NCBI RefSeq assembly: GCF_000633935.1
Contig: NZ_KK214996.1
Coordinates: forward strand, 297,729 to 361,728
Origin: Ectothiorhodospira haloalkaliphila ATCC 51935
GTDB taxonomy: Bacteria; Pseudomonadota; Gammaproteobacteria; Ectothiorhodospirales; Ectothiorhodospiraceae
Direction of reading: 5' to 3'
DNA length: 64,000 nt
The notes under the pieces are model-generated. The model had not been told where the DNA came from, searched no databases, and saw nothing but the letters and a program-made list of their open reading frames with translations. Made by a program: the position numbers and the translations under genes. Below, in pieces: positions 1 through 64,000 of the stretch. The stretch's first letter is position 1, and every line of letters begins with the position of its first letter.

Positions 1-739
1 GCCGCCCCACGCCCATGAGATAGCGGGGCCGCTGCACCGGCATGTGTGGCATCAGGCCATCCAGCACCCGGTGGCGTTCCTCTTCCGTTTCTCCCACCGA
101 CAGTCCACCGATGGCATAGCCGTCGAACCCGATCTCCATCAGGCCGTCCAGGGAGCGGCGGCGCAAGCCGTCGTACATGCCGCCCTGAACAATGCCGAAC
201 AGGGCCGATGGGTTATCGCCGTGGGCCTGGCGGGAGCGGGCCGCCCAGCGCAGGGAGAGCTCCATGGACTCCCGTGCCTGATCCTCGGTGGCCGGGTGCG
301 GCGTGCACTCATCGAAGATCATGACGATGTCCGAGCCCAGCGCCCGCTGCACCTCCATGGACCGCTCAGGGGTGAGCAGGATGGGGGAGCCGTCCACCGG
401 CGAGCGAAAGCGCACGCCTTTCTCGGTGATCTTGCGCAGTTCTGCCAGGGAAAACACCTGAAAACCACCCGAATCCGTCAGGATCGGCCTCTCCCAGTGC
501 ATGAAGTCATGCAGATCCCCATGGGCCTGGATCACGTCCGTGCCGGGGCGAAGCATCAGATGGAAGGTGTTGCCCAGGATGATCTGGGCCCCCAGGCCCT
601 CCAGTTCCTCCGGGGTCATGGCCTTCACGGTGCCGTAGGTGCCCACGGGCATGAAGGCCGGCGTTTCCACCGTGCCGCGATCAAAGCGAAGCTGCCCGCG
701 ACGCGCAGCGCCATCCTGACCAAGTAACTCAAACTGCAT
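1..739 (-). CDS. tgt: Queuine tRNA-ribosyltransferase, 3' part cut by window edge
   Basis: Tgt exchanges the wobble guanine of GUN-anticodon tRNAs for the queuosine precursor preQ1. The start is the ATG at 739-737 ([10 protein letters not shown]), and about 246 of the usual ~370 residues lie inside the window; the C-terminal end, with the nucleophilic aspartate loop and the zinc cysteines, falls outside. Visible family motifs are [15 protein letters not shown] near the N-terminus, [24 protein letters not shown] (substrate-binding Asp), FGIVQGG and [10 protein letters not shown]. It overlaps the end of queA by 11 bases, so the two enzymes are translationally linked in the usual queA-tgt order. 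Confidence 0.96.
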
Positions 740-1775
740 CGCGCTGGGCCCCGCGTTGGGCAGTGATGAACATGGCATCCCCGTAACTGAAGAATCGGTA
801 CTGCTGACGTACCGCATGTTGATAGGCGGCCAGCACCGCCGCCTGGCCCCCGAAGGCACAGACCAGCATCAGCAGCGTGGACTGGGGCAGATGAAAATTG
901 GTGACCATGGCATCGACGGCCCGGTATTCAAAGCCGGGGGTAATGAACAAGCGCGTGTCTCCCTCGAAGGGAATCAGTTCGCCACCGGCTGCAGCGGTCT
1001 CCAGACAACGCACGCTGGTGGTACCCACCGCCACCACACGCCCGCCGCGGGCCCGGCAGCGGGTCACCTGATCGCAGGTGTCCTGGGTGACCCGCACCCA
1101 TTCGGCGTGCATCACATGATCCTGGGTATCGGCCACGCGTACCGGCTGGAAGGTACCGGCCCCCACGTGGAGGGTCACCGAGGCGGTTTCCACCCCTCGG
1201 GCACGGATGGCCGCCAGCAAGGCATCATCGAAATGCAGACCCGCCGTCGGGGCGGCCACGGCACCGGGCTCCCTGGCAAACACGGTCTGGTAGCGCTGCC
1301 GGTCTTCCTCGGTATCTTCCCGGGTAATATAAGGTGGCAAGGGCATATGACCGTGCCGTTCCAGTTGATCCAGCACCGGCGCATCGAAAACGAGCACGAA
1401 CAGATCCCCGTCTCGACCTTCCACCGTTGCCTCCACCACGCCCTCCAGGCACAGCCGGGTACCGGGCCCGGGGGCCTTGCTCGCCCGCACATGGGCCAAG
1501 GCCGCCTGTCGACCGGTGATGCGCTCCACCAGGACTTCCACCTGCCCGCCCGTCTCCACCTTGTGGCCCTTGAGGCGCGCCGGGATGACGCGGGTGTCGT
1601 TAAACACCAGCAGGTCATCGGGAGACAACAACTCTGGAAGATCACGGATCTGCCGGTCCGCCAGTTGTCCAGTTGGCCCATCCAGGCACAGCAGACGGGC
1701 CCCGCCGCGATCGGGCAGCGGGGCCTGGGCAATGAGTTCCTGAGGGAGGAAAAAGTCGAAATCGCGGACTTGCAT
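729..1775 (-). CDS. queA: S-adenosylmethionine:tRNA ribosyltransferase-isomerase QueA
   Basis: QueA transfers and isomerises the ribose of SAM onto preQ1 in tRNA, making epoxyqueuosine, the step after Tgt. The 348-residue product has the normal family length. Recognisable segments are [13 protein letters not shown] at the N-terminus, [15 protein letters not shown], the long conserved [31 protein letters not shown] and [15 protein letters not shown] towards the C-terminus. ATG start. It lies directly upstream of tgt with an 11-base overlap. queF (11218-11607) of the same pathway is in the window but not in this operon. Confidence 0.97.
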
Positions 1776-1826
1776 GGCGCGCGATGGTAGCAGGATTGGG
1801 GCCAGGGGGCGACTGAGGCATGGGCA

Positions 1827-1867
1827 CCCTCACCCCAACCCCCCTCCCGCCAGCGAGAGAGGGGCTC
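1827..1867. repeat. Short intergenic inverted repeat (CCCTC...GAGGG family), degenerate copy
   Basis: This contains CCCTCACCCCAACC followed by CCCTCCCGC and then GCGAGAGAGGGG, so an imperfect hairpin of a C-rich and a G-rich arm. The same unit recurs in this window at 11891, 13269, 16942, 21855, 47438 and, as a variant, 63511. It sits in the gap between the queA start and tRNA-Leu. Confidence 0.7.
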
Positions 1868-1960
1868 TGCCCCATGAGAAAAACCCCAAAGCTCCCTAAT
1901 GGAATGGTCCGCCCATGCCGAATCCACCCACAAGGGCTATCCTTGCCCCAAGATTATCAC

Positions 1961-1966
1961 TATAAT
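1961..1966 (+). promoter_or_regulatory. Likely -10 box of the tRNA-Leu gene
   Basis: A perfect TATAAT lies 15 bases before the mature 5' end of tRNA-Leu, which would put transcription start about ten bases upstream of the tRNA. No good -35 hexamer is seen at normal spacing, so the call rests on the -10 box and position. Confidence 0.5.
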
Positions 1967-1981
1967 GACGGATTGGATTCA

Positions 1982-2068
1982 GCCGGGATGGCGGAACTGG
2001 TAGACGCGCCGGACTCAAAATCCGGTTCTGGCAACAGAGTGCGAGTTCGATTCTCGCTCCCGGCACCA
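1982..2068 (+). tRNA. tRNA-Leu(CAA)
   Basis: An 87-base class II tRNA including encoded CCA. The acceptor arm is GCCGGGA pairing with TCCCGGC. The anticodon arm CCGGA-CTCAAAA-TCCGG places CAA at 34-36. A variable arm is present, and the T arm contains GTTCGAT. It reads UUG codons. Confidence 0.97.
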
Positions 2069-2229
2069 AACGAATCCAGCCCAAGCGGCACACCGTGGAA
2101 TAGGCGGGTCTTCGAGCGGACCTGAGCACAGTAACGGTTCACCGCTTCGAGATCCGGGGGCCCAGTGCATTACAGGCACGTGTTCGTGATCAGTGCCCCT
2201 CCCTTCCTACTCTTCCACAGGTCATCACA

Positions 2230-4002
2230 TTGAATCAGGAAAACCTTACCCCAGCCGCGTTTGCGGCGCTGGGCTTGCCCGCATCCATCCTTAAATCCCT
2301 TGACGAGAGCGGCTACGAAGAACCCACGCCGATCCAGGCTCAGAGCATCCCCGTGCTGCTCTCCGGCCAGGACCTGCTGGGCCAGGCGCAGACCGGCACC
2401 GGCAAGACGGCGGCCTTCGCCCTGCCGCTGCTGGCCAAACTGAACCCCAATGTCCAGTATCCTCAAATCCTGGTACTGGCCCCCACCCGGGAACTGGCCA
2501 TCCAGGTGGCAGAGGCCTTCGAAACCTACGCCCGGCACATGCCCGACTTTCACGTGCTGCCCATCTACGGTGGGCAGTCCTACACCGTGCAGCTGCGGCA
2601 GCTCAAGCGCGGCGCCCAGGTGATCGTGGGCACGCCCGGCCGGGTCATGGATCACATGCGCCGAGGCACACTGCGCCTGGAAAACCTGACCGCTCTGGTA
2701 CTGGATGAAGCCGACGAGATGCTGCGCATGGGTTTCATCGACGATGTGGAATGGGTGCTGGAACAGACCCCATCCACCTGTCAGCTGGCGCTGTTCTCCG
2801 CCACCATGCCCGACGTGATCCGCAAGGTGGCCCGCAAGCACCTGAAATCTCCTCAGGAAGTGCGTATCGCCTCCACCACCAGCACGGCGTCCACCATCCG
2901 TCAGCGCTATTGGCGGGTCAGTGGCCTGCACAAGCTGGATGCCCTCACGCGCCTGCTGGAGCATGAAGACTTTGATGCCATGCTGGTGTTCGTGCGCACC
3001 AAGACCGAAACAGTGGAGCTGGCCGAGAAGCTGGCTGCCCGCGGCCATGCCTGCGAACCCCTGAACGGTGACATCCCGCAGAACCTGCGCGAGCGGGTGG
3101 TGGAACGCCTCAAACGCGGCCAGCTGGACATCGTCGTGGCCACCGATGTGGTAGCGCGTGGTCTGGACGTGGAGCGCATCAGCCATGTGGTCAACTACGA
3201 CATCCCCCATGACACGGAATCCTACGTGCACCGCATCGGTCGCACGGGGCGCGCCGGTCGTCCGGGTGAAGCCATCCTGTTCGTGGCACCCCGCGAACAG
3301 CGCATGCTGCAGGCCATTGAACGGGCCACGCGCCAGCCGATCGAGGCCATGCACATGCCCACCACCCGCGACGTGAACGAACGTCGCGTGGAACGCTTCC
3401 GTCAGCAGATCGCCGACACCCTGGGTGGCCAGGACCTGGAGTTCTTCCAGAACCTGGTGGCCGAGTACGTGAAGGAAAATGATGCCGACCCCATGAACGT
3501 GGCAGCTGCCCTGGCCCATATGGCCCAGGGTGACACCCCGCTACTGCTGGATGAGAGCCGGGAAATGCCCCGGCCTGCACCGGAACGAGGACCCCGCAAG
3601 GGCCGCGAGCGGAGCATGGACGGTGGTCAGCGTCCGCCCAAGCGCAAGCGCGAAGGTGGCGGCGGCCGTGGACAGGCAGTGGATGAGGGCATGCAGCGCT
3701 TCCTGGTGGACGTGGGTCACCAGCACGGCCTCAAGCCAGGTAACCTGGTGGGCGCCATCGCCAATGAGGGCGGGCTGGACAATTCCCATATCGGCAAGAT
3801 CGACATCAGTGAAGATCACGCCACCGTGGATCTGCCTGCGCAGATGCCCCCGGCGTTGCTGAATCACCTGAAGAAGGTATGGGTCTGTGGTCAGAAACTG
3901 GGGCTGCGCCCCATCAATGACGCTTCCCCGGACCGTGGTGCACCTCGTCGCTTCAACGCCCCTCGCAAGGCAGGTCCACGTCGGCAGGCCCGGCGGTCCT
4001 GA
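2230..4002 (+). CDS. deaD: DEAD-box ATP-dependent RNA helicase, DeaD/CsdA type
   Basis: RNA-unwinding helicase used in ribosome assembly and cold adaptation in relatives. 590 residues. The helicase core shows the Q motif (PTPIQAQSIP), motif I AQTGTGKT, Ia PTRELA, Ib TPGR, II DEAD, III SAT, then domain 2 with TDVVARGLDV and HRIGRTGR. After a basic, Gly/Arg-rich linker (about residues 440-485) comes a DbpA-type RNA-binding domain (about 490-560, ending near KVWVCGQKL) and a basic tail. The chosen start is TTG at 2230, with AGGT nine bases upstream and no upstream ATG that fits. A strong terminator follows at 4080. DeaD fits better than RhlE because of the C-terminal RNA-binding domain. Confidence 0.93.
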   Translation: MNQENLTPAAFAALGLPASILKSLDESGYEEPTPIQAQSIPVLLSGQDLLGQAQTGTGKTAAFALPLLAKLNPNVQYPQILVLAPTRELAIQVAEAFETYARHMPDFHVLPIYGGQSYTVQLRQLKRGAQVIVGTPGRVMDHMRRGTLRLENLTALVLDEADEMLRMGFIDDVEWVLEQTPSTCQLALFSATMPDVIRKVARKHLKSPQEVRIASTTSTASTIRQRYWRVSGLHKLDALTRLLEHEDFDAMLVFVRTKTETVELAEKLAARGHACEPLNGDIPQNLRERVVERLKRGQLDIVVATDVVARGLDVERISHVVNYDIPHDTESYVHRIGRTGRAGRPGEAILFVAPREQRMLQAIERATRQPIEAMHMPTTRDVNERRVERFRQQIADTLGGQDLEFFQNLVAEYVKENDADPMNVAAALAHMAQGDTPLLLDESREMPRPAPERGPRKGRERSMDGGQRPPKRKREGGGGRGQAVDEGMQRFLVDVGHQHGLKPGNLVGAIANEGGLDNSHIGKIDISEDHATVDLPAQMPPALLNHLKKVWVCGQKLGLRPINDASPDRGAPRRFNAPRKAGPRRQARRS

Positions 4003-4079
4003 TCCATCGGGCCTGATGCCCTGATGAGCCCTTCTCCCCCTGAGGAAGAAGGGAGTGTTTGTGGCCGAACCTGAGTTTT

Positions 4080-4115
4080 AAAGGGCCGCTCACCATCGGT
4101 GAGCGGCCCTTTTTC
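4080..4115 (+). terminator. Rho-independent terminator after deaD
   Basis: A perfect hairpin with arms of about 15 bases (AAAGGGCCGCTCACC, loop ATC, then its complement) runs into a T-rich tract. It lies 78 bases after the deaD stop. Its A-rich left flank could let it act in both directions. Confidence 0.9.
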
Positions 4116-4179
4116 TTGGGTGCTTCATCCGGCATCCAGGCATCAATCTTTCTTGGGATGATTGATAAAAACAATCATG

Positions 4180-4207
4180 TTGCGCATTTCGGGGAAAGGT
4201 TTATAAG
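4180..4207 (+). promoter_or_regulatory. Possible sigma70 promoter of the small PA3496-type gene
   Basis: TTGCGC and TATAAG are 16 bases apart, 39 bases before the start codon at 4246. Just upstream, at 4158-4178, is an inverted repeat ATGATTG-N7-CAATCAT that could be an operator. The -35 match is poor, so this is tentative. Confidence 0.35.
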
Positions 4208-4245
4208 GCTCGCTCAGACACCATGATCCTGGAGATCCGATTGAC

Positions 4246-4440
4246 ATGAGCCTGTCCCACGACGCCGTGATGGCCGACGATGACGAACCCGCCTTTGACT
4301 GGAAGGATGAAGAATCGCCCAAGCGACTCTCCGCCCGCCGCTCCCTGGAGTTGTACCTGGAGCGCAAGGCCCTGCGCCGCCGCCTGGAGGACGCCTTCGA
4401 CGACGGCCCCCTGAACGACGGAGAATGGGACTGGCACTAG
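4246..4440 (+). CDS. Small PA3496-family protein
   Basis: 64 residues, strongly charged, no membrane segment or signal peptide. The central part (SARRSLELYLERKALRRRLED) is a basic amphipathic helix of the type found in the small gammaproteobacterial PA3496 family, and acidic flanks surround it. The family is annotated as putative regulatory without an established function. ATG start following a GATCC/GGAG-like region. It ends 10 bases before the convergent ligA stop with no visible terminator between. Confidence 0.75.
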   Translation: MSLSHDAVMADDDEPAFDWKDEESPKRLSARRSLELYLERKALRRRLEDAFDDGPLNDGEWDWH

Positions 4441-4450
4441 GCGTCTCCGT

Positions 4451-6505
<2,055 letters not shown>

Positions 6506-7552
6506 TCACAGCCCCCTGCGCAGCTTCCACTGCCGGATATCCTCCCGGGTGTGCTGGTTGCCCTGGGGCGTCACTGCGCTGCGGGAGGCATCCAGCACCT
6601 GTCCGTTCAGGCGTTCCGCCAGCTTCTCGGCACAGGTAAGCATGGCATCGAAGCTTTCCAGGGGATCACAGGGCCCCGGCAGGCGCAGGAACAGGCTCAC
6701 GCCCGGGGTGGTGAATTCGTCCATGGTCTCCGGGTCGAAGGTGCCCGGCTTGACCATATTGGCCAGGCTGAACAGGGTGAAGTTGCGCTGACCGTCGGAA
6801 ACGTTCAGATGATAAATACCCAGATCACCATGCTGCAGGCCCATGTCGGCCAGGGCCGCCTGCAGGTTCACCCCCAGAAACCGATCCTGATTGGGGGCCA
6901 CCACATGCAGGACGATGATCTTGTCATCGGCCTCCGGCTGCGTGGCGGACCCGGCTTCGTTCTCTTCGGCCAACGCCGCGTCCGATTGACTCGAGTCGGC
7001 CTTCCTGCCCCGGAAAAACTGGCCCAGGTCGGGCATGCGAGGCGCCTTGATGGCGGGCATGGAAGGCTTCGGTAGGCTGCCCTTGAGTCGGGCAAGCAGA
7101 CTCGACTTCCCGCCACGAGGGCGCCGGCTTGCGCCACCGTGGCTGCGGGAGCGCGTCGGCCTGGCCGGGCGCTCGGCGGGCACGGACTCGACCTTTTCCG
7201 AAGCGGGAACCGGGTCCGGCGAAGTTTCCTGGCCCCAGGAGGGCTCGGCATCGTCCTTGCGGGGCTCATCACGGTGAACCACCCGCACCTTGCCCACGCC
7301 CACCTCGTCAAAAACGGGTTCCTCGCGCTGCGACGCCAGGGGATCCTCATCCACGGACTGCCCCTCTCTCCGCGAAGACGACGGCGTGAAGCCCTCGTCG
7401 GCACGAATATGCACGTGCTCCAACTCATCGGCATCAATCCCGTCGTCGTCCAGATCACGGGGACGACGCGGCTGGCGGACGCGCCCGGCCAGGTAGATCC
7501 CGGCCAGGATCATGATCCCCAGTAACAGTAGAATCCAACGCAACGTATCCAT
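6506..7552 (-). CDS. zipA: Cell division protein ZipA
   Basis: Inner-membrane protein that tethers FtsZ at the division site. 348 residues: an N-terminal transmembrane helix (about 4-24, LRWILLLLGIMILAGIYLAG), a basic then acidic Pro/Ser-rich linker of about 170 residues, and the C-terminal FtsZ-binding domain (about 205-340) beginning KIIVLHVVAPNQDRFLGVNL and containing the FNMVKPGTF-type core (here ANMVKPGTFD). It lies between smc (47 bases upstream) and ligA (6 bases downstream), as in related genomes. Confidence 0.95.
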   Translation of the reverse strand: MDTLRWILLLLGIMILAGIYLAGRVRQPRRPRDLDDDGIDADELEHVHIRADEGFTPSSSRREGQSVDEDPLASQREEPVFDEVGVGKVRVVHRDEPRKDDAEPSWGQETSPDPVPASEKVESVPAERPARPTRSRSHGGASRRPRGGKSSLLARLKGSLPKPSMPAIKAPRMPDLGQFFRGRKADSSQSDAALAEENEAGSATQPEADDKIIVLHVVAPNQDRFLGVNLQAALADMGLQHGDLGIYHLNVSDGQRNFTLFSLANMVKPGTFDPETMDEFTTPGVSLFLRLPGPCDPLESFDAMLTCAEKLAERLNGQVLDASRSAVTPQGNQHTREDIRQWKLRRGL

Positions 7553-7599
7553 CTCCCCGGTCCTGTCTCTGTATTCGGTTTCAAAGGGTGCCGTGCCGA

Positions 7600-10500
7600 T
7601 CAGCCAATGGCCATCTGCGCCGCCTCTTCCACATCCACTGTGACCAGCCGCGACACACCCGGCTCCCGCATGGTCACGCCAATGAGTTGATCGGCCATTT
7701 CCATGGTGGCCTTGTTGTGGGTGATGAAGATGAACTGCACCCGTTCCGACATCTCCCTCACCAGATCACAGAAACGACCCACATTGGCCTCGTCCAGTGG
7801 CGCGTCCACCTCATCCAGCATGCAGAAGGGTGCCGGGTTGAGCTCGAAGATGGCAAATACCAGGGCCACTGCTGTGAGCGCCTTCTCACCACCGGACATC
7901 AGATGGATGGTGGACAGGCGCTTGCCAGGGGGGCGCGCCAGCACTGCCACCCCGGTGGTGAGCAGATCATCGCCGGTCATCTCCAGGTGAGCCTGGCCGC
8001 CCCCGAACAGGCGTGGGAACATCTCCTTGAGCCGCAGGTTCACCCGTTCAAAGGTTTCCCGGAACCGGGAGCGTGTCTCCCGGTCGATGCGCTGGATGGC
8101 ATTTTCCAGGGTTTCCAGGGCCTCCACCAGATCCGCGTACTGATTGTCCAGGTACTGTTTCCGCTCGCTCTGCTCCCGGTATTCGTCGATGGCCGCCAGG
8201 TTGATGGCCCCCAGGCGCTGGATACGCTGGGCCAGCTCATCGGCCCGCGACTGCCAGGCCTCCACGCCGGCCTCGGCGTCCAGTTGTGCCAGCAGGGTGT
8301 CGGCTTCGAACCCGCTCTCCTGCAATTGTTCCAGACTGGTCTGCCTTCGAACCTTAATCTCCTGCCAGGCCATGCGCAATTCATCCAGGCCCTGGCGCAG
8401 GGATTCGGCCTCCCGCTCCTGGGTGACCCGCGCCTGATCCGTCTCGCGCATCCGCGCCTCCAGAGACTGCACCTGGGCTCGTGCCCGGGCCAGTTCGTCC
8501 TCCAGGGCCACGCGCTCGCCGACCAGGGTCTCCAGGGTGGTTTCCAGTTCCAGGATGGGCTCGCCGGAGGCGTCCAGGGATTCGCGCAGGGTCTCCAGGC
8601 GCAGCTCCAGTTGCGAGGCCTGGCTGCGCATGCGGGTGAGGCTCTGCTGGGTGGCATCCCGTGATGCCGTGAGGGACTGCACCTGCAGGGCCACCTGGTG
8701 AACCGCGTCGCGTCGCGTGCGGGCCTCGCTGCGCACCGCCTCCAGGCTTTGGCGCAAGGTGTCCCGTTCCGCATCCAGCCCTTCCCGCTCCCGGGCCAGG
8801 ACCTCCATCTGTGACACCGCTTCGTTGCGCTTGCGGGTAGCCTGCTGCAGCGCCTGCGCGTCGCGTTCGCGGGTCTGACGGATGTCTGCCATCTCGTCGG
8901 AAACGCGCTGGATGCGGGTTTCCATCTGCTCCAGACGGGTCTGGCGGTTGCTGAGCTGGGCCTGCAGGTCGGACACCGTGCGGTGGGCCCCATTGACCTC
9001 CTGCTGCAGCCGATCCCGCTCGGCTTCCAGTTCACGCCGGGTTTCACGCTGATCCTCGATCAGGGTCTGGCGGGTATCGACGGCTTCCCTGAGTGTCTCG
9101 ATCTCTTCCTTGAGGCTGCGGATCTCCTTGTCACGAGCCAGTAGCCCGGCGTGCTCGTCATGATCCCGGGCGATCCTCAGCCACCGGGGGCCCAACCACA
9201 GGCCCTCGGGTGTGATCACGGATTCGTGAGGCTCAAGACGGGGGCGCAGGGCCAGGGCGGCATCCAGATCCGGCGCGGTGTGAATGCCTCTGAGCAGGGT
9301 GTCCAGAGGCAGGCGGGTGGTGACCCGATGGGCCAGCAGGTCGCCCTTGCCGGTCTCGGCAGGGGGCTTCCCAGCCTCTTCAAAGAGAACCAGCTGCCCC
9401 TGCTCCAGGCTGCCGGTGACCCGGGCCACCGCCTCCAGGTCCTCCACGCAGACCGCTTCCAGGAAGGGTCCGAGCACGGTCTCGGCAGCCTTTTCCCAAC
9501 CGGGTTCCACATCCAGAGCCTCGCCCAGTCGCGGCGCGCCGTCCAGGCCCTGGCCTTCCAGCCAGTCCACCAGGGTTCTGGTCTCTTTGCCCAGGGCCGC
9601 CTGCTGCAGCGCCTCCAGCGAGGCCAGCCGACCGCCGTGCGCCTGCAGGCGGCGGCGCCATTCTTCCAGTTCCGCCGCCTGGGTGCGGCTTTCATCCCGA
9701 TTTTCCTGAATACAGTCTGCCGTCTCCCGAAGGGTGCCTTGCAGCGCCCGTTCCTGTTCCCGGGCCTGTTCCACCTCTTCGGCCACGGTATCGATCTCTG
9801 CTTGCAACCCCTCGGTGGACAAGCCCTTGAGTTCATCGTCCAGCCGCCCATGGCGGGCATCCAGCTGACCGATCTGGTTCTCCAGCTGCTCCAGGCGGGC
9901 GCGCTCCACCTGGGCCACCTGGCTGGGCTCGGCGGCGCGTCGATTGAAATCCTCCCAGCGCCCCTGCCAGTCGTTCATGGCCTGCTCGGCTTCGGAGAGG
10001 CGCTCATTGACCTCTTCCAGGGCCTCGTTGCCCACTTCGTGCTCGGGTTCCAGATCTTCCAGGGCGGCGAGCACGTCCACCAGGCGTTCTTCGTCGGCCT
10101 GGATATGCCCCGTGGTTTCTGCCTGGGCCTGTTCGGCCTGCTGCAGTTCCCGGGACTGGCGTTCCTGCATCTCCTTATGATGGCGTATGGACTGCTCGGT
10201 GCCGGAGATGTCGGCACCGAGACGGTAGTAGCGCCCCTGTACCTGGTTGAGGGTTTCGTTGGCCTCATGCAGGGCCTGGCGATCGCGTTCCAGGGCGGTT
10301 TCCTGCTGGCGCTGCGAGGCCACCACCTCTTCCAGGCGGGTTTCCTGGGTGCGCAGGGTCTGTTCGCGCCGCTGGGCCTCCTGATCCAGATCCCGCAGGC
10401 GAAGGGCCAGCAGTTCGGCCTTGACCCGACGTTCTTCGTCACGCAGGGACTTGTACTTCTCCGCCGTCTCGGCCTGGCGCTGAAGGTGCTTGAGGTGTTT

Positions 10501-11106
10501 TTCCACCTCGTCTCGCACGTCCTGCAGGCGCTCCAGGTTCTCGCGGGTGTGTCGGATCCGGTTTTCCGTTTCCCGGCGGCGTTCCTTGTACTTGGAGATC
10601 CCGGCGGCCTCTTCCAGGTAGACGCGCAGTTCCTCAGGCTTGGCCTCGATGAGGCGGGAGATCATGCCCTGTTCGATGATGGCGTAACTGCGTGGGCCCA
10701 GCCCGGTGCCCAGGAAGATGTCGGTGATGTCCCGGCGGCGGCAGCGGGTGCCATTGAGGAAATACTGGGATTGCCCGTCGCGGCTCACGCGACGCTTGAT
10801 GGCAATCTCGTTGTATTGGGCGTACTGGCCGCCCAGACCGCCGTCGCTGTTGTCGAAGACCAGTTCGATGGAGGCCTGGCCGACGGGTTTGCGGGAGGAG
10901 GATCCATTGAAGATGACGTCCTCCATGGAATCGCCACGCAGGTACTTGGCGGAGGATTCGCCCATCACCCAGCGCACGGCGTCGATGGTGTTGGACTTGC
11001 CGCAGCCATTGGGGCCCACCACGCCCACCCGGTTGCTGGGGAAGGGGATGGTGGTGGGGTCCACGAAGGACTTGAATCCGGCGAGCTTGATCTTGCTCAG
11101 ACGCAT
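7600..11106 (-). CDS. smc: Chromosome segregation protein SMC
   Basis: Ring-forming ATPase that organises and segregates the chromosome. 1168 residues, full length. The N-terminal head has Walker A GPNGCGKSN and the FLNGTRCRRRDI and GLGPRSYAIIEQGMI segments. Two long coiled-coil arms (about 170-490 and 650-1000) flank a hinge (about 505-640). The C-terminal head carries the ABC signature MSGGEKALTA and Walker B FCMLDEVDAPLDEANV. Having SMC rather than MukB fits gammaproteobacteria outside the Enterobacterales-Vibrio branch. It is divergent from queF. Confidence 0.97.
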   Translation of the reverse strand: MRLSKIKLAGFKSFVDPTTIPFPSNRVGVVGPNGCGKSNTIDAVRWVMGESSAKYLRGDSMEDVIFNGSSSRKPVGQASIELVFDNSDGGLGGQYAQYNEIAIKRRVSRDGQSQYFLNGTRCRRRDITDIFLGTGLGPRSYAIIEQGMISRLIEAKPEELRVYLEEAAGISKYKERRRETENRIRHTRENLERLQDVRDEVEKHLKHLQRQAETAEKYKSLRDEERRVKAELLALRLRDLDQEAQRREQTLRTQETRLEEVVASQRQQETALERDRQALHEANETLNQVQGRYYRLGADISGTEQSIRHHKEMQERQSRELQQAEQAQAETTGHIQADEERLVDVLAALEDLEPEHEVGNEALEEVNERLSEAEQAMNDWQGRWEDFNRRAAEPSQVAQVERARLEQLENQIGQLDARHGRLDDELKGLSTEGLQAEIDTVAEEVEQAREQERALQGTLRETADCIQENRDESRTQAAELEEWRRRLQAHGGRLASLEALQQAALGKETRTLVDWLEGQGLDGAPRLGEALDVEPGWEKAAETVLGPFLEAVCVEDLEAVARVTGSLEQGQLVLFEEAGKPPAETGKGDLLAHRVTTRLPLDTLLRGIHTAPDLDAALALRPRLEPHESVITPEGLWLGPRWLRIARDHDEHAGLLARDKEIRSLKEEIETLREAVDTRQTLIEDQRETRRELEAERDRLQQEVNGAHRTVSDLQAQLSNRQTRLEQMETRIQRVSDEMADIRQTRERDAQALQQATRKRNEAVSQMEVLAREREGLDAERDTLRQSLEAVRSEARTRRDAVHQVALQVQSLTASRDATQQSLTRMRSQASQLELRLETLRESLDASGEPILELETTLETLVGERVALEDELARARAQVQSLEARMRETDQARVTQEREAESLRQGLDELRMAWQEIKVRRQTSLEQLQESGFEADTLLAQLDAEAGVEAWQSRADELAQRIQRLGAINLAAIDEYREQSERKQYLDNQYADLVEALETLENAIQRIDRETRSRFRETFERVNLRLKEMFPRLFGGGQAHLEMTGDDLLTTGVAVLARPPGKRLSTIHLMSGGEKALTAVALVFAIFELNPAPFCMLDEVDAPLDEANVGRFCDLVREMSERVQFIFITHNKATMEMADQLIGVTMREPGVSRLVTVDVEEAAQMAIG

Positions 11107-11217
11107 GATGGACTGCCGAATCCAGAAGAAAACGCTAAACTATACGGCTTGTAACCCATGAACCCTCGATTCTCGCGGTGGCGCCCGGCGCGCCGCGATC
11201 AGACTGGATTGATACTG

Positions 11218-11607
11218 ATGACCACCCAGCCCAGTAAGCAACTGGAAACCTTTGAAAACCCCAATAAAGCGCGTGATTATACCATTCGTATCCAGGTGCC
11301 GGAGTTCACTTGCCTGTGTCCCAAGACGGGTCAGCCAGACTTTGCTGAACTGCGTCTGGAGTATGTGCCCGATGAGCGCTGTGTGGAACTCAAATCGCTC
11401 AAGCTGTATGTGTGGTCCTTCCGGGACGAAGGTGCCTTTCACGAGGCGGTGACCAACCGCATCCTGGAGGATCTGGTGAAGGCGACTGCGCCCCGGTTCA
11501 TGCGGCTGACGGCGGAGTTCAATGTGCGCGGCGGGGTATACACCACGGTGGTGGTGGAGCACCGGGACCCGCAGTGGGTGGCGCCTGAAGAGGTGAAACT
11601 GCCCTGA
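11218..11607 (+). CDS. queF: NADPH-dependent 7-cyano-7-deazaguanine reductase QueF
   Basis: Reduces preQ0 to preQ1, the base that Tgt inserts into tRNA. The start at 11218 ([12 protein letters not shown]) gives 129 residues; an in-frame ATG at 11158 would add 20 residues ([10 protein letters not shown]) without family resemblance. The catalytic cysteine lies in [14 protein letters not shown] and the NADPH-binding signature [16 protein letters not shown] follows. Its length puts it in the short, unimodular QueF group rather than the ~280-residue E. coli type. It faces away from smc. Confidence 0.95.
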
Positions 11608-11623
11608 GTGCGGGGTCCGCTCG

Positions 11624-11739
11624 CCGGGGTTTGACTGTGGGGGGCACACTCCCCCGGGCTTGACTTCCGGGGACACAATCACCTGGATTTAACTTCGAGG
11701 CAACACTCTCCCGGGTTCAGCTTCGGAGGGTAGCCTCTT
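11624..11739. repeat. Degenerate ~29-bp tandem repeat, four units
   Basis: Units begin at about 11624, 11654, 11682 and 11711, giving spacings of 30, 28 and 29 bases. Each begins CCGGG or similar, is followed by T-rich TTGACTTC-like sequence, then a G-run and CACAcTC. Units are roughly 60-75% alike. No conserved spacers or flanking cas genes exist, so it is not a CRISPR array. Confidence 0.65.
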
Positions 11740-11852
11740 CGCGGGCGGCGGGTTCCTTACAGCGGGACGCCGTGAATACATCCCTGTAGGCTTGACCGCC
11801 GCTTCCATGCGGCGAACACCCGCTTACAGGAACCCGCCGCCCACGAAGAGGC
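11733..11852. repeat. Nested palindromic element, copy 1
   Basis: Arms 11733-11766 and 11819-11852 (34 bases each) pair with four mismatches, three of them in one internal loop where both arms contain TTACAG. Inside lies a conserved core (GGGACGCCGTGAA then ACATCC and TGTAGGCT) and an inner hairpin CGCCGC-N6-GCGGCG. The core and the innermost ~17 bases of each arm match copy 2 at 61015, but the outer ~16 bases of the arms do not. Confidence 0.85.
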
Positions 11853-11890
11853 GTTGAGATCGGGGCTTCCGGTTGCCGGCAAAAGATCCT

Positions 11891-11931
11891 GAGCCCCTCT
11901 CCCCGCCGGGGAGAGGGGTTGGGGTGAGGGG
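11891..11931. repeat. Short intergenic inverted repeat (CCCCTCTCCCC...GGGGAGAGGGG)
   Basis: A near-perfect hairpin CCCCTCTCCCC-GCC-GGGGAGAGGGG is followed by TTGGGGTGAGGGG. This is the same family as the units at 16942, 21855 and 47438. Confidence 0.85.
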
Positions 11932-11966
11932 GAAGGGGCCACGACAGAAGCAGGAAACACCCGAAC

Positions 11967-13244
11967 ATGGCACACACCTATTGTCATCTCGGCATCGACA
12001 TGGGCACCTCGGGGTGTCGCGGGGTGGCCGTCTCGCCTGATGGGGCGATCCTGGCCAGGCATCATGTCGCGCTGGAAAACCCTGTTCGCCAAGGGCCGGC
12101 CGTGGAACAGGATCCGGTCTTGTGGTGGAACGCCCTGCAACAAGTGCTTGACGAACTCGCGCGACGCTTGCCCTGCCCGCCCAACACCCTGGCGATTGAT
12201 GGCACATCAGCCACCCTGCTACTGACCGATACCGAGGGCCGCCCTCTCGGGCCTGCAATGATGTACAACGACGCCCGGGCACGCCCGCAGGCCCACCGCA
12301 TCGCCGCAGTGGCACCCAGTGACAGCGGTGCCCATGGGGCCAGTTCCAGCCTGGCCAAGCTCCTGTGGTGGCTGGAATACCACCCGGATCAGGCCGGGCG
12401 GGCCGCCCATGCCCTGCATCAAGCCGACTGGCTTGCCGGGTGCCTGACCGGCCGGTTTGGCCTGAGCGATGAGAACAACTGCCTGAAGCTGGGCTTCGAC
12501 CCGGTTGAACGCGCCTGGCCAGCATGGCTGAACGCGATGGACTTACCGACCCATCTTCTCCCTCAGGTCTCACCGCCCGGCACCCCCCTGGCCCCCATCC
12601 GGCCCGACCTGGCCCGGCAACTGGGACTGCCGCGTGACCTTCAGATCATCGCCGGTACCACCGACAGCATCGCGGCCTTCCTGGCCACCGGCGCCGATCG
12701 CCCCGGCGAGGCGGTCACCTCCCTGGGCAGCACCCTGGCCATCAAGCTGCTCTCCGATCACCCCATCTTTGCCCCCCAATACGGGATCTACAGTCATCGT
12801 CTGCACGACCGCTGGCTGGTGGGCGGGGCCTCCAACAGCGGCGGGGCAGTGCTGCGTCAGCACTTTACCGATAAAGAGATGGCCGGGATGAAGCCACAAC
12901 TGCGGCCCGAACAGCCCACCGGCCTGGACTATTACCCCCTGCCTGGCTTAGGCGAGCGCTTTCCCGTCTGTGATCCGGCCATGGCGCCGAAGATCTCGCC
13001 CCGACCGGAGGATGATGTGATTTTCTTTCAGGGACTGCTGGAGGGGATCGCGACCATTGAGGCGCAGGGATATGCGCTTTTGAGGGAGTTGGGGGCGCCG
13101 GCTCTGACCTCCATCCGCACCGTGGGCGGCGGCGCAGGGAATCCGGCCTGGACCCGGATTCGGGAGGCCCGGTGTGGTGTGCCCATGGTGGCGGCGAGGG
13201 AGACGGAAGCCGCGTACGGGGCGGCGTTACTGGGGGTAGGCTGA
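11967..13244 (+). CDS. Short FGGY-family carbohydrate kinase, ribulose/xylulose-kinase-like
   Basis: ATP-dependent sugar kinase of the FGGY fold. It has 425 residues, against about 480-500 for classic xylulokinases. The N-terminal phosphate-binding loop GIDMGTSGCRGVAVSPDG, the catalytic-loop region AIDGTSATLLLTD, and the C-terminal ATP-site pieces GTTDSIAAFLATG, SLGSTLAIKLLS, GGASNSGGAVLRQ and VGGGAGNPAWTRIR are visible. Length and motif layout resemble the D-ribulose kinases described in cyanobacteria and plants (SePSK/AtXK-1 type). That substrate is an inference, though salvage of free ribulose would suit a Calvin-cycle organism. It converges with the ABC exporter, whose stop lies 30 bases away. 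Confidence 0.82.
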   Translation: MAHTYCHLGIDMGTSGCRGVAVSPDGAILARHHVALENPVRQGPAVEQDPVLWWNALQQVLDELARRLPCPPNTLAIDGTSATLLLTDTEGRPLGPAMMYNDARARPQAHRIAAVAPSDSGAHGASSSLAKLLWWLEYHPDQAGRAAHALHQADWLAGCLTGRFGLSDENNCLKLGFDPVERAWPAWLNAMDLPTHLLPQVSPPGTPLAPIRPDLARQLGLPRDLQIIAGTTDSIAAFLATGADRPGEAVTSLGSTLAIKLLSDHPIFAPQYGIYSHRLHDRWLVGGASNSGGAVLRQHFTDKEMAGMKPQLRPEQPTGLDYYPLPGLGERFPVCDPAMAPKISPRPEDDVIFFQGLLEGIATIEAQGYALLRELGAPALTSIRTVGGGAGNPAWTRIREARCGVPMVAARETEAAYGAALLGVG

Positions 13245-13268
13245 CACACCCGGGATCGTGCCCGCCGC

Positions 13269-13294
13269 GCCCCTCACCCCAACCCCTCTCCCCG
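13269..13294. repeat. Half copy of the short inverted repeat, overlapping the ABC exporter 3' end
   Basis: GCCCCTCACCCCAACC followed by CCTCTCCCC matches one arm plus tail of the repeat family. The tail contains the exporter's stop codon, so its final residues (RGEGLG) are repeat-encoded. Confidence 0.65.
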
Positions 13295-15064
13295 CTGCTG
13301 ACGCCGCCACAGCGCCGCATAGGCCCCGTTGGCGGCCAGCAGGGCGTCATGGGTGCCCTGCTCCACCACGCGCCCATGTTCCAGCACCAGGATGGTGTCC
13401 GCATCCTCCACCGTGGACAGCCGGTGGGCGATGGCCAGGGTGGTGCGTTCCCGGGCGATCTCCCGCAGGGCCCCCAGGATGGCCTGCTCGGAATGAGAAT
13501 CCAGCGAGGATGTTGCCTCGTCCAGCACCAGGATGGGCGGATCCTTGAGGATCACCCGGGCAATGGCAATACGCTGCTTCTCGCCGCCGGACAGTTTCAG
13601 GCCCCGCTCACCCACCACCGTATCGTATCCCTCCGGCAACCGCTGGATGAACGCCTCCAGGTGGGCCAGCCGCGCCGCCCGGTGAACCTCCTCCGGGGTC
13701 GCATCGGGTCGCCCATAGGCGATGTTGTAGTAGATGGTATCGTTGAACAACACCGTATCCTGAGGCACCACCCCGATGGCCGCCCGCAGACTGTCCTGGG
13801 TGACCTCCCGGACATCCTGGCCGTGGATGGTGATGCGTCCCCTGTCCACATCGTAGAATCGGAACAACAGACGTGCGATGGTGGACTTGCCCGCACCACT
13901 GCTGCCCACCAGGGCCAGTTTGTGACCCGCCGGCACCCGAAAGCTCACCTCGTGCAGGATCTGCCGATCCGCCCCGTAGCCAAAGCTCACCTCATCGAAG
14001 GCCACCTCGCCCCCATCCGGCACCAACGGCCGGGCGTCCGGGCGATCCACCACCTGCGCTGGCTGATCCATGAGCCGGAACACCCGCTCGATGTTGATCA
14101 GGGATTCGCGGATCTCCCGGTACACGAAGCCCAGGAAATTCAGGGGAATGAACAACTGGATCATGTAAGCATTCACCATCACCAGATCACCGATGGTCAT
14201 GCTGCCATCCGCCACCTGAGTGGCCGCCATCACCATCATCACCGTGATCGCACCGGCGATGATGAAAGCCTGCCCGGAGTTCAGGGCCGCCAGGGACAGA
14301 CGGTTGTGCATCCGCGCCGTCTCCCAGGCCTCCAGATCCGTGTCGTAACGGCGGGCCTCATACCCTTCGTTGCCAAAATACTTCACCGTCTCAAAATTGA
14401 GCAGACTGTCCACCGCCCGAGTGTTGGAGCGGTTGTCCATCTGATTGGCCTGGCGCACGAAACGGTTACGCCATTCGGTCACCACCACCGAGAAAGCAAT
14501 ATAGATGGCCACCGCCACCACCACGGTGACCGCAAACCCGGGGCTCAGGAAGACGAACAGGATCACCGCCACCATGGCGATCTCCAGCAGGGTGGGCAGG
14601 ATGTTGAACAGGGTGAAACGCAGGAGGAAACTGATGCCGGTGGTGCCACGCTCGATGTCCCGGGCCAGCCCCCCCGTGCGGCGGGACAGATGAAAACCCA
14701 GGTCCATGCGGTGCAGATGCTCGAACACCCGCAACGACACCCGGCGCATGGCGCGCTCCGCCACCCTTGCGAACACGGCGTCCCGCAATTCCGAGAAAAA
14801 CACCGACCCGAAACGCAGCAACCCATAGGCCACCAGCAGGGCCACTGGCACCACCATCACGGCTGTCTCGGGAGAAGACTCGAAATGATCGACGATGTAC
14901 TTCAGGGCCACCGGCACGGCCACATTGGCCAGTTTGGCCAGGGTGAGCAGGACCAGAGCCAGGATCACCCGCCCCCGGAACTCCATCAGGTAGGGGATCA
15001 GGCTGAGCAGGATACGCCAGTTCACCCGCTGATCCGAATAGGCGTAATCGGAACGGTATCTCAC
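13274..15064 (-). CDS. ABC exporter, Atm1/heavy-metal-tolerance type (fused membrane and ATPase domains)
   Basis: Half-size ABC exporter of 596 residues that should dimerise. The membrane domain has about six helices (residues 20-310), with the VDSLLNFETVKYFGNEGYE segment typical of the Atm1/HMT1 (B6/B7) subfamily, which exports glutathione- or sulfur-linked compounds. The ATPase domain has Walker A LVGSSGAGKST, the Q loop, signature LSGGEKQR, Walker B ILVLDEATSSLD and switch AHRLSTVEDAD. The chosen ATG is at 15064. The last six residues come from a repeat element. It is divergent from pckA, with a 273-bp gap between. The substrate cannot be read from sequence. Confidence 0.92.
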   Translation of the reverse strand: MRYRSDYAYSDQRVNWRILLSLIPYLMEFRGRVILALVLLTLAKLANVAVPVALKYIVDHFESSPETAVMVVPVALLVAYGLLRFGSVFFSELRDAVFARVAERAMRRVSLRVFEHLHRMDLGFHLSRRTGGLARDIERGTTGISFLLRFTLFNILPTLLEIAMVAVILFVFLSPGFAVTVVVAVAIYIAFSVVVTEWRNRFVRQANQMDNRSNTRAVDSLLNFETVKYFGNEGYEARRYDTDLEAWETARMHNRLSLAALNSGQAFIIAGAITVMMVMAATQVADGSMTIGDLVMVNAYMIQLFIPLNFLGFVYREIRESLINIERVFRLMDQPAQVVDRPDARPLVPDGGEVAFDEVSFGYGADRQILHEVSFRVPAGHKLALVGSSGAGKSTIARLLFRFYDVDRGRITIHGQDVREVTQDSLRAAIGVVPQDTVLFNDTIYYNIAYGRPDATPEEVHRAARLAHLEAFIQRLPEGYDTVVGERGLKLSGGEKQRIAIARVILKDPPILVLDEATSSLDSHSEQAILGALREIARERTTLAIAHRLSTVEDADTILVLEHGRVVEQGTHDALLAANGAYAALWRRQQRGEGLG

Positions 15065-15148
15065 CGGGTCAACAGCGACTGCAGGCTCATGAAGGGCACC
15101 TCACGCGACCCCGCGTCGCGGGGCCTTCAGCACTTTTGAATAGATACT

Positions 15149-15154
15149 TATAAT
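15149..15154 (+). promoter_or_regulatory. Possible -10 box upstream of pckA
   Basis: TATAAT lies 184 bases before the pckA start, in the 273-bp gap shared with the divergent exporter. The -35 region (TTCAGC at 17-base spacing) is weak. The implied long leader shows no riboswitch that I recognise. Confidence 0.35.
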
Positions 15155-15337
15155 GAAAAACCGTAAAGCTTGTCAGGAAGCGAAGCATAGGGCAATAGCC
15201 AGGGGCCCTGATTCCTGGGCGCCCACGTGCCTTTTATCAATGAAATACTCAAAACAGCCCCCACGGCTGTTGTTTTAGACCACGCATGTCAATAGTCTGT
15301 CGCAAACCCCTCCCCCTTTCCCCACAGGTAGATCTGC

Positions 15338-16933
<1,596 letters not shown>

Positions 16934-16970
16934 AAAAGGGGCCCCTCTCCCCGCAGGGGAGAGGGGCTTG
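16934..16970 (-). terminator. Inverted repeat acting as a terminator for the leftward hydrolase gene
   Basis: Hairpin GCCCCTCTCCCC-TGC-GGGGAGAGGGGC (16942-16968), read on the minus strand, is followed by CCTTTTTT. It sits between the convergent pckA and hydrolase genes. It is a member of the dispersed short inverted-repeat family. Confidence 0.75.
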
Positions 16971-16993
16971 CGCAAAAGGGGACGCAGACCTTG

Positions 16994-17860
16994 TCAGGGG
17001 CAGTCGAACGAGGCTTCCAGGAAGTCTTCCAGGCCCCTGACGTAATCCTCTCCAGTGCGCATGAAGCCATCGTTGTGCCCGCCGCGCATCTCCAGCACCG
17101 ACAACGCCCGCGCACTCCCCGCTGCCTGCTTCAAACGCTCCAGATGGCCATGGGGCACGATCTCGTCGTCGCGGCTGTGGGCCAGCAACACCGGGGACTC
17201 CACCTGCTCCAGGGCACGGCGGGTGTCATACTCGAAGCGCAGCAGGGTGCGCACCGGCACCCAGGGGTAGAGATCGGCACCCAGCTCCGGGGCGCTGGTG
17301 AATGCGGATTCCAGAATCAGCGCCCCCGGCTGCACCCGGGCGGCCGTGTGGGCGGCCACCGCCGCGCCCAGGGAGCGTCCGAACACCACCACTTCATCGG
17401 CGGCGTAGTCGCGCTCCTCCAGCAGGTGTTGCCAGCCGGCCAGGGCATCCAGATAGGTGCCCTCCTCCGCGGGGGAACCGGAACTCTTGCCATAGCCCCG
17501 GTAGTCCAGGATCAGCACCGAGAGCCCCAGCCGGTGGAAGATCTGCAGGGATTCCAGGCGATGGCTGATGTTGCCGGCGTTGCCATGCAGGAACAGCAGC
17601 ACGGGTGCCCGGCATTCATCAGCCCCCGCCTCATTCCGATCCCCGGCGCCCTCCCGGGCCGGGATGAACCAGGCATGCAGGCGCTCACCGTCCTCGGTGT
17701 CCAGCCAGACTTCCTCGTAGGGCAGCCCCGCGTCCGAGGGTGAGCCGGCGTGGGCCGACAGGGGGATGTAGACCATCTGCCCCTGGGTGAAATACAGCAT
17801 GCCCACGAAGGCCCCGTAGGCCCCCAACCCGATCAACACCACCATCATCAATGTACGCAT
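16994..17860 (-). CDS. Membrane-anchored alpha/beta hydrolase
   Basis: 288 residues from the ATG at 17860 (MRTLMMVVLIGLGAYGAFVG). A longer reading to 18013 would enter the upstream aminotransferase gene and add no domain. An N-terminal hydrophobic helix (about 4-24) suggests anchoring to the inner membrane. The catalytic set is visible: oxyanion HGNAGN, nucleophile elbow GRSLGAA, acid in AHSRDDEIVP and histidine in GGHNDGF. It resembles the ABHD13/Bem46-like group, whose substrates are unknown. It lies 52 bases after the aminotransferase. Confidence 0.85.
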   Translation of the reverse strand: MRTLMMVVLIGLGAYGAFVGMLYFTQGQMVYIPLSAHAGSPSDAGLPYEEVWLDTEDGERLHAWFIPAREGAGDRNEAGADECRAPVLLFLHGNAGNISHRLESLQIFHRLGLSVLILDYRGYGKSSGSPAEEGTYLDALAGWQHLLEERDYAADEVVVFGRSLGAAVAAHTAARVQPGALILESAFTSAPELGADLYPWVPVRTLLRFEYDTRRALEQVESPVLLAHSRDDEIVPHGHLERLKQAAGSARALSVLEMRGGHNDGFMRTGEDYVRGLEDFLEASFDCP

Positions 17861-17912
17861 GGTGGCCAGTGTACTCAGGCCGAACGCGGGGGCCAAGGCA
17901 TCGACAGGGATC

Positions 17913-19079
17913 TCAGCCGAGCCATTGCCGCAGACGCTCCAGCGCCGCCTCCAGCACCGGGATATCACGGGTGTAGGCAAATCGCAGATGCTGACTGGCC
18001 CCGTGGCGGCCAAAGTCGATGCCCGGCGTGACCGCTACGCCCGCTTCCTCCAGCAGACGCTCGGCCAGCACAAAGCTGTCCTCGCCCCAGGCCGTGCTGT
18101 TGCCGTAGATGTAGAAGGCGCCTTCGGGCGTCACCGGCACCCGCAGACCCAGGGCGCGCAGGCCCGGCAGCAGCACGTCCCGGCGCTGACGGAAGGCCTC
18201 GCGGCGTGCCTCCAGGATCTCCCGGCAGGCCGGCGTGAAGGCTGCCAGGGCCGCGTGCTGGGCCGGGGTGGACGCGGCCAGGAACAGGTTCTGTGCCAGC
18301 TTGTCCAGTTCACGCACATAGGGTTCCGGCGCCACCACCCAGCCCAGACGCCAGCCGGTCATGCCGAAAAACTTGGAAAAGCTGTTGATCACGAATACCT
18401 GATTCGACAGACCCGCGGCCGTCATGGGCCGCTCCCCGTAGACCAGCCCCTGATAGATCTCATCCACGATCAGGTTGCCGCCCTGGGAACGGGCAAAGTC
18501 GATCATGGACTTGAGGCTGTGGGTGTCGGTGAGGGTGCCGGTAGGGTTGGAGGGGGTGGCCACCATGGCGGCGGCGGTACGCTCCGTCCAGGTATCGGCC
18601 AGATGATCCGGTGTGAGTTGATAGGCCGTATCCGGCCCCACGGAGACCCCCACTGGTTCCCCCTCCATGGCGCGCACAAAATGCCGGTTACAGGGATAGC
18701 CGGGATCGGCCATGATCACCTGGGCGCCCGGGTTCACCAGCACGCCCATCACCAGTAGCAGTGCCCCAGAGGCTCCTGGCGTGATCACGATGCGTTCCGG
18801 GGGCACATGGGCCCCGTATTCATCCTGATAGAAACGGGCAATGGCCTCGCGCAGGGCGGGCAAGCCCGTGGCCGGGGTGTAATGCGTGTGACCATCGGCC
18901 AGGGCCTGACGACCCGCCTCGACGATGGGCGCCGGGGTGGGAAAATCCGGCTCACCGATCTCCAGGTGGATGATGTCCCGCCCCTGGGCCTCCAGACGCC
19001 TGGCCCGGGCCAGCAGGTCCATCACGTGAAAGGGCTGGATGTCCGCCATACGGCGGGCCACGGGCATGTTCGGGGTCAT
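17913..19079 (-). CDS. Class I pyridoxal-phosphate aminotransferase
   Basis: 388 residues with the fold-type I aspartate-aminotransferase-like signature: IHLEIGEPDFPTP near the N-terminus, YTPATGLPALREAIA, ATPSNPTGT, DEIYQGL, and the PLP-binding lysine in INSFSKFFGMTGWRLGW. The C-terminal LRFAYTRD holds the arginine that binds the substrate carboxylate. The exact amino acid cannot be assigned. It is 9 bases from the lysS stop and 52 bases from the hydrolase, so probably co-transcribed with lysS. Confidence 0.9.
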   Translation of the reverse strand: MTPNMPVARRMADIQPFHVMDLLARARRLEAQGRDIIHLEIGEPDFPTPAPIVEAGRQALADGHTHYTPATGLPALREAIARFYQDEYGAHVPPERIVITPGASGALLLVMGVLVNPGAQVIMADPGYPCNRHFVRAMEGEPVGVSVGPDTAYQLTPDHLADTWTERTAAAMVATPSNPTGTLTDTHSLKSMIDFARSQGGNLIVDEIYQGLVYGERPMTAAGLSNQVFVINSFSKFFGMTGWRLGWVVAPEPYVRELDKLAQNLFLAASTPAQHAALAAFTPACREILEARREAFRQRRDVLLPGLRALGLRVPVTPEGAFYIYGNSTAWGEDSFVLAERLLEEAGVAVTPGIDFGRHGASQHLRFAYTRDIPVLEAALERLRQWLG

Positions 19080-19088
19080 GGGTGGAGC

Positions 19089-20588
19089 CTAGCCTGCCTC
19101 GGGTCGCATGTGGGGGAAGAGCAGCACATCCCGGATGGAGGGGGAGTCGGTGAACAGCATCACCAGTCGATCGATGCCGATGCCCTCGCCCGCCGTGGGC
19201 GGCATGCCATGCTCCAGGGCGCGCAGATAGTCGGCATCGAAATGCATGGCCTCGTCGTCGCCGGCCTCCTTTTCCTGCACCTGCTGGCGGAAGCGCTCCG
19301 CCTGATCCTCGTAATCGTTGAGCTCGGAAAAGCCATTGGCGATCTCCCGCCCGCCCACGAAAAACTCGAAACGATCCGTCACGAAGGGATCGTCGTCATT
19401 GCGCCGGGCCAGGGGCGAGACTTCCGTGGGATAAGCGGTGATGAAAGTGGGATTCTGCAGACGCGATTCCGCCGTCTTTTCGAAGATCTCGATCCACACC
19501 TTGCCCAGACCGTAGCCATCCTTGAGGGGAATGCCCAGCCGCTCGGCCACGGCGCGGGCCCTCTGCTCGTCTTCCAGATCCGCGGCGGTCAGATCCGGGT
19601 TGTACTTGAGGATGGCCTCCTTGACGGTGAGGCGCTCGAAGGGCTGGCCGAAGTCGTAGGTCTCGCCCTGGTAGTTCACCGTGGTGGTGCCCAGCACCTC
19701 CTGGGTGAGGGTGCGCAGCAGGTCCTCGGTGAGGTCCATGAGCTCGTGATAAGTCACGTAGGCCTCATAGAACTCCAGCATGGTGAACTCGGGATTGTGC
19801 CGGGTGGACAGGCCCTCGTTGCGGAAATTGCGGTTGATTTCATACACCTTCTCGAAACCGCCCACCACCAGACGCTTGAGATACAGCTCCGGGGCAATGC
19901 GCAGGAACAGCTGCATGTCCAGGGCATTGTGGTGGGTGGCAAACGGCCGCGCCGTGGCCCCGCCGGGGATGGACTGCATCATGGGGGTTTCCACTTCCAG
20001 GAAGTCCCGCGCATTGAGGTAATTGCGGATGCTCTGGATGATGCGCGTGCGGGTGCGGAAGATCTCCCGCACCGGCTCGTTCATGATCAGATCCACATAG
20101 CGCTGGCGATAGCGGGTTTCCATATCCGACAGGCCATGAAACTTCTCCGGCAGCGGCCGCAGGGACTTGGTGAGCAAGCGCAGGCTGTCCACCTTCACGG
20201 AAAGCTCGCCGGTCTTGGTCTTGAACAGCGTGCCCTCGGCGCCCAGGATGTCACCCACGTCCCAGGCCTTGAACTCCTGATAACGCCCTTCGGGCAGTTC
20301 ATCTCGCTGCACGAACAACTGAATGCGCCCGGACATGTCCAGCAATTGGGTAAAGCTCGCCTTGCCCATCACCCGCTTGGCCATCATGCGACCGGCCACG
20401 GCCACACGGATGGGATTGCTCTCGAACCATTCCGGCTCCCGCTCGCCATACTCGGCATGCAGCTCGCCGGCCATCACGTTGCGGCGAAAGTCATTGGGGA
20501 AGGCTGCGCCGTTGTCTTCGCGCAGCTTGCCCAGCTTCTCCCTGCGCTGGGCAATGAGCTTGTTCTCGTCCTGGGTGTGGTCGTTCAT
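19089..20588 (-). CDS. lysS: Lysyl-tRNA synthetase, class II
   Basis: Charges tRNA-Lys. 499 residues. An N-terminal OB-fold anticodon-binding domain (about 60-150) precedes the class II core with motif 1 ([17 protein letters not shown]), motif 2 ([17 protein letters not shown]) and motif 3 ([13 protein letters not shown]). ATG start. It lies 73 bases downstream of prfB, the conserved prfB-lysS pairing. Confidence 0.97.
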
Positions 20589-20661
20589 CAGTCTGCCAAT
20601 GGATTGCTATGTAACGGGATGACGCGGCAACACTGCTCCGCGGAATAGGGGGCGAGCGGCA

Positions 20662-21760
20662 TCAAAGGCCGCTCTTGAGGCTGGCCTCGATGAACTGGTC
20701 CAGATCCCCATCCAGCACCGCCTGGGTGTTGCCCACCTCAACGCCGGTGCGCAGGTCCTTGATACGGGATTGGTCCAGCACATAGGAGCGGATCTGGCTG
20801 CCCCAGCCGATGTCTGCCTTGCTGTCTTCCATGGCCTGCTTTTCCGCATTGCGCTTCTGCAGCTCCAGCTCATAGAGCTTGGCGCGTAGCTGGCTCATGG
20901 CAAAGTCCTTGTTCTTGTGCTGGGAACGACCGTTCTGACAGGCGGTGACCACACCGGTGGGCAAGTGGGTGATACGCACGGCGGATTCGGTGCGGTTCAC
21001 GTGCTGACCCCCGGCGCCACTGGCCCGGTAGACGTCGATGCGCAGATCCGCCGGGTTGATCTCGATGTCGATGTCATCGCTCACCTCGGGGGATACGAAC
21101 ACGGAGGTGAAGGAGGTGTGGCGGCGGTTGCCCGAGTCGAAGGGGGACTTGCGCACCAGCCGGTGCACACCGGTCTCGGTGCGCAGCCAGCCGAAAGCAT
21201 AGGGGCCCTCGAAACGCACCGTGGCACTCTTGATGCCGGCCACTTCACCGGCGGAGGCCTCCATGAGTTCGGTCTTGAAGCCGTGGCGCTCGCCCCAGCG
21301 CAGGTACATGCGCAGCAGCATCTCCGCCCAGTCCTGGGCCTCGGTGCCGCCGGAGCCGGCCTGGATCTCCAGGAAGGCGGCGGAGTCGTCCATCTCGCCG
21401 GAGAACATGCGCTGGAATTCCAGGCCGGCAACGGTGGACTCGTATTGATCCAGATCCGACTGGACGGACGCAACGGTGTCCTCGTCGCCCTCGGCCTGGG
21501 CCATCTCCAGCAATTCCTGGGCATCATCCAGGCCACCGCCGATGCGCTCCAGATTGTGGACGATGCCTTCCAGGTGGGAACGCTCCTTGCCCAGGGCCTG
21601 GGCCTTGTCGGGGTCGTTCCAGATGTTGGGGTCTTCCAGTTCCCGGTTCACTTCCTCCAGGCGTTCGCGCTTGGTATCGAAGTCAAAGATACCCCCTCAG
21701 GGCATCCACACGCCCTTGCAGATCCTTGATGTGGGTAAATAGCGGGTTGAGTTCCAGCAT
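20662..21760 (-). CDS. prfB: Peptide chain release factor 2, with programmed +1 frameshift
   Basis: RF2 terminates translation at UGA and UAA. The gene starts at ATG 21760 ([16 protein letters not shown]). After 25 codons it meets an in-frame TGA, and +1 slippage at CTT joins it to the downstream frame, giving 365 residues, the E. coli RF2 length. The stop-recognition tripeptide SPF (in KSPFDSGNR) and the catalytic GGQ (in [12 protein letters not shown]) are present. Expression is autoregulated by the frameshift. It is followed by lysS. Confidence 0.97.
21682..21697 (-). promoter_or_regulatory. prfB autoregulatory frameshift site
   Basis: Read on the minus strand: an internal Shine-Dalgarno-like AGGGGG, then TAT CTT TGA C. 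The slippery CTT T and in-frame TGA stop at 21685-21683, with the purine tract three bases before CTT, match the classical RF2 arrangement. Confidence 0.96.
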
Positions 21761-21854
21761 GGAGCGGCCTTCCGACGGGTGTTTGGGAAAACCGGGGATT
21801 TTAACATGCTGGACGGGATGGTGCCCGCCGCGCCCTTCCGGGAAGAAGAAACCT

Positions 21855-21895
21855 GAGCCCCTCTCCCGCTGGCGGGAGAGGGGTTGGGGTGAGGG
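21855..21895. repeat. Short intergenic inverted repeat
   Basis: CCCCTCTCCCGC-TG-GCGGGAGAGGGG followed by TTGGGGTGAGGG, between prfB and the flgL stop. It may end the long flagellar transcript, though there is no clear T-run on the minus side. Confidence 0.85.
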
Positions 21896-21921
21896 CCGAA
21901 AAGCGCTTGCCGCTCCTGCGA

Positions 21922-23277
21922 TCAGCGGATGTAATCGAACAAGGTCAGGCGCGCCACCTGGGTGTACGACTGCTGCGCTGCCTGCAAACCCACCTGCTGC
22001 AGGTTGAAGCGGCTGATGGCCTCGGCATAGTCCAGGTCGCGGATCTCGGAGATGGTGGTCTCCAGCTGCAGGATCTGATCCCGGTTGAGGTTATCCTGGT
22101 TCTCCAGGGCATTGAGACGCGCACCCACGGTGGCACGGGTGTCCAGGACATGGCCCAGGGCGTTGTCCAGTTCGGACAGGCCGCAATTGATGGCGTTGTT
22201 CACCGGGGCGGTGCTGGTGCCCACGGGGGAATTCAGGGCATCAATAATTTTCTGGACGCCGGTGAAGAGGCTCTGGGGTTCGGAAGGACGGATGGTGAAC
22301 GCGTCATCTCCAGCCGGAGTGCCCTTGATGTCGAAGCTGATGCCATTGAACGCAATGGATTCGCCACTTTTAAAAGGCACGTCCGTGGGCAACTCGTTCA
22401 GACCAAGGGCAATTTGATCAGCCTCCTCCAGGATCGCTTCGCCCGCAGGATCTCCAGGACCCAGGAATTCACCATCAGCGTTGAAGGCTTGAACCGAGTA
22501 GTTCTCTCCACCGTCGTCAAAAACCACTTTGTAGTAACTGACCGATTCAACGAACGGGGGGTCAGGGTCGGGTGGGGTTATCTCGACTTCAGCAGCCAAA
22601 GCGTCCTGCCAGTCTCCGCGATCCACCACGCTTCCCGCACTGATCACCCCTGACCCGGTGTTACCATCACCAGGCAGAGTGGTGAAGGTTCCATTCCCGT
22701 CCTTCAGCGCCCCGGACACACCCGCATCCCCAAACACCTGATTACCCGGATCCCCTACCGCCATCTTGCGCACGGGGCTGATGTCCACCTGCCGGGCCTT
22801 ATCATCCCCCTGATACTCCACCTCACCATTCTTCATGACAAAAGGCTGGGTCTGGGACTTGTAACCCGCGAACAGGTACTCCCCGTTGGCATCGCGGGTG
22901 TTACCCAGATCGACCAGGGAGTTGAGCACCTGCTGCATTTCACCGGCGATGTAGCGCCGGGTTTCGTCGGTTTCCGTGGCGTTATTGGCTTTCACGGAGA
23001 GTTCGCGGATGCGCTGCAGGCCATCGCCCACGGAGGCCAGGGTGACCTCGGTGAGGCGCAGGCGCTGCTCGGCCAGGCCGCCGTTGCGCTGGAACTGTTT
23101 GGTTTGCTCGATACGGCTCTCGAACTGCAGGGCCTGAACACTGCCACTGGGGTCGTCCGACGGCGATAGGATGCGGCGCCCGGTGCCCAACTGGTTCTGG
23201 GTGCGAGAGATCTCGGCCTGCTGGCGCTGAATCACGTCGATGCCGTTCTGGAAAATCTGGCTGGTGGATATCCTCAT
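21922..23277 (-). CDS. flgL: Flagellar hook-filament junction protein FlgL
   Basis: HAP3, the second junction protein between hook and filament. 451 residues. The N-terminal flagellin-like helix region (MRISTSQIFQNGIDVIQRQQ, and SPSDDPSGSVQAL) and the C-terminal helices (ENQDNLNRDQILQLETTISEIRDLDYAEAISRFN) flank a variable domain (about 190-380) rich in acidic residues. It is the last gene of the flgBCDEFGHIJKL block, 3 bases after flgK. Confidence 0.95.
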   Translation of the reverse strand: MRISTSQIFQNGIDVIQRQQAEISRTQNQLGTGRRILSPSDDPSGSVQALQFESRIEQTKQFQRNGGLAEQRLRLTEVTLASVGDGLQRIRELSVKANNATETDETRRYIAGEMQQVLNSLVDLGNTRDANGEYLFAGYKSQTQPFVMKNGEVEYQGDDKARQVDISPVRKMAVGDPGNQVFGDAGVSGALKDGNGTFTTLPGDGNTGSGVISAGSVVDRGDWQDALAAEVEITPPDPDPPFVESVSYYKVVFDDGGENYSVQAFNADGEFLGPGDPAGEAILEEADQIALGLNELPTDVPFKSGESIAFNGISFDIKGTPAGDDAFTIRPSEPQSLFTGVQKIIDALNSPVGTSTAPVNNAINCGLSELDNALGHVLDTRATVGARLNALENQDNLNRDQILQLETTISEIRDLDYAEAISRFNLQQVGLQAAQQSYTQVARLTLFDYIR

Positions 23278-23280
23278 GAC

Positions 23281-25146
23281 TTAACGCCTCGCTACACCGA
23301 TGAGGGTGTCAAACAGGGTGCTGGTCACGGCGATGACCTGCGCCGATGCCTGGTAGGCCTGCTGGAACTTCAGCAGGTTGGCTGCCTCCTCATCGAGATT
23401 CACCCCGGAGAGACTCTCCCGCTGGGCCTTGGCATCCGCCAGCAGCCGCGCCTGGGAATCGGCAGCCACCTGGGTCTGACGGGTCTTGGTGCCCACCTTG
23501 CCGATCAGGCCGTTGTAGGTGTCCTCAATGGAGCTCTTGCCGCCGTCCAGGTACCCGGTGGCCTGTACCTGTGCCAGAGCCAGGCCGTTGCGGTTGTCGC
23601 CGGGGCCCGGGTCCGTGTTGCGGTTAAGTTTGACATCCCCCGGGCCTGCAGGGTCATCTGAGCGCACCACAAGTTCGATGCCCTCACTCACTGCTTTCCA
23701 AACACCTGCACCCGCGGATATCTCAGTAAAATCGCCGGATGCAAAATTCACCTCGTCAGTGCCCATCGGAGGCAGTGCTGATGGATCCACCACACTTAAG
23801 GAATCGATTGCAGGTGCGGAATCGTCAGGCAACCAACCAGCTGCGGCCGCAAGCTTGTCCGGCTCGGTGATATTCACCTGCATCTGCTGCGCCGCATTAC
23901 GGGTTGGGCGGATCAGGAAGCTATCACCCTCATCTGCCCCTCCTGTGGGCTCATCAATCAACATACCCGCAACGCGCACCGGATCACCACTGGTGAAATC
24001 AAGCGTTTGTGGCGAACTGCCGGGAACGGTATTCAAGACCCAATTGCCACCCTCACGGGTCATACGGTAATCCCGACTCGTCAATTCAGATAGACCCTCT
24101 GGATCGATAGTCACCTTGGGTTTCTCAGCAGTATTTCCAGAAGCCGATAAAACTTCAGGTCGAGGCACTTTAAAAAACGCCTCCCCCGGATTGCCATCCA
24201 GATCCAGTCCCGCCTGGTGCTGATTGTTGAACCCCACAGCAACGGCAACGGCGACCCTGCCCAATTCATTCTGAGCCTCGTCCAGGACTGAGCTGCGTAG
24301 CTCCAGCAGACCGCCCAGTTTGCCGCCCGAGATCAGGTTGGTCACATTGGTCTTGGTGCCCCCTTGCGCACCAAAATTCACCTCCAGAGGCGAACCCGGG
24401 GGAATACGACTTGTAGACAACGGCGTGGCCTTGTTACCCAGTACCACACCCTGTCCACGACCAATGAAGACGTTCATGGAGCCATCGTCCTGGATCGTGG
24501 TTCTCACGTCCACGAACTTGGACATTTCCAGCACCATCTGATCCCGCTTGTCCAGCAGGTCATTGGGCGGCTGACCGCGACCCTGGGCGGCCACGATCTG
24601 CTGATTCAGCTTGGCAATGGAATCGGCATAGCCATTGACCTCGTCCACCCCCGAGCCGATCTGGCCATCCACGATGGTCTGCTGATCCTTGAGCCGCTGA
24701 TCCAGGAACTTGAAACGGTCCACCAGTGACTCCGCCTCCGAGATCAACACGGTGCGATTGGCACTGGAGGTGGGATCATTGGCCAGCTCCTGGGTGGCCG
24801 AGAAGAATTGCTGCAAGCCAGGGGACAAGCCCGCGGCCGGATCAGCCAGGAGGTTATCCACCCGGCTGATGAAATCTCGCTGCGTATTGTAATACTCGCT
24901 GCTGGTCGTGTTGTTGCGCAGCTGAGTCTGCACGAACTCGTCGTACATCCGCCTGACTGTGTTGACATCCACCCCCCGGCCCACATAGCCCGCCCCGGAA
25001 AACTGAGCCGGGCGCGTGCCCTGCTCCGTCCGCTGGCGACTGTAGCCCTCGGTATTGACGTTGGCGATGTTGTGGCCGGTGGTGTCCAGCGCACGCTGCG
25101 CCGCATTGAGCCCGGAGGTGGCGATACCAAAGAGTCCCGCACTCAT
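23281..25146 (-). CDS. flgK: Flagellar hook-associated protein 1 FlgK
   Basis: HAP1, the first hook-filament junction protein. 621 residues. The N-terminal rod/hook signature LFGIATSGLNAAQRALDTTGHNIANVNTEGYSRQ and the C-terminal heptad region (SGVNLDEEAANLLKFQQAYQASAQVI) are intact, with a variable exposed middle (about 330-510). It directly precedes flgL. Confidence 0.96.
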   Translation of the reverse strand: MSAGLFGIATSGLNAAQRALDTTGHNIANVNTEGYSRQRTEQGTRPAQFSGAGYVGRGVDVNTVRRMYDEFVQTQLRNNTTSSEYYNTQRDFISRVDNLLADPAAGLSPGLQQFFSATQELANDPTSSANRTVLISEAESLVDRFKFLDQRLKDQQTIVDGQIGSGVDEVNGYADSIAKLNQQIVAAQGRGQPPNDLLDKRDQMVLEMSKFVDVRTTIQDDGSMNVFIGRGQGVVLGNKATPLSTSRIPPGSPLEVNFGAQGGTKTNVTNLISGGKLGGLLELRSSVLDEAQNELGRVAVAVAVGFNNQHQAGLDLDGNPGEAFFKVPRPEVLSASGNTAEKPKVTIDPEGLSELTSRDYRMTREGGNWVLNTVPGSSPQTLDFTSGDPVRVAGMLIDEPTGGADEGDSFLIRPTRNAAQQMQVNITEPDKLAAAAGWLPDDSAPAIDSLSVVDPSALPPMGTDEVNFASGDFTEISAGAGVWKAVSEGIELVVRSDDPAGPGDVKLNRNTDPGPGDNRNGLALAQVQATGYLDGGKSSIEDTYNGLIGKVGTKTRQTQVAADSQARLLADAKAQRESLSGVNLDEEAANLLKFQQAYQASAQVIAVTSTLFDTLIGVARR

Positions 25147-25213
25147 GATGCCCTCCTGGCGGCAATCCGCAGTGTGAAGTGAATGGGGTGCATGAACATG
25201 ATCGTTACCTCCT

Positions 25214-26215
25214 TCAGGATAGCGGCCGCTCGCCGCCAGACTTGAATCCGGCCAGGGTGTCGCTGAGCGTGCCGCGCCGCATGATGTTCAGAATCTTGTC
25301 TGCGTAGTCGGGGTCGGTGGCGTAACCTGCATCCTGCAAGCCGCGCACATACTGTTCCGGATCACCCGCAGCCTCCAGCGCATGCCGGTAGCGGGGGTTA
25401 CTGCGCAGGAAATCCACATAGTCTTCAAAGCTCTCTGCCACGCTGCCATAAGAGCGGAACTGGGCCCGCTGCATCTCCGGGATGTCCTGCACGTATTCCA
25501 GGGTCTGCACCGTCACCCGATCCCCCTGCCAGCGACCATCGGCCTTGATGCCGAACAGGTTGTGGCTGCTGCGCCCGTCCCCATGCTGGATCACATGCTG
25601 CCCCCAGCCTGTTTCCAGGGCGGACTGGGCCACCAGCACCTCGGGGGCCACACCCAGTTCGGCGGCGGCCTGCTGTGCATGGGGCCAGACGTCACGGATG
25701 AACTCCTGCGGGGACCGGGGCGACCAGGAACCATCGCCGCCGGCCGGCCCTGCCTTACTCGTGCCCTGACCTGGTTTCATACCGTCAGCCTCCGGGGTAT
25801 CGTGACGACCCATGGATGCAGCCGGTGCCGCCATGGCCGCCTCGATGGCGGCGCGCAGGGCGGGCACCCGATGCGTGGGCATTTGCAATTCCCGGTCGTC
25901 GTCGCGACGTGCCTCGGGGCCTGCCAACTGCCGCGCCACCTGCTCACGCAGACCGATGCCCTCCCCCCGGGCCATATCCAGAGCCACCTGCTGATCAAAC
26001 ATGCCCTCGAACATGCGGGTCTGATCACTGCTGAGCAGGCCTTCCGCCGGCGCGGCGGCGCGCATGCTCTTGATCATCATCTGAATGAACAGGGCCTCGA
26101 ACTGCCGCGCCACCTCATCGGCCGCCTCGGGCGACTGACTCTGCACACGCCCCCGCAACTCACTCAGACCTGCGATGTCGGTGTAGTTGAAGCTATCGGC
26201 AATGTAGGCGTTCAT
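25214..26215 (-). CDS. flgJ: Peptidoglycan hydrolase / rod-capping protein FlgJ
   Basis: Caps the growing rod and cuts the cell wall for rod passage. 333 residues in two parts. The N-terminal rod-binding domain is at about 30-100 (ARQFEALFIQMMIKSMRAA, FDQQVALDMARGEGIGL). After a low-complexity linker comes a C-terminal glucosaminidase domain (about 170-320) with the catalytic glutamate in AQSALETGWGQ, plus HNLFGIKAD. This two-domain form is the beta/gammaproteobacterial type. It sits 21 bases after flgI. Confidence 0.95.
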   Translation of the reverse strand: MNAYIADSFNYTDIAGLSELRGRVQSQSPEAADEVARQFEALFIQMMIKSMRAAAPAEGLLSSDQTRMFEGMFDQQVALDMARGEGIGLREQVARQLAGPEARRDDDRELQMPTHRVPALRAAIEAAMAAPAASMGRHDTPEADGMKPGQGTSKAGPAGGDGSWSPRSPQEFIRDVWPHAQQAAAELGVAPEVLVAQSALETGWGQHVIQHGDGRSSHNLFGIKADGRWQGDRVTVQTLEYVQDIPEMQRAQFRSYGSVAESFEDYVDFLRSNPRYRHALEAAGDPEQYVRGLQDAGYATDPDYADKILNIMRRGTLSDTLAGFKSGGERPLS

Positions 26216-26236
26216 GGCAGCGCTCCCCGTCCCGGA

Positions 26237-27364
26237 TCAGATGATGACCAACTGGGCCCGCAGGGCACCGGATTCACGCAGGGCTTCCAGAATGGACACC
26301 AGATCTCCCGGGGCAGCCCCCACCTCGTTGACCGCGCGCACGATCTCATCCAGGGTCACGCCGGGGTCGAACAGGAACATGCGGGCATCCTCCTGAATCA
26401 CCTCAATGTCGGTCTGCGGGGTGACCACGGTCTCGCCGGCAGCGAACGGCGCAGGTTGCGTCACCTGCGGTCGTTCCGTGATGGTCACGATGAGGTTGCC
26501 GTGAGACACGGCAGCCGGGCTCACGCGCACATTGCTGCCGATCACCACCGTGCCGGTACGCGAGTTGACGATCACCTTGGCTGGCGGCTCTCCGGGCTGT
26601 ACCCGCAGGTTCTCCAGCATGGAGATGAAGGTGACCCGCTGGCCTGGATCCTGAGGGGCACTCACCCGCACCGAGGAGCCGTCCACCGGATGGGCCGTGC
26701 CCGGACCCATGGTGTCGTTGATGACATCGCTGAGCCGGTTGGCAGTGGTGAAGTCGTGGCGATGCAGATTGAGCGTGACGTGATTGCCCCGGGCAAAACC
26801 GGATGGCACCTCCCGCTCCACCGTGGCCCCATTGGGAATGCGGCCCACACTGGGCACATTCACGGTCACCCGGGAGCCGTCGGCCCCTTCCACACCCAGC
26901 CCACCCACGGCCAGGTTGCCCTGGGCGATGGCGTAGGTGCGGCCATCAGCACCCTTCATGGGTGTCATGAGCAGACTGCCACCGCGCAGACTGCCGGCAT
27001 TGCCGATGGAAGAAACGGTCACATCAATCGTCTGACCAGGCTTGGCAAAAGGAGGCAGGTCCGCATGCACCATGACAGCGGCCACGTTGCGCAGCTGTGG
27101 ATTCACATTGGGCGGGATGGTCACACCCAACTGACCCAGCATGTTCTTGAGGCTTTGCACCGTGAAGGGGGCCTGGGTGGTCTGGTCACCCGAGCCATCC
27201 AGACCCACCACCAGGCCGTAGCCGATGAGCTGGTTGCTGCGCACCCCATCCACCGAAGCCAGGTCCTTGACCCGATCAGCGGCGTCCACAGAGGCCGGCA
27301 GGATCAGGCCCAGGGACATCAACGCCAGGGCCCAGACGATCAGCAATGTGCGTATGGGTTTCAT
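26237..27364 (-). CDS. flgI: Flagellar P-ring protein FlgI
   Basis: Forms the periplasmic P-ring around the rod. 375 residues with a cleavable signal peptide (about 1-28, hydrophobic [24 protein letters not shown]). Family blocks [51 protein letters not shown] and [22 protein letters not shown] are present. It lies between flgH and flgJ. Confidence 0.96.
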
Positions 27365-27377
27365 GATCGGATCTCCC

Positions 27378-28112
27378 CTAGAAGGGCCACACGGGGCTGT
27401 TGAAGAATCGCGTCAACCAGCCGGGATTGTTGCTGTCCGCCAGCGTGCCCCTGCCGCCATAGGCCACCTGGGCATCGGCGATCTGGTTGGAGTTCACCGT
27501 GTTGTCGGCGCGGATATCCACCGGCCGCACGATGCCCCGCAGGCGGATGTATTCCTGGCCCTGGTTGATCTGCAGCCACTTTTCCCCCTGCACCACCAGA
27601 TTGCCGTTGGGCAGGACCTCGGAGACCATCACCGTGATGGAGCCATCCAACTGGTTGCTCTGGGCCGAATCGCCCTCCCCCTCAAAGCTTCGGGAACCGC
27701 TCACGGAGGCATCCAGGATCGGCACACCACCGCGGGTGACCGGGCGACCCAGCACCGTGGGGTTATTCATGTTCACATTGGAGTCCTTGCTGGTGGAGGT
27801 ACTCGCGGACTTGCGAGCCTGAGTCCGCTCTGCCAGCACCACCGTGAGCACATCCCCCACCTGGCGGGCCTTGTAGTCGGCAAACAGGCCCTGGTTGGAG
27901 GCGGGCTGGAAGATGGCGCCGTTATTCTGTTCCGGTGGCAGCGGCTGGGGCGGTGTGATGGCGGTAAATTGCGCGTCATCACCGCGTTCCACCGGCGTCA
28001 TGGTGGCGCAACCGCTCATCAACAAGGACAACAGGACCATGACCAGCCCCAGTCGCTGAAGACCGGGCCCACCTCTAATGCCATATTCTTTCGTGGATAC
28101 CTGACTGTTCAT
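27378..28112 (-). CDS. flgH: Flagellar L-ring lipoprotein FlgH
   Basis: Outer-membrane L-ring lipoprotein. 244 residues. The hydrophobic signal ends in the lipobox LMSGC (cysteine about residue 35). The mature part has [27 protein letters not shown] and the C-terminal [17 protein letters not shown] typical of the family. The N-terminal region before the signal is rather long (about 20 polar residues), so the start could lie further in. Confidence 0.95.
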
Positions 28113-28149
28113 GGCCTTGCCCCTTGATTACCGCGATACATCGACCTGG

Positions 28150-28938
28150 TTACAGATTCTGGTTGAGGAACTGCATCATCTGGTCGGAGGTGGAGATGGA
28201 CTTGGAATTGATCTCGTAGGCCCGCTGGGTCTCGATCATGTTCACCAGTTCCTCGGCAATATTGACGTTGGAACTCTCCAGGGAGCCCTGCATGAGCCGA
28301 CCCAGGCCGTCCTGGCCAGGGTTGCCCTGCTGGGGTGCACCACTGGCAGCGGTCTCCACGAACAGGTTCTGCCCCACCGGCTCCAGGCCGGCGGGATTCA
28401 CGAAATCCGCCAACTGGATGTTGCCCACTTCCACCGGGGCTGCTTCCTCACCGGCCAGGGTGGCGCTGACGATGCCGTCCTGACTGATATGGATGCTCTT
28501 GGTGCCTTCGGGGATGAAAATGCCCGGCTGCAACTCATAACCATTGGACATCACCATCTGACCATCTGCATTCAGCTGGAAGCTGCCATCCCGGGTGTAG
28601 GCCACGTTGCCCTCCGGGGTGAGGATCTCGAAGAATCCCCGCCCCTGGATGGAAACATCCAGAGCGTTGTCCGTCTGGGTGTGATTGCCCTGGGTGAAGA
28701 TCTTGTCGGTGGCCACGGTGCGCACCCCCACCCCGGTCATCAGTCCCGTGGGCAACTGGTTGTTCTGGGCCTCCTGGGCACCGGGTTGGCGGATGGTCTG
28801 ATAGATCAGATCCTCGAAAGAGGCACGCCCCTTCTTGAAGGCCGTGGTGTTCACGTTGGCCAGGTTGTTGGACACCACATTCATGCGGGTCTGCTGAGCA
28901 TCCAGGCCAGTCTTTGAAATCCAGAGTGCTTGATTCAT
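28150..28938 (-). CDS. flgG: Flagellar distal rod protein FlgG
   Basis: Forms the distal rod. 262 residues, standard length. The N-terminal rod motif (ALWISKTGLDAQQTRMNVVSNNLANVNTTAFKKG) and C-terminal motif (GSLESSNVNIAEELVNMIETQRAYEINSKSI) are both present, with QGRGFFEI in the middle. It lies between flgF and flgH. Confidence 0.97.
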   Translation of the reverse strand: MNQALWISKTGLDAQQTRMNVVSNNLANVNTTAFKKGRASFEDLIYQTIRQPGAQEAQNNQLPTGLMTGVGVRTVATDKIFTQGNHTQTDNALDVSIQGRGFFEILTPEGNVAYTRDGSFQLNADGQMVMSNGYELQPGIFIPEGTKSIHISQDGIVSATLAGEEAAPVEVGNIQLADFVNPAGLEPVGQNLFVETAASGAPQQGNPGQDGLGRLMQGSLESSNVNIAEELVNMIETQRAYEINSKSISTSDQMMQFLNQNL

Positions 28939-28961
28939 GACGAGAGTCTCCTGGCTGGGCC

Positions 28962-29702
28962 TTAGGAGATGCGCAGCAGTTGTGCACTGCTACGATCCAG
29001 TTCTTCGGCGGTCTTCATGAGTTTCACCTGTGTCTCGAAATTACGAGACAACTCGATCATGTTGACCATGGCTTCCACCGTGTTCACATTGCTGCCTTCC
29101 AGCATCCCGGACTGCAGCCTCACCTGGGCATCCGCCGGCTCAATGGCACCGTCGGCGCGACGGAACAGGCCATCCTCCCCGCGCTCCAGATCCTGACCAT
29201 TCGGGTTCACCAGCTTCACGCGGCCCACCTCGGCCAGGACATTGGGTTCCTGTCCCAGCGGACGCACGCTGATGGTGCCGTCGCCGCCGATGAGGATGGT
29301 CTCGGACGGTGGAATGGCGATGGGTCCGTCATCCCCCAGGACCGGCCGGCCATCTGCGGTGGTCAACAGGCCCACGGCATCCACCTGCAGATTACCGGCC
29401 CGGGTAAAGGCCTCATTGCCATCCACCCCCTGCACCGCGATCCAGCCGTCACCCTGCACCGCCACATCCAGGTCGCGACCGGTGGAGATCTGCGGCCCGT
29501 GGGCAAAATCGGCGCGCATGGATTCCAGCTGGACGTAATCCCGGCTGTCGTACACCGGGCCGCGCATAGGGTGGTTGATGAACGCCTCCAGGTTCTTCTT
29601 GAACCCGGTGGTGCTGGCATTGGCCAGGTTGTGGCTGTTCACTTCCTGGGAATGCGCCGCCTCCCGGGCACCGGTCATGGCGATGTAGAGCATGCGGTCC
29701 AT
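28962..29702 (-). CDS. flgF: Flagellar proximal rod protein FlgF
   Basis: Proximal rod component. 246 residues. It begins DRMLYIAMTGAREAAHSQEVNSHNLANASTTGFKK and ends MLEGSNVNTVEAMVNMIELSRNFETQVKLMKTAEE, both diagnostic for FlgF. It is 22 bases after flgE and 23 before flgG. Confidence 0.97.
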   Translation of the reverse strand: MDRMLYIAMTGAREAAHSQEVNSHNLANASTTGFKKNLEAFINHPMRGPVYDSRDYVQLESMRADFAHGPQISTGRDLDVAVQGDGWIAVQGVDGNEAFTRAGNLQVDAVGLLTTADGRPVLGDDGPIAIPPSETILIGGDGTISVRPLGQEPNVLAEVGRVKLVNPNGQDLERGEDGLFRRADGAIEPADAQVRLQSGMLEGSNVNTVEAMVNMIELSRNFETQVKLMKTAEELDRSSAQLLRIS

Positions 29703-29724
29703 GATGAGGCCTTACCCTTTCCGT

Positions 29725-30963
29725 TTACCGGAGGTTGATGATGGTCTGGGTGATGGTGTCGGCGGTGCTGATCACCTGGGCATTCGCCTGGAAATTCCGC
29801 TGGGCGGTGATCAGGTTGACCAGTTGTTCGGCGATATTGACGTTGGAGTTTTCGAAGGCACCGCCTTGAATCAGGCCGAAACCTGTCTCGCCAGCGCCGC
29901 CCATCAAGGCTTGACCGGATGAAGAGGTTTCCACCCAATTGGTACCGCCCACCGGCTGCAAGCCCTGCGGGTTATCGAAATTGGCGATGGCCACTTGGCC
30001 CAACGAGCGGTTGACACCGTTGGTGAATCTCGCGAAGACGGTGCCATCGGAGTCCACATCCACATCAATGAGCTGCCCAGGAGCAAACCCGTCTTGATTC
30101 AGACGACTGACGCCGAAGCGATCGCCATAGAGGGTGGTTTCGGTGAAATCAACATTGATGTTCAGCGGTTCTGCTGCCCCATTCTCCGGATCAAAACTTA
30201 TTTCGAGGGGAGTACTCGCATCTAAATCCAATGTTCCTTCCGGAGTAAAAACAAGCTCACCCGCCGTTGCACCATCACCATCTATGGGCTGGTCGCCCTT
30301 GAAGGCGCGGACAGCCCACTCGCTATCACCAGTGCGCTGAAAAAACAAAGACACCGTATGCTCTCCCCCCCGGGAATCATAAACAGTCAGGGAGGTGGAC
30401 TCGTTGTACGTGTCTGGTTCGCTGGGTTCAATGTCAACGGATGGATCGTTGTCAGGGTCAGGTGGGATGGTAGGTGCAGCCGCACTAAGATTCATCAAAG
30501 CCTCAATCTCGGAGGTAGCGCGCGGCTCTGCTTCTCCTGTGGTCACACGAATTTCATTCAACTCGCCACTTCGTACCCCGGGGGGATATCCCATCAAATT
30601 CTGCCCGGCGGAATTGACAATAAAGCCATCCTTATCGACCAGAAACTGCCCTGCGCGGGTGTACTCACGGACGTCGTCACGCTCGACCACGAAAAAACCG
30701 CGACCATTCAGGGCAAGGTCCAGATTGTTGTCGGTAAACTCAAGATCTCCCTGATTGAACTGCTGAGAGACAGCCGCCAGATTCACACCGCTGCCGGTGG
30801 CCAGACGCGACACCCCGGTGTATGACAAGGCAAACACGTCGGCAAATTCCGCCCGGGAGCCCTTGAAGCCGGCGGTGGATGAGTTGGAAATATTGTGCCC
30901 GGTCACCTCCAGGTCTTTGGAGGCCGCGTTGATTCCGGTGAGTCCTATGTTGAAAGACGGCAT
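29725..30963 (-). CDS. flgE: Flagellar hook protein FlgE
   Basis: Main structural subunit of the hook. 412 residues. N-terminal FNIGLTGINAASKDLEVTGHNISNSSTAGFKG and C-terminal FENSNVNIAEQLVNLITAQRNFQANAQVISTAD are conserved. The middle (about 150-300) is a variable, strongly acidic surface domain, as expected for a halophilic or alkaliphilic habitat. Confidence 0.97.
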   Translation of the reverse strand: MPSFNIGLTGINAASKDLEVTGHNISNSSTAGFKGSRAEFADVFALSYTGVSRLATGSGVNLAAVSQQFNQGDLEFTDNNLDLALNGRGFFVVERDDVREYTRAGQFLVDKDGFIVNSAGQNLMGYPPGVRSGELNEIRVTTGEAEPRATSEIEALMNLSAAAPTIPPDPDNDPSVDIEPSEPDTYNESTSLTVYDSRGGEHTVSLFFQRTGDSEWAVRAFKGDQPIDGDGATAGELVFTPEGTLDLDASTPLEISFDPENGAAEPLNINVDFTETTLYGDRFGVSRLNQDGFAPGQLIDVDVDSDGTVFARFTNGVNRSLGQVAIANFDNPQGLQPVGGTNWVETSSSGQALMGGAGETGFGLIQGGAFENSNVNIAEQLVNLITAQRNFQANAQVISTADTITQTIINLR

Positions 30964-31005
30964 GATCTAACCCTCAAGTTGTTTGTGCTTCACTGGCCGC
31001 AGGCC

Positions 31006-31683
31006 CTAGCCGATGCGTCGTACCTGGGAGAAATCCATCTCCCCGAAACCTTCAATCTGCAGCTTGATGCCGCCGTTTCTCTGATCCGTTCGCACACTCT
31101 CCACACGTGCGTTCAACAGCAATTCAGGCTGCTCACTGCTGCCATCCCGCACCGCATTTGCACGAAATTCATACACACCCGGCGGTGCCCGCTCTCCCTG
31201 GTCCGTCATGCCATCCCAATGGAATGACTGCATGCCCGAGGCCTGAGCCCCCATGGGGAGGCGCCTGACCAGTGCGCCTGCAGCATCGTAGACACCCACG
31301 GTCACCTCCTCGGCGGAGGACTTGAGATCCAGGGCCCCGCGCACGCCCCCTTCAGGACCGAGGCCGGCCATATCCACAGGCACCAGCACTTCACGATCCA
31401 CCAGGCTTGCCGCCTGCAGGGTCTGGGCCGATTGCACGGACTTGGCGATGCTCTCGAAAGACTTCTGCAACTCACCGATGCCATTCACCGTGCCGAACTG
31501 GGCGATCTGCCCCAGAAAGTCACCGTTTTCCATGGGTTCGAAGGGGTCCTGATTCTGCAGCTGGGTGATCATGAGCTTGAAGAACTCTTCCTGCCCCAAC
31601 TCGTCACGCTTGCCCGTGTTCGCCTTACTGGAGTTTGTCGACGCCAGCCCCAGGCCCTCCAGCATGTTCAAATCAACGCTCAT
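31006..31683 (-). CDS. flgD: Flagellar hook assembly scaffold FlgD
   Basis: Hook cap that directs FlgE polymerisation. 225 residues. The N-terminal LGQEEFFKLMITQLQNQDPFEPMENGDFLGQIAQF motif is diagnostic, and the C-terminal FLG/Tudor-like region has the FHWDGMTDQGERAPPGVYEF segment. It is 42 bases upstream of flgE. Confidence 0.96.
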   Translation of the reverse strand: MSVDLNMLEGLGLASTNSSKANTGKRDELGQEEFFKLMITQLQNQDPFEPMENGDFLGQIAQFGTVNGIGELQKSFESIAKSVQSAQTLQAASLVDREVLVPVDMAGLGPEGGVRGALDLKSSAEEVTVGVYDAAGALVRRLPMGAQASGMQSFHWDGMTDQGERAPPGVYEFRANAVRDGSSEQPELLLNARVESVRTDQRNGGIKLQIEGFGEMDFSQVRRIG

Positions 31684-31696
31684 GGCTCATACCTCC

Positions 31697-32119
31697 TCAG
31701 CCCTGCCCCAACTGCAGCGTGCGCAATAGCAACTGCTTGGTGGTGTTCATCACTTCCACATTGTTCTCGTAACTGCGCGAAGCCGAGATCATGTTGGCCA
31801 TCTCATCCACCATGTTCACGTTGGGCATGAATACATACCCATCCTCGTTGGCCTGAGGATGATGGGGTTCATACTTCACCCGCGCAGGCGCATCGCTCTC
31901 GACGATGTCCATCACGCGAACGGGCATGGTGGAGTTGTTGCCGGGATTGAGTTGATCCATCACCGTCTGGAACACCGGCTGCTTGGAGCGGTAGGCCCCT
32001 TCCTCGGTGGTGCTGGCCACCTGGGCATTGGCCATGTTGCTGGCAATGGTGTTGAGCCTCACGGACTGGGCGCTCAGCGCCGAGCCGGATACATCAAAGA
32101 CCTTGAACATGTTGCTCAT
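31697..32119 (-). CDS. flgC: Flagellar basal-body rod protein FlgC
   Basis: Proximal rod protein. 140 residues. It has VFDVSGSALSAQSVRLNTIASNMANAQV at the N-terminus and PNVNMVDEMANMISASRSYENNVEVMNTTKQLL at the C-terminus. It lies 17 bases after flgB. Confidence 0.96.
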   Translation of the reverse strand: MSNMFKVFDVSGSALSAQSVRLNTIASNMANAQVASTTEEGAYRSKQPVFQTVMDQLNPGNNSTMPVRVMDIVESDAPARVKYEPHHPQANEDGYVFMPNVNMVDEMANMISASRSYENNVEVMNTTKQLLLRTLQLGQG

Positions 32120-32136
32120 GATTCAATTCCCCCGGC

Positions 32137-32538
32137 CTACTCGCCGCCCCGGAAGGCGTTGCGCAGACCCGTAAACTTGTCACCCAGAAAATCCAGGCTC
32201 GCCTGGTATTGAACAGCGTTCTCGGCAAAGGCTGCCTGCTCCAGCTGCGGATCCACCGTATTGCCATCCAGGGAGGGTTGGTTGGGCACCCGGTACATGG
32301 CCTCGCCCATGCCGCCCGCACCGCCCGTTGCATCCAGGTGAGCCGCGTGGGTGCGACGCATGGACAACTGATCCGGTTGGTGCTGTTGCTTGAGCACCTG
32401 GCGGAAGTCCAGATCGCGGGCCTTGTAGTTGGGGGTGTCGGCATTGGCGATATTGGATGCAAGCAGCTCCATGCGCCTTGAACGCACCTGTAGCGCTGCA
32501 TCGTGAATACCCAGGGCGTTATCAAATGAGAGCGGCAT
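32137..32538 (-). CDS. flgB: Flagellar basal-body rod protein FlgB
   Basis: Proximal rod protein, first gene of the block. The start chosen is ATG 32538 (MPLSFDNALGIHDAALQ, 133 residues), with GAGGT nine bases upstream; a TTG five codons earlier would destroy that spacing. LLASNIANADTPNYKARDLDF is the FlgB/C signature. A sigma54 promoter at 32576-32591 gives a leader of about 27 bases. Confidence 0.95.
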   Translation of the reverse strand: MPLSFDNALGIHDAALQVRSRRMELLASNIANADTPNYKARDLDFRQVLKQQHQPDQLSMRRTHAAHLDATGGAGGMGEAMYRVPNQPSLDGNTVDPQLEQAAFAENAVQYQASLDFLGDKFTGLRNAFRGGE

Positions 32539-32575
32539 GATCTTCGACCTCAAGAAAATCTCTTGTCAGTCGAAA

Positions 32576-32591
32576 TGCAATCCGCGTGCCA
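32576..32591 (-). promoter_or_regulatory. Sigma54 promoter of the flgB operon
   Basis: The minus strand reads TGGCAC-N5-TTGCA, with GG and GC ten bases apart, an exact fit to the -24/-12 consensus. It lies 38 bases before the flgB start. RpoN plus an FleQ/FlrC-type activator is the expected control, as in polar flagellates. Confidence 0.92.
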
Positions 32592-32723
32592 TACGCGAAT
32601 TTGGATTCGCTTCAGATACTTGGAGGGAGGGAAAAACCAGAAAGAGAGGGCAATCCGGCAACAACCCGCCGTTGGGAGCCGTTGCGAAGCAAGCAGAGTC
32701 GAAAGTTTGACGCTACGGGGAGA

Positions 32724-33557
32724 TCACTTCTTCAGGCGATACACCACACCGGGGTTGCAACGCACCATCTCGAAGGCATCGGAATAATTGGCCATGGACT
32801 CCGAGGCCCCCAGAAACAGGTAGCCACCCGGATTGAGGATCTGGGAGATGCGCTTGAGGATGGTCCGCTTGGACTCCAGAGAGAAGTAGATCAGCACGTT
32901 ACGACAGAAGACGATATCAAACCGACCCATGGTGCTGTAGTTGTCCAGGAGATTGAACTCCCGGTAGCTGACGCGGGCCTTGATGTCCGGCTTCACCTCC
33001 CAGCGATCGCCTTTTTGAATGAAGAACCGATTACGACGATCAAGCGACAGCCCCCGGGCCACGGCCAGGGAGTCGTAGCTGGCCTCCTTGGCCTCGCGCA
33101 GCACAGCACCGGAGATGTCCGTACCCAGGATCTGCACGTCCCGAAGACTACCGGGCCGCGACTGCAGGTACTCGCTGGTGGCCATGCTGATGGAATAGGG
33201 CTCCTGGCCGGAGGAACAGGCGGCGCACCAGATGCGCACCGTGGAGCCCGGGGATTTCTTGGCCAGTTCCGGGTAGATCTGATTCTTCAGGATCTCGAAG
33301 GGGAAGACATCACGAAACCAGTAGGTTTCGTTGGTCGTCATGGCCTCGATCACCCGCTCGCGCAAGCCTGAGCGGCCCCCGCGTTTGAGGAGCTTGAGCA
33401 ATTCACTGACCGAGGAGACCGAGAACTCCTTCATCAGCCGGGACAACCGGCTGGTTACCAGATAATGCTTGTTGTCTCCCAGTACAAGTCCGCAGGACCG
33501 CTCAAGAAAGATCTTGAAGTCCTCGTAATCCTGGGGTTCGATCGGGCCTGATGACAA
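32724..33557 (-). CDS. cheR: Chemotaxis protein methyltransferase CheR
   Basis: SAM-dependent methylation of glutamates on chemoreceptors. 277 residues. The N-terminal all-alpha CheR domain (about 10-70, FKIFLERSCGLVLGDNKHYLVTSRLSRL) precedes the methyltransferase domain with TTNETYWFRD, the SAM motif IWCAACSSGQEPYSI, GTDIS and FDIVFCRNVLIYF. The start is a TTG at 33557 with GGGAAG about ten bases upstream; no ATG fits the full N-terminal domain. It lies between cheV and flgB, as in many gammaproteobacteria. Confidence 0.95.
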   Translation of the reverse strand: MSSGPIEPQDYEDFKIFLERSCGLVLGDNKHYLVTSRLSRLMKEFSVSSVSELLKLLKRGGRSGLRERVIEAMTTNETYWFRDVFPFEILKNQIYPELAKKSPGSTVRIWCAACSSGQEPYSISMATSEYLQSRPGSLRDVQILGTDISGAVLREAKEASYDSLAVARGLSLDRRNRFFIQKGDRWEVKPDIKARVSYREFNLLDNYSTMGRFDIVFCRNVLIYFSLESKRTILKRISQILNPGGYLFLGASESMANYSDAFEMVRCNPGVVYRLKK

Positions 33558-33617
33558 GATTCTGGTGCTTCCCGGTTAATGGATTTTGCCTGCCTCCGGC
33601 CATGAACCGGAACGCGC

Positions 33618-33623
33618 ATTATA
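33618..33623 (-). promoter_or_regulatory. Likely -10 box for cheR
   Basis: The minus strand has TATAAT preceded by GCGGG, 61 bases before the cheR start and just after the cheV terminator. No good -35 hexamer is seen at 16-18 bases. Confidence 0.4.
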
Positions 33624-33637
33624 CCCGCAAAACAAGC

Positions 33638-33667
33638 CCACAGGCGGCAACGGGTTGCCGCCTGTGG
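33638..33667 (-). terminator. Rho-independent terminator after cheV
   Basis: A perfect 14-bp stem (CCACAGGCGGCAAC and its complement) with a two-base loop, followed on the minus strand by GCTTGTTTTGC. It lies 23 bases after the cheV stop, so cheV and cheR can be separate transcripts. Confidence 0.88.
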
Positions 33668-33689
33668 CATTCCCCTGCCCTGCCCCCCG

Positions 33690-34619
33690 TTATTGACCGA
33701 CCTCTTCGGGCTGCAGGTGGCTGAGCACCGCCTCGGCCAGTTCGTCCGGGCTGAACTTGGGCAGAAATCGATTGGCCCCCGCCTGACGCACCATGGCCTC
33801 GTTGAAGGTACCACTCAGGGAAGAATGTAACAGGACGTACAGTCCCGACAACTCCGGCAGCTGACGGATCTCCGAAGATAAGGTGTACCCGTCCATGACG
33901 GGCATCTCGATATCCGAGATCACCATGCCGATCTGCTCATCGATGGGGCCCTCCCGTGCCATGTCCTTGAGCTTGTTGAGGGCCTGCTGACCGTCATTGG
34001 CCACAATGGCCTCGACACCGATCTGGGTAAGGGCGCGCACGATCTGCTTGCGGGCTACCGAAGAATCGTCGGCCACCAGGGCACGGCGCACCCGCCCACC
34101 CTCGCGGATGTTACGGGACAGGGCTTCGTCCACATCCCTGGAAGGACCAGTGACCATCTCCAGGACCTTTTCCACGTCGATGATTTCCACCAGGCGGTCT
34201 TCCACCTGGGTGACAGCCGTCAAAAAGCTGTCCTTGTGCGTGCCCCGCGGCGGCGGCCGGATCTGATCCCAGTTGAGATTGATGATGCGATCCACCGAGG
34301 CCACCAGCAGGCCCTGTACCGAGCGGTTGAACTCGGTGAGGATGACAAAGGCCTTCTGCTCGTGTTCCGGCGCTGCCATGCCGATGGCGTTGGCCAGGTC
34401 CACCACCGAGACGGTCTGCCCTCGCAGGGTGGCCACGCCGCGCACCACCGAATGGGCGCTGGGCATGCGATTGAGGGGTGGGCAGGCGATCACCTCACGC
34501 ACCTTGAAGACGTTGATGGCAAACATCTGTCGCGTACCCAGGGAGAACAGCAACAACTCAAGGCGGTTCTGCCCCACCATCTGGGTACGCCGATTGACAC
34601 CATCCATCAAGTCGCTCAT
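33690..34619 (-). CDS. cheV: Chemotaxis coupling protein CheV (CheW-receiver fusion)
   Basis: Couples chemoreceptors to CheA and adapts through phosphorylation. 309 residues from ATG 34619 (MSDLMDGVNRRTQMVG); earlier in-frame ATGs would run past the sigma28 promoter at 34669. The CheW-like domain (about 20-165) has NVFKVREVI and RGVATLRGQTVSVVDLANAI. The receiver domain (about 180-300) has ADDSSVARKQIVRAL, the phospho-acceptor aspartate in MVISDIEMPVMDGY and the lysine in FLPKFSPDELAEAV. Confidence 0.95.
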   Translation of the reverse strand: MSDLMDGVNRRTQMVGQNRLELLLFSLGTRQMFAINVFKVREVIACPPLNRMPSAHSVVRGVATLRGQTVSVVDLANAIGMAAPEHEQKAFVILTEFNRSVQGLLVASVDRIINLNWDQIRPPPRGTHKDSFLTAVTQVEDRLVEIIDVEKVLEMVTGPSRDVDEALSRNIREGGRVRRALVADDSSVARKQIVRALTQIGVEAIVANDGQQALNKLKDMAREGPIDEQIGMVISDIEMPVMDGYTLSSEIRQLPELSGLYVLLHSSLSGTFNEAMVRQAGANRFLPKFSPDELAEAVLSHLQPEEVGQ

Positions 34620-34668
34620 GGGCCCCTCCTGCGGAACACCCGGGGATAAACATGGCCAGTCGACCGGG

Positions 34669-34695
34669 TTATCGGCGGTCTGGGGCAATCCTTGA
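34669..34695 (-). promoter_or_regulatory. Sigma28 (FliA) promoter of cheV
   Basis: The minus strand reads TCAAGGAT-N11-GCCGATAA. The -10 element is an 8/8 match to the FliA consensus, the -35 element 5/8, and spacing is exact. It lies 50 bases before the cheV start. Confidence 0.87.
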
Positions 34696-34704
34696 TACCT
34701 GATC

Positions 34705-34720
34705 TGGCACCGGGATTGCA
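34705..34720 (+). promoter_or_regulatory. Sigma54 promoter of the flgAMN operon
   Basis: TGGCAC-N5-TTGCA with GG-N10-GC spacing, an excellent -24/-12 match. The predicted transcription start is about 34731, some 52 bases before the chosen flgA start. It is back-to-back with the cheV sigma28 promoter, separated by nine bases. Confidence 0.9.
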
Positions 34721-34782
34721 TCCTCTTGACACCAATAGCCCCCGGCGCCGGAATCCCGGCAACGATTGCGCGGATCACGATT

Positions 34783-35565
34783 ATGAACCAACTCATACAT
34801 ATCTGTCTCATACCCCGGGCTCATGGCCCCCGCTCCGTTCATGGACGCCGTGGGTGGAGAGGGTCAGTCCTGTCGTGCCTGGCCCTGTGCGCACTGGCAC
34901 TGCCGCCCACAGCCCTGAGCTCGGAGGTTGAACCGCACGGCAACATTCTCAAGGCAGCCCGGGAGTTTCTCACCGAGCAGGCACGACAGCATCATGGCGA
35001 CGCCCTTGAGGTGCGCGTAGTCCCGGGACGACTTGACCCGCGACTCCGGCTGCGGGCCTGCGGCGCCCCTCTGGAAGCCCAACTTCCGCGCGGGGGGCGC
35101 ATGGTGGGCAACACCACCGTGGGCGTGCGCTGCCCCGGCCCCGCGCCCTGGAGCCTGTATGTACCGATGCAGATCAACCTGCGTGGCGAGGTCGTGGTTC
35201 TTGACCGTTCCCTGCCCCGCGGCACTGTACTATCCTCCAATGATATAAGACTGGAGCATCGGGAACTCAACAGCCTGCACAGCGGCTACCTGGTGGACCC
35301 GGAGGGTGCCCAGAACATGGTGCTACGACGCGCCCTGAGCGGTGGTACGGTGCTTACACCCCACATGGTGGAGCCGCAACGCCTTGTGCATCGGGGTGAG
35401 CGCGTCACCCTGATCTCGGAAAATTCGGTGGTCTCTGTACGCATGGCCGGTGAGGCCATGGCAGACGGCTCCTACGGAGACCGGGTGCGAGTCCGCAACC
35501 TGTCATCCAAGCGCATCGTCGAGGGCCGGGTACTTTCTGCCGGGGTGGTGGGTGTTAATATGTGA
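34783..35565 (+). CDS. flgA: Flagellar P-ring assembly chaperone FlgA
   Basis: Periplasmic chaperone for FlgI. 260 residues from ATG 34783; an in-frame ATG at 34726 would lie at or before the predicted sigma54 transcription start. The N-terminal secretion signal has a long basic leader then a hydrophobic stretch (SVLSCLALCALALPPTALSS). The C-terminal SAF/FlgA domain has LPRGTVLSSNDIRLEHREL, RRALSGGTVLTPHMV, and VRVRNLSSKRIVEGRVLSAGVV. It is followed by flgM and flgN. Confidence 0.93.
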   Translation: MNQLIHICLIPRAHGPRSVHGRRGWRGSVLSCLALCALALPPTALSSEVEPHGNILKAAREFLTEQARQHHGDALEVRVVPGRLDPRLRLRACGAPLEAQLPRGGRMVGNTTVGVRCPGPAPWSLYVPMQINLRGEVVVLDRSLPRGTVLSSNDIRLEHRELNSLHSGYLVDPEGAQNMVLRRALSGGTVLTPHMVEPQRLVHRGERVTLISENSVVSVRMAGEAMADGSYGDRVRVRNLSSKRIVEGRVLSAGVVGVNM

Positions 35566-35586
35566 CACCCGACACATAATACGGGT

Positions 35587-35613
35587 TAAAGAATTCCCAG
35601 GATGAGCCGATAA
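35587..35613 (+). promoter_or_regulatory. Sigma28 (FliA) promoter of flgM
   Basis: TAAAGAAT-N11-GCCGATAA: -35 6/8, -10 8/8, exact spacing. It lies 43 bases before flgM. FlgM transcription from a FliA promoter closes the usual negative feedback loop. Confidence 0.92.
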
Positions 35614-35655
35614 AAGGACCATGAGAGGCGATGTCTGTATGTGCGAGGAATGGAT

Positions 35656-35967
35656 ATGTCCATCGAAATCAAGAATCTAAGCCAGCCGCAGGCGCGTGGT
35701 GCCGGTGACAGCCGCGGCACGTCCGAAAGTGCCCGTGGCGGCAAGGGGAGCGGTCAAGCTCCGAGCCCGGCCGATAACACGGCCGACAAGATCACCCTCA
35801 CCGGGGCCGCAAAACGCCTCAGTGACCTGGAGCAGACTGCGGCTTCCCAGCCGCAGGTGGATGAGCAGCGCGTGGCTGAGCTGCGCCAGGCCATCCAGGA
35901 TGGAAGCTACCAGGTGAATGCGCAGGCCGTGGCAGAAGGGCTCATGAAGTCGGAAACCCTGTTCTGA
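35656..35967 (+). CDS. flgM: Anti-sigma28 factor FlgM
   Basis: Binds FliA and is exported when the hook is complete. The start chosen is ATG 35656 (MSIEIKNLSQ, 103 residues), with GAGGA six bases upstream; a GTG at 35641 and an ATG at 35650 are possible alternatives. The first ~45 residues are Gly/Ser/Ala-rich and probably disordered. The C-terminal FliA-binding part has DKITLTGAAKRLSDLE and the diagnostic VAELRQAIQDGSYQVNAQAVAEGLM. It is 4 bases before flgN. Confidence 0.95.
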   Translation: MSIEIKNLSQPQARGAGDSRGTSESARGGKGSGQAPSPADNTADKITLTGAAKRLSDLEQTAASQPQVDEQRVAELRQAIQDGSYQVNAQAVAEGLMKSETLF

Positions 35968-35971
35968 TCCC

Positions 35972-36454
35972 ATGAACCACACCCCCTTCCCCGAGCACCT
36001 GGACCAGATACTCAGTCAGTCCGTGCGTGAGGCCACCAGCCTGGAATCGGCCTTGCAGCGCGAGGGCGCGGCCCTGGCGTCTCGCGACCTGGACGAACTG
36101 AATGCGGCCGTGGCTGACAAACAAAGCCGCGTACAGGCACTGGAAGCGCTGACGCGTCAACAAACTGAACTGCTGCAGCGGGAAGGCTATGAAACCAATG
36201 CCCACGGCATGGACTGTGTGCTGCGCGACTGGGACGAAGAGGGCGTGCTACGCCCCGTCTGGGATCGCCTGGTGGAAGTCATGTCCCATTGCCATCGCCT
36301 GAATCAAGTGAATGGCGGTGTGGTGGAAACCAGCCGACGCCGTGTGGACCAGGCACTGCACATCCTGCGCGGTGAAGAATCCCGCACCGAACTCTACGAC
36401 ACCCGCGGTCGCGCCTTCTCGGCAAGCTCATCCCGCCCGATCACCAAAGCCTGA
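35972..36454 (+). CDS. flgN: Flagellar export chaperone FlgN
   Basis: Cytoplasmic chaperone for FlgK and FlgL before export. 160 residues, almost all helical, beginning HLDQILSQSVREATSLESALQREGAALASRD and with a central DKQSRVQALEALTRQQTELL heptad region. Identity rests on this pattern plus its place right after flgM, since FlgN sequences diverge strongly. Confidence 0.88.
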   Translation: MNHTPFPEHLDQILSQSVREATSLESALQREGAALASRDLDELNAAVADKQSRVQALEALTRQQTELLQREGYETNAHGMDCVLRDWDEEGVLRPVWDRLVEVMSHCHRLNQVNGGVVETSRRRVDQALHILRGEESRTELYDTRGRAFSASSSRPITKA

Positions 36455-36574
36455 CCTCGCGCATCACTCGGCGGCGATTCCCGACCGCCATGTATCCCAC
36501 ACTGTGCTAACCTTATATTGACGGGTTTAGTCAGACCCGAAGGCACACCTACCCGCGTGGGAGGAACAAGCGCC

Positions 36575-37324
36575 ATGGCACAGATGCAGACACTGGCCCG
36601 TGAAGCACCGGCCGGAGAAGTGGGGCAGCCGATGATGACCGCCGACGATATCCTGGCACAATTGAGGGATCTGGAAGCGCGCCATGCGCCGCTCAGTGTG
36701 CGACTGGGCAATGAACAGGACTTCTTCAACAGCCGATTGCTGCGCATGGACCCTTCCCACGGATGGTTGTTCCTGGAGGAACTCAAGCCCTACCAGGGGC
36801 ACCTGCGGGTCGCACCTGGACAGCCCATGCATGTATACGCCGTCTTCGGTGACATGGGCGCCCATTTCTGCACCGAGGTGCTGCACACCGGCGAGCATGA
36901 TGGCGTGGCCTTCTACGTTCTGGGGCTTCCGGAGGAAATGGACTCGGAACAAAAACGCACCCACTTCCGAACCCCCGTGGAACATTCCCTGGGCACCAAG
37001 GTGACGCTCACCAATCGTGACGGGCGCCAGTTCAGCGGTCGACTGGTGGACGTGTCCCTGGGTGGACTGAGCGCCCATTTCGACCTGGACACCCCCATCA
37101 ACGCCCGGGAACTACTTGACGTCAAGGGCCTGCAACTCCCCGGCATCCCCCCCATAGATTGCGGGCTTCAGGTACGGTTCGCCAGGGACGAGAAGGACAA
37201 GGGACGGAGACTGGTGGGGGGGCGATTCTTCGACCTGACCCCGGAGGACGAGCGCCACCTGCTGCGAACCCTGCTGGTACTGGAGCGGGAGGAAACGCAC
37301 CATCATCGCAGGCATGACGACTGA
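36575..37324 (+). CDS. PilZ-domain flagellar brake protein, YcgR type
   Basis: c-di-GMP receptor expected to slow the flagellar motor. 249 residues from ATG 36575, with a strong GGGAGGA nine bases upstream. The N-terminal YcgR domain (about 20-130) precedes a PilZ domain (about 135-240) with both c-di-GMP signature parts: RTHFRTPVE (RxxxR) and DVSLGGLSAHF (D/NxSxxG). Its place behind flgMN supports a motility role. Two likely partners in the window are the diguanylate cyclase at 48953 and the flagellar genes. Confidence 0.9.
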   Translation: MAQMQTLAREAPAGEVGQPMMTADDILAQLRDLEARHAPLSVRLGNEQDFFNSRLLRMDPSHGWLFLEELKPYQGHLRVAPGQPMHVYAVFGDMGAHFCTEVLHTGEHDGVAFYVLGLPEEMDSEQKRTHFRTPVEHSLGTKVTLTNRDGRQFSGRLVDVSLGGLSAHFDLDTPINARELLDVKGLQLPGIPPIDCGLQVRFARDEKDKGRRLVGGRFFDLTPEDERHLLRTLLVLEREETHHHRRHDD

Positions 37325-37332
37325 AAACCTCT

Positions 37333-37360
37333 GCGGATCTCAGACGTCCGTGAGATCCGC
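37333..37360 (-). terminator. Hairpin between convergent PilZ and sensor-kinase genes
   Basis: Perfect 10-bp stem GCGGATCTCA and its complement with an 8-base loop. It overlaps the last codons of the hybrid kinase. On the minus strand it is followed by AGAGGTTTTCA, a modest T tract; the plus side has none. Confidence 0.55.
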
Positions 37361-40300
37361 CTTGCGGGCCTTCAGGAACGATTCCACAACCCGCATGAAA
37401 AGCGCCATATCCAGGGGCTTGGTGAGGTACTGATCAAACCCGGCCTCGCGGCCTCGCTCCATATCCCTTTCGGTGGCGTTGGCGGTCAGGGCGATCAGCG
37501 GAATATCAGTGGTCTCCGGCTCCTGCCGCAGCCGCTGCAGCACATCATAGCCATTCATCCCCGGCATATTGATATCCAGGATGATCAGATCCGGCCGGTG
37601 GGCCCTGGCCAATTCCAGACCCAGACCACCCGAAGGGGCATTGAGCACCTGCACCCCCACCCGCTGTCGCAGCACATGCTCCACCAATCGCAGATTGGCA
37701 GGGTTATCGTCCACGTGCAGCACCGTGAAGTGACGATCCTGACCGGTGGCAGCGACGGGGGCTGACGAGTGCAACGGGTCGACCTCATCCCCGCTCTCCT
37801 GAGCCGCAGGCTCACCGGCCTTGAGCTCGAACCAGAAGCAACTGCCCTGCTCCTGCCCCGTCATGCCGATCATCCCGCCCATCAGTTCCACCAAACGCCG
37901 ACTGATGGCCAGGCCGATTCCGGTGCCTTCAATGGACTCGTTGCCGTCCTCATGCAGCCGGGCAAAGGGTTGAAACAGGGCGTCACGAAGGGACTCGGGT
38001 ACGCCGCGACCCGTGTCACGCACGCGCACGCGCACGTCTTCGGCACGTGCCTGGGCATCCAGCCACACCTCGCCGTGGGGGCGGTTGTACTTGATGGCAT
38101 TGGATATCAGATTGATCAGCACCTGCTTGAGCCGGGTGCGATCGGCCATCAGGATCTGATCCACCTGACCCACGTGGATGGTGATGCCCTTGTCCCGAGC
38201 CAGTGGCCTCAACAATGTCAGACAATCACGGACTACATCCCCCAGCAGCACGGGCTCGATGGACATCTCGATCCGACCGGACTCGACCCGAGCCAGATCC
38301 AGCACCTCATTGATCAGATCCAGCAGATGACGCCCACCGCGCAGGATCTCCCTCACGCTTTCCTGTTGCCCCTCGTCCAGTGACGGGTCGGCCTCGAGCA
38401 ACTGGGAAAACCCCAGCACCGCGTTCATGGGCGTACGCAGTTCATGACTCATGCGCGACAGAAAATCCGATTTAGCCTGGTTGGCCCGATCCGCCTGCTC
38501 CTTGGCCTCCTGCCAGCGACTCATGGCCAGGTGACGACCCTCTTCGGCACTCAGGGCCGCCGCCAGGATCCCGAGGATTCGCTCGTCCTCATCCGTGGGC
38601 TGCATGTGGCTGGTGGAGACCACGCAGAGACTACCGACCACCTGATCCTGACAGCGGACCGCATGGCCCATGTAGGACTTGATCCCGTAGCGTTTCACAT
38701 AGGGGTCCTGCTCGGCATAGGGCGTCTGCGTCAGATCCCCGGTCACATACGCCTTCCCCAGAGTGCCGTTGATCACGTCATGGCAAACATGCCCTTCAGG
38801 TGCATCACTCAGGGGCATGTCCTCGGGGGTTCGCCAACGCCCCAGGGCAAAGAGTCGACCCTCTTTCAACCGGTTGTACAGCGCGGCTTCACTCTCCAGC
38901 AGTTCGCCGCAAACCTGGGTGATTTGCGTGACGTTCTCCTGATAGTCAGGCCCCAGGCTGGCCAGGCATTCATTCAAGCGAATCAGTCGACGCTCCATGC
39001 GCTTGCGCCGACACACGTCCCTGACGATGCCCACCGCGTACCAGCCATCCGTCATCCGCAGCGAAGAGAGGGACAATTCACCGGCCAAACGACTGCCGTC
39101 ACGACGCTGGGCAGAGACTTCCACGATCCGATCGACAGCGTCCCCGGTCCCCGTCTGCGCGAAGCGACGCATGGCCCGGTTCACTTCAGGACCCGGGCCT
39201 CCCGGCATGACCATCTGGTGCAGATCACGCCCCACAGCTTCATCCCTGCGATACCCGAACAAGCGCTCGGCGGATTTATTCCAGAAGACCACCTGGCCGC
39301 GAGGATCCATCATGACGATGGCATCCTGGGCCACATCGGTGATGGCCTTGAGCATCACCTGACTCTTCTTCAGTTCGCCGGAGCGTTCCTTGACCTGCTG
39401 CTCCACAGACAAATGCCGAACCCGTAACAGCATGACCAGCATGGTTGCCAGCACGGTAAAAAGCATCCCCAGCCCACCCACTCCCCAGGCCCGGTCGCCG
39501 GCAAGGCTCTGGCTCTGACTCAAAGGGGGAAGCACCAGAGGACCCGACACCGGCGCCTGTGCCCCATGCATGGCCTGGGAGTTCAGGGCCGCCAGGCGTA
39601 CAAATTCCGTCTGCTGCTCGCGCTGATCCAGTTGCTGAGCCACGCTCACCCCCAGTCCGGTCAGCAATAAACCGCTGACCAGCACAAAAGCAGCCTCCAG
39701 ATAAGGGGCTGCCGGTCGAACGACCCCGGCTCGGCCACGCCGTGTGACGATGGCCACCCCCAAGCCAAAGACCACTAACAAGCCCAGTCCCGCCAGAAGG
39801 GCGGGGCGGCTGCCACGGTGGATCTCTGACCACCACAGGGTGTCCGGAGCGTCCAGCCCCACCACCATCAGCAACTGCCCCGTTTGCGGATGCACCACAG
39901 GCGCCAGGCTGGATACGAACTCGCCGTATTCGTCAGCATAGGGCTGCGTGGTCGTGGCCTGCAGAGACTGAAGAACCCAGCCCAACTCATCAGGCGGCGA
40001 CTCATAGCGAGTGCCCGGCGGGCTGGCCAATGGGTCGTCCGCGTGAAGGCTCTCCGGACCGAAGAACCACTCGCCATTGCGTGGCGCAACCGTCCAGAGC
40101 TCGCCACCCCCATGGCGCTCGGCCAGTGCCCGCAATTGCACCCGCATGCTCTCGAAAATCGGCGTGCCCAAGTCGTCGGCGGAGAACGTGAGGCTGTCCA
40201 CCCGTCGCCAGTGCAGCGCATTGGCCACTTCGACAACCTGGATCAATAATCGGTCGCGTTGATTGGATTCCACCAGGCTCGCCTGCCAGGCCGACATGGC

Positions 40301-40429
40301 GAGGGCCACGACCAGCAGGATGATGCCCATGAAGACCACCAGCAAGCCTGGCCGAATCACATGAGCGGGATCTGAATCCTTGACGGTCGTTCCCGAAATC
40401 AGATGAGGCGAGGAATCAGAGCGGGCCAT
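37340..40429 (-). CDS. Hybrid sensor histidine kinase (PAS-GAF-HisKA-HATPase-receiver)
   Basis: Membrane sensor of 1029 residues. Helix 1 (about 30-50) is followed by a periplasmic sensing region (about 55-205), two further hydrophobic segments (about 210-230 and 245-265), another short external loop and a last helix (about 318-337). Cytoplasmic parts are a PAS domain (about 358-470), a GAF domain (about 490-630), HisKA with the phospho-histidine in SHELRTPMN (about 662), HATPase_c with N box NLISNAIKYN, G1 DTGRGVP and G2 GTGIGLAI, and a receiver with its aspartate in LIILDINMPGMNGYDVL (about 953) and KPLD. No Hpt domain or partner regulator is adjacent. The signal is unknown; it lies next to flagellar and antenna genes. 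Confidence 0.9.
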   Translation of the reverse strand: MARSDSSPHLISGTTVKDSDPAHVIRPGLLVVFMGIILLVVALAMSAWQASLVESNQRDRLLIQVVEVANALHWRRVDSLTFSADDLGTPIFESMRVQLRALAERHGGGELWTVAPRNGEWFFGPESLHADDPLASPPGTRYESPPDELGWVLQSLQATTTQPYADEYGEFVSSLAPVVHPQTGQLLMVVGLDAPDTLWWSEIHRGSRPALLAGLGLLVVFGLGVAIVTRRGRAGVVRPAAPYLEAAFVLVSGLLLTGLGVSVAQQLDQREQQTEFVRLAALNSQAMHGAQAPVSGPLVLPPLSQSQSLAGDRAWGVGGLGMLFTVLATMLVMLLRVRHLSVEQQVKERSGELKKSQVMLKAITDVAQDAIVMMDPRGQVVFWNKSAERLFGYRRDEAVGRDLHQMVMPGGPGPEVNRAMRRFAQTGTGDAVDRIVEVSAQRRDGSRLAGELSLSSLRMTDGWYAVGIVRDVCRRKRMERRLIRLNECLASLGPDYQENVTQITQVCGELLESEAALYNRLKEGRLFALGRWRTPEDMPLSDAPEGHVCHDVINGTLGKAYVTGDLTQTPYAEQDPYVKRYGIKSYMGHAVRCQDQVVGSLCVVSTSHMQPTDEDERILGILAAALSAEEGRHLAMSRWQEAKEQADRANQAKSDFLSRMSHELRTPMNAVLGFSQLLEADPSLDEGQQESVREILRGGRHLLDLINEVLDLARVESGRIEMSIEPVLLGDVVRDCLTLLRPLARDKGITIHVGQVDQILMADRTRLKQVLINLISNAIKYNRPHGEVWLDAQARAEDVRVRVRDTGRGVPESLRDALFQPFARLHEDGNESIEGTGIGLAISRRLVELMGGMIGMTGQEQGSCFWFELKAGEPAAQESGDEVDPLHSSAPVAATGQDRHFTVLHVDDNPANLRLVEHVLRQRVGVQVLNAPSGGLGLELARAHRPDLIILDINMPGMNGYDVLQRLRQEPETTDIPLIALTANATERDMERGREAGFDQYLTKPLDMALFMRVVESFLKARKADLTDV

Positions 40430-40715
40430 GCTAGTACAGCCCGAAGCGGACCAACGGACTCAACACATCCGTCGCGCGGGGGTACGCAAGGCAATCAAGG
40501 GGGAGGTTGGAAGTGAGCCCGGCATCAAGGCGCTCATCACGAGCAAGGGGGCGATGCGGGGGCGTAGCAGCGGGCATATCAGAAACACAAAAAGGAAGAG
40601 GGGGCCGGTGAACCTGTACGTGGGACTGGCCTCTGCAAGTCACCATCCCACGCCGAAGGATACACCAAACCCCCTCTACCTGCACCGTTACCTCAAAGAG
40701 GTGACGGTAAAGACC
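40430..40715. other. 286-bp gap between the sensor kinase and the antenna genes
   Basis: No coding sequence with family resemblance is seen. The right end holds the hairpin 40684-40708 behind the antenna beta gene; the left part should contain the kinase promoter, but I find no convincing hexamers. Confidence 0.5.
40684..40708 (-). terminator. Stem-loop downstream of the antenna beta gene
   Basis: The minus strand folds as ACCGTCACCTC-TTT-GAGGTAACGGT, an 11-base stem with one mismatch, 7 bases after the beta stop. No T-run follows, so it may be an mRNA-stabilising 3' hairpin as in puf/puc messages rather than a classic terminator. Confidence 0.6.
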
Positions 40716-40853
40716 TTAGTAGAAAGGTCTCCACAGGAACACCAGGAAGTGGGCAGCAGCCGCCAGCACCATGAACACGGTGAAGGTGGTCTTGAACTGC
40801 TCGTGGAATTCCTTGGCTTGTTCTTCGGTCAGACCGGAGATGCTGTCATTCAT
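40716..40853 (-). CDS. Light-harvesting antenna beta subunit
   Basis: Bacteriochlorophyll-binding inner-membrane polypeptide of 45 residues. It begins MNDSISGLTEEQAKEFHEQF: the TxEQAxEFH segment typical of beta subunits, with a histidine near the cytoplasmic side. One transmembrane helix follows (about 21-41) with the bacteriochlorophyll-ligating histidine in AAAAHFLVFLWRPFY. The ending WRPFY resembles LH1 beta (RPWL) more than LH2 beta. ATG at 40853 with AGAGGG about nine bases upstream. It lies 57 bases downstream of the alpha gene, i.e. second in the message. Confidence 0.93.
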   Translation of the reverse strand: MNDSISGLTEEQAKEFHEQFKTTFTVFMVLAAAAHFLVFLWRPFY

Positions 40854-40890
40854 TGGGAAAGCCCTCTAACGTGTAATCAAGAAGTCGGTC

Positions 40891-40906
40891 GGATTCAGGA
40901 GAATCC
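40891..40906 (-). other. Stem-loop between antenna alpha and beta genes
   Basis: GGATTC-N4-GAATCC, a perfect six-base stem, 4 bases after the alpha stop. Intercistronic hairpins in antenna operons often set the relative amounts of messages; here that is an inference. Confidence 0.5.
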
Positions 40907-40910
40907 AGAC

Positions 40911-41108
40911 TTACTCGGAAACTTCCGCAGACGCATCATAGGTCAGCGGGTTGTAGTTGTCATTGGAGTACACGAAAGCGTGCACAGCCAGAGCAACAAC
41001 CAGAACCGTGATCAGAATGGGCATCAACCAGGTGCCGGGGTTAACCACCAGCCACAGCTTCCAGTCGTCTCTGGGGTTGCTTGGCTTGCTCGGTCTGTAT
41101 TCGCTCAT
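40911..41108 (-). CDS. Light-harvesting antenna alpha subunit, LH2-like
   Basis: 65 residues. A polar N-terminal extension of about 15 residues (SEYRPSKPSNPRDD) precedes the conserved WKLWLVVNPGTWLMP, where VVNP is typical of LH2 (PucA) alpha; LH1 alpha usually has a DPRR motif here. One transmembrane helix (about 28-48) carries the bacteriochlorophyll ligand in VALAVHAFVYS. The tail is acidic. ATG at 41108 with AGAGGG about nine bases upstream, a ribosome site nearly identical to that of the beta gene. It precedes beta, the reverse of the usual beta-alpha order. No reaction-centre gene is adjacent. Confidence 0.92.
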   Translation of the reverse strand: MSEYRPSKPSNPRDDWKLWLVVNPGTWLMPILITVLVVALAVHAFVYSNDNYNPLTYDASAEVSE

Positions 41109-41166
41109 AGATAAAGCCCTCTTGGTTTAAGACCAGGCCCCTGTGGAGGCCAGGATGTTTTCAACC

Positions 41167-41187
41167 GCCACATGTCAGACATGTGGC
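41167..41187. promoter_or_regulatory. Perfect 21-bp palindrome upstream of antenna alpha
   Basis: GCCACATGTC-A-GACATGTGGC: ten-base arms, one-base centre, 59 bases before the alpha start. It could be an operator or, if transcription starts near 41310, a hairpin in the leader. It does not fit the PpsR/CrtJ TGT-N12-ACA spacing. Confidence 0.65.
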
Positions 41188-41316
41188 CAAGGTTGACACT
41201 TGAATCAGATACGGACCCCGACAGGAAAGGCCGGGACACTCCCTGAACAGTCTTTTTTTGCTTATTGCCTGGCAGGGTGTTTCTGATCCAAAAACCCCTG
41301 CTTTGGTCTGGTTGTA

Positions 41317-41344
41317 AGTCTACGTTGACAGGATTAAATGTCAA
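41317..41344 (-). promoter_or_regulatory. Candidate promoter of the antenna operon with inverted repeat
   Basis: On the minus strand TTGACA (41344-41339), a 16-base spacer and TAGACT (41322-41317). The -35 hexamer is one arm of a perfect inverted repeat TTGACA-N8-TGTCAA (41325-41344), so a dimeric regulator bound there would compete with RNA polymerase. The predicted leader is about 200 bases. Confidence 0.45.
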
Positions 41345-41561
41345 GCTGACCTACCACCACTGAATGAGGAAACAGAACAGTCCGCAACTTCGTTAATAAA
41401 TCAAAAAAATCAGCACCTTAAAAAAACATCGTGGCACTCGAAGGATGGCCAACCAAGCCATACCCACAGGCGTGGCTGTCATTTTTCTGATCCAGATCAT
41501 CATTTTGACTCGGCGGTGAGAGCTCCCAACTCAGCGGGCAGACCAACCACGCAACAACCAC

Positions 41562-41600
41562 AAAAAAAGGGGCGCCGCGGCTTGCCACCGCGACGCCCCT
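41562..41600 (-). terminator. Rho-independent terminator after the pucC-like gene
   Basis: The minus strand reads GGGGCGTCGCGG-N7-CCGCGGCGCCCC, one mismatch, then TTTTTTT. It starts 13 bases after the pucC stop, separating the bchL-pucC message from the antenna message. Confidence 0.9.
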
Positions 41601-41613
41601 GAGTCCATCACCA

Positions 41614-43056
41614 TCAAGTGCTGGGGAAGTCCGGCATGCCGAAACGGGCATCCCCAGTACCATGGCGCGGCCCGCCCTCACGCAGCAGCGGAATCATGAC
41701 CACCAGCGCGGCCAGGAGGATACCGATCTCCAGGTAATACACCGCCAGGTAACCCGTTGCTGGCGATGCCAGGGTCTCCCCGAGCAGCCCGCCACCGGTG
41801 ATGAGGCCGACAAGGTCGCGGATGATGCCCCCCAGGGCGATGGCGCCCCCGGCGGCAGTCGCCTGCACGGCCCCCCAGGCCCCCACGGCCATGCCGCTTT
41901 GCTGGTCGCGTGCAAAGGCCATCATGGCCAACAGGGTGGAGACCGCAAACAGCCCTCCCCCAAAGCCGATCAGGCCGGTGCCCAGACGGAAGATCAGGGT
42001 GGACTGCAAGGGCACCGCCAGCACCACGATGATGAAGGCCACCACGCCGATGACCGCGCCGATGGCACCCACCCGGTAGGGATCACCGCCACGGGTGAGC
42101 ACGTAGCCGGCCAGGGAGAAGGCCATGAGCATCCCCATGGCCCACAGGGCCGTGAGCGTGGTGGTGGCAGACACCGACATGCCCAGGATCTCACCCCCAT
42201 AGGGTTCGAGCAGGATGTCCTGCATGTTGAAGCCGACGGTCCCCAGACCGATCACCACCAGCAGTCGGCGCACGTGCCCCACGGAGGCAAGGGCACGCCA
42301 GGCCTCCAGGAACGGCACTCCCGGCTCATGGCGGGCCTTGGCTCGATCATGATCAATCGCCTCCTGTTTCCACAGGGCGAACAGGTTCACCACAATGGTG
42401 ACCACGGCCACGCCCTGCAGCACCTCGATCAGGCGACCAGGACTATAGTCGGTCAGCAACCAGCCAAAGATACCGGAGGCCAGCACCATGCCCAGAAGCA
42501 GGATCACGTAGAGCAGTGCCACCACACGGGGCCGCTGCTCGGGGGCCGCCAGATCCGTGGCCAGGGCCAGACCGGCCGTTTGTGTGGTATGCAGGCCCGC
42601 CCCCACCAGCAGAAAGGCCAGGGCTGCCGCCATGGGGCCCAGGAAGGCCGGGCCGCTCCCGTCAGCCAGCACCAGCAGGGCAAACGGCATGATGGCCAGG
42701 CCACCGAATTGAAGCATGGTGCCGAACCACAGATAGGGCACCCGTCGCCAACCGAAGGCAGATCGGTGATTGTCGGAGCGATGGCCCAACAGGGCCCTCA
42801 AGGGGGCAAACAGCAGTGGCAGGGAGACCATCAGGGCCACCAGCCAGGCGCCGACCCCCATTTCCACCACCATGACCCGGTTCAGGGTACCCGTGAGCAG
42901 CACAATGGCCATACCCACCGATATCTGGAACAACGCCAGGCGCAACAGGCGCGGCAAGGGCAGTTCCTTGGTGGCCGCATCGGCGAACGGCAGGATCGAG
43001 GGACCCAACCGTTTCAGGATGCCCATGAAGGCGCTTGAGGCCTTTCTATCCTTCAT
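41614..43056 (-). CDS. PucC/LhaA-family antenna assembly protein (BCD-family transporter)
   Basis: Major-facilitator-like membrane protein of 480 residues with about 12 transmembrane helices, needed in relatives for assembling LH1 or LH2. Family hallmarks are LPRLLRLALFQISVGMAIVLLTGTLNRVMVVE near the N-terminus, LRALLGHRSDNHRSAFGWRRVPYLWFGT, GAGLHTTQTAGLALATDLA and VGFNMQDILLEPYGGEILGMSV. It cannot be decided from sequence alone whether it is the LH1 (lhaA) or LH2 (pucC) paralog. It is 48 bases after bchL, co-directional, and followed by a terminator and then the antenna pair. Confidence 0.93.
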   Translation of the reverse strand: MKDRKASSAFMGILKRLGPSILPFADAATKELPLPRLLRLALFQISVGMAIVLLTGTLNRVMVVEMGVGAWLVALMVSLPLLFAPLRALLGHRSDNHRSAFGWRRVPYLWFGTMLQFGGLAIMPFALLVLADGSGPAFLGPMAAALAFLLVGAGLHTTQTAGLALATDLAAPEQRPRVVALLYVILLLGMVLASGIFGWLLTDYSPGRLIEVLQGVAVVTIVVNLFALWKQEAIDHDRAKARHEPGVPFLEAWRALASVGHVRRLLVVIGLGTVGFNMQDILLEPYGGEILGMSVSATTTLTALWAMGMLMAFSLAGYVLTRGGDPYRVGAIGAVIGVVAFIIVVLAVPLQSTLIFRLGTGLIGFGGGLFAVSTLLAMMAFARDQQSGMAVGAWGAVQATAAGGAIALGGIIRDLVGLITGGGLLGETLASPATGYLAVYYLEIGILLAALVVMIPLLREGGPRHGTGDARFGMPDFPST

Positions 43057-43104
43057 CGCTGATCACTCCCACTGGTCTGGTGCATGCGATACCTCCGGCG
43101 ACCA

Positions 43105-44232
<1,128 letters not shown>

Positions 44233-44631
44233 TCAGCCGCCGAGTTTACGGTGAAACCAGAGGTTGCGGGCTTCGTTGATCACCAGCCAGATGATCCCGG
44301 CCCACACCATGAGGTCGGCCACGTAGTAGATCAGTGCGCGCCCGTCGCCTTCCTGCCCCACCCAGGCCTTCATGCCCATGCCCAGGGTGAGTCCGCCGAA
44401 GAAGAGCAATACCGACATCACACGATGACGCGCCACGCGGTCCGTAAAGGCCATGTACTCCTGCTCACCCCGCAGCCACTCTTCGTCCACATCCTGCTCA
44501 TATTCCATGCCCGGCTCCTGTTCCGTGACCTCCATGTGCTCCTGAGCCGCGATGGGTGCCCCACAGCCTGGACAGGTGGGGGCCTTGTCCGATACTTCCC
44601 GGCCGCATTCGGGACATTCAATTAACGCCAT
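44233..44631 (-). CDS. Zinc-ribbon membrane protein of unknown function
   Basis: 132 residues. An N-terminal zinc ribbon has CPECGREVSDKAPTCPGCG (four cysteines, about 6-24). An acidic linker follows, then two transmembrane helices (about 70-90, VMSVLLFFGGLTLGMGM, and about 100-120, IYYVADLMVWAGIIWLVI) and a short basic end. ATG at 44631 preceded by AAGGGG. I do not recognise a specific family. It is divergent from the 884-residue ATP-binding protein and 231 bases upstream of bchL on the same strand. Confidence 0.72.
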   Translation of the reverse strand: MALIECPECGREVSDKAPTCPGCGAPIAAQEHMEVTEQEPGMEYEQDVDEEWLRGEQEYMAFTDRVARHRVMSVLLFFGGLTLGMGMKAWVGQEGDGRALIYYVADLMVWAGIIWLVINEARNLWFHRKLGG

Positions 44632-44782
44632 TGGTCATCCCCTTGTAAATTGAAGCGCAGATTGGGCCCCTTGCCGCACGGGTCTGCCATGTCCCGCGAC
44701 TGATCCGGTTTGGGCCCGTCACCCCGCGCATGATACAAGGCGATCAACACCGGGTGAATACTTACTCCCGGGAAGTTCATCC

Positions 44783-47437
44783 ATGACGGCACAAGCCGCC
44801 GTTCCCATGATCCAGGGCAAGTTCATGACACACGAAGCCGAGGTTACACGCGTCTCCACCGGGCTGCCAGGTCTGGACGAAGTGATCGACTGTCTGCGCA
44901 TCGGCGACAACGTGGTCTGGCGCGTGGACCATGTGGATGATTATCAACGCTTCATCGACAGCTTCGTGCAGGCAGCCGTCGCTCGCAACCGAAGCATCAT
45001 CTACCTGCGTTTCGGTCATCACGCTCCGCTTGTGGAGGCCGGCCCCAATGTACGGGTGGTCCATCTGGATGCCCTGATTGGCTTCGAGGCCTTCACGGAA
45101 CATGTGTACCGCCTGATCACGGATCATGGGCGCGGGGCCTTCTACGTATTCGACTGCCTCTCCGACCTGCTGGAGAACTGGGCCACCGACCTGATGGTGG
45201 GCAATCTGTTCCGTGTGGTCTGCCCCTACCTGTTCGAACTGGATACCGTGGCTTATTTCGGCCTGCTCAACGACCGCCACTCTCACACCACGGTGGCACG
45301 CATCCGGGAGACCACCCAGGTGCTCATCGACGTGCGCCGCACCGCAAGCGAATGCCATGTGCAACCGGTGAAGGTCTGGCGGCGCCAGTCTCCCACCATG
45401 TTCCTGCCCCACCGTCACCGGGGACACCGGTTCGAACCGGTGATCGACAGCAGCGATGCCACCCGTGTGCAAACGGCCCTGCAACCTGATCACAGTCAGG
45501 GTCCGCAACGCCAACTGGACTATTGGGACACCTTGTTCCTGGAGGCCGCCCGGCAGCTTGAAAGGCCGGATGACGAAAAAGGCCAGGCCGCCCAGGTGGA
45601 ACGCCTCTGCCGGGTGCTCCTGGGGCGGGATGAACGCATCCTGGGGCTGGCGCGGCGATTCTTCCGCCTCGAGGACCTGATGGCGATTCGCGCCCGGGTG
45701 ATCGGCAGCGGCTACATCGGTGGCAAGGCAGCCGGCATGCTACTGGCCCGACGCATCCTGCTGGACGCGGATGCGAACACCTGGGAAGAGCACCTGGAGC
45801 CCCATGATTCATTCTTTCTGGGCACCGATGTGTACTACTCCTTTCTGGTACACAACGGCCTATGGCCACTGCTCATGCGCCAGCACGAACCCGAAGGTTA
45901 TTACAGCGAGGGTCGCGCGCTGCACGCGCGCATGCTCAAGGGCGAACTGCCCGAGGAAACCCGCCTGGAACTGGCCCGGATGCTGGATTATTTCGGCCAG
46001 TATCCCATCCTGGTCCGCTCCAGCAGCCTGCTGGAGGACGGCTTTGGCAACGCCTTCGCAGGCAAGTATGACAGCGTCTTCCTGGTGAACCAGGGCGCCC
46101 CCGAGGAGCGACTGGCAAAACTGGAGGAGGCCATCCGCCAGGTCTTCGCCAGTACCATGGGTGAAGATGCCCTGGTGTATCGCCAGCAGCGGGGCCTGGA
46201 CGGCATGGAGGAACCCATGGCGCTCCTGTTGCAGCGGGTGAACGGTCGCTATCACGGTCGTCATTACCTGCCGGATGCTGCCGGGGTGGGCGTGTCGCGC
46301 AACATCTTCACCTGGGATCCGCAGATGGATCCCGCCGCCGGCATGGCGCGACTGGTGGTGGGCCTGGGCACACGGGCCGTGGATCGCAATGATGACGACC
46401 ACGCCTGTGTTGTCCCATTGGATCACCCGGAGAAGCGCCCGTTCCGGGATGACGAGGATGCCATGCGCTTCTCCCAGCACCAGGCCGACACCCTGGATGT
46501 AACCGACAACGTTCTGACCAGTATTCCCTTGCGCCAGTTGGCACCGCTGGATGCGGATATGGAACGCATCCTGGGCTGGTGTGGAGAGCAGGACCGCGAG
46601 GCTGTGCGGCGGGCCCGGGAACATGGCCTCACGCCGCCCTGGCGGATCAGTTTCGCCCCGCTTCTCTCACGAACCCGTTTCGTGCCACTGATGCAGCAGC
46701 TACTGGGAACCCTGGAAGCCACGTATGAGTATCCGGTGGACGTGGAATTCACGGTACACATCGGCCTTGAGGGGCAACCCTCGTTCAATCTGGTGCAGTG
46801 CCGCCCCCTGCAGACACTGGGGCAAAACCGGCCCGTGACGGTGCCGGAGGCCGTGTCGAACGACCGATTGCTGCTGGCAACCCAGGGGCATTTCATGGGT
46901 GGCAGCATGGATCAGCCCATTCACCGGGTGATCCGCGTGGACGGCGGGCGTTACAGTGCCCTGACCTCGCACCAGAAATTCGCCGTGGCCCGCCTCGTGG
47001 GACAGGTCAATCGCGCCATGAAGAATCGGGATGACTGCCCTACCCTGTTGATCGGCCCAGGTCGCTGGGGGACCAGCACGCCGGAACTGGGCGTGCCCAT
47101 CCGGTTCGCGGACATCAGTCGCATGGCGGTCCTCATGGAGGTGGCTGAACTGGGCGGCGGCGTGGTGCCGGACCTGTCCTACGGGTCGCATTTCTTCCAG
47201 GATCTGGTGGAATCACGCATCGCCTACGTGGCCGTGCGTCCTCACGACCGGCACACCGACTACCATCCCGAGTGGCTGAATCGCGCGCCACGGGAGGTGA
47301 TCGATGAAGATGCGCTGGATGGCCTGGATGCCGACGTGCTGGCGAGCATAACGGTGCATGACGTCGCCGGGGTTGGCCTGAGGCTGGTGGCCGACGTGGT
47401 GAGTCAGCGGCTGGTGTGTTACCAGGAAGGCAAATGA
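44783..47437 (+). CDS. KaiC-like / PEP-synthase-like ATP-binding fusion protein, function unknown
   Basis: 884 residues in three parts. Residues 20-210 look like a KaiC/RecA-type domain: STGLPGLDEVI matches the KaiC entry motif and AFYVFDCLSD a Walker B strand, but the P-loop is replaced by WRVDHVDDY. Residues ~305-680 resemble the ATP-binding domain of PEP synthase/PPDK: GYIGGKAAGMLLAR, ILVRSSSLLEDGFGNAFAGKYDSVF, GMARLVVGLGTRAVDR and a final CRPLQT. Residues 750-815 (LLIGPGRWGTSTPELGVP, YGSHFFQDLV) form a conserved block seen in PEP-synthase-like proteins. The swivelling phospho-histidine domain and the PEP/pyruvate barrel are absent, so it is not a complete PEP synthase. ATG with GGAAG upstream. 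Apparently monocistronic. Confidence 0.78.
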   Translation: MTAQAAVPMIQGKFMTHEAEVTRVSTGLPGLDEVIDCLRIGDNVVWRVDHVDDYQRFIDSFVQAAVARNRSIIYLRFGHHAPLVEAGPNVRVVHLDALIGFEAFTEHVYRLITDHGRGAFYVFDCLSDLLENWATDLMVGNLFRVVCPYLFELDTVAYFGLLNDRHSHTTVARIRETTQVLIDVRRTASECHVQPVKVWRRQSPTMFLPHRHRGHRFEPVIDSSDATRVQTALQPDHSQGPQRQLDYWDTLFLEAARQLERPDDEKGQAAQVERLCRVLLGRDERILGLARRFFRLEDLMAIRARVIGSGYIGGKAAGMLLARRILLDADANTWEEHLEPHDSFFLGTDVYYSFLVHNGLWPLLMRQHEPEGYYSEGRALHARMLKGELPEETRLELARMLDYFGQYPILVRSSSLLEDGFGNAFAGKYDSVFLVNQGAPEERLAKLEEAIRQVFASTMGEDALVYRQQRGLDGMEEPMALLLQRVNGRYHGRHYLPDAAGVGVSRNIFTWDPQMDPAAGMARLVVGLGTRAVDRNDDDHACVVPLDHPEKRPFRDDEDAMRFSQHQADTLDVTDNVLTSIPLRQLAPLDADMERILGWCGEQDREAVRRAREHGLTPPWRISFAPLLSRTRFVPLMQQLLGTLEATYEYPVDVEFTVHIGLEGQPSFNLVQCRPLQTLGQNRPVTVPEAVSNDRLLLATQGHFMGGSMDQPIHRVIRVDGGRYSALTSHQKFAVARLVGQVNRAMKNRDDCPTLLIGPGRWGTSTPELGVPIRFADISRMAVLMEVAELGGGVVPDLSYGSHFFQDLVESRIAYVAVRPHDRHTDYHPEWLNRAPREVIDEDALDGLDADVLASITVHDVAGVGLRLVADVVSQRLVCYQEGK

Positions 47438-47479
47438 GAGCCCCTCTCCCGCTTGCGGGAGAGGGGTTGGGGTGAGGGG
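47438..47479. repeat. Short intergenic inverted repeat
   Basis: CCCCTCTCCCGC-TT-GCGGGAGAGGGG then TTGGGGTGAGGGGC, starting directly after the stop of the 884-residue protein and lying between it and the convergent gdhA end. Confidence 0.85.
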
Positions 47480-47497
47480 CCGGCGTGCCCCCGGGCG

Positions 47498-48868
<1,371 letters not shown>

Positions 48869-48952
48869 TCAATGTGTTTAAGCGCGGTATTGTAACCTTT
48901 CACACAATTCCTTGGGTAATTCCCATCAGACCTTGAAGCACCCCAGGCCCCC

Positions 48953-51900
48953 CTATGAATCCGGGGCGGTAAGAAATTCCACACGGTTGCGACCTGAGGA
49001 CTTGGCCTGATACAGGGCCTTGTCAGCCCGCTGCAAGGCATCATCCGGCGACATATCCGTGGAGCATAAGGGGGTCAGGCCGATACTCACCGTCACCGGA
49101 ATGCTCAGTCCGTGAACGTTCACCGGCACCTGTTCCACCCGGGCACGCAAACGCTCGGCCAGGTGCAGGGCTGCCTCGATGGCGGTATCCGGCAGGAGCA
49201 CGGAAAACTCTTCCCCCCCTACCCGGCCCGGGGTGTCCGTCTTGCGCAGACAGTCGCGCATCAGGTGGGCAAAATGCCGCAGTACCGCGTCACCTGCGGA
49301 GTGACCAAAATTGTCGTTCACGGCCTTGAAGTGGTCCAGATCCAGCATCATCACCACCGCCCGATGGCCATTGCGCTCCAGGCGGGCGATCTCCTCGGTG
49401 ACACGAGAGAGGAAGTGCCGGCGATTCGCCAGACCCGTGAGATAGTCCGTGGTGGCCATCTCCCGAAGTTCCTGCTCCATGCGCTTGCGCTCGCTGATGT
49501 CCGTGACCGTGCCCACCATGCGCAGGGGCTTGCCACGCTCATCACGGCGCACCACCAGCCCCCTGGACAGGATCCACCGCCAGCCGCCTCGGCTATCGCG
49601 CACCCGATGCTCGCAGACAAAGTTGGGCAAGCGGCCATCCAGATGCGACCACAGATGCTCGTTGAGATGATCAAGGTCGTCGGGGTGCACCCGAGCCAGC
49701 CACTGCTGGTAATGGGGTGTGGCGCCTCCATCGTCGATACCCACGATTTCCTTGCACCGATGAGACAGGACGGCCTCGTCGGTGTCCGGCTTCCAGTCCC
49801 AGACGCCATCCCCGGCCCCCTCCAGGGCAAAACGCCAGCGTTCCGCACTCTCCTTCAAGGCCTCGGCATCCCGCGTGCGCTCGATGGCAATGGCCGCCAG
49901 GTTGGCCTTTTCCTGAATCAGATGAATGTCGCGTGCGCTGGGGCTGTGGATGTATTCATGGTAGACGGCAAACGTCCCGAGCACCTGTCCACGGGTCGAC
50001 AGGATCGGTGCCGACCAGCAGGAGGCCAGACCGGCCTCCCGGGCAACGTTCTTGCCCGGAGCCCAACGCGGATCCGTCTGGATATCCTCCGAGATCACCA
50101 CCTTGCCGGTGGCCGCCGAATGCCCGCAACTACCGATATTTTCCTGTATGGGAGTGCCGTTGACAGCGCGAGTGAAAAAGGCCGGCAGGCTCGGAGCAGC
50201 GCCCACCAACAAGGCGCCATGGGCGTCGTCAGCGAGCATGATGCTGCAGCGCATGTCCGGGCATTCCAGTTCCACCTCCTCGGCCAGTACATCCAGGATG
50301 ATCTGCAGCTCAGCCCCCTGGGCCAGCAGTGAGAGCACATGGCTACGGGCAGCCTCTCGCTGCTCTTCCTGTTTTCGGGGGGTGATATCCGTCAACACCC
50401 CCTCGAAGACCAGAGGCTCACCGTCCTCGCCATATTCCGCGCGGGTGAATTCCTCGATCCATATGATGTCGCCGGTCCCCGTGACCACTCGATACTCTTG
50501 GCGATATCGCGGACGTCTCAGGCGCACATGCTCCGCGACCTCTGCCTGCGATCGGGCTCGATCATCCGGGTGTATCACGTCCAGGAAGGGGATCTGCCCA
50601 GAAACCAGCTCTGCAGCCGAAAGCCCCCACCGCGACACGTTGCTGGAGATATATTCCACCGGCCGGCCAGTCTGAGGCGACCAGCGACACAGCACCACCG
50701 GGCTTGATTCCACCACCTTGTTGGCCAGTTCCAGGGCCTCCATGGCAGTGAGCCTGTCCAGGGCCACGGAGAGATCATCGACCATCTCCACCAGGAGCGC
50801 CTCCACGGAGGGGATGAAGAAACCATGCTCGTCGGAAAAAAGGTTCACCGTACCGGTGACGGCTCCCCGACTCCCAATGGCAAACCGGGCCACGGACCGT
50901 CGGCCAGCCCGGGCTGCGGCCCGGGAACCCGGGAGCCCCTCATCCGGACGGAGTTCATTGAGCACCAGTCGCTCGCCGTCATTCGGCATCGGATCCTTTT
51001 GCCATTCCCTGGAACTATGGAACGGATCCACGTCGCCCACATCCTCGCCGGCTCGAACGAAGACCCGCAGATTGCGGGTATCCGACAGGTCCCACACACC
51101 GATCCAGCAGGCACTGAACCCACCCATCTCAACGCTGATGCGGCAGACCTCCTGCAACAGGGGCTTGAGGCCACGACTGCGAACGATGGCCTGATTGACC
51201 CGGCTGATCATGGTGTGCAGGTGCTTTTCCCGGCGAGCTTCCCGGGCCGTCTGCTGAATCTGCGTGAGGTCCTGCAAGATGACGATGCAGCATCGCAGGC
51301 CGCCCCTGGCATCGCGCACTGCGCGCAGGTGGATGCCCGCATACACCACATGGCCATCCCGATGCAGGAAGCGCTTTTCTCCCGTATGGGCCTGCGTGCC
51401 GCCGGAGCACAGTTTCTGGAGGGTCTGCGGGTCAAACACGGGATCCGATGGATCGGAGATCTCCTCCCACGACCGCTCAAGCAGCACGCTGCGCTCGTAA
51501 CCCAGGATTTCGCATAACCGGTCGTTGACCTCGCGCCAGCGGAGATCCACCGGGTTCAGGATGGCCATACCCATCACGTGCAGGTCATAAAAATGCCGCA
51601 GCAGACCATCGGTTTGGGAAGCCAGGGGGCGGTTACGCAGGCGTTCTGCGAGCAAAAACACGAATCGGTCCGGTTCACCGTCGCGCCCGGGTTCACATGC
51701 CACTTGCAGATCCACCCGGAAACTGCGCCCGGCAGTGTCCGCGCAAGCCACATCCTGGGCGAGAGAAGCCCCGTGTTCGGTGGCCTCACGAAAGAGATTC
51801 TCAAATAGTTCAGGCTCACCGGGGGCCACCAACTCCCCCAGGTGCAGACGTCCTCGCATCCCCTTGCCCTGGCGCTCATTGAGCCGCAGCAGGCTGCCGG

Positions 51901-52126
51901 CCATGTCGTTGAGATCCAGGATGATCCCGTCACGATCCGAGTGAATGGTGGCAAGCGGCACCCCGGGGGTGGAAGACACATTTCCCCCACCCGGGGCGTT
52001 CACCAACCAGGGTGTTGTCCTATCCTGTGACATTGAGGCCCGCCCGGCCTTGGCAAGGGGACGACCCCCTCCGTTATTCGACAATAGCATCGCCGCGATA
52101 TCCCTGAGGAGATATGAGACCATCAT
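48953..52126 (-). CDS. Multi-sensor diguanylate cyclase (PAS/GAF-GGDEF)
   Basis: Makes c-di-GMP. 1057 residues, no clear membrane segments. Order: a divergent PAS-like region (about 55-165), PAS (about 180-300), GAF (about 310-460), PAS (about 470-590), GAF (about 600-755), PAS with PAC (about 765-885) and GGDEF (about 890-1050). The active site is GGEEF (about 970) and the product-inhibition site RxxD (RKTD) lies five residues before it, so feedback control is expected. There is no EAL domain. The start may be the internal ATG at MSQDRTTPW (residue 32). A likely receiver is the PilZ protein at 36575. Confidence 0.92.
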   Translation of the reverse strand: MMVSYLLRDIAAMLLSNNGGGRPLAKAGRASMSQDRTTPWLVNAPGGGNVSSTPGVPLATIHSDRDGIILDLNDMAGSLLRLNERQGKGMRGRLHLGELVAPGEPELFENLFREATEHGASLAQDVACADTAGRSFRVDLQVACEPGRDGEPDRFVFLLAERLRNRPLASQTDGLLRHFYDLHVMGMAILNPVDLRWREVNDRLCEILGYERSVLLERSWEEISDPSDPVFDPQTLQKLCSGGTQAHTGEKRFLHRDGHVVYAGIHLRAVRDARGGLRCCIVILQDLTQIQQTAREARREKHLHTMISRVNQAIVRSRGLKPLLQEVCRISVEMGGFSACWIGVWDLSDTRNLRVFVRAGEDVGDVDPFHSSREWQKDPMPNDGERLVLNELRPDEGLPGSRAAARAGRRSVARFAIGSRGAVTGTVNLFSDEHGFFIPSVEALLVEMVDDLSVALDRLTAMEALELANKVVESSPVVLCRWSPQTGRPVEYISSNVSRWGLSAAELVSGQIPFLDVIHPDDRARSQAEVAEHVRLRRPRYRQEYRVVTGTGDIIWIEEFTRAEYGEDGEPLVFEGVLTDITPRKQEEQREAARSHVLSLLAQGAELQIILDVLAEEVELECPDMRCSIMLADDAHGALLVGAAPSLPAFFTRAVNGTPIQENIGSCGHSAATGKVVISEDIQTDPRWAPGKNVAREAGLASCWSAPILSTRGQVLGTFAVYHEYIHSPSARDIHLIQEKANLAAIAIERTRDAEALKESAERWRFALEGAGDGVWDWKPDTDEAVLSHRCKEIVGIDDGGATPHYQQWLARVHPDDLDHLNEHLWSHLDGRLPNFVCEHRVRDSRGGWRWILSRGLVVRRDERGKPLRMVGTVTDISERKRMEQELREMATTDYLTGLANRRHFLSRVTEEIARLERNGHRAVVMMLDLDHFKAVNDNFGHSAGDAVLRHFAHLMRDCLRKTDTPGRVGGEEFSVLLPDTAIEAALHLAERLRARVEQVPVNVHGLSIPVTVSIGLTPLCSTDMSPDDALQRADKALYQAKSSGRNRVEFLTAPDS

Positions 52127-52182
52127 CCAGATGACCGGAATAATTATGGGGCATCAATGGTTTGCAGCCACCACACAAAACA

Positions 52183-53166
52183 TTACTCGCCTCCCCTCAC
52201 CGCACGAAGGCTGCGACCCTCATCGGCTTCCAGTATCAGGGCCCCATCTTCATCAAAATGGTGTTGCCGCACAGACTCCAGCAATCGCATGAAGGAAAGC
52301 TCCTGATCCATGAGCGGCTCAGCGCAGGCCATTCGGGTACTGGCCAAGGGACCCACTTCCATGGTTTCCCCAGTCAGCTGATAGGCGCCCATATAGCGAT
52401 TGCAAGAAGCGAGTCCCGCCAACCGCTCACCGGGCAGAAAAGCGAGCGTGGCATGTGAGTCTTCCAGCAGGGGCGCCTCATCCATGCTCACCACCTGCCA
52501 TTCATCACCCACGAGCAGATCATGAGGGTCACCCCCGCACCCTCTCACCACGGTTTCGCCCCAGGTGAGCCTCACCTGATCCGGATAGCTCATGCCACTC
52601 ATGCTATCCCGGCAAAGCCCTGACTCAATGCGGATCTCCAGGGGGCCTTCGTTCGTAGGGGCTGCGTAGAGCACGCCTGAGTCATCCCTGACGGCTTCCG
52701 GGGTGGCCAGGGTGAGTTCCCGCTGGCCATAGTCCATGGAAATCTCCAGCGTATCCGGCCCGATTTGCACCAGCCAGCCGGGCTCATTGCCCTGAGCGCG
52801 ATAGGTCGGTGCCTGGGCCATCTGGCAGTCCAGCCGCGTTTCGTCATCCAGCGTGAGTACAGCCTCATCTCCACGGTTCCAGAAGGAGACAGTGTCGCCA
52901 TTCACCGTGCCGGCGTAACGGGCACCGGAGGCAGCGGGCTCGGCTTGAAAGTGGTGAACATGGTTATCCATGACCAGCTCGAGGATTTCTCCCCTTAGGC
53001 GAGTGATCACAGGTATGCCTCCGCAATCCCAGAGCACACTACCGAGCCGGGCTGGGTCCGGCTCAATGCTACCCCCGGCGGGCTCAACCCGATCTTGCTC
53101 TGAGCCACAGCCCACCAGTGCCAAAAGGGATGCGCCGGCAACGCCGACCAGGAACCACTTGTTCAT
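52183..53166 (-). CDS. Lipoprotein with MliC-like and META/HslJ domains
   Basis: 327 residues from ATG 53166 (MNKWFLVGVAGASLLALVGC); the signal ends in lipobox ALVGC, Cys about residue 20. An upstream reading to 53307 would run into the tRNA-Glu terminator. The first domain (about 35-115, VLWDCGG...RYAGTVNGDTVSFWNRGDEAVLTLDDETRLDC) resembles the C-type lysozyme inhibitor MliC. A second part (about 120-200) has the GNEPGWLVQIG type start of COG3650-like lipoproteins. The third (about 220-320) is a META/HslJ domain with GDEWQVVSMDEAP, CNRYMGAYQLTGETMEVGPLASTRMAC. Probably envelope protection; the exact role is unknown. Confidence 0.82.
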   Translation of the reverse strand: MNKWFLVGVAGASLLALVGCGSEQDRVEPAGGSIEPDPARLGSVLWDCGGIPVITRLRGEILELVMDNHVHHFQAEPAASGARYAGTVNGDTVSFWNRGDEAVLTLDDETRLDCQMAQAPTYRAQGNEPGWLVQIGPDTLEISMDYGQRELTLATPEAVRDDSGVLYAAPTNEGPLEIRIESGLCRDSMSGMSYPDQVRLTWGETVVRGCGGDPHDLLVGDEWQVVSMDEAPLLEDSHATLAFLPGERLAGLASCNRYMGAYQLTGETMEVGPLASTRMACAEPLMDQELSFMRLLESVRQHHFDEDGALILEADEGRSLRAVRGGE

Positions 53167-53260
53167 TGAGATGCTCCATCCAGGGAAATCATCTCCCATC
53201 ATACTCGGTGAACAAGTTAAGCCAATGGGAATGCGGTCACGTGACGGAAGATCCATAACG

Positions 53261-53298
53261 AAAAAGGCCCGGATGCCATTGCTGGTCATCCGGGCCTT
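53261..53298 (-). terminator. Rho-independent terminator after tRNA-Glu
   Basis: On the minus strand the perfect 10-bp stem GGCCCGGATG/CATCCGGGCC with an 11-base loop is followed by TTTTTC. It begins 12 bases after the tRNA 3' end. Confidence 0.9.
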
Positions 53299-53309
53299 GA
53301 TCTTCAAGA

Positions 53310-53385
53310 TGGCGTCCCCACGGGGATTCGAACCCCGGTCGCCGCCGTGAAAGGGCGGTGTCCTAGGCCTCTAGACGATGGGGAC
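53310..53385 (-). tRNA. tRNA-Glu(TTC)
   Basis: 76 bases with encoded CCA. It starts GTCCCCATCGTCTAGAGG; the anticodon loop CTTTCAC places TTC at 34-36; the T arm is GGGGTTCGAACCCC. The charged product is used for translation and, in C5-pathway organisms, for 5-aminolevulinate synthesis. It lies near gltX. Confidence 0.98.
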
Positions 53386-53493
53386 TAGAGAAAGCGGGCA
53401 TTCTAGCAGAAAAATTCATTTTTGCCAGAACTTTTTCAAGTGATTTTGAAAGGTCAGGACAAGGCCCTTCAAAACCACCCTCTCAGGTAAAAC

Positions 53494-53685
53494 TCAGTCC
53501 CTAGGCCCCGTTAAAACAACGGTGACCAGTCCAGTGAAGACCAACAGGAAACTGATCGGTACCAACGAGAGAAAATATTTTGCCAGGTCATCGTAACCGG
53601 TGAACAAGGCAGTAAAACCGGTGATCAGGCTGATCAAACAGATCAGCGTTCCGACGAGCATCGAGATCTTGCCTAATCGATACAT
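53494..53685 (-). CDS. Small two-helix membrane protein, unknown
   Basis: 63 residues with two hydrophobic segments (about 8-29, MLVGTLICLISLITGFTALF, and 38-58, YFLSLVPISFLLVFTGLVTVV). AGGAAG lies seven bases before the ATG, which supports translation. It sits between tRNA-Ala and tRNA-Glu on the same strand. No family is recognised. Confidence 0.55.
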   Translation of the reverse strand: MYRLGKISMLVGTLICLISLITGFTALFTGYDDLAKYFLSLVPISFLLVFTGLVTVVLTGPRD

Positions 53686-53717
53686 GCCGGAGCTTCCTGA
53701 TCACCGGGTAAATCATT

Positions 53718-53793
<76 letters not shown>

Positions 53794-53806
53794 GAAGGAG
53801 GTGCGT

Positions 53807-53835
53807 ATATTACTGGCCGTTTCAGGTGTTGTCAA
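53807..53835 (-). promoter_or_regulatory. Sigma70 promoter of tRNA-Ala
   Basis: The minus strand has TTGACA, 17 bases, TAATAT, giving a start about seven bases before the tRNA 5' end. The -35 box overlaps the last codons of gltX. Confidence 0.8.
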
Positions 53836-55237
53836 CAGTTTGTGACTCAATCCATTCAACGGCCTGCTTGATACGCTTGAGGGTGCGCTCCCGACCGAGC
53901 AGATACAGGGTCTGATCGATGGAGGGAGAGACGGAACCCCCGGTTGCCGCCACCCGAAGGGGCTGTGCAACCTTGCCCAATTTTAACTCCAAACGTTCCG
54001 CAACACCACCCACTGTCAGATGAATTGGCTCCGGCTCCCATTCGGCCAGGGCCTCCAGGGCGCCATGCAGGGCCTGCAGCACCGGGGCGGCCTCGGGCTT
54101 GAGGTTCTTGCGGGCCGCCTTGTCGTCGTACTCGTCGAAGTCCTGGTAGAAGTACAGGCTGGCATCTGCCATCTCAACCAGCGTCTTGGCGCGGTCCCGC
54201 TGCACGTCCACCACGTCCCGCAGTGGCGGGTGACCCGAAGGATCCACGTTGCGCTGCCCCATGTGCCAGGAAAGCTGGCGGGCAATGTAGTCGTGGCTCA
54301 GGGTCTTGATGTAATGCTGATTGAGCCACAGCAGCTTTTCCGGATTGATGGCGGAGGCCGAGTGGTTCACATCATCGATATCAAACAGTTCGATGAGTTC
54401 GTCCAGGGTGAAGATCTCCTGATCCCCGTGGGACCAGCCCAGGCGCACCAGATAGTTGATCAGGGCCTCGGGCAGGAAACCGTCGTCCCTGTACTGCATT
54501 ACGCTAACGGCCCCATGGCGCTTGGAGAGCTTGGCACCGTCCGGCCCGAGGATCATGGGCAGGTGGGCGTAACGCGGTGGCTCCACACCCAGGGCCTTGA
54601 GGATGTTGATCTGCCGGGGGGTGTTGTTCAGGTGATCATCCCCGCGGATCACATGGGTGATCTGCATGTCCCAGTCATCCACCACCACGGTGAGGTTGTA
54701 GGTGGGGGTACCGTCGGAACGGGCAATGATCAGGTCATCCAGTTCGCTGTTCTGGAAAGTCACGCGGCCACGCACCATGTCGTCCACGGTGGTCACGCCT
54801 TCCACCGGATTCTTGAAGCGAATCACCGGTTCGACGCCTTCACGGGGCTCCTTGCGTATGCGGCAGCGTCCGTCGTAGCGGGGCTTTTGCTTGCGCGCCA
54901 TCTGTTCCTCACGCATGGCGTCCACTTCTTCCCGGGTGCAGTAACAGCGATAGGCGTGGCCCTCGTCCAACAGGCGTTCCACCACTTCCTTGTAACGGTC
55001 AAATCGTTCGGTCTGGTAGAAGGGACCCTCGTCATACTCCAGGCCCAGCCAGCTCATGCCTTCCAGGATGGCGTTCACCGATTCCGCATTGGATCGAGCC
55101 AGGTCGGTATCCTCGACACGCAGCACGAATTCCCCGCCGTGCTTGCGCGCATACAGCCAGGAGAACAACGCAGTACGGGCGCCACCGATATGGAGATAAC
55201 CTGTCGGGCTCGGGGCGAAACGGGTGCGAACTTTCAT
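53822..55237 (-). CDS. gltX: Glutamyl-tRNA synthetase
   Basis: Charges tRNA-Glu. 471 residues, class I. HIGH motif in [18 protein letters not shown]; the zinc-binding region is [11 protein letters not shown]... ; [35 protein letters not shown] motif as KLSKRHG; a C-terminal anticodon-binding domain. ATG start with a GAGGGA-like site upstream. It is followed closely by tRNA-Ala and tRNA-Glu. Confidence 0.97.
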
Positions 55238-55315
55238 GGAGTCCCTCGGTTGTGGGGTTAGCTATCAAGCCGCATAGAGTAGCAGAGGGCTCGGGTGGCT
55301 TCATCATGGCCAACT

Positions 55316-55344
55316 GCCCCGGATCAAGTTTCGATCCGGGGCAG
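55316..55344 (-). terminator. Hairpin downstream of cobS
   Basis: TGCCCCGGATCAA-GTTT-CGATCCGGGGCA forms a stem of about 11 base pairs, 2 bases after the cobS stop, between cobS and gltX. No T-run is seen on the minus strand, so it may end or protect the cobalamin message. Confidence 0.55.
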
Positions 55345-55346
55345 GC

Positions 55347-56096
55347 TCAGATCATCAGCACCACGGCCACCAGCACGCCCGTCTCCACACATTCCGCCAG
55401 GGCCCCCGCAGTATCCCCGGTGGTACCGCCGATGCGGTGACGCATCCAGGCACGACCGAGGATGAACACCAGGCCGGCACCCACCAGGGCCCACGCCCCC
55501 GCCCAGCCCAGCCCCAGTCCCAGCGGCACCGCCAGGACAGCCAGGGCCACCATGACAGTGACCACCCACGCCGCCGACCGAGGGAAATGTTCAGCCAGCA
55601 GACTGCCCATGCCACCGGGGCGCACATAGTCGGTGGTCAAAAACAGCAGCGGCAAGGCAGCCCGCCCCAACAGGGGCGCCAGGACCAGCGCCATCCAGGC
55701 CCCCTGCCCCAGCAGTGCCAGCAACTCCAGTACAGCGGCGAACTTGACCAGCAGCACCAGAATCAGAGCGGTCACGCCGGCGGGCCCGCAACGGGGATCC
55801 TTCATGATCTCCAGGGTGCGCTCGCGGTCGCCCAACCCGCCAATCCAGGCGTCGGCGGTATCGGCCAGGCCATCCATGTGCATCAGGCCGGTGAGCATCA
55901 CCCAGGCGACGATGATCAAGGCCGCGACCAGCACTCCCTCGCCCAGGCCCCAGGCCAGGGCCGCCAGGCACAGGCCCATCAGCAGTCCCACCGTGGGGTA
56001 ATGCAACAGCGACTGCCCCACCTGCCGATCGGTGGGGTTGTTCCAGGAGACGGGAAAACGGGTGAGAAAACGCAGGGCCACCAGGAAAGGCTTCAT
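55347..56096 (-). CDS. cobS: Adenosylcobinamide-GDP ribazoletransferase (cobalamin synthase)
   Basis: Final joining of adenosylcobinamide-GDP with alpha-ribazole in the inner membrane. 249 residues, several membrane helices. MKPFLVALRFLTRFPV at the N-terminus and the conserved acidic MHMDGLADTADAWIGG with MKDPRCGPAGV form the active site. ATGA overlap with the upstream cobC. Last gene of the operon; no terminator hairpin is evident, but a G-rich GATCCGGGGCAG and its complement surround AAGTTTC at 55317-55343. Confidence 0.96.
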   Translation of the reverse strand: MKPFLVALRFLTRFPVSWNNPTDRQVGQSLLHYPTVGLLMGLCLAALAWGLGEGVLVAALIIVAWVMLTGLMHMDGLADTADAWIGGLGDRERTLEIMKDPRCGPAGVTALILVLLVKFAAVLELLALLGQGAWMALVLAPLLGRAALPLLFLTTDYVRPGGMGSLLAEHFPRSAAWVVTVMVALAVLAVPLGLGLGWAGAWALVGAGLVFILGRAWMRHRIGGTTGDTAGALAECVETGVLVAVVLMI

Positions 56097-56716
56097 GAGT
56101 GATCTCCGGCGGTTGCTTCCATCTCCACGGCCCCCAGGGCACTGACCCCACTGACCTGCCCCTCATCCTCCAGATGAATGCGGTAGACGCAGGCATGGGG
56201 CACATCCAGTTTCAGCAGATCCGAGAGAGGGCGTTGCTGCACATGGAGCAGGATCAGCCGGATCACCCCGCCATGGGTGACCAGCAATTGAGGTCCCGCC
56301 TCCACCCTCGCCAGGGCCTCTTGCCAGGCCTGCAACACCCGCTCACGGAAATCCACCAAGGGCTCGGCCCCCGGCGGGATGTGGTTCAGCGGATCCTGCC
56401 AGAATTTCCCCAGGGCCTCGGGCTCGCTCTCCATGAGATCCGCCGCAGTGCGACCCTCCCAGGTGCCGAAATGCATCTCCCGCAGCCGCGACTCCTCCTG
56501 TAGCGGTATGCCCGCATCCCGGGACCAGTCTCGCGCCGGCGCCAGACAGCGTCGCAAGGGGGAGCTGATGATCTGTTGCCAGGGGCCGTGCCGATCATGG
56601 CCGGCCTGCATCCGGGCCCGCCCCAGATCCGTGAGGGCATCATCCAGGCTGCCGCGAAAGGCGAAACCACCTGTGGTCTCGCCGTGACGCATGAGGTCGA
56701 TATAGGAAGAAGACAC
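56093..56716 (-). CDS. cobC: Alpha-ribazole phosphatase (histidine phosphatase family)
   Basis: Removes phosphate from alpha-ribazole-5'-phosphate or its cobalamin form in nucleotide-loop assembly. 207 residues. The phospho-histidine is in LMRHGETTGG, supporting residues in SSPLRRC, HFGTWEGRT and LVTHGGVIRL. Histidine phosphatases are a broad family; assignment to CobC rests on being between cobT (2 bases away) and cobS (4-base overlap). Confidence 0.92.
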   Translation of the reverse strand: MSSSYIDLMRHGETTGGFAFRGSLDDALTDLGRARMQAGHDRHGPWQQIISSPLRRCLAPARDWSRDAGIPLQEESRLREMHFGTWEGRTAADLMESEPEALGKFWQDPLNHIPPGAEPLVDFRERVLQAWQEALARVEAGPQLLVTHGGVIRLILLHVQQRPLSDLLKLDVPHACVYRIHLEDEGQVSGVSALGAVEMEATAGDHS

Positions 56717-56718
56717 GC

Positions 56719-57777
56719 TCAGTCGGGCTCCGATACCTGGGCCTCGTCAAAGGTGGCCATGCGACCATGCAGATCACAGGCCAAGCGCAGCAGGGGTACG
56801 GCGGTGGCGGCACCGCTGGCCTCGCCCAGTCGCATGCCCAGATCCAGCAGAGGATCGGCTGCCAGGGACGACAGCACGTGACGATGACCCGGCTCGGCCG
56901 AGGCATGACCAAAGATCATCCAGTTGCGGGCACTGGGACAGATGCGCGCCGTGGCCAGGGCCGCAGCGGAACTGATGAAACCGTCCACCATGATGGGCAT
57001 CCCCATCTGGGCGCAGGCCAGATAGGCACCGCTCATGGCGGCGATCTCGAAGCCCCCCAGACGACGAAGGCATTCCACCGGATCTTCCAGGTGGTCCCTG
57101 TGGAAGGCCAGAGCCCGGCGCAGCACATCGGCCTTGTGGCTGACCCCGGCCACGTCCAGCCCCGTGCCGGGGCCCGCCAGCTCGCGGGGGTCCAGCCCCA
57201 TGAGGGCGCAGGCCAGCCCAGCGGCGGCGGTGGTGTTGCCGATGCCCATCTCGCCGGCAATGTAGAGTTCGGTCCCCGCCAGGCGTGCCCGCTCGGCGCT
57301 GTGACGGCCTGCGTTCATGGCCAGGGCCAGTTGATGTATGTCCATGGCCGGCGCATCGACAAAATTCGCGGTGCCCGGACCCACGCGCACGTCCAGCACC
57401 CCTTCCAGGGGGCCGGTATCGGTGACGGTGCCCAGATTGATCACCTCAAGTTGGGCGTCCAGGGATCGAGCCAGTACGCTGATGGCCGCTCCACCCCGGG
57501 CAAAGTTGCGCACCATCTCCGCTGTCACCGATTGGGGGAACCGTGAGATCCCTTCGGCCGCCACGCCGTGGTCGCCGGCGAAGATGCTGATCTGCACCTT
57601 ATCCACGCGGGGCGTGGCGCTGCCCTGCATGCCGGCCAGGCGGCAGGCCAGGGGTTCCAGCAGGCCCAGCGAGCCCAGGGGTTTGGTCAGGCGCGTCTGG
57701 CGTTCTTCCGCATCCAGGCGGGCCTGTTCGTCGATATCGGCAGCAGGCACCTGCAGCCAGGGGGTTTCATGATTCAA
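56719..57777 (-). CDS. cobT: Nicotinate-nucleotide:dimethylbenzimidazole phosphoribosyltransferase
   Basis: Activates the lower-ligand base by forming alpha-ribazole phosphate. 352 residues. Blocks include KPLGSLGLLEPLACRLAGMQ, FAGDHGVAAEGISRFPQSVT, GEMGIGNTTAAAGLACALMG, GGFEIAAMSGAYL and, at the C-terminus, LGMRLGEASGAATAVPLLR, where the catalytic glutamate sits. It overlaps cobU by 4 bases. Confidence 0.97.
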   Translation of the reverse strand: MNHETPWLQVPAADIDEQARLDAEERQTRLTKPLGSLGLLEPLACRLAGMQGSATPRVDKVQISIFAGDHGVAAEGISRFPQSVTAEMVRNFARGGAAISVLARSLDAQLEVINLGTVTDTGPLEGVLDVRVGPGTANFVDAPAMDIHQLALAMNAGRHSAERARLAGTELYIAGEMGIGNTTAAAGLACALMGLDPRELAGPGTGLDVAGVSHKADVLRRALAFHRDHLEDPVECLRRLGGFEIAAMSGAYLACAQMGMPIMVDGFISSAAALATARICPSARNWMIFGHASAEPGHRHVLSSLAADPLLDLGMRLGEASGAATAVPLLRLACDLHGRMATFDEAQVSEPD

Positions 57778-58298
57778 AGACTTTCTCCTTTCAGTACCAG
57801 GGGCAGGCCGGCCACGGTCAACACCACGCGGTCGCTGCGCGCCGCCACGGCCTGATGAAGCCGGCCGGCTTCGTCACAAAAACGTCGGGTCAGCTCTCCC
57901 ATGGGGACAATGCCCATGCTGGTCTCATTGCTGACCATGATCAGGTGTCCGGGCAGTGCCGGCAGTGCTTCCAGGAAACGGGTCTGTTCCTGGCGGCAGG
58001 TGTCCTCCTCCTCGTCCCAGAGCAGGTGGGTGAGCCACAAAGTCAGGCAATCCACCAGCAGGCAGTGGCCGGGCCGGGCGTGTTGGTGAAGCACATCGGC
58101 CAGTTCGGCACCCGCCTCCACCAGGCCCCAGTCATCCGGACGGCGGTCCTGGTGATGCTGGATGCGTTGGCGCATCTCCTCGTCATCACGCATCCGGGCG
58201 GTGGCCACATAGGTCACCGGCAAACCACTCTCCAATGCCAGGCGTTCAGCCAGGGCGCTCTTGCCGGAGCGAACGCCACCGAGGATCAGTTCTTTCAT
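57774..58298 (-). CDS. cobU: Adenosylcobinamide kinase / guanylyltransferase
   Basis: Bifunctional enzyme making adenosylcobinamide-GDP. 174 residues from ATG 58298 ([15 protein letters not shown]), which overlaps the cobQ stop as TGATG; a reading from 58316 adds six residues. Walker A GGVRSGKS, the guanylylated histidine region HHQDRRPDDW, DCLTLWLTHLL and SNETSMGIVPMGELTRRFCDEAGRLHQ are typical. Confidence 0.97.
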   Translation of the reverse strand: MKELILGGVRSGKSALAERLALESGLPVTYVATARMRDDEEMRQRIQHHQDRRPDDWGLVEAGAELADVLHQHARPGHCLLVDCLTLWLTHLLWDEEEDTCRQEQTRFLEALPALPGHLIMVSNETSMGIVPMGELTRRFCDEAGRLHQAVAARSDRVVLTVAGLPLVLKGESL

Positions 58299-59770
58299 CA
58301 GTTTGACTCCAGCCACTCCAGAATCCGGGCCATATCCAGATGTGTTTCCACCGCATCGGCCAGTTGCTCGAAACCAGCCTCCCGGTCATCGGACAGGTCC
58401 CTGCCCTCAACGGCATCCAGCCCAGCCCAGGCGAGCAGGGAACTGAGGGCCTCGCCACGATCAAAAAGGCCATGAACATAGGTGCCCATCACCTGGCCGT
58501 CGTCCGACAAGGCCCCATCCGGGCCATGGCTCAGTTGTGTTGCCGGCCTGGCCAGGGCCGCTCCGCGACTCACCCCGGCGTGGATCTCGTAACCTTCCAG
58601 GGGCGCGCCATCATGCAGATGTCCCTGCACCTGGCGCAGTTGCTTGCCCTGAGCCAGGGTGGTTTCCATCTCCAGCAGACCCAGGCCATTGCTGCTGCCC
58701 GACTCTCCTTCCACACCTTCAGGGTCGTGGAGCAACTGCCCCAGCATCTGAAAACCACCGCAGATGCCCAGCAGGCGGCCGCCATAACGCAGGTGTCGGA
58801 AGATGTCCTTCACCCAGTCCTGTTGATGCAGCCAGGCAAGATCCGCACGCACGGCCTTGGATCCGGGCAGGATGATCAGGTCCGCAGGCGGCAGGGTTTC
58901 CCCTGGCCCAACCCAGACAAGATTCACCCGGGGATGCAGCCTCAGGGGATCGAAGTCGGTATGGTTGCTGATGCGGGGCAGCACAGGCACCACCACATTC
59001 AAGGCCGGCTCGCCCTGCGGGCCGCCTTTTACCGGTATATCGGGCGCCTCGGGCAGCCCATCCTCCGCTTCCAGGTACAGCCCCTTGAGGTACGGCAGCA
59101 CGCCCAGTACCGGCTTGCCGGTCTCTCGCTCCAGCCATTCCAGGCCCGACTCCAGCAATCGGATATCGCCGCGAAAACGATTGATCACGAAACCCACCAC
59201 CCGCCGACGCTCGGACTCGGACAACAGCGCCAGCGTGCCCACCAAATGAGCGAACACACCGCCACGGTCGATATCCGCCACCAGGATCACCGGGCAATCC
59301 ACCGCCTCGGCAAAGCCCATGTTGGCGATATCCCCCTCGCGCAGGTTGATCTCTGCCGGGGAGCCGGCACCCTCCACCAGCACCGCGTCGTACCGGGCCC
59401 CAAGACGCTCATGGGCAGCCACCACCCGGCCCAGCAACTCCGGCTTCAGACGTTGGTAGTCGCCTGCGTTGGACAGGGTCAGGGGCTGGCCATCCAGGAT
59501 CACCTGGGCCCCCTGATCCGAACAGGGCTTGAGCAGCACCGGATTCATGTCGGTATGAGGCGCCACCCGGCAGGCCGCAGCCTGCACCGCCTGTGCCCGT
59601 CCGATCTCTCCACCCTCGGGGGTAACGGCACTATTCAGGGCCATGTTCTGGGGCTTGAAGGGAGCCACCGCCAGGCCACGCCTTACCAGGGCACGCCCCA
59701 GAGCGGTCACCAGGGTGCTTTTGCCCGCATCGGAGGTGGTGCCCTGGATCATCAGGGTGCCCCGGCTCAT
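58298..59770 (-). CDS. cobQ: Cobyric acid synthase
   Basis: Amidates the b, d, e and g side chains of adenosylcobyrinic diamide using glutamine. 490 residues from ATG 59770 ([18 protein letters not shown]), which forms an ATGA overlap with the upstream gene; a longer start at 59821 is possible but less likely. The ATP-binding domain has [12 protein letters not shown] and [14 protein letters not shown]; the glutaminase domain has the nucleophile in [11 protein letters not shown] and YVHGLFD near the end. Confidence 0.97.
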
Positions 59771-60813
59771 GCGCCGTTTTCCCGAAGCGTTTCCGAGAGG
59801 GCCTCTTCCAGGCGTTGCCACTGCTGCTCATTGGCTGGCAGGCCGAAACGCAGGCTGAGCGGCTCGGTGAACAACCGGGTGAGGATGCCCTGGCGCCGCA
59901 ACGCCTGGTGAAGCTCCCGCGCTTGGTCGGTGCGTATCCACTGAAACAGGGAAGTGCCGCCATCGGGCGGCAGGCCGTGAGTATCCAGGCAATCCCTGAG
60001 CCGTGCCCCGGCCTCATAAAGGCTCAAGCGGGTCTGCTCCTGCCAGTCGAGATCCTCCAGGGCCTGGGTGGCCACCCAGCGCGAGGGCCCGGTCACGGTC
60101 CAGGGCCCCAGGGCGGCAGCCAGGCGCTGGCGGATATCCGCCTCGGCAAAGACAAACCCCACCCGGGCACCGGCCAGGCCGAAAAACTTGCCCAGGGAAC
60201 GCAGTACGATCAGGCCCGGCTGGGGGCAGATGGGGGCCAGACTGCGCTCCGGTGTGGCGTCCATGAAGGCTTCGTCGATAATCAGCCAGCCGCCCTTGTC
60301 TGCCAGACGCTGATGCCAGGACTGCAGACGAGCGGGACCGAACAGGGCCCCGGTGGGGTTGTTGGGATGCACCAGCAGGAGCACATCCAGTGCAGGCAGA
60401 TGCTCTTCGATGCTCTCCGGCGCCAGGGCCCGCACCGTGTGACCGGCCCTCTCCCACGCATGGGCATGCTCAGCATAGCTGGGGTGCAGCACGCCTACGC
60501 ACCGTCCTGGCTTCAGCAAGGTGGGCAGGGCCTGAATGGCTGCCTGGGAGCCGGCCACGGGCAGCACGGCAGGGCTCCCATAATAATGTTTCGCGGCCGC
60601 CTCCAGGCCATCCTCCTCTTCCGGCAGACGCACCCAGTGCGCGCCGGGTACGGGGGGCACCGGCCAGCCATTGGGATTGATGCCGGTGGACAGATCCAGC
60701 CATTCCTCCAGGGGAATGCCCTCTTCCCGGGCTGCTGCACGCAGACGTCCCCCGTGTGGCAGGAAGGGTGCCAAGGGTGAGCCTGCCGGGTTGTCTGCGT
60801 TGGATTGGGTCAA
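59767..60813 (-). CDS. cobD: Threonine-phosphate decarboxylase
   Basis: PLP enzyme making (R)-1-aminopropan-2-ol phosphate, the linker attached by CbiB. 348 residues. [35 protein letters not shown] at the N-terminus, [10 protein letters not shown], the PLP lysine in [16 protein letters not shown] and a C-terminal arginine region [16 protein letters not shown]. Called cobC in the Pseudomonas scheme. It overlaps cobQ by 4 bases. A 403-bp repeat region separates it from cbiB upstream. Confidence 0.94.
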
Positions 60814-60941
60814 GCGTGTCAGCCTCCAGATCAGTGCGAAACGGCATCCTTTGAAACGGCATCCTTTGATGAGGGAGACCTTGGGGCGCCCCCGACATCC
60901 TGATACTTCAGAGCCCTTGTAAAAACCGCTTTGGCTGCGGC

Positions 60942-60978
60942 AATCCCCCGTGGGAGCGGCCCTCGGCCGCGAATGGCT
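60942..60978. repeat. REP-like unit, left
   Basis: 37 bases, AATCCCCCGTGGGAGCGGCC and onward, with internal hairpin GCGGCC-CTC-GGCCGC and the tail GAATGGCT. It is a near-identical inverted partner of 61157-61193. The GTGGGAGCGGCC start resembles REP sequences of pseudomonads. Confidence 0.82.
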
Positions 60979-61014
60979 GAGTCATCGGCCGCCGCCCCGA
61001 CCTGAGACCGGAGT

Positions 61015-61131
61015 GGACCTCGGGGGGACCGGGTTCCTTACAGCGGGACGCCGTGAACACATCCATGTAGGCTCTGCAGCCGCTTCCCGCGGCTGAAGCC
61101 CGCTTACAGGAACCCGCTCCCCCCGAGGTCC
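61015..61131. repeat. Nested palindromic element, copy 2
   Basis: Arms 61015-61047 and 61099-61131 (33 bases each) pair with four mismatches, again with the TTACAG internal loop. The core (GGGACGCCGTGAA, ACATCC, TGTAGGCT) matches copy 1 at 11733. The outer arms (GGACCTCGGGGGG...) and the inner hairpin (CAGCCGC-N5-GCGGCTG) differ from copy 1 but remain self-complementary. Confidence 0.85.
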
Positions 61132-61156
61132 GGACAGTCCGGAGTCTTTTTCGAAA

Positions 61157-61193
61157 AGCCATTCGCGGCCAAGGGCCGCTCCCACAGGGGGTT
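61157..61193. repeat. REP-like unit, right (inverted)
   Basis: AGCCATTCGCGGCC and onward, internal hairpin GCGGCC-AAG-GGCCGC, ending CCCACAGGGGGTT. It is the inverted partner of 60942-60978 with about three mismatches. Confidence 0.82.
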
Positions 61194-61216
61194 GGCGGGG
61201 CAATCATCTGGCCTCA

Positions 61217-62128
61217 TCACATCATGATGACCAGGGCACCGATTCCCAACACCACCAGCCAGATCCCCATGGCCCGGCGCATCAAGTCCAGCGCCCGATC
61301 GATATCCACGCCCTGGGCATCCGCGCCCTCGCCCAGATCCGGGCGCCCCTCGCTGCGTCCATGGTAGATGGCCGCCCCCCCAAGACGCACACCCAGGGCG
61401 CCCGCCCCAGCCGCCATCACCGGGCCGGCGTTCGGGCTTTTCCACGCCGTTCCCTGATGGCGCCAACAGCGGAAGGCCCGACGCGTTCCGTCGATCCCGC
61501 CCGCGGCCAGGGCATAAGCCAGGGCCGTCAGGCGCGCGGGGATGTAATTGAGCACGTCATCCAGCCGCGCCGCCGCCCAGCCAAAATGCCGGTAGCGGTC
61601 ATTACGGTAACCCCACATGGCATCCAGCGTATTCACCAGCCGGTAGGCCACCACCCCGGGGGCACCCGCCACCACGAACCAGAAGATGGGGGCGAAGACG
61701 GCATCGTTACCGTTTTCCAGCACCGATTCCACGGTGGCCTTGCTGATCTCCGTCTCGTCGATATTCTGGGTGTCCCGACTCACCAGGAAGGCCACCCGCT
61801 CGCGGGCCTGTGGCAGATCCCCCTGCAACAGGGCGGCACCGATGCCGCGCCCATGCTCGCCCAGGCTGCGCCAGCCGATGGCCAGGTATAGCAGGATGAG
61901 TTCAACCGCCCAACCCCAGGCGGGCGCGGTCAACCAGGCGCTGAACAGTACCAGCGGAATCACCAGCCCCGCCACCAGCCAGGCCCCGCGGCGTCGATCG
62001 TCGGCATAACCATGGCGCTCCGCCGCATCAATCAGCGCGCCGAAACCCACCAGCGGATGCCAGCGCCGGGGTTCCCCGAGCAGGCGGTCCAGTAGCAGGG
62101 CTGCCAGGATGAGGGTGAATGTCAGCAT
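61217..62128 (-). CDS. cbiB: Adenosylcobinamide-phosphate synthase
   Basis: Attaches aminopropanol phosphate to adenosylcobyric acid in the inner membrane. 303 residues with about four to five helices. [20 protein letters not shown] at the N-terminus, [37 protein letters not shown], and [41 protein letters not shown] are the family blocks. Named cobD in the Pseudomonas scheme. It is 60 bases after cobB. Confidence 0.96.
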
Positions 62129-62188
62129 GCAGGTGTCATCTCAGCACTTCGAACAGCCATCTTGGGCATGGTGCCCTCCGTTTCCCCC

Positions 62189-63484
62189 TCATCCCCACCC
62201 ACCAAACAATCTCCCCACTGCCTCGGGATTGGAGGGAAAATAAACATGCACATACGTCGCCGTCATCCCCCCCACCCGATACACCGGCTCTGACGTCGCA
62301 CGCCCATTGGGGCACCTCGACCGCGCCAACGGCGTCAGCGGCGACTCCATGGCCGAGTGATGGAAGGTGTGCCCCCTCAGGACACCCTCAGGCAAGGTCA
62401 CCTCCTGGGGACCCAGCGACGCCAGCCTCCCCTGCATCCGCGCAGTCCCCGTCAGCAGGCCAGCCATCTCCGCGCCCTGCCCCTCCTTGTCCTCCAGCCG
62501 GTCCAGCAAATAGAGCATCCCACCACACTCGGCCAGCAGCGGTCGTCCGGCCTGCACATGGGCAGCCAGGTCCCGCTTCAATCCGACATTGGCCGCCAGT
62601 GCCTCCATATGCAACTCCGGATACCCCCCAGGCAGATAAACCGCATCCGCCTCGGGCAAGCCTTGCCCGGCCACCGGAGAGAAGAACCGCAGACTGGCCC
62701 CCATCCGTTCCAGCAACTCCAGATTGGCGGGATAAATGAAGGCAAAGGCCTGATCCCGGGCGATGGCAATGCGCCGACCCTCCAGGGATCGCGGCACCGG
62801 CGCGGCACGACCCGGCTCAAAGGCCACCGGCGGCGGCAGCCCCTCCGGCTTCCACACCAGCTGCGCCGCAGCGGCCTCGAGTCGCGCATCGAGATCCGCG
62901 ATCTCTTCGGCCTGCACCAGGCCCAGATGCCGACTGGGCAACGCGGCATCGGCGGACTTGGGCAGATAACCAAAGGCGATGAGGTGCTCGGGCAGGCATT
63001 CCATGAGCATGCCGTAATGTCGTTCACCACTGATGCGATTGGCCAGCACACCGGCAAAGGGCACGTCGGAGCGAAAGGTGGAAAGACCATGGGCCAGGGC
63101 ACCAAAGGTCTGGGCCATGGCGGCCCCGCTGATGGCCGGCATCACCGGGATGCCGAACCGGGCGGCGATGTCGGCACTGGAAGGTCGCCCGTCGAACAGG
63201 CCCATCACGCCCTCCACCAGGATCAGATCCGACTCGCCCGCTGCTTCATACAGACGTTGCCGGGCGTCTTCCTCCCCTGTCATCCACATATCCAGGGTGT
63301 GCACGGGGTGTCCGCTGGCCTGCTGATGGATCATGGGGTCGAGGAAATCCGGCCCCGCCTTGAACACCCGCACCCGCCGCCCCTGGTTACGGTGGTAGCG
63401 GGCCAGTGCCGCCGTCACCGTGGTCTTGCCCTGACCGGAGCCGGTGGCGGTGATGAGCAGGGCTGGGCAATGGTGAGTGGTCAT
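62189..63484 (-). CDS. cobB: Cobyrinate a,c-diamide synthase
   Basis: ATP- and glutamine-dependent amidation of the a and c side chains (CobB/CbiA). 431 residues. The ATPase domain has ITATGSGQGKTTVTAALARY and VFKAGPDFLDP; the glutaminase domain has YLPGGYPELH and the nucleophile in LAECGGMLYLLD; a C-terminal histidine in TYVHVYFPSNP. ATG 63484. Whether the pathway is aerobic (CobB) or anaerobic (CbiA) cannot be decided from this gene alone. Confidence 0.95.
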   Translation of the reverse strand: MTTHHCPALLITATGSGQGKTTVTAALARYHRNQGRRVRVFKAGPDFLDPMIHQQASGHPVHTLDMWMTGEEDARQRLYEAAGESDLILVEGVMGLFDGRPSSADIAARFGIPVMPAISGAAMAQTFGALAHGLSTFRSDVPFAGVLANRISGERHYGMLMECLPEHLIAFGYLPKSADAALPSRHLGLVQAEEIADLDARLEAAAAQLVWKPEGLPPPVAFEPGRAAPVPRSLEGRRIAIARDQAFAFIYPANLELLERMGASLRFFSPVAGQGLPEADAVYLPGGYPELHMEALAANVGLKRDLAAHVQAGRPLLAECGGMLYLLDRLEDKEGQGAEMAGLLTGTARMQGRLASLGPQEVTLPEGVLRGHTFHHSAMESPLTPLARSRCPNGRATSEPVYRVGGMTATYVHVYFPSNPEAVGRLFGGWG

Positions 63485-63510
63485 GGTCGGCCTCGTGGAT
63501 TCACATCGTC

Positions 63511-63591
63511 GCCCTCACCCCAACCCCTTGAGGGGAAACTCCACCAACTCCCTTCTCCCCTCGGGGGAGAAGGGCCGGGGATGAGGGGCGG
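63511..63591. repeat. Variant inverted repeat between receptor and cobB
   Basis: CCCTCACCCCAACCCC...CCTTCTCCCCTCGGGGGAGAAGGG...GGATGAGGGGCG: the inner hairpin CCTTCTCCCC-TC-GGGGGAGAAGG and outer CCCTCACCCC/GGATGAGGG arms give a longer, two-tier relative of the family at 1827, 11891 and elsewhere. Confidence 0.75.
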
Positions 63592-63597
63592 CGGAGG

Positions 63598-64000
63598 TCA
63601 CTGTTGCTGGTAGTTTAACGTGACGAAGAAGGCGCGGCCGGGTTGGTTGTACCCCTTTACCGTTTCGTAGTGCTTGTCCAGCGCATTCTGGATCTTGCCG
63701 CTGAGTCGCCATTCGGGAGTGATGCGATAAGACGCTCGCAGATCAAGCAATGCAAAGCCACCCAGCCGTTCGTTATTGAGAGGATCATTGTACCGGGAAC
63801 CTTCAGCCGCCACTGTCGCACCCAGCGTAAAGTCACCCCAGAACCGATCCAGATCCACACGTGCTGTAGTTTCGGGGCGCCGCTGCAATCTATTGCCCGT
63901 CTCACGATCCTCATGGTCCAGGTGAGTTAAGGCCGCCAGCGCACTCCAATCCTCTTGAAGAATACCGAACTCAAGCTCCATTCCGCGAATTCTTGCCTCA
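63598..64000 (-). CDS. TonB-dependent receptor, C-terminal part (BtuB-like), cut by window edge
   Basis: The last ~134 codons of an outer-membrane beta-barrel receptor. Alternating strands such as VDLDRFWGDFTLGATVAAEGSRYND and the ending LGGFALLDLRASYRITPEWRLSGKIQNALDKHYET...GYNQPGRAFFVTLNYQ match the final strands of BtuB/TonB receptors, though the last residue is Gln rather than the usual aromatic. Position upstream of cobB suggests cobalamin or corrinoid uptake; a cobalamin riboswitch would lie outside the window. Confidence 0.85.
   Translation of the reverse strand, partial: EARIRGMELEFGILQEDWSALAALTHLDHEDRETGNRLQRRPETTARVDLDRFWGDFTLGATVAAEGSRYNDPLNNERLGGFALLDLRASYRITPEWRLSGKIQNALDKHYETVKGYNQPGRAFFVTLNYQQQ

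What the first reader, a model, noticed from the sequence alone, without database searches (positions are those of the whole stretch)
11733..11852. Nested palindromic element with compensating stem changes (copy 1 versus 61015-61131)
Two copies share a core and inner arm sequence, but the outer ~16 bases of the arms and the inner hairpin stem have different sequences in each copy while remaining self-complementary. Paired changes in both stems imply that structure, not sequence, is kept, either as RNA or as a DNA hairpin used in mobility. A single core with TTACAG internal loops on both arms recurs.
Basis: seen in the sequence. Interest (0 to 1): 0.62.

Follow-up and report, generated by a model that had tools for sequence, protein, structure and literature searches.

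The report
Self-mending palindromic repeat with YPAL-type core
This is one of about forty copies, in a purple sulfur bacterium, of a hairpin-forming DNA repeat found across many gamma-proteobacteria, whose middle is nearly fixed while its long arms keep changing letters together so that they mostly still pair, probably because DNA copying re-templates one arm from the other.

Summary
Both window copies are real and structured (z -8.2, -7.3). The genome (genus Ectothiorhodospira, inferred) holds at least 39 copies; in 38 of 39 the own right arm fits better than at least 90% of the other copies' right arms. In 81 diverse copies 37 of 43 pairs changed on both sides; 89% of cells pair against 60% shuffled. 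The core is a three-way junction homologous to the enterobacterial YPAL/RU-2 repeat (Rfam Ysr224); arms are lineage-specific. A covariance model hits 79 of 369 sampled class genomes.

At 24 sites compared with two sister species I found 19 fully compensated arm changes (14 transversions; nearly half from one site) and four in-place inversions. With no G-T excess over A-C and no orientation preference relative to transcription, this fits replication template switching better than stepwise RNA selection. The near-fixed core implies a factor, not found.

No element lies beside 24 Y1-transposase loci, and 15 of 79 element-positive genomes lack Y1_Tnp hits. Yet 7 of 39 copies, window copy 2 included, sit inside an inverted REP pair. 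How copies spread, and any RNA role, remain unproven.

The parts
11733..11761 (+). copy 1, left outer arm (variable sequence, pairs with 11824-11852)
   Evidence: fold; arm pairing 27 of 28 Watson-Crick with 2 gap positions
11762..11766 (+). copy 1, closing stem GCGGG of the three-way junction (with 11819-11823)
   Evidence: the GGG/CCC pairs are standard pairs in 80-81 of 81 copies, of which GAC/GTC in 4
11767..11792 (+). copy 1, conserved hairpin 1 (GCC / GTGAA / TAC-ATCCCT-GTA / GGC)
   Evidence: same core in YPAL/RU-2
11793..11818 (+). copy 1, hairpin 2 (variable stem CGCCGC/GCGGCG, loop with TCC, basal T-A and G-C pairs)
   Evidence: 8 of 9 pairs have both-side changes across 81 copies
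11819..11823 (+). copy 1, closing stem CCCGC
11824..11852 (+). copy 1, right outer arm
61015..61042 (+). copy 2, left outer arm
61043..61103 (+). copy 2, core: closing stem, hairpin 1, hairpin 2, closing stem
61104..61131 (+). copy 2, right outer arm
60950..60973 (+). REP GTGGGAGCGGCCCTCGGCCGCGAA bracketing copy 2
   Evidence: 110 sites in the genome at up to 3 mismatches, 0 for the pattern read backwards
61162..61185 (-). inverted partner REP bracketing copy 2

Best explanation
It is an intergenic, non-coding, hairpin-forming DNA repeat of about 118 bp, a distant relative of Yersinia YPAL/RU-2 by its core. Anatomy (shown): two ~28-bp arms, a small internal loop, a closing GGG/CCC stem, then a three-way junction with a nearly fixed hairpin 1 and a variable-stem hairpin 2. 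How it persists (pattern shown, process inferred): when the palindrome is single-stranded in replication, the polymerase switches template within the hairpin or between strands; this copies one arm onto the other, so a mutation, or a whole new stretch, in one arm becomes matched in the other, and it sometimes flips the element in place. The arms thus drift in sequence yet stay largely complementary with no need for selection on an RNA. The core (inferred) stays fixed because a factor not identified here reads it, as structured DNA or as RNA. Spread (inferred): non-autonomous; partly as passenger between inverted REPs, partly by tandem and mosaic duplication. It sits mostly at 3' ends, so it is probably co-transcribed as a stable hairpin that may affect mRNA stability, as has been suggested for YPAL.
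For: Structure by covariation: 993 cells changed on both sides against 333 in shuffles, 89.1% of cells paired against 60.4% shuffled and 37.5-44.2% when partners are slid, 37 of 43 pairs. Homology of the core: a sequence profile of the 81 copies finds published RU-2 at E 1.5e-11 and none of 200 shuffles; Rfam RF02770 Ysr224 matches element copies, below its gathering score of 70 bits, best 44 bits, E 1e-8 in this genome. DNA-level renewal: in 22 orthologous comparisons 23 positions changed on both sides against 7.0 expected by permutation (highest of 2000: 14), 19 fully compensated, 14 of those transversions; without site 14, 14 against 3.4 (highest 9), 10 compensated, 6 of them transversions; one-sided changes are 31 transitions and 26 transversions. 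Site 14: nine compensated changes within 13 consecutive arm positions between L026 and L250. Inversions in place at 4 of the 28 orthologous regions that still hold a core (sites 5, 7, 15, 18), at site 15 exactly the 119-bp element. Mismatches in arms of 81 copies (columns 8-24): G-T 35, A-C 66, so no G-U bias on the core strand. No orientation preference: codirectional genes 25 and 25 in other genomes, 6 and 8 here; convergent 17 against divergent 2 here, 30 against 12 elsewhere. Published precedent for arm homogenisation and spacer inversion by template switching: abstracts of PMC8604942 and PMC8794818.
Against: One-sided changes are more frequent (57) than compensated ones (19) at orthologous sites, so mismatches do persist; 9 of the 19 come from one site, and six sites were compared with two species each, so the comparisons are not independent. 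A strand asymmetry (A-C about twice G-T) would also fit weak selection for G-U on the opposite strand's RNA. At 18 orthologous same-orientation sites the core is 98.3% identical, the left arm 95.2% and the flanks 88%: the core, and to a lesser degree the arm, change more slowly than flanks, which asks for selection of some kind, though regions that had lost the core were left out of that count. No recognition factor was found. Empty sites gave no clean insertion boundary. Inversion by recombination between flanking REPs, rather than template switching, can explain sites 5, 7 and 18.
Confidence: 0.6

Rival explanations
1. Functional structured RNA (sRNA or 3'-UTR element) whose helices are kept by ordinary compensatory selection.
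For: Strong covariation in the arms, in hairpin 2 and in the upper part of hairpin 1 (its basal three pairs never vary); conserved unpaired junction letters; homologous to an annotated Yersinia sRNA, Ysr224; core and arm more conserved than flanks at orthologous sites; mostly at 3' ends.
Against: Little G-U: G-T cells 50 of 2267 in arms, 5 of 726 in hairpin 2, and A-C outnumbers G-T; compensated changes are mainly transversions; no orientation preference relative to transcription; element flipped in place at four sites.
Confidence: 0.15
2. RAYT-mobilised REP/REPIN family: the element is itself a REP-like unit moved by a Y1 transposase.
For: 7 of 39 copies lie inside inward-facing REP pairs at near-constant spacing and 10 more have a REP within 250 bp; own genome has a Y1_Tnp gene flanked by an array of a related REP (L062); copies in Stenotrophomonas, Lysobacter, Arenimonas and some unnamed MAGs form inverted pairs (27 '+ then -', 1 '++', 0 '- then +' within 500 bp); Y1_Tnp is commoner in element-positive genomes (64 of 79 against 177 of 290).
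Against: No element (E up to 1) within about 1.5 kb of 24 Y1_Tnp loci examined (all 4 own ones, 20 of 26 from six other genomes; some loci shorter at contig ends); 15 element-positive genomes have no Y1_Tnp hit, one of them 100% complete with at least 8 copies (G381); 22 of 39 own copies have no REP within 250 bp.
Confidence: 0.12
3. Arms are the target: the core inserts into pre-existing palindromes such as terminators, so each copy has different, self-complementary arms.
For: Reported for YPAL: targets span or adjoin dyad symmetry (PMC2229807, passages read); site 13 in G007 has a short palindrome matching the outer arms without the core.
Against: Arm length is constant (partners i and 124-i over 28 columns in 81 copies); arms are shared among copies of a lineage (by eye), so they travel with the core; at site 20 I see no palindrome in the two sister species (by eye).
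Confidence: 0.08
4. Ordinary MITE with terminal inverted repeats read by an IS transposase.
For: Inverted arms and dispersed copies.
Against: The arms, which would be the transposase sites, are the least conserved part, differing even within one genome; no clean target duplication seen. No search for an IS with matching ends was run.
Confidence: 0.05

Closest known systems
YPAL / RU-2 (Yersinia palindromic sequence; De Gregorio 2006 not held; sequence and properties from Delihas, PMC2759123 and PMC2229807, passages read)
   Same: Core ACGCCGTrAATACATCCATGTAGGCTCG followed by a GC-rich hairpin; closing stem and outer arms around it; intergenic; palindromic fold. Placement just downstream of genes is recalled for YPAL and found here.
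   Different: About 118 bp instead of 168; other arm sequences; closing stem GCGGG/CCCGC instead of GTAAAG/CTTTAC; no target duplication recognised here.
Rfam RF02770 Ysr224
   Same: Model matches element copies on the core strand over its full 107 positions, in this and other genera.
   Different: Scores seen are all below the gathering score (best 44 of 70 bits); the model does not show the 28-bp arm pairing.
REP / REPIN with RAYT (GTAG repeats, Di Nocera 2013, PMC3733652: abstract, two sections and passages read)
   Same: Intergenic palindromes downstream of genes; inverted pairs in some lineages; some copies nested between inverted REPs.
   Different: About 118 bp against 20-40 bp, no unpaired GTAG tag (GTAG is in a stem and becomes GGAG in many copies), not beside the Y1 transposases examined.
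Template-switch (quasipalindrome) correction (PMC8794818, PMC8604942; abstracts and outlines seen)
   Same: Multibase compensatory changes, arm homogenisation, spacer inversion.
   Different: Those works treat RNA genes and yeast coding DNA; here the signature marks a dispersed bacterial repeat family.

Membership tests
YPAL / RU-2 | core sequence | tested here: met
   nhmmer E 1.5e-11, 0 of 200 shuffles; letters compared
YPAL / RU-2 | length about 168 bp and the Yersinia arm sequence | tested here: not met
   element about 118 bp, other arms (profile match covers only columns 34-87); hence YPAL-type core, not a YPAL
YPAL / RU-2 | target duplications of 3-26 bp (PMC2229807) | tested here: inconclusive
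   orthologous sites without core show deletions or replaced stretches, no clean duplication seen by eye
YPAL / RU-2 | placed downstream of genes (recalled from the 2006 paper) | tested here: met
   convergent 17, divergent 2 here; 30 and 12 elsewhere (home-made gene calls)
YPAL / RU-2 | targets span or adjoin dyad symmetry (PMC2229807) | tested here: inconclusive
   site 13 yes, site 20 no, by eye
REP / REPIN (RAYT-associated) | 20-40 bp palindrome with unpaired GTAG-type tag | tested here: not met
   GTAG lies in hairpin 1 stem; position 22 is G instead of T in 75 of 193 copies
REP / REPIN (RAYT-associated) | copies flank a RAYT gene | tested here: not met
   0 hits at E<=1 in 24 Y1_Tnp loci
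Rfam Ysr224 | score at or above the gathering cut-off | tested here: not met
   best 44 bits of 70; 0 of 20 genomes over the cut-off
integron attC | conserved ends with variable middle (recalled) | tested here: not met
   here the middle is conserved and the ends vary; attC motifs themselves were not searched
ERIC / RU-1 | 127-bp ERIC consensus | not tested
   no comparison run

The most novel reading that the evidence does not exclude
YPAL is only the enterobacterial branch of a gamma-proteobacterial superfamily of structured DNA elements, defined by a nearly invariant three-way-junction core that a conserved host or mobile factor recognises, and flanked by 'free' palindromic arms that are perpetually rewritten by template switching. 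The arms would then act as a replication-coupled hairpin handle whose letters do not matter, and the family would be a natural, genome-wide recorder of template-switch mutation and in-place inversion in bacteria.
Probability: 0.45. Interest if true: 0.75.

Novelty: new variant of a known kind. Interest (0 to 1): 0.55.

Why it matters
Double covariation is usually read as proof of a functional RNA. Here a very large covariation signal comes with features that point to DNA copying, so such families could mislead RNA-discovery pipelines; Ysr224 is listed among the 20 most prevalent sRNA annotations in one survey (PMC9029176, passages read). It also offers dozens of natural replicates per genome in which template-switch correction and inversion can be dated against flanks, and it asks what keeps the junction core fixed across about a quarter of the sampled genera of the class (71 of 271).

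Tried and rejected
RAYT as owner: Y1_Tnp loci in own and six other genomes (one of the six had none), no element nearby; class-wide comparison, 15 element-positive genomes without Y1_Tnp hit (the two lists were compared by eye; genome size as a confounder was not tested). Mobile replicons: no blastn match in 72,556 plasmid and 50,697 phage records (sequence-level only, so diverged copies would be missed). Terminator: no intrinsic terminator pattern at copy 1, one short hairpin with a T run at the right edge of copy 2 (61129-61143; 0.2 expected), so not general. Target palindrome, IS-type MITE and attC: see rivals and membership. Rfam at gathering threshold: only three tRNAs in the window; laxer searches gave Ysr224 plus miRNA-family hits that look like chance fits to GC-rich hairpins. 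Stenotrophomonas strain comparison for empty sites: the four sites that I read out are mosaics of several palindromes and gave no clean boundary. Literature: exact core strings gave only hits in unrelated papers; searches for YPAL, Ysr224 and RF02770 and for REP and template-switch terms showed, in the listings and passages that I saw, no description of this core outside enterobacteria; the 2006 YPAL paper is not in the library and most subscription journals are missing, so this is weak evidence of absence.

Rows dropped: one search kept copies with up to 3 substitutions in a fixed core pattern and no N, so core invariance in alignment A1 is partly imposed by the search; A1 used 81 of the 112 non-redundant references; the pair count was run on 100 of the 114 loci; searches used 22 of 28 orthologous regions with a core (left out: site 3 in both genomes, tandem; site 6 in both, truncated or recombined; site 19, second hit; site 21); the divergence figures used the 18 same-orientation ones. 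In one search copies inside a predicted ORF (5 own, 24 other) and copies with a neighbour missing (1 own, 18 other) are not in the counts given. output was cut in the middle. Searches scored only 8-9 candidates a genome, so copy numbers there are lower bounds.

Full report
WHAT IS THERE. The window holds two copies of a palindromic repeat, 11733-11852 and 61015-61131. Each folds into one long hairpin much more stable than shuffles. Copy 1 lies between two rightward ORFs (11158-11607, which looks like QueF, and 11967-13244, which looks like an FGGY-type sugar kinase; both labels recalled, not searched). The organism is probably an Ectothiorhodospira: contigs of two relatives counted as the same genus have the lengths of named contigs of E. 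shaposhnikovii and E. mobilis (539,039 and 101,328 bases).

COPIES. The genome holds at least 39. Left arms are 47% identical on average and the first 31 nt of the core 94%; yet own arms pair with a mean score of 42.2 against 15.7 for arms taken from different copies and 7.2 for shuffled ones, and the own right arm beats every other right arm in 27 of 39 copies, at least 90% of them in 38. Copies occur singly, in tandem (L037, L039, spacing 151-159 bp) and as inverted pairs: among 100 loci, 27 '+ then -' pairs within 500 bp, one '++', no '- then +'; by the titles, 20 of the 27 are in Stenotrophomonas (with [Pseudomonas] hibiscicola), Lysobacter, Lysobacteraceae or Arenimonas and 7 in MAGs without such a name, and some loci are the same place in two strains. 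S. maltophilia D457 and SJTL3 have 116 and 135 model hits among 150 candidates scored each.

STRUCTURE. An alignment of 81 diverse copies gives a constant architecture: 28 arm pairs (column i with 124-i), hairpin 1 (GCC/GGC plus TNC/GNA round a TCC loop, with GTGAA unpaired on one side) and hairpin 2. On this structure 89.1% of 3479 cells pair, against 60.4% after shuffling and 37.5-44.2% when partners are slid by one to three columns; 993 cells differ on both sides from the commonest pair (333 shuffled); the covariation score is 0.653 (0.160 shuffled); the count of further pair types is no more than weakly raised (128 against 122.9; 41 of 500 shuffles reach it). The structure was read from this same alignment, so the slid control leans its way; shuffles ignore relatedness. 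Arm quality varies: the per-copy Watson-Crick fraction in columns 8-24 has a median of 0.88 and a lowest value of 0.12, so a minority of copies have decayed arms.

WHAT IT IS RELATED TO. A laxer Rfam scan gave one repeated match on the core strand, Ysr224 (in L105 two hits on the two strands fit its inverted pair). Ysr224's core is that of the Yersinia repeat YPAL, also called RU-2; the sequence printed by Delihas (PMC2759123, passages read) carries the core on its other strand, and a sequence profile of the 81 copies finds it with E 1.5e-11 over columns 34-87 while 200 shuffles give nothing. Arms, length and closing stem differ. With a covariance model, 79 of 369 genomes sampled from the class and 71 of 271 genera have the element; in a phylum sample 34 of 398, of which 32 belong to this class and two are single weak hits. 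Plasmid and phage collections had no match by distant blastn.

HOW THE ARMS STAY COMPLEMENTARY. For 24 own copies I located the orthologous places in two sister species and fetched 45 regions. By my count over regions have a core in the same orientation, 4 have it inverted, and 17 have no core by the pattern (several of these hold remnants). [quoted passage not shown] 4 more changed on both sides without full pairing; 57 changed on one side only. Coincident changes number 23 against 7.0 by permutation (highest of 2000: 14); without site 14, 14 against 3.4 (highest 9). Site 14 is the clearest: nine compensated changes lie within 13 consecutive arm positions. In this genome a stretch of about 70 bp separates what reads as the old left arm (still similar to G007's) from the core, another left arm stands next to the core, and the right arm complements that one; in G007 both arms carry the other sequence. 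Which state is older is my reading. Sites 5, 7, 15 and 18 show the element inverted in place, at site 15 exactly 119 bp. Arm homogenisation and spacer inversion together are what the literature attributes to polymerase template switching at inverted repeats (abstracts of PMC8604942 and PMC8794818). At sites 5, 7 and 18 REPs lie on both sides in at least one of the compared species and the inverted tract (202-244 bp) reaches them or nearly so, so recombination between REPs is an alternative there.

WHY NOT SIMPLY AN RNA. Helices kept by RNA pairing should tolerate G-U. In the arms (columns 8-24) there are 35 G-T and 66 A-C cells among 1376; the asymmetry, if anything, favours the strand opposite to the core and Ysr224. 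Gene context shows 3'-end bias but no orientation preference: own genome, convergent 17, codirectional 6 (core strand) and 8, divergent 2; other loci, convergent 30, codirectional 25 and 25, divergent 12 (my own ORF caller; copies set aside are listed under Tried and rejected). This does not exclude effects on mRNA stability, which have been suggested for YPAL (review PMC2229807, passages read).

WHAT KEEPS THE CORE AND WHAT SPREADS IT. At 18 orthologous same-orientation sites the 58-nt core is 98.3% identical, the left arm 95.2% and flanks 88% (gap positions not counted), although regions that lost the core are left out by construction. Something therefore probably recognises the core; I did not find what. 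Y1_Tnp genes are not beside it in 24 loci and are not found in 15 of 79 element-positive genomes, though they are commoner in element-positive genomes (64 of 79 against 177 of 290). In this genome 7 of 39 copies, window copy 2 among them, are framed by inward-facing REPs at near-constant distance (27-31 bp on the core's 3' side, 43-53 on its 5' side), 10 more have a REP within 250 bp on at least one side, and 22 have none; 110 such REPs exist in the genome, and one of its four Y1_Tnp genes is flanked by an array of a related REP (L062). Copies may thus have travelled inside REPINs; this is inference.

VERDICT. The finding is real, larger than described, and belongs to a known kind (YPAL-type palindromic repeats) in a form and range that my searches did not find described. 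The most likely keeper of the paired changes is DNA copying rather than RNA selection; confidence 0.6.

Noticed in passing
window 60950-60973 (+) and 61162-61185 (-); about 110 sites in the genome: A REP family GTGGGAGCGGCCCTCGGCCGCGAA; two inward-facing copies frame element copy 2. A variant, GTGGGAGCGGGCCTTGCCCGCGAA, forms an array of about 122-bp period on both sides of the Y1_Tnp gene in L062.
   Followed up: partly
window 1827-1848 (-), 11909-11930 (+), 13271-13292 (-), 21874-21895 (+), 47457-47478 (+): Another dispersed palindrome, GGGAGAGGGGTTGGGGTGAGGG with a CCCCTCTCCC partner, one copy directly right of element copy 1; 4 of 39 elements have one within 300 bp.
   Followed up: no
L037 (two copies 151 bp apart), L039 (three copies 159 bp apart), G583:C1:94410-95448: Tandem arrays of the element with constant period (about 227 bp in G583).
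   Followed up: no
Stenotrophomonas, Lysobacter and Arenimonas loci, e.g. L105:4660-5019, L084:1265-1672: Element often as an inverted pair in one fixed arrangement, set in mosaics with other short palindromes.
   Followed up: partly
alignment A1, columns 32-34 and 90-92: Four copies (L089, L101, L103, L107) have the closing stem GAC/GTC in place of GGG/CCC, compensated.
   Followed up: no
L247 (G007), site 13: The orthologous place holds a short palindrome resembling the outer arms without the core; deletion of the core or an original palindromic target cannot be told apart.
   Followed up: no
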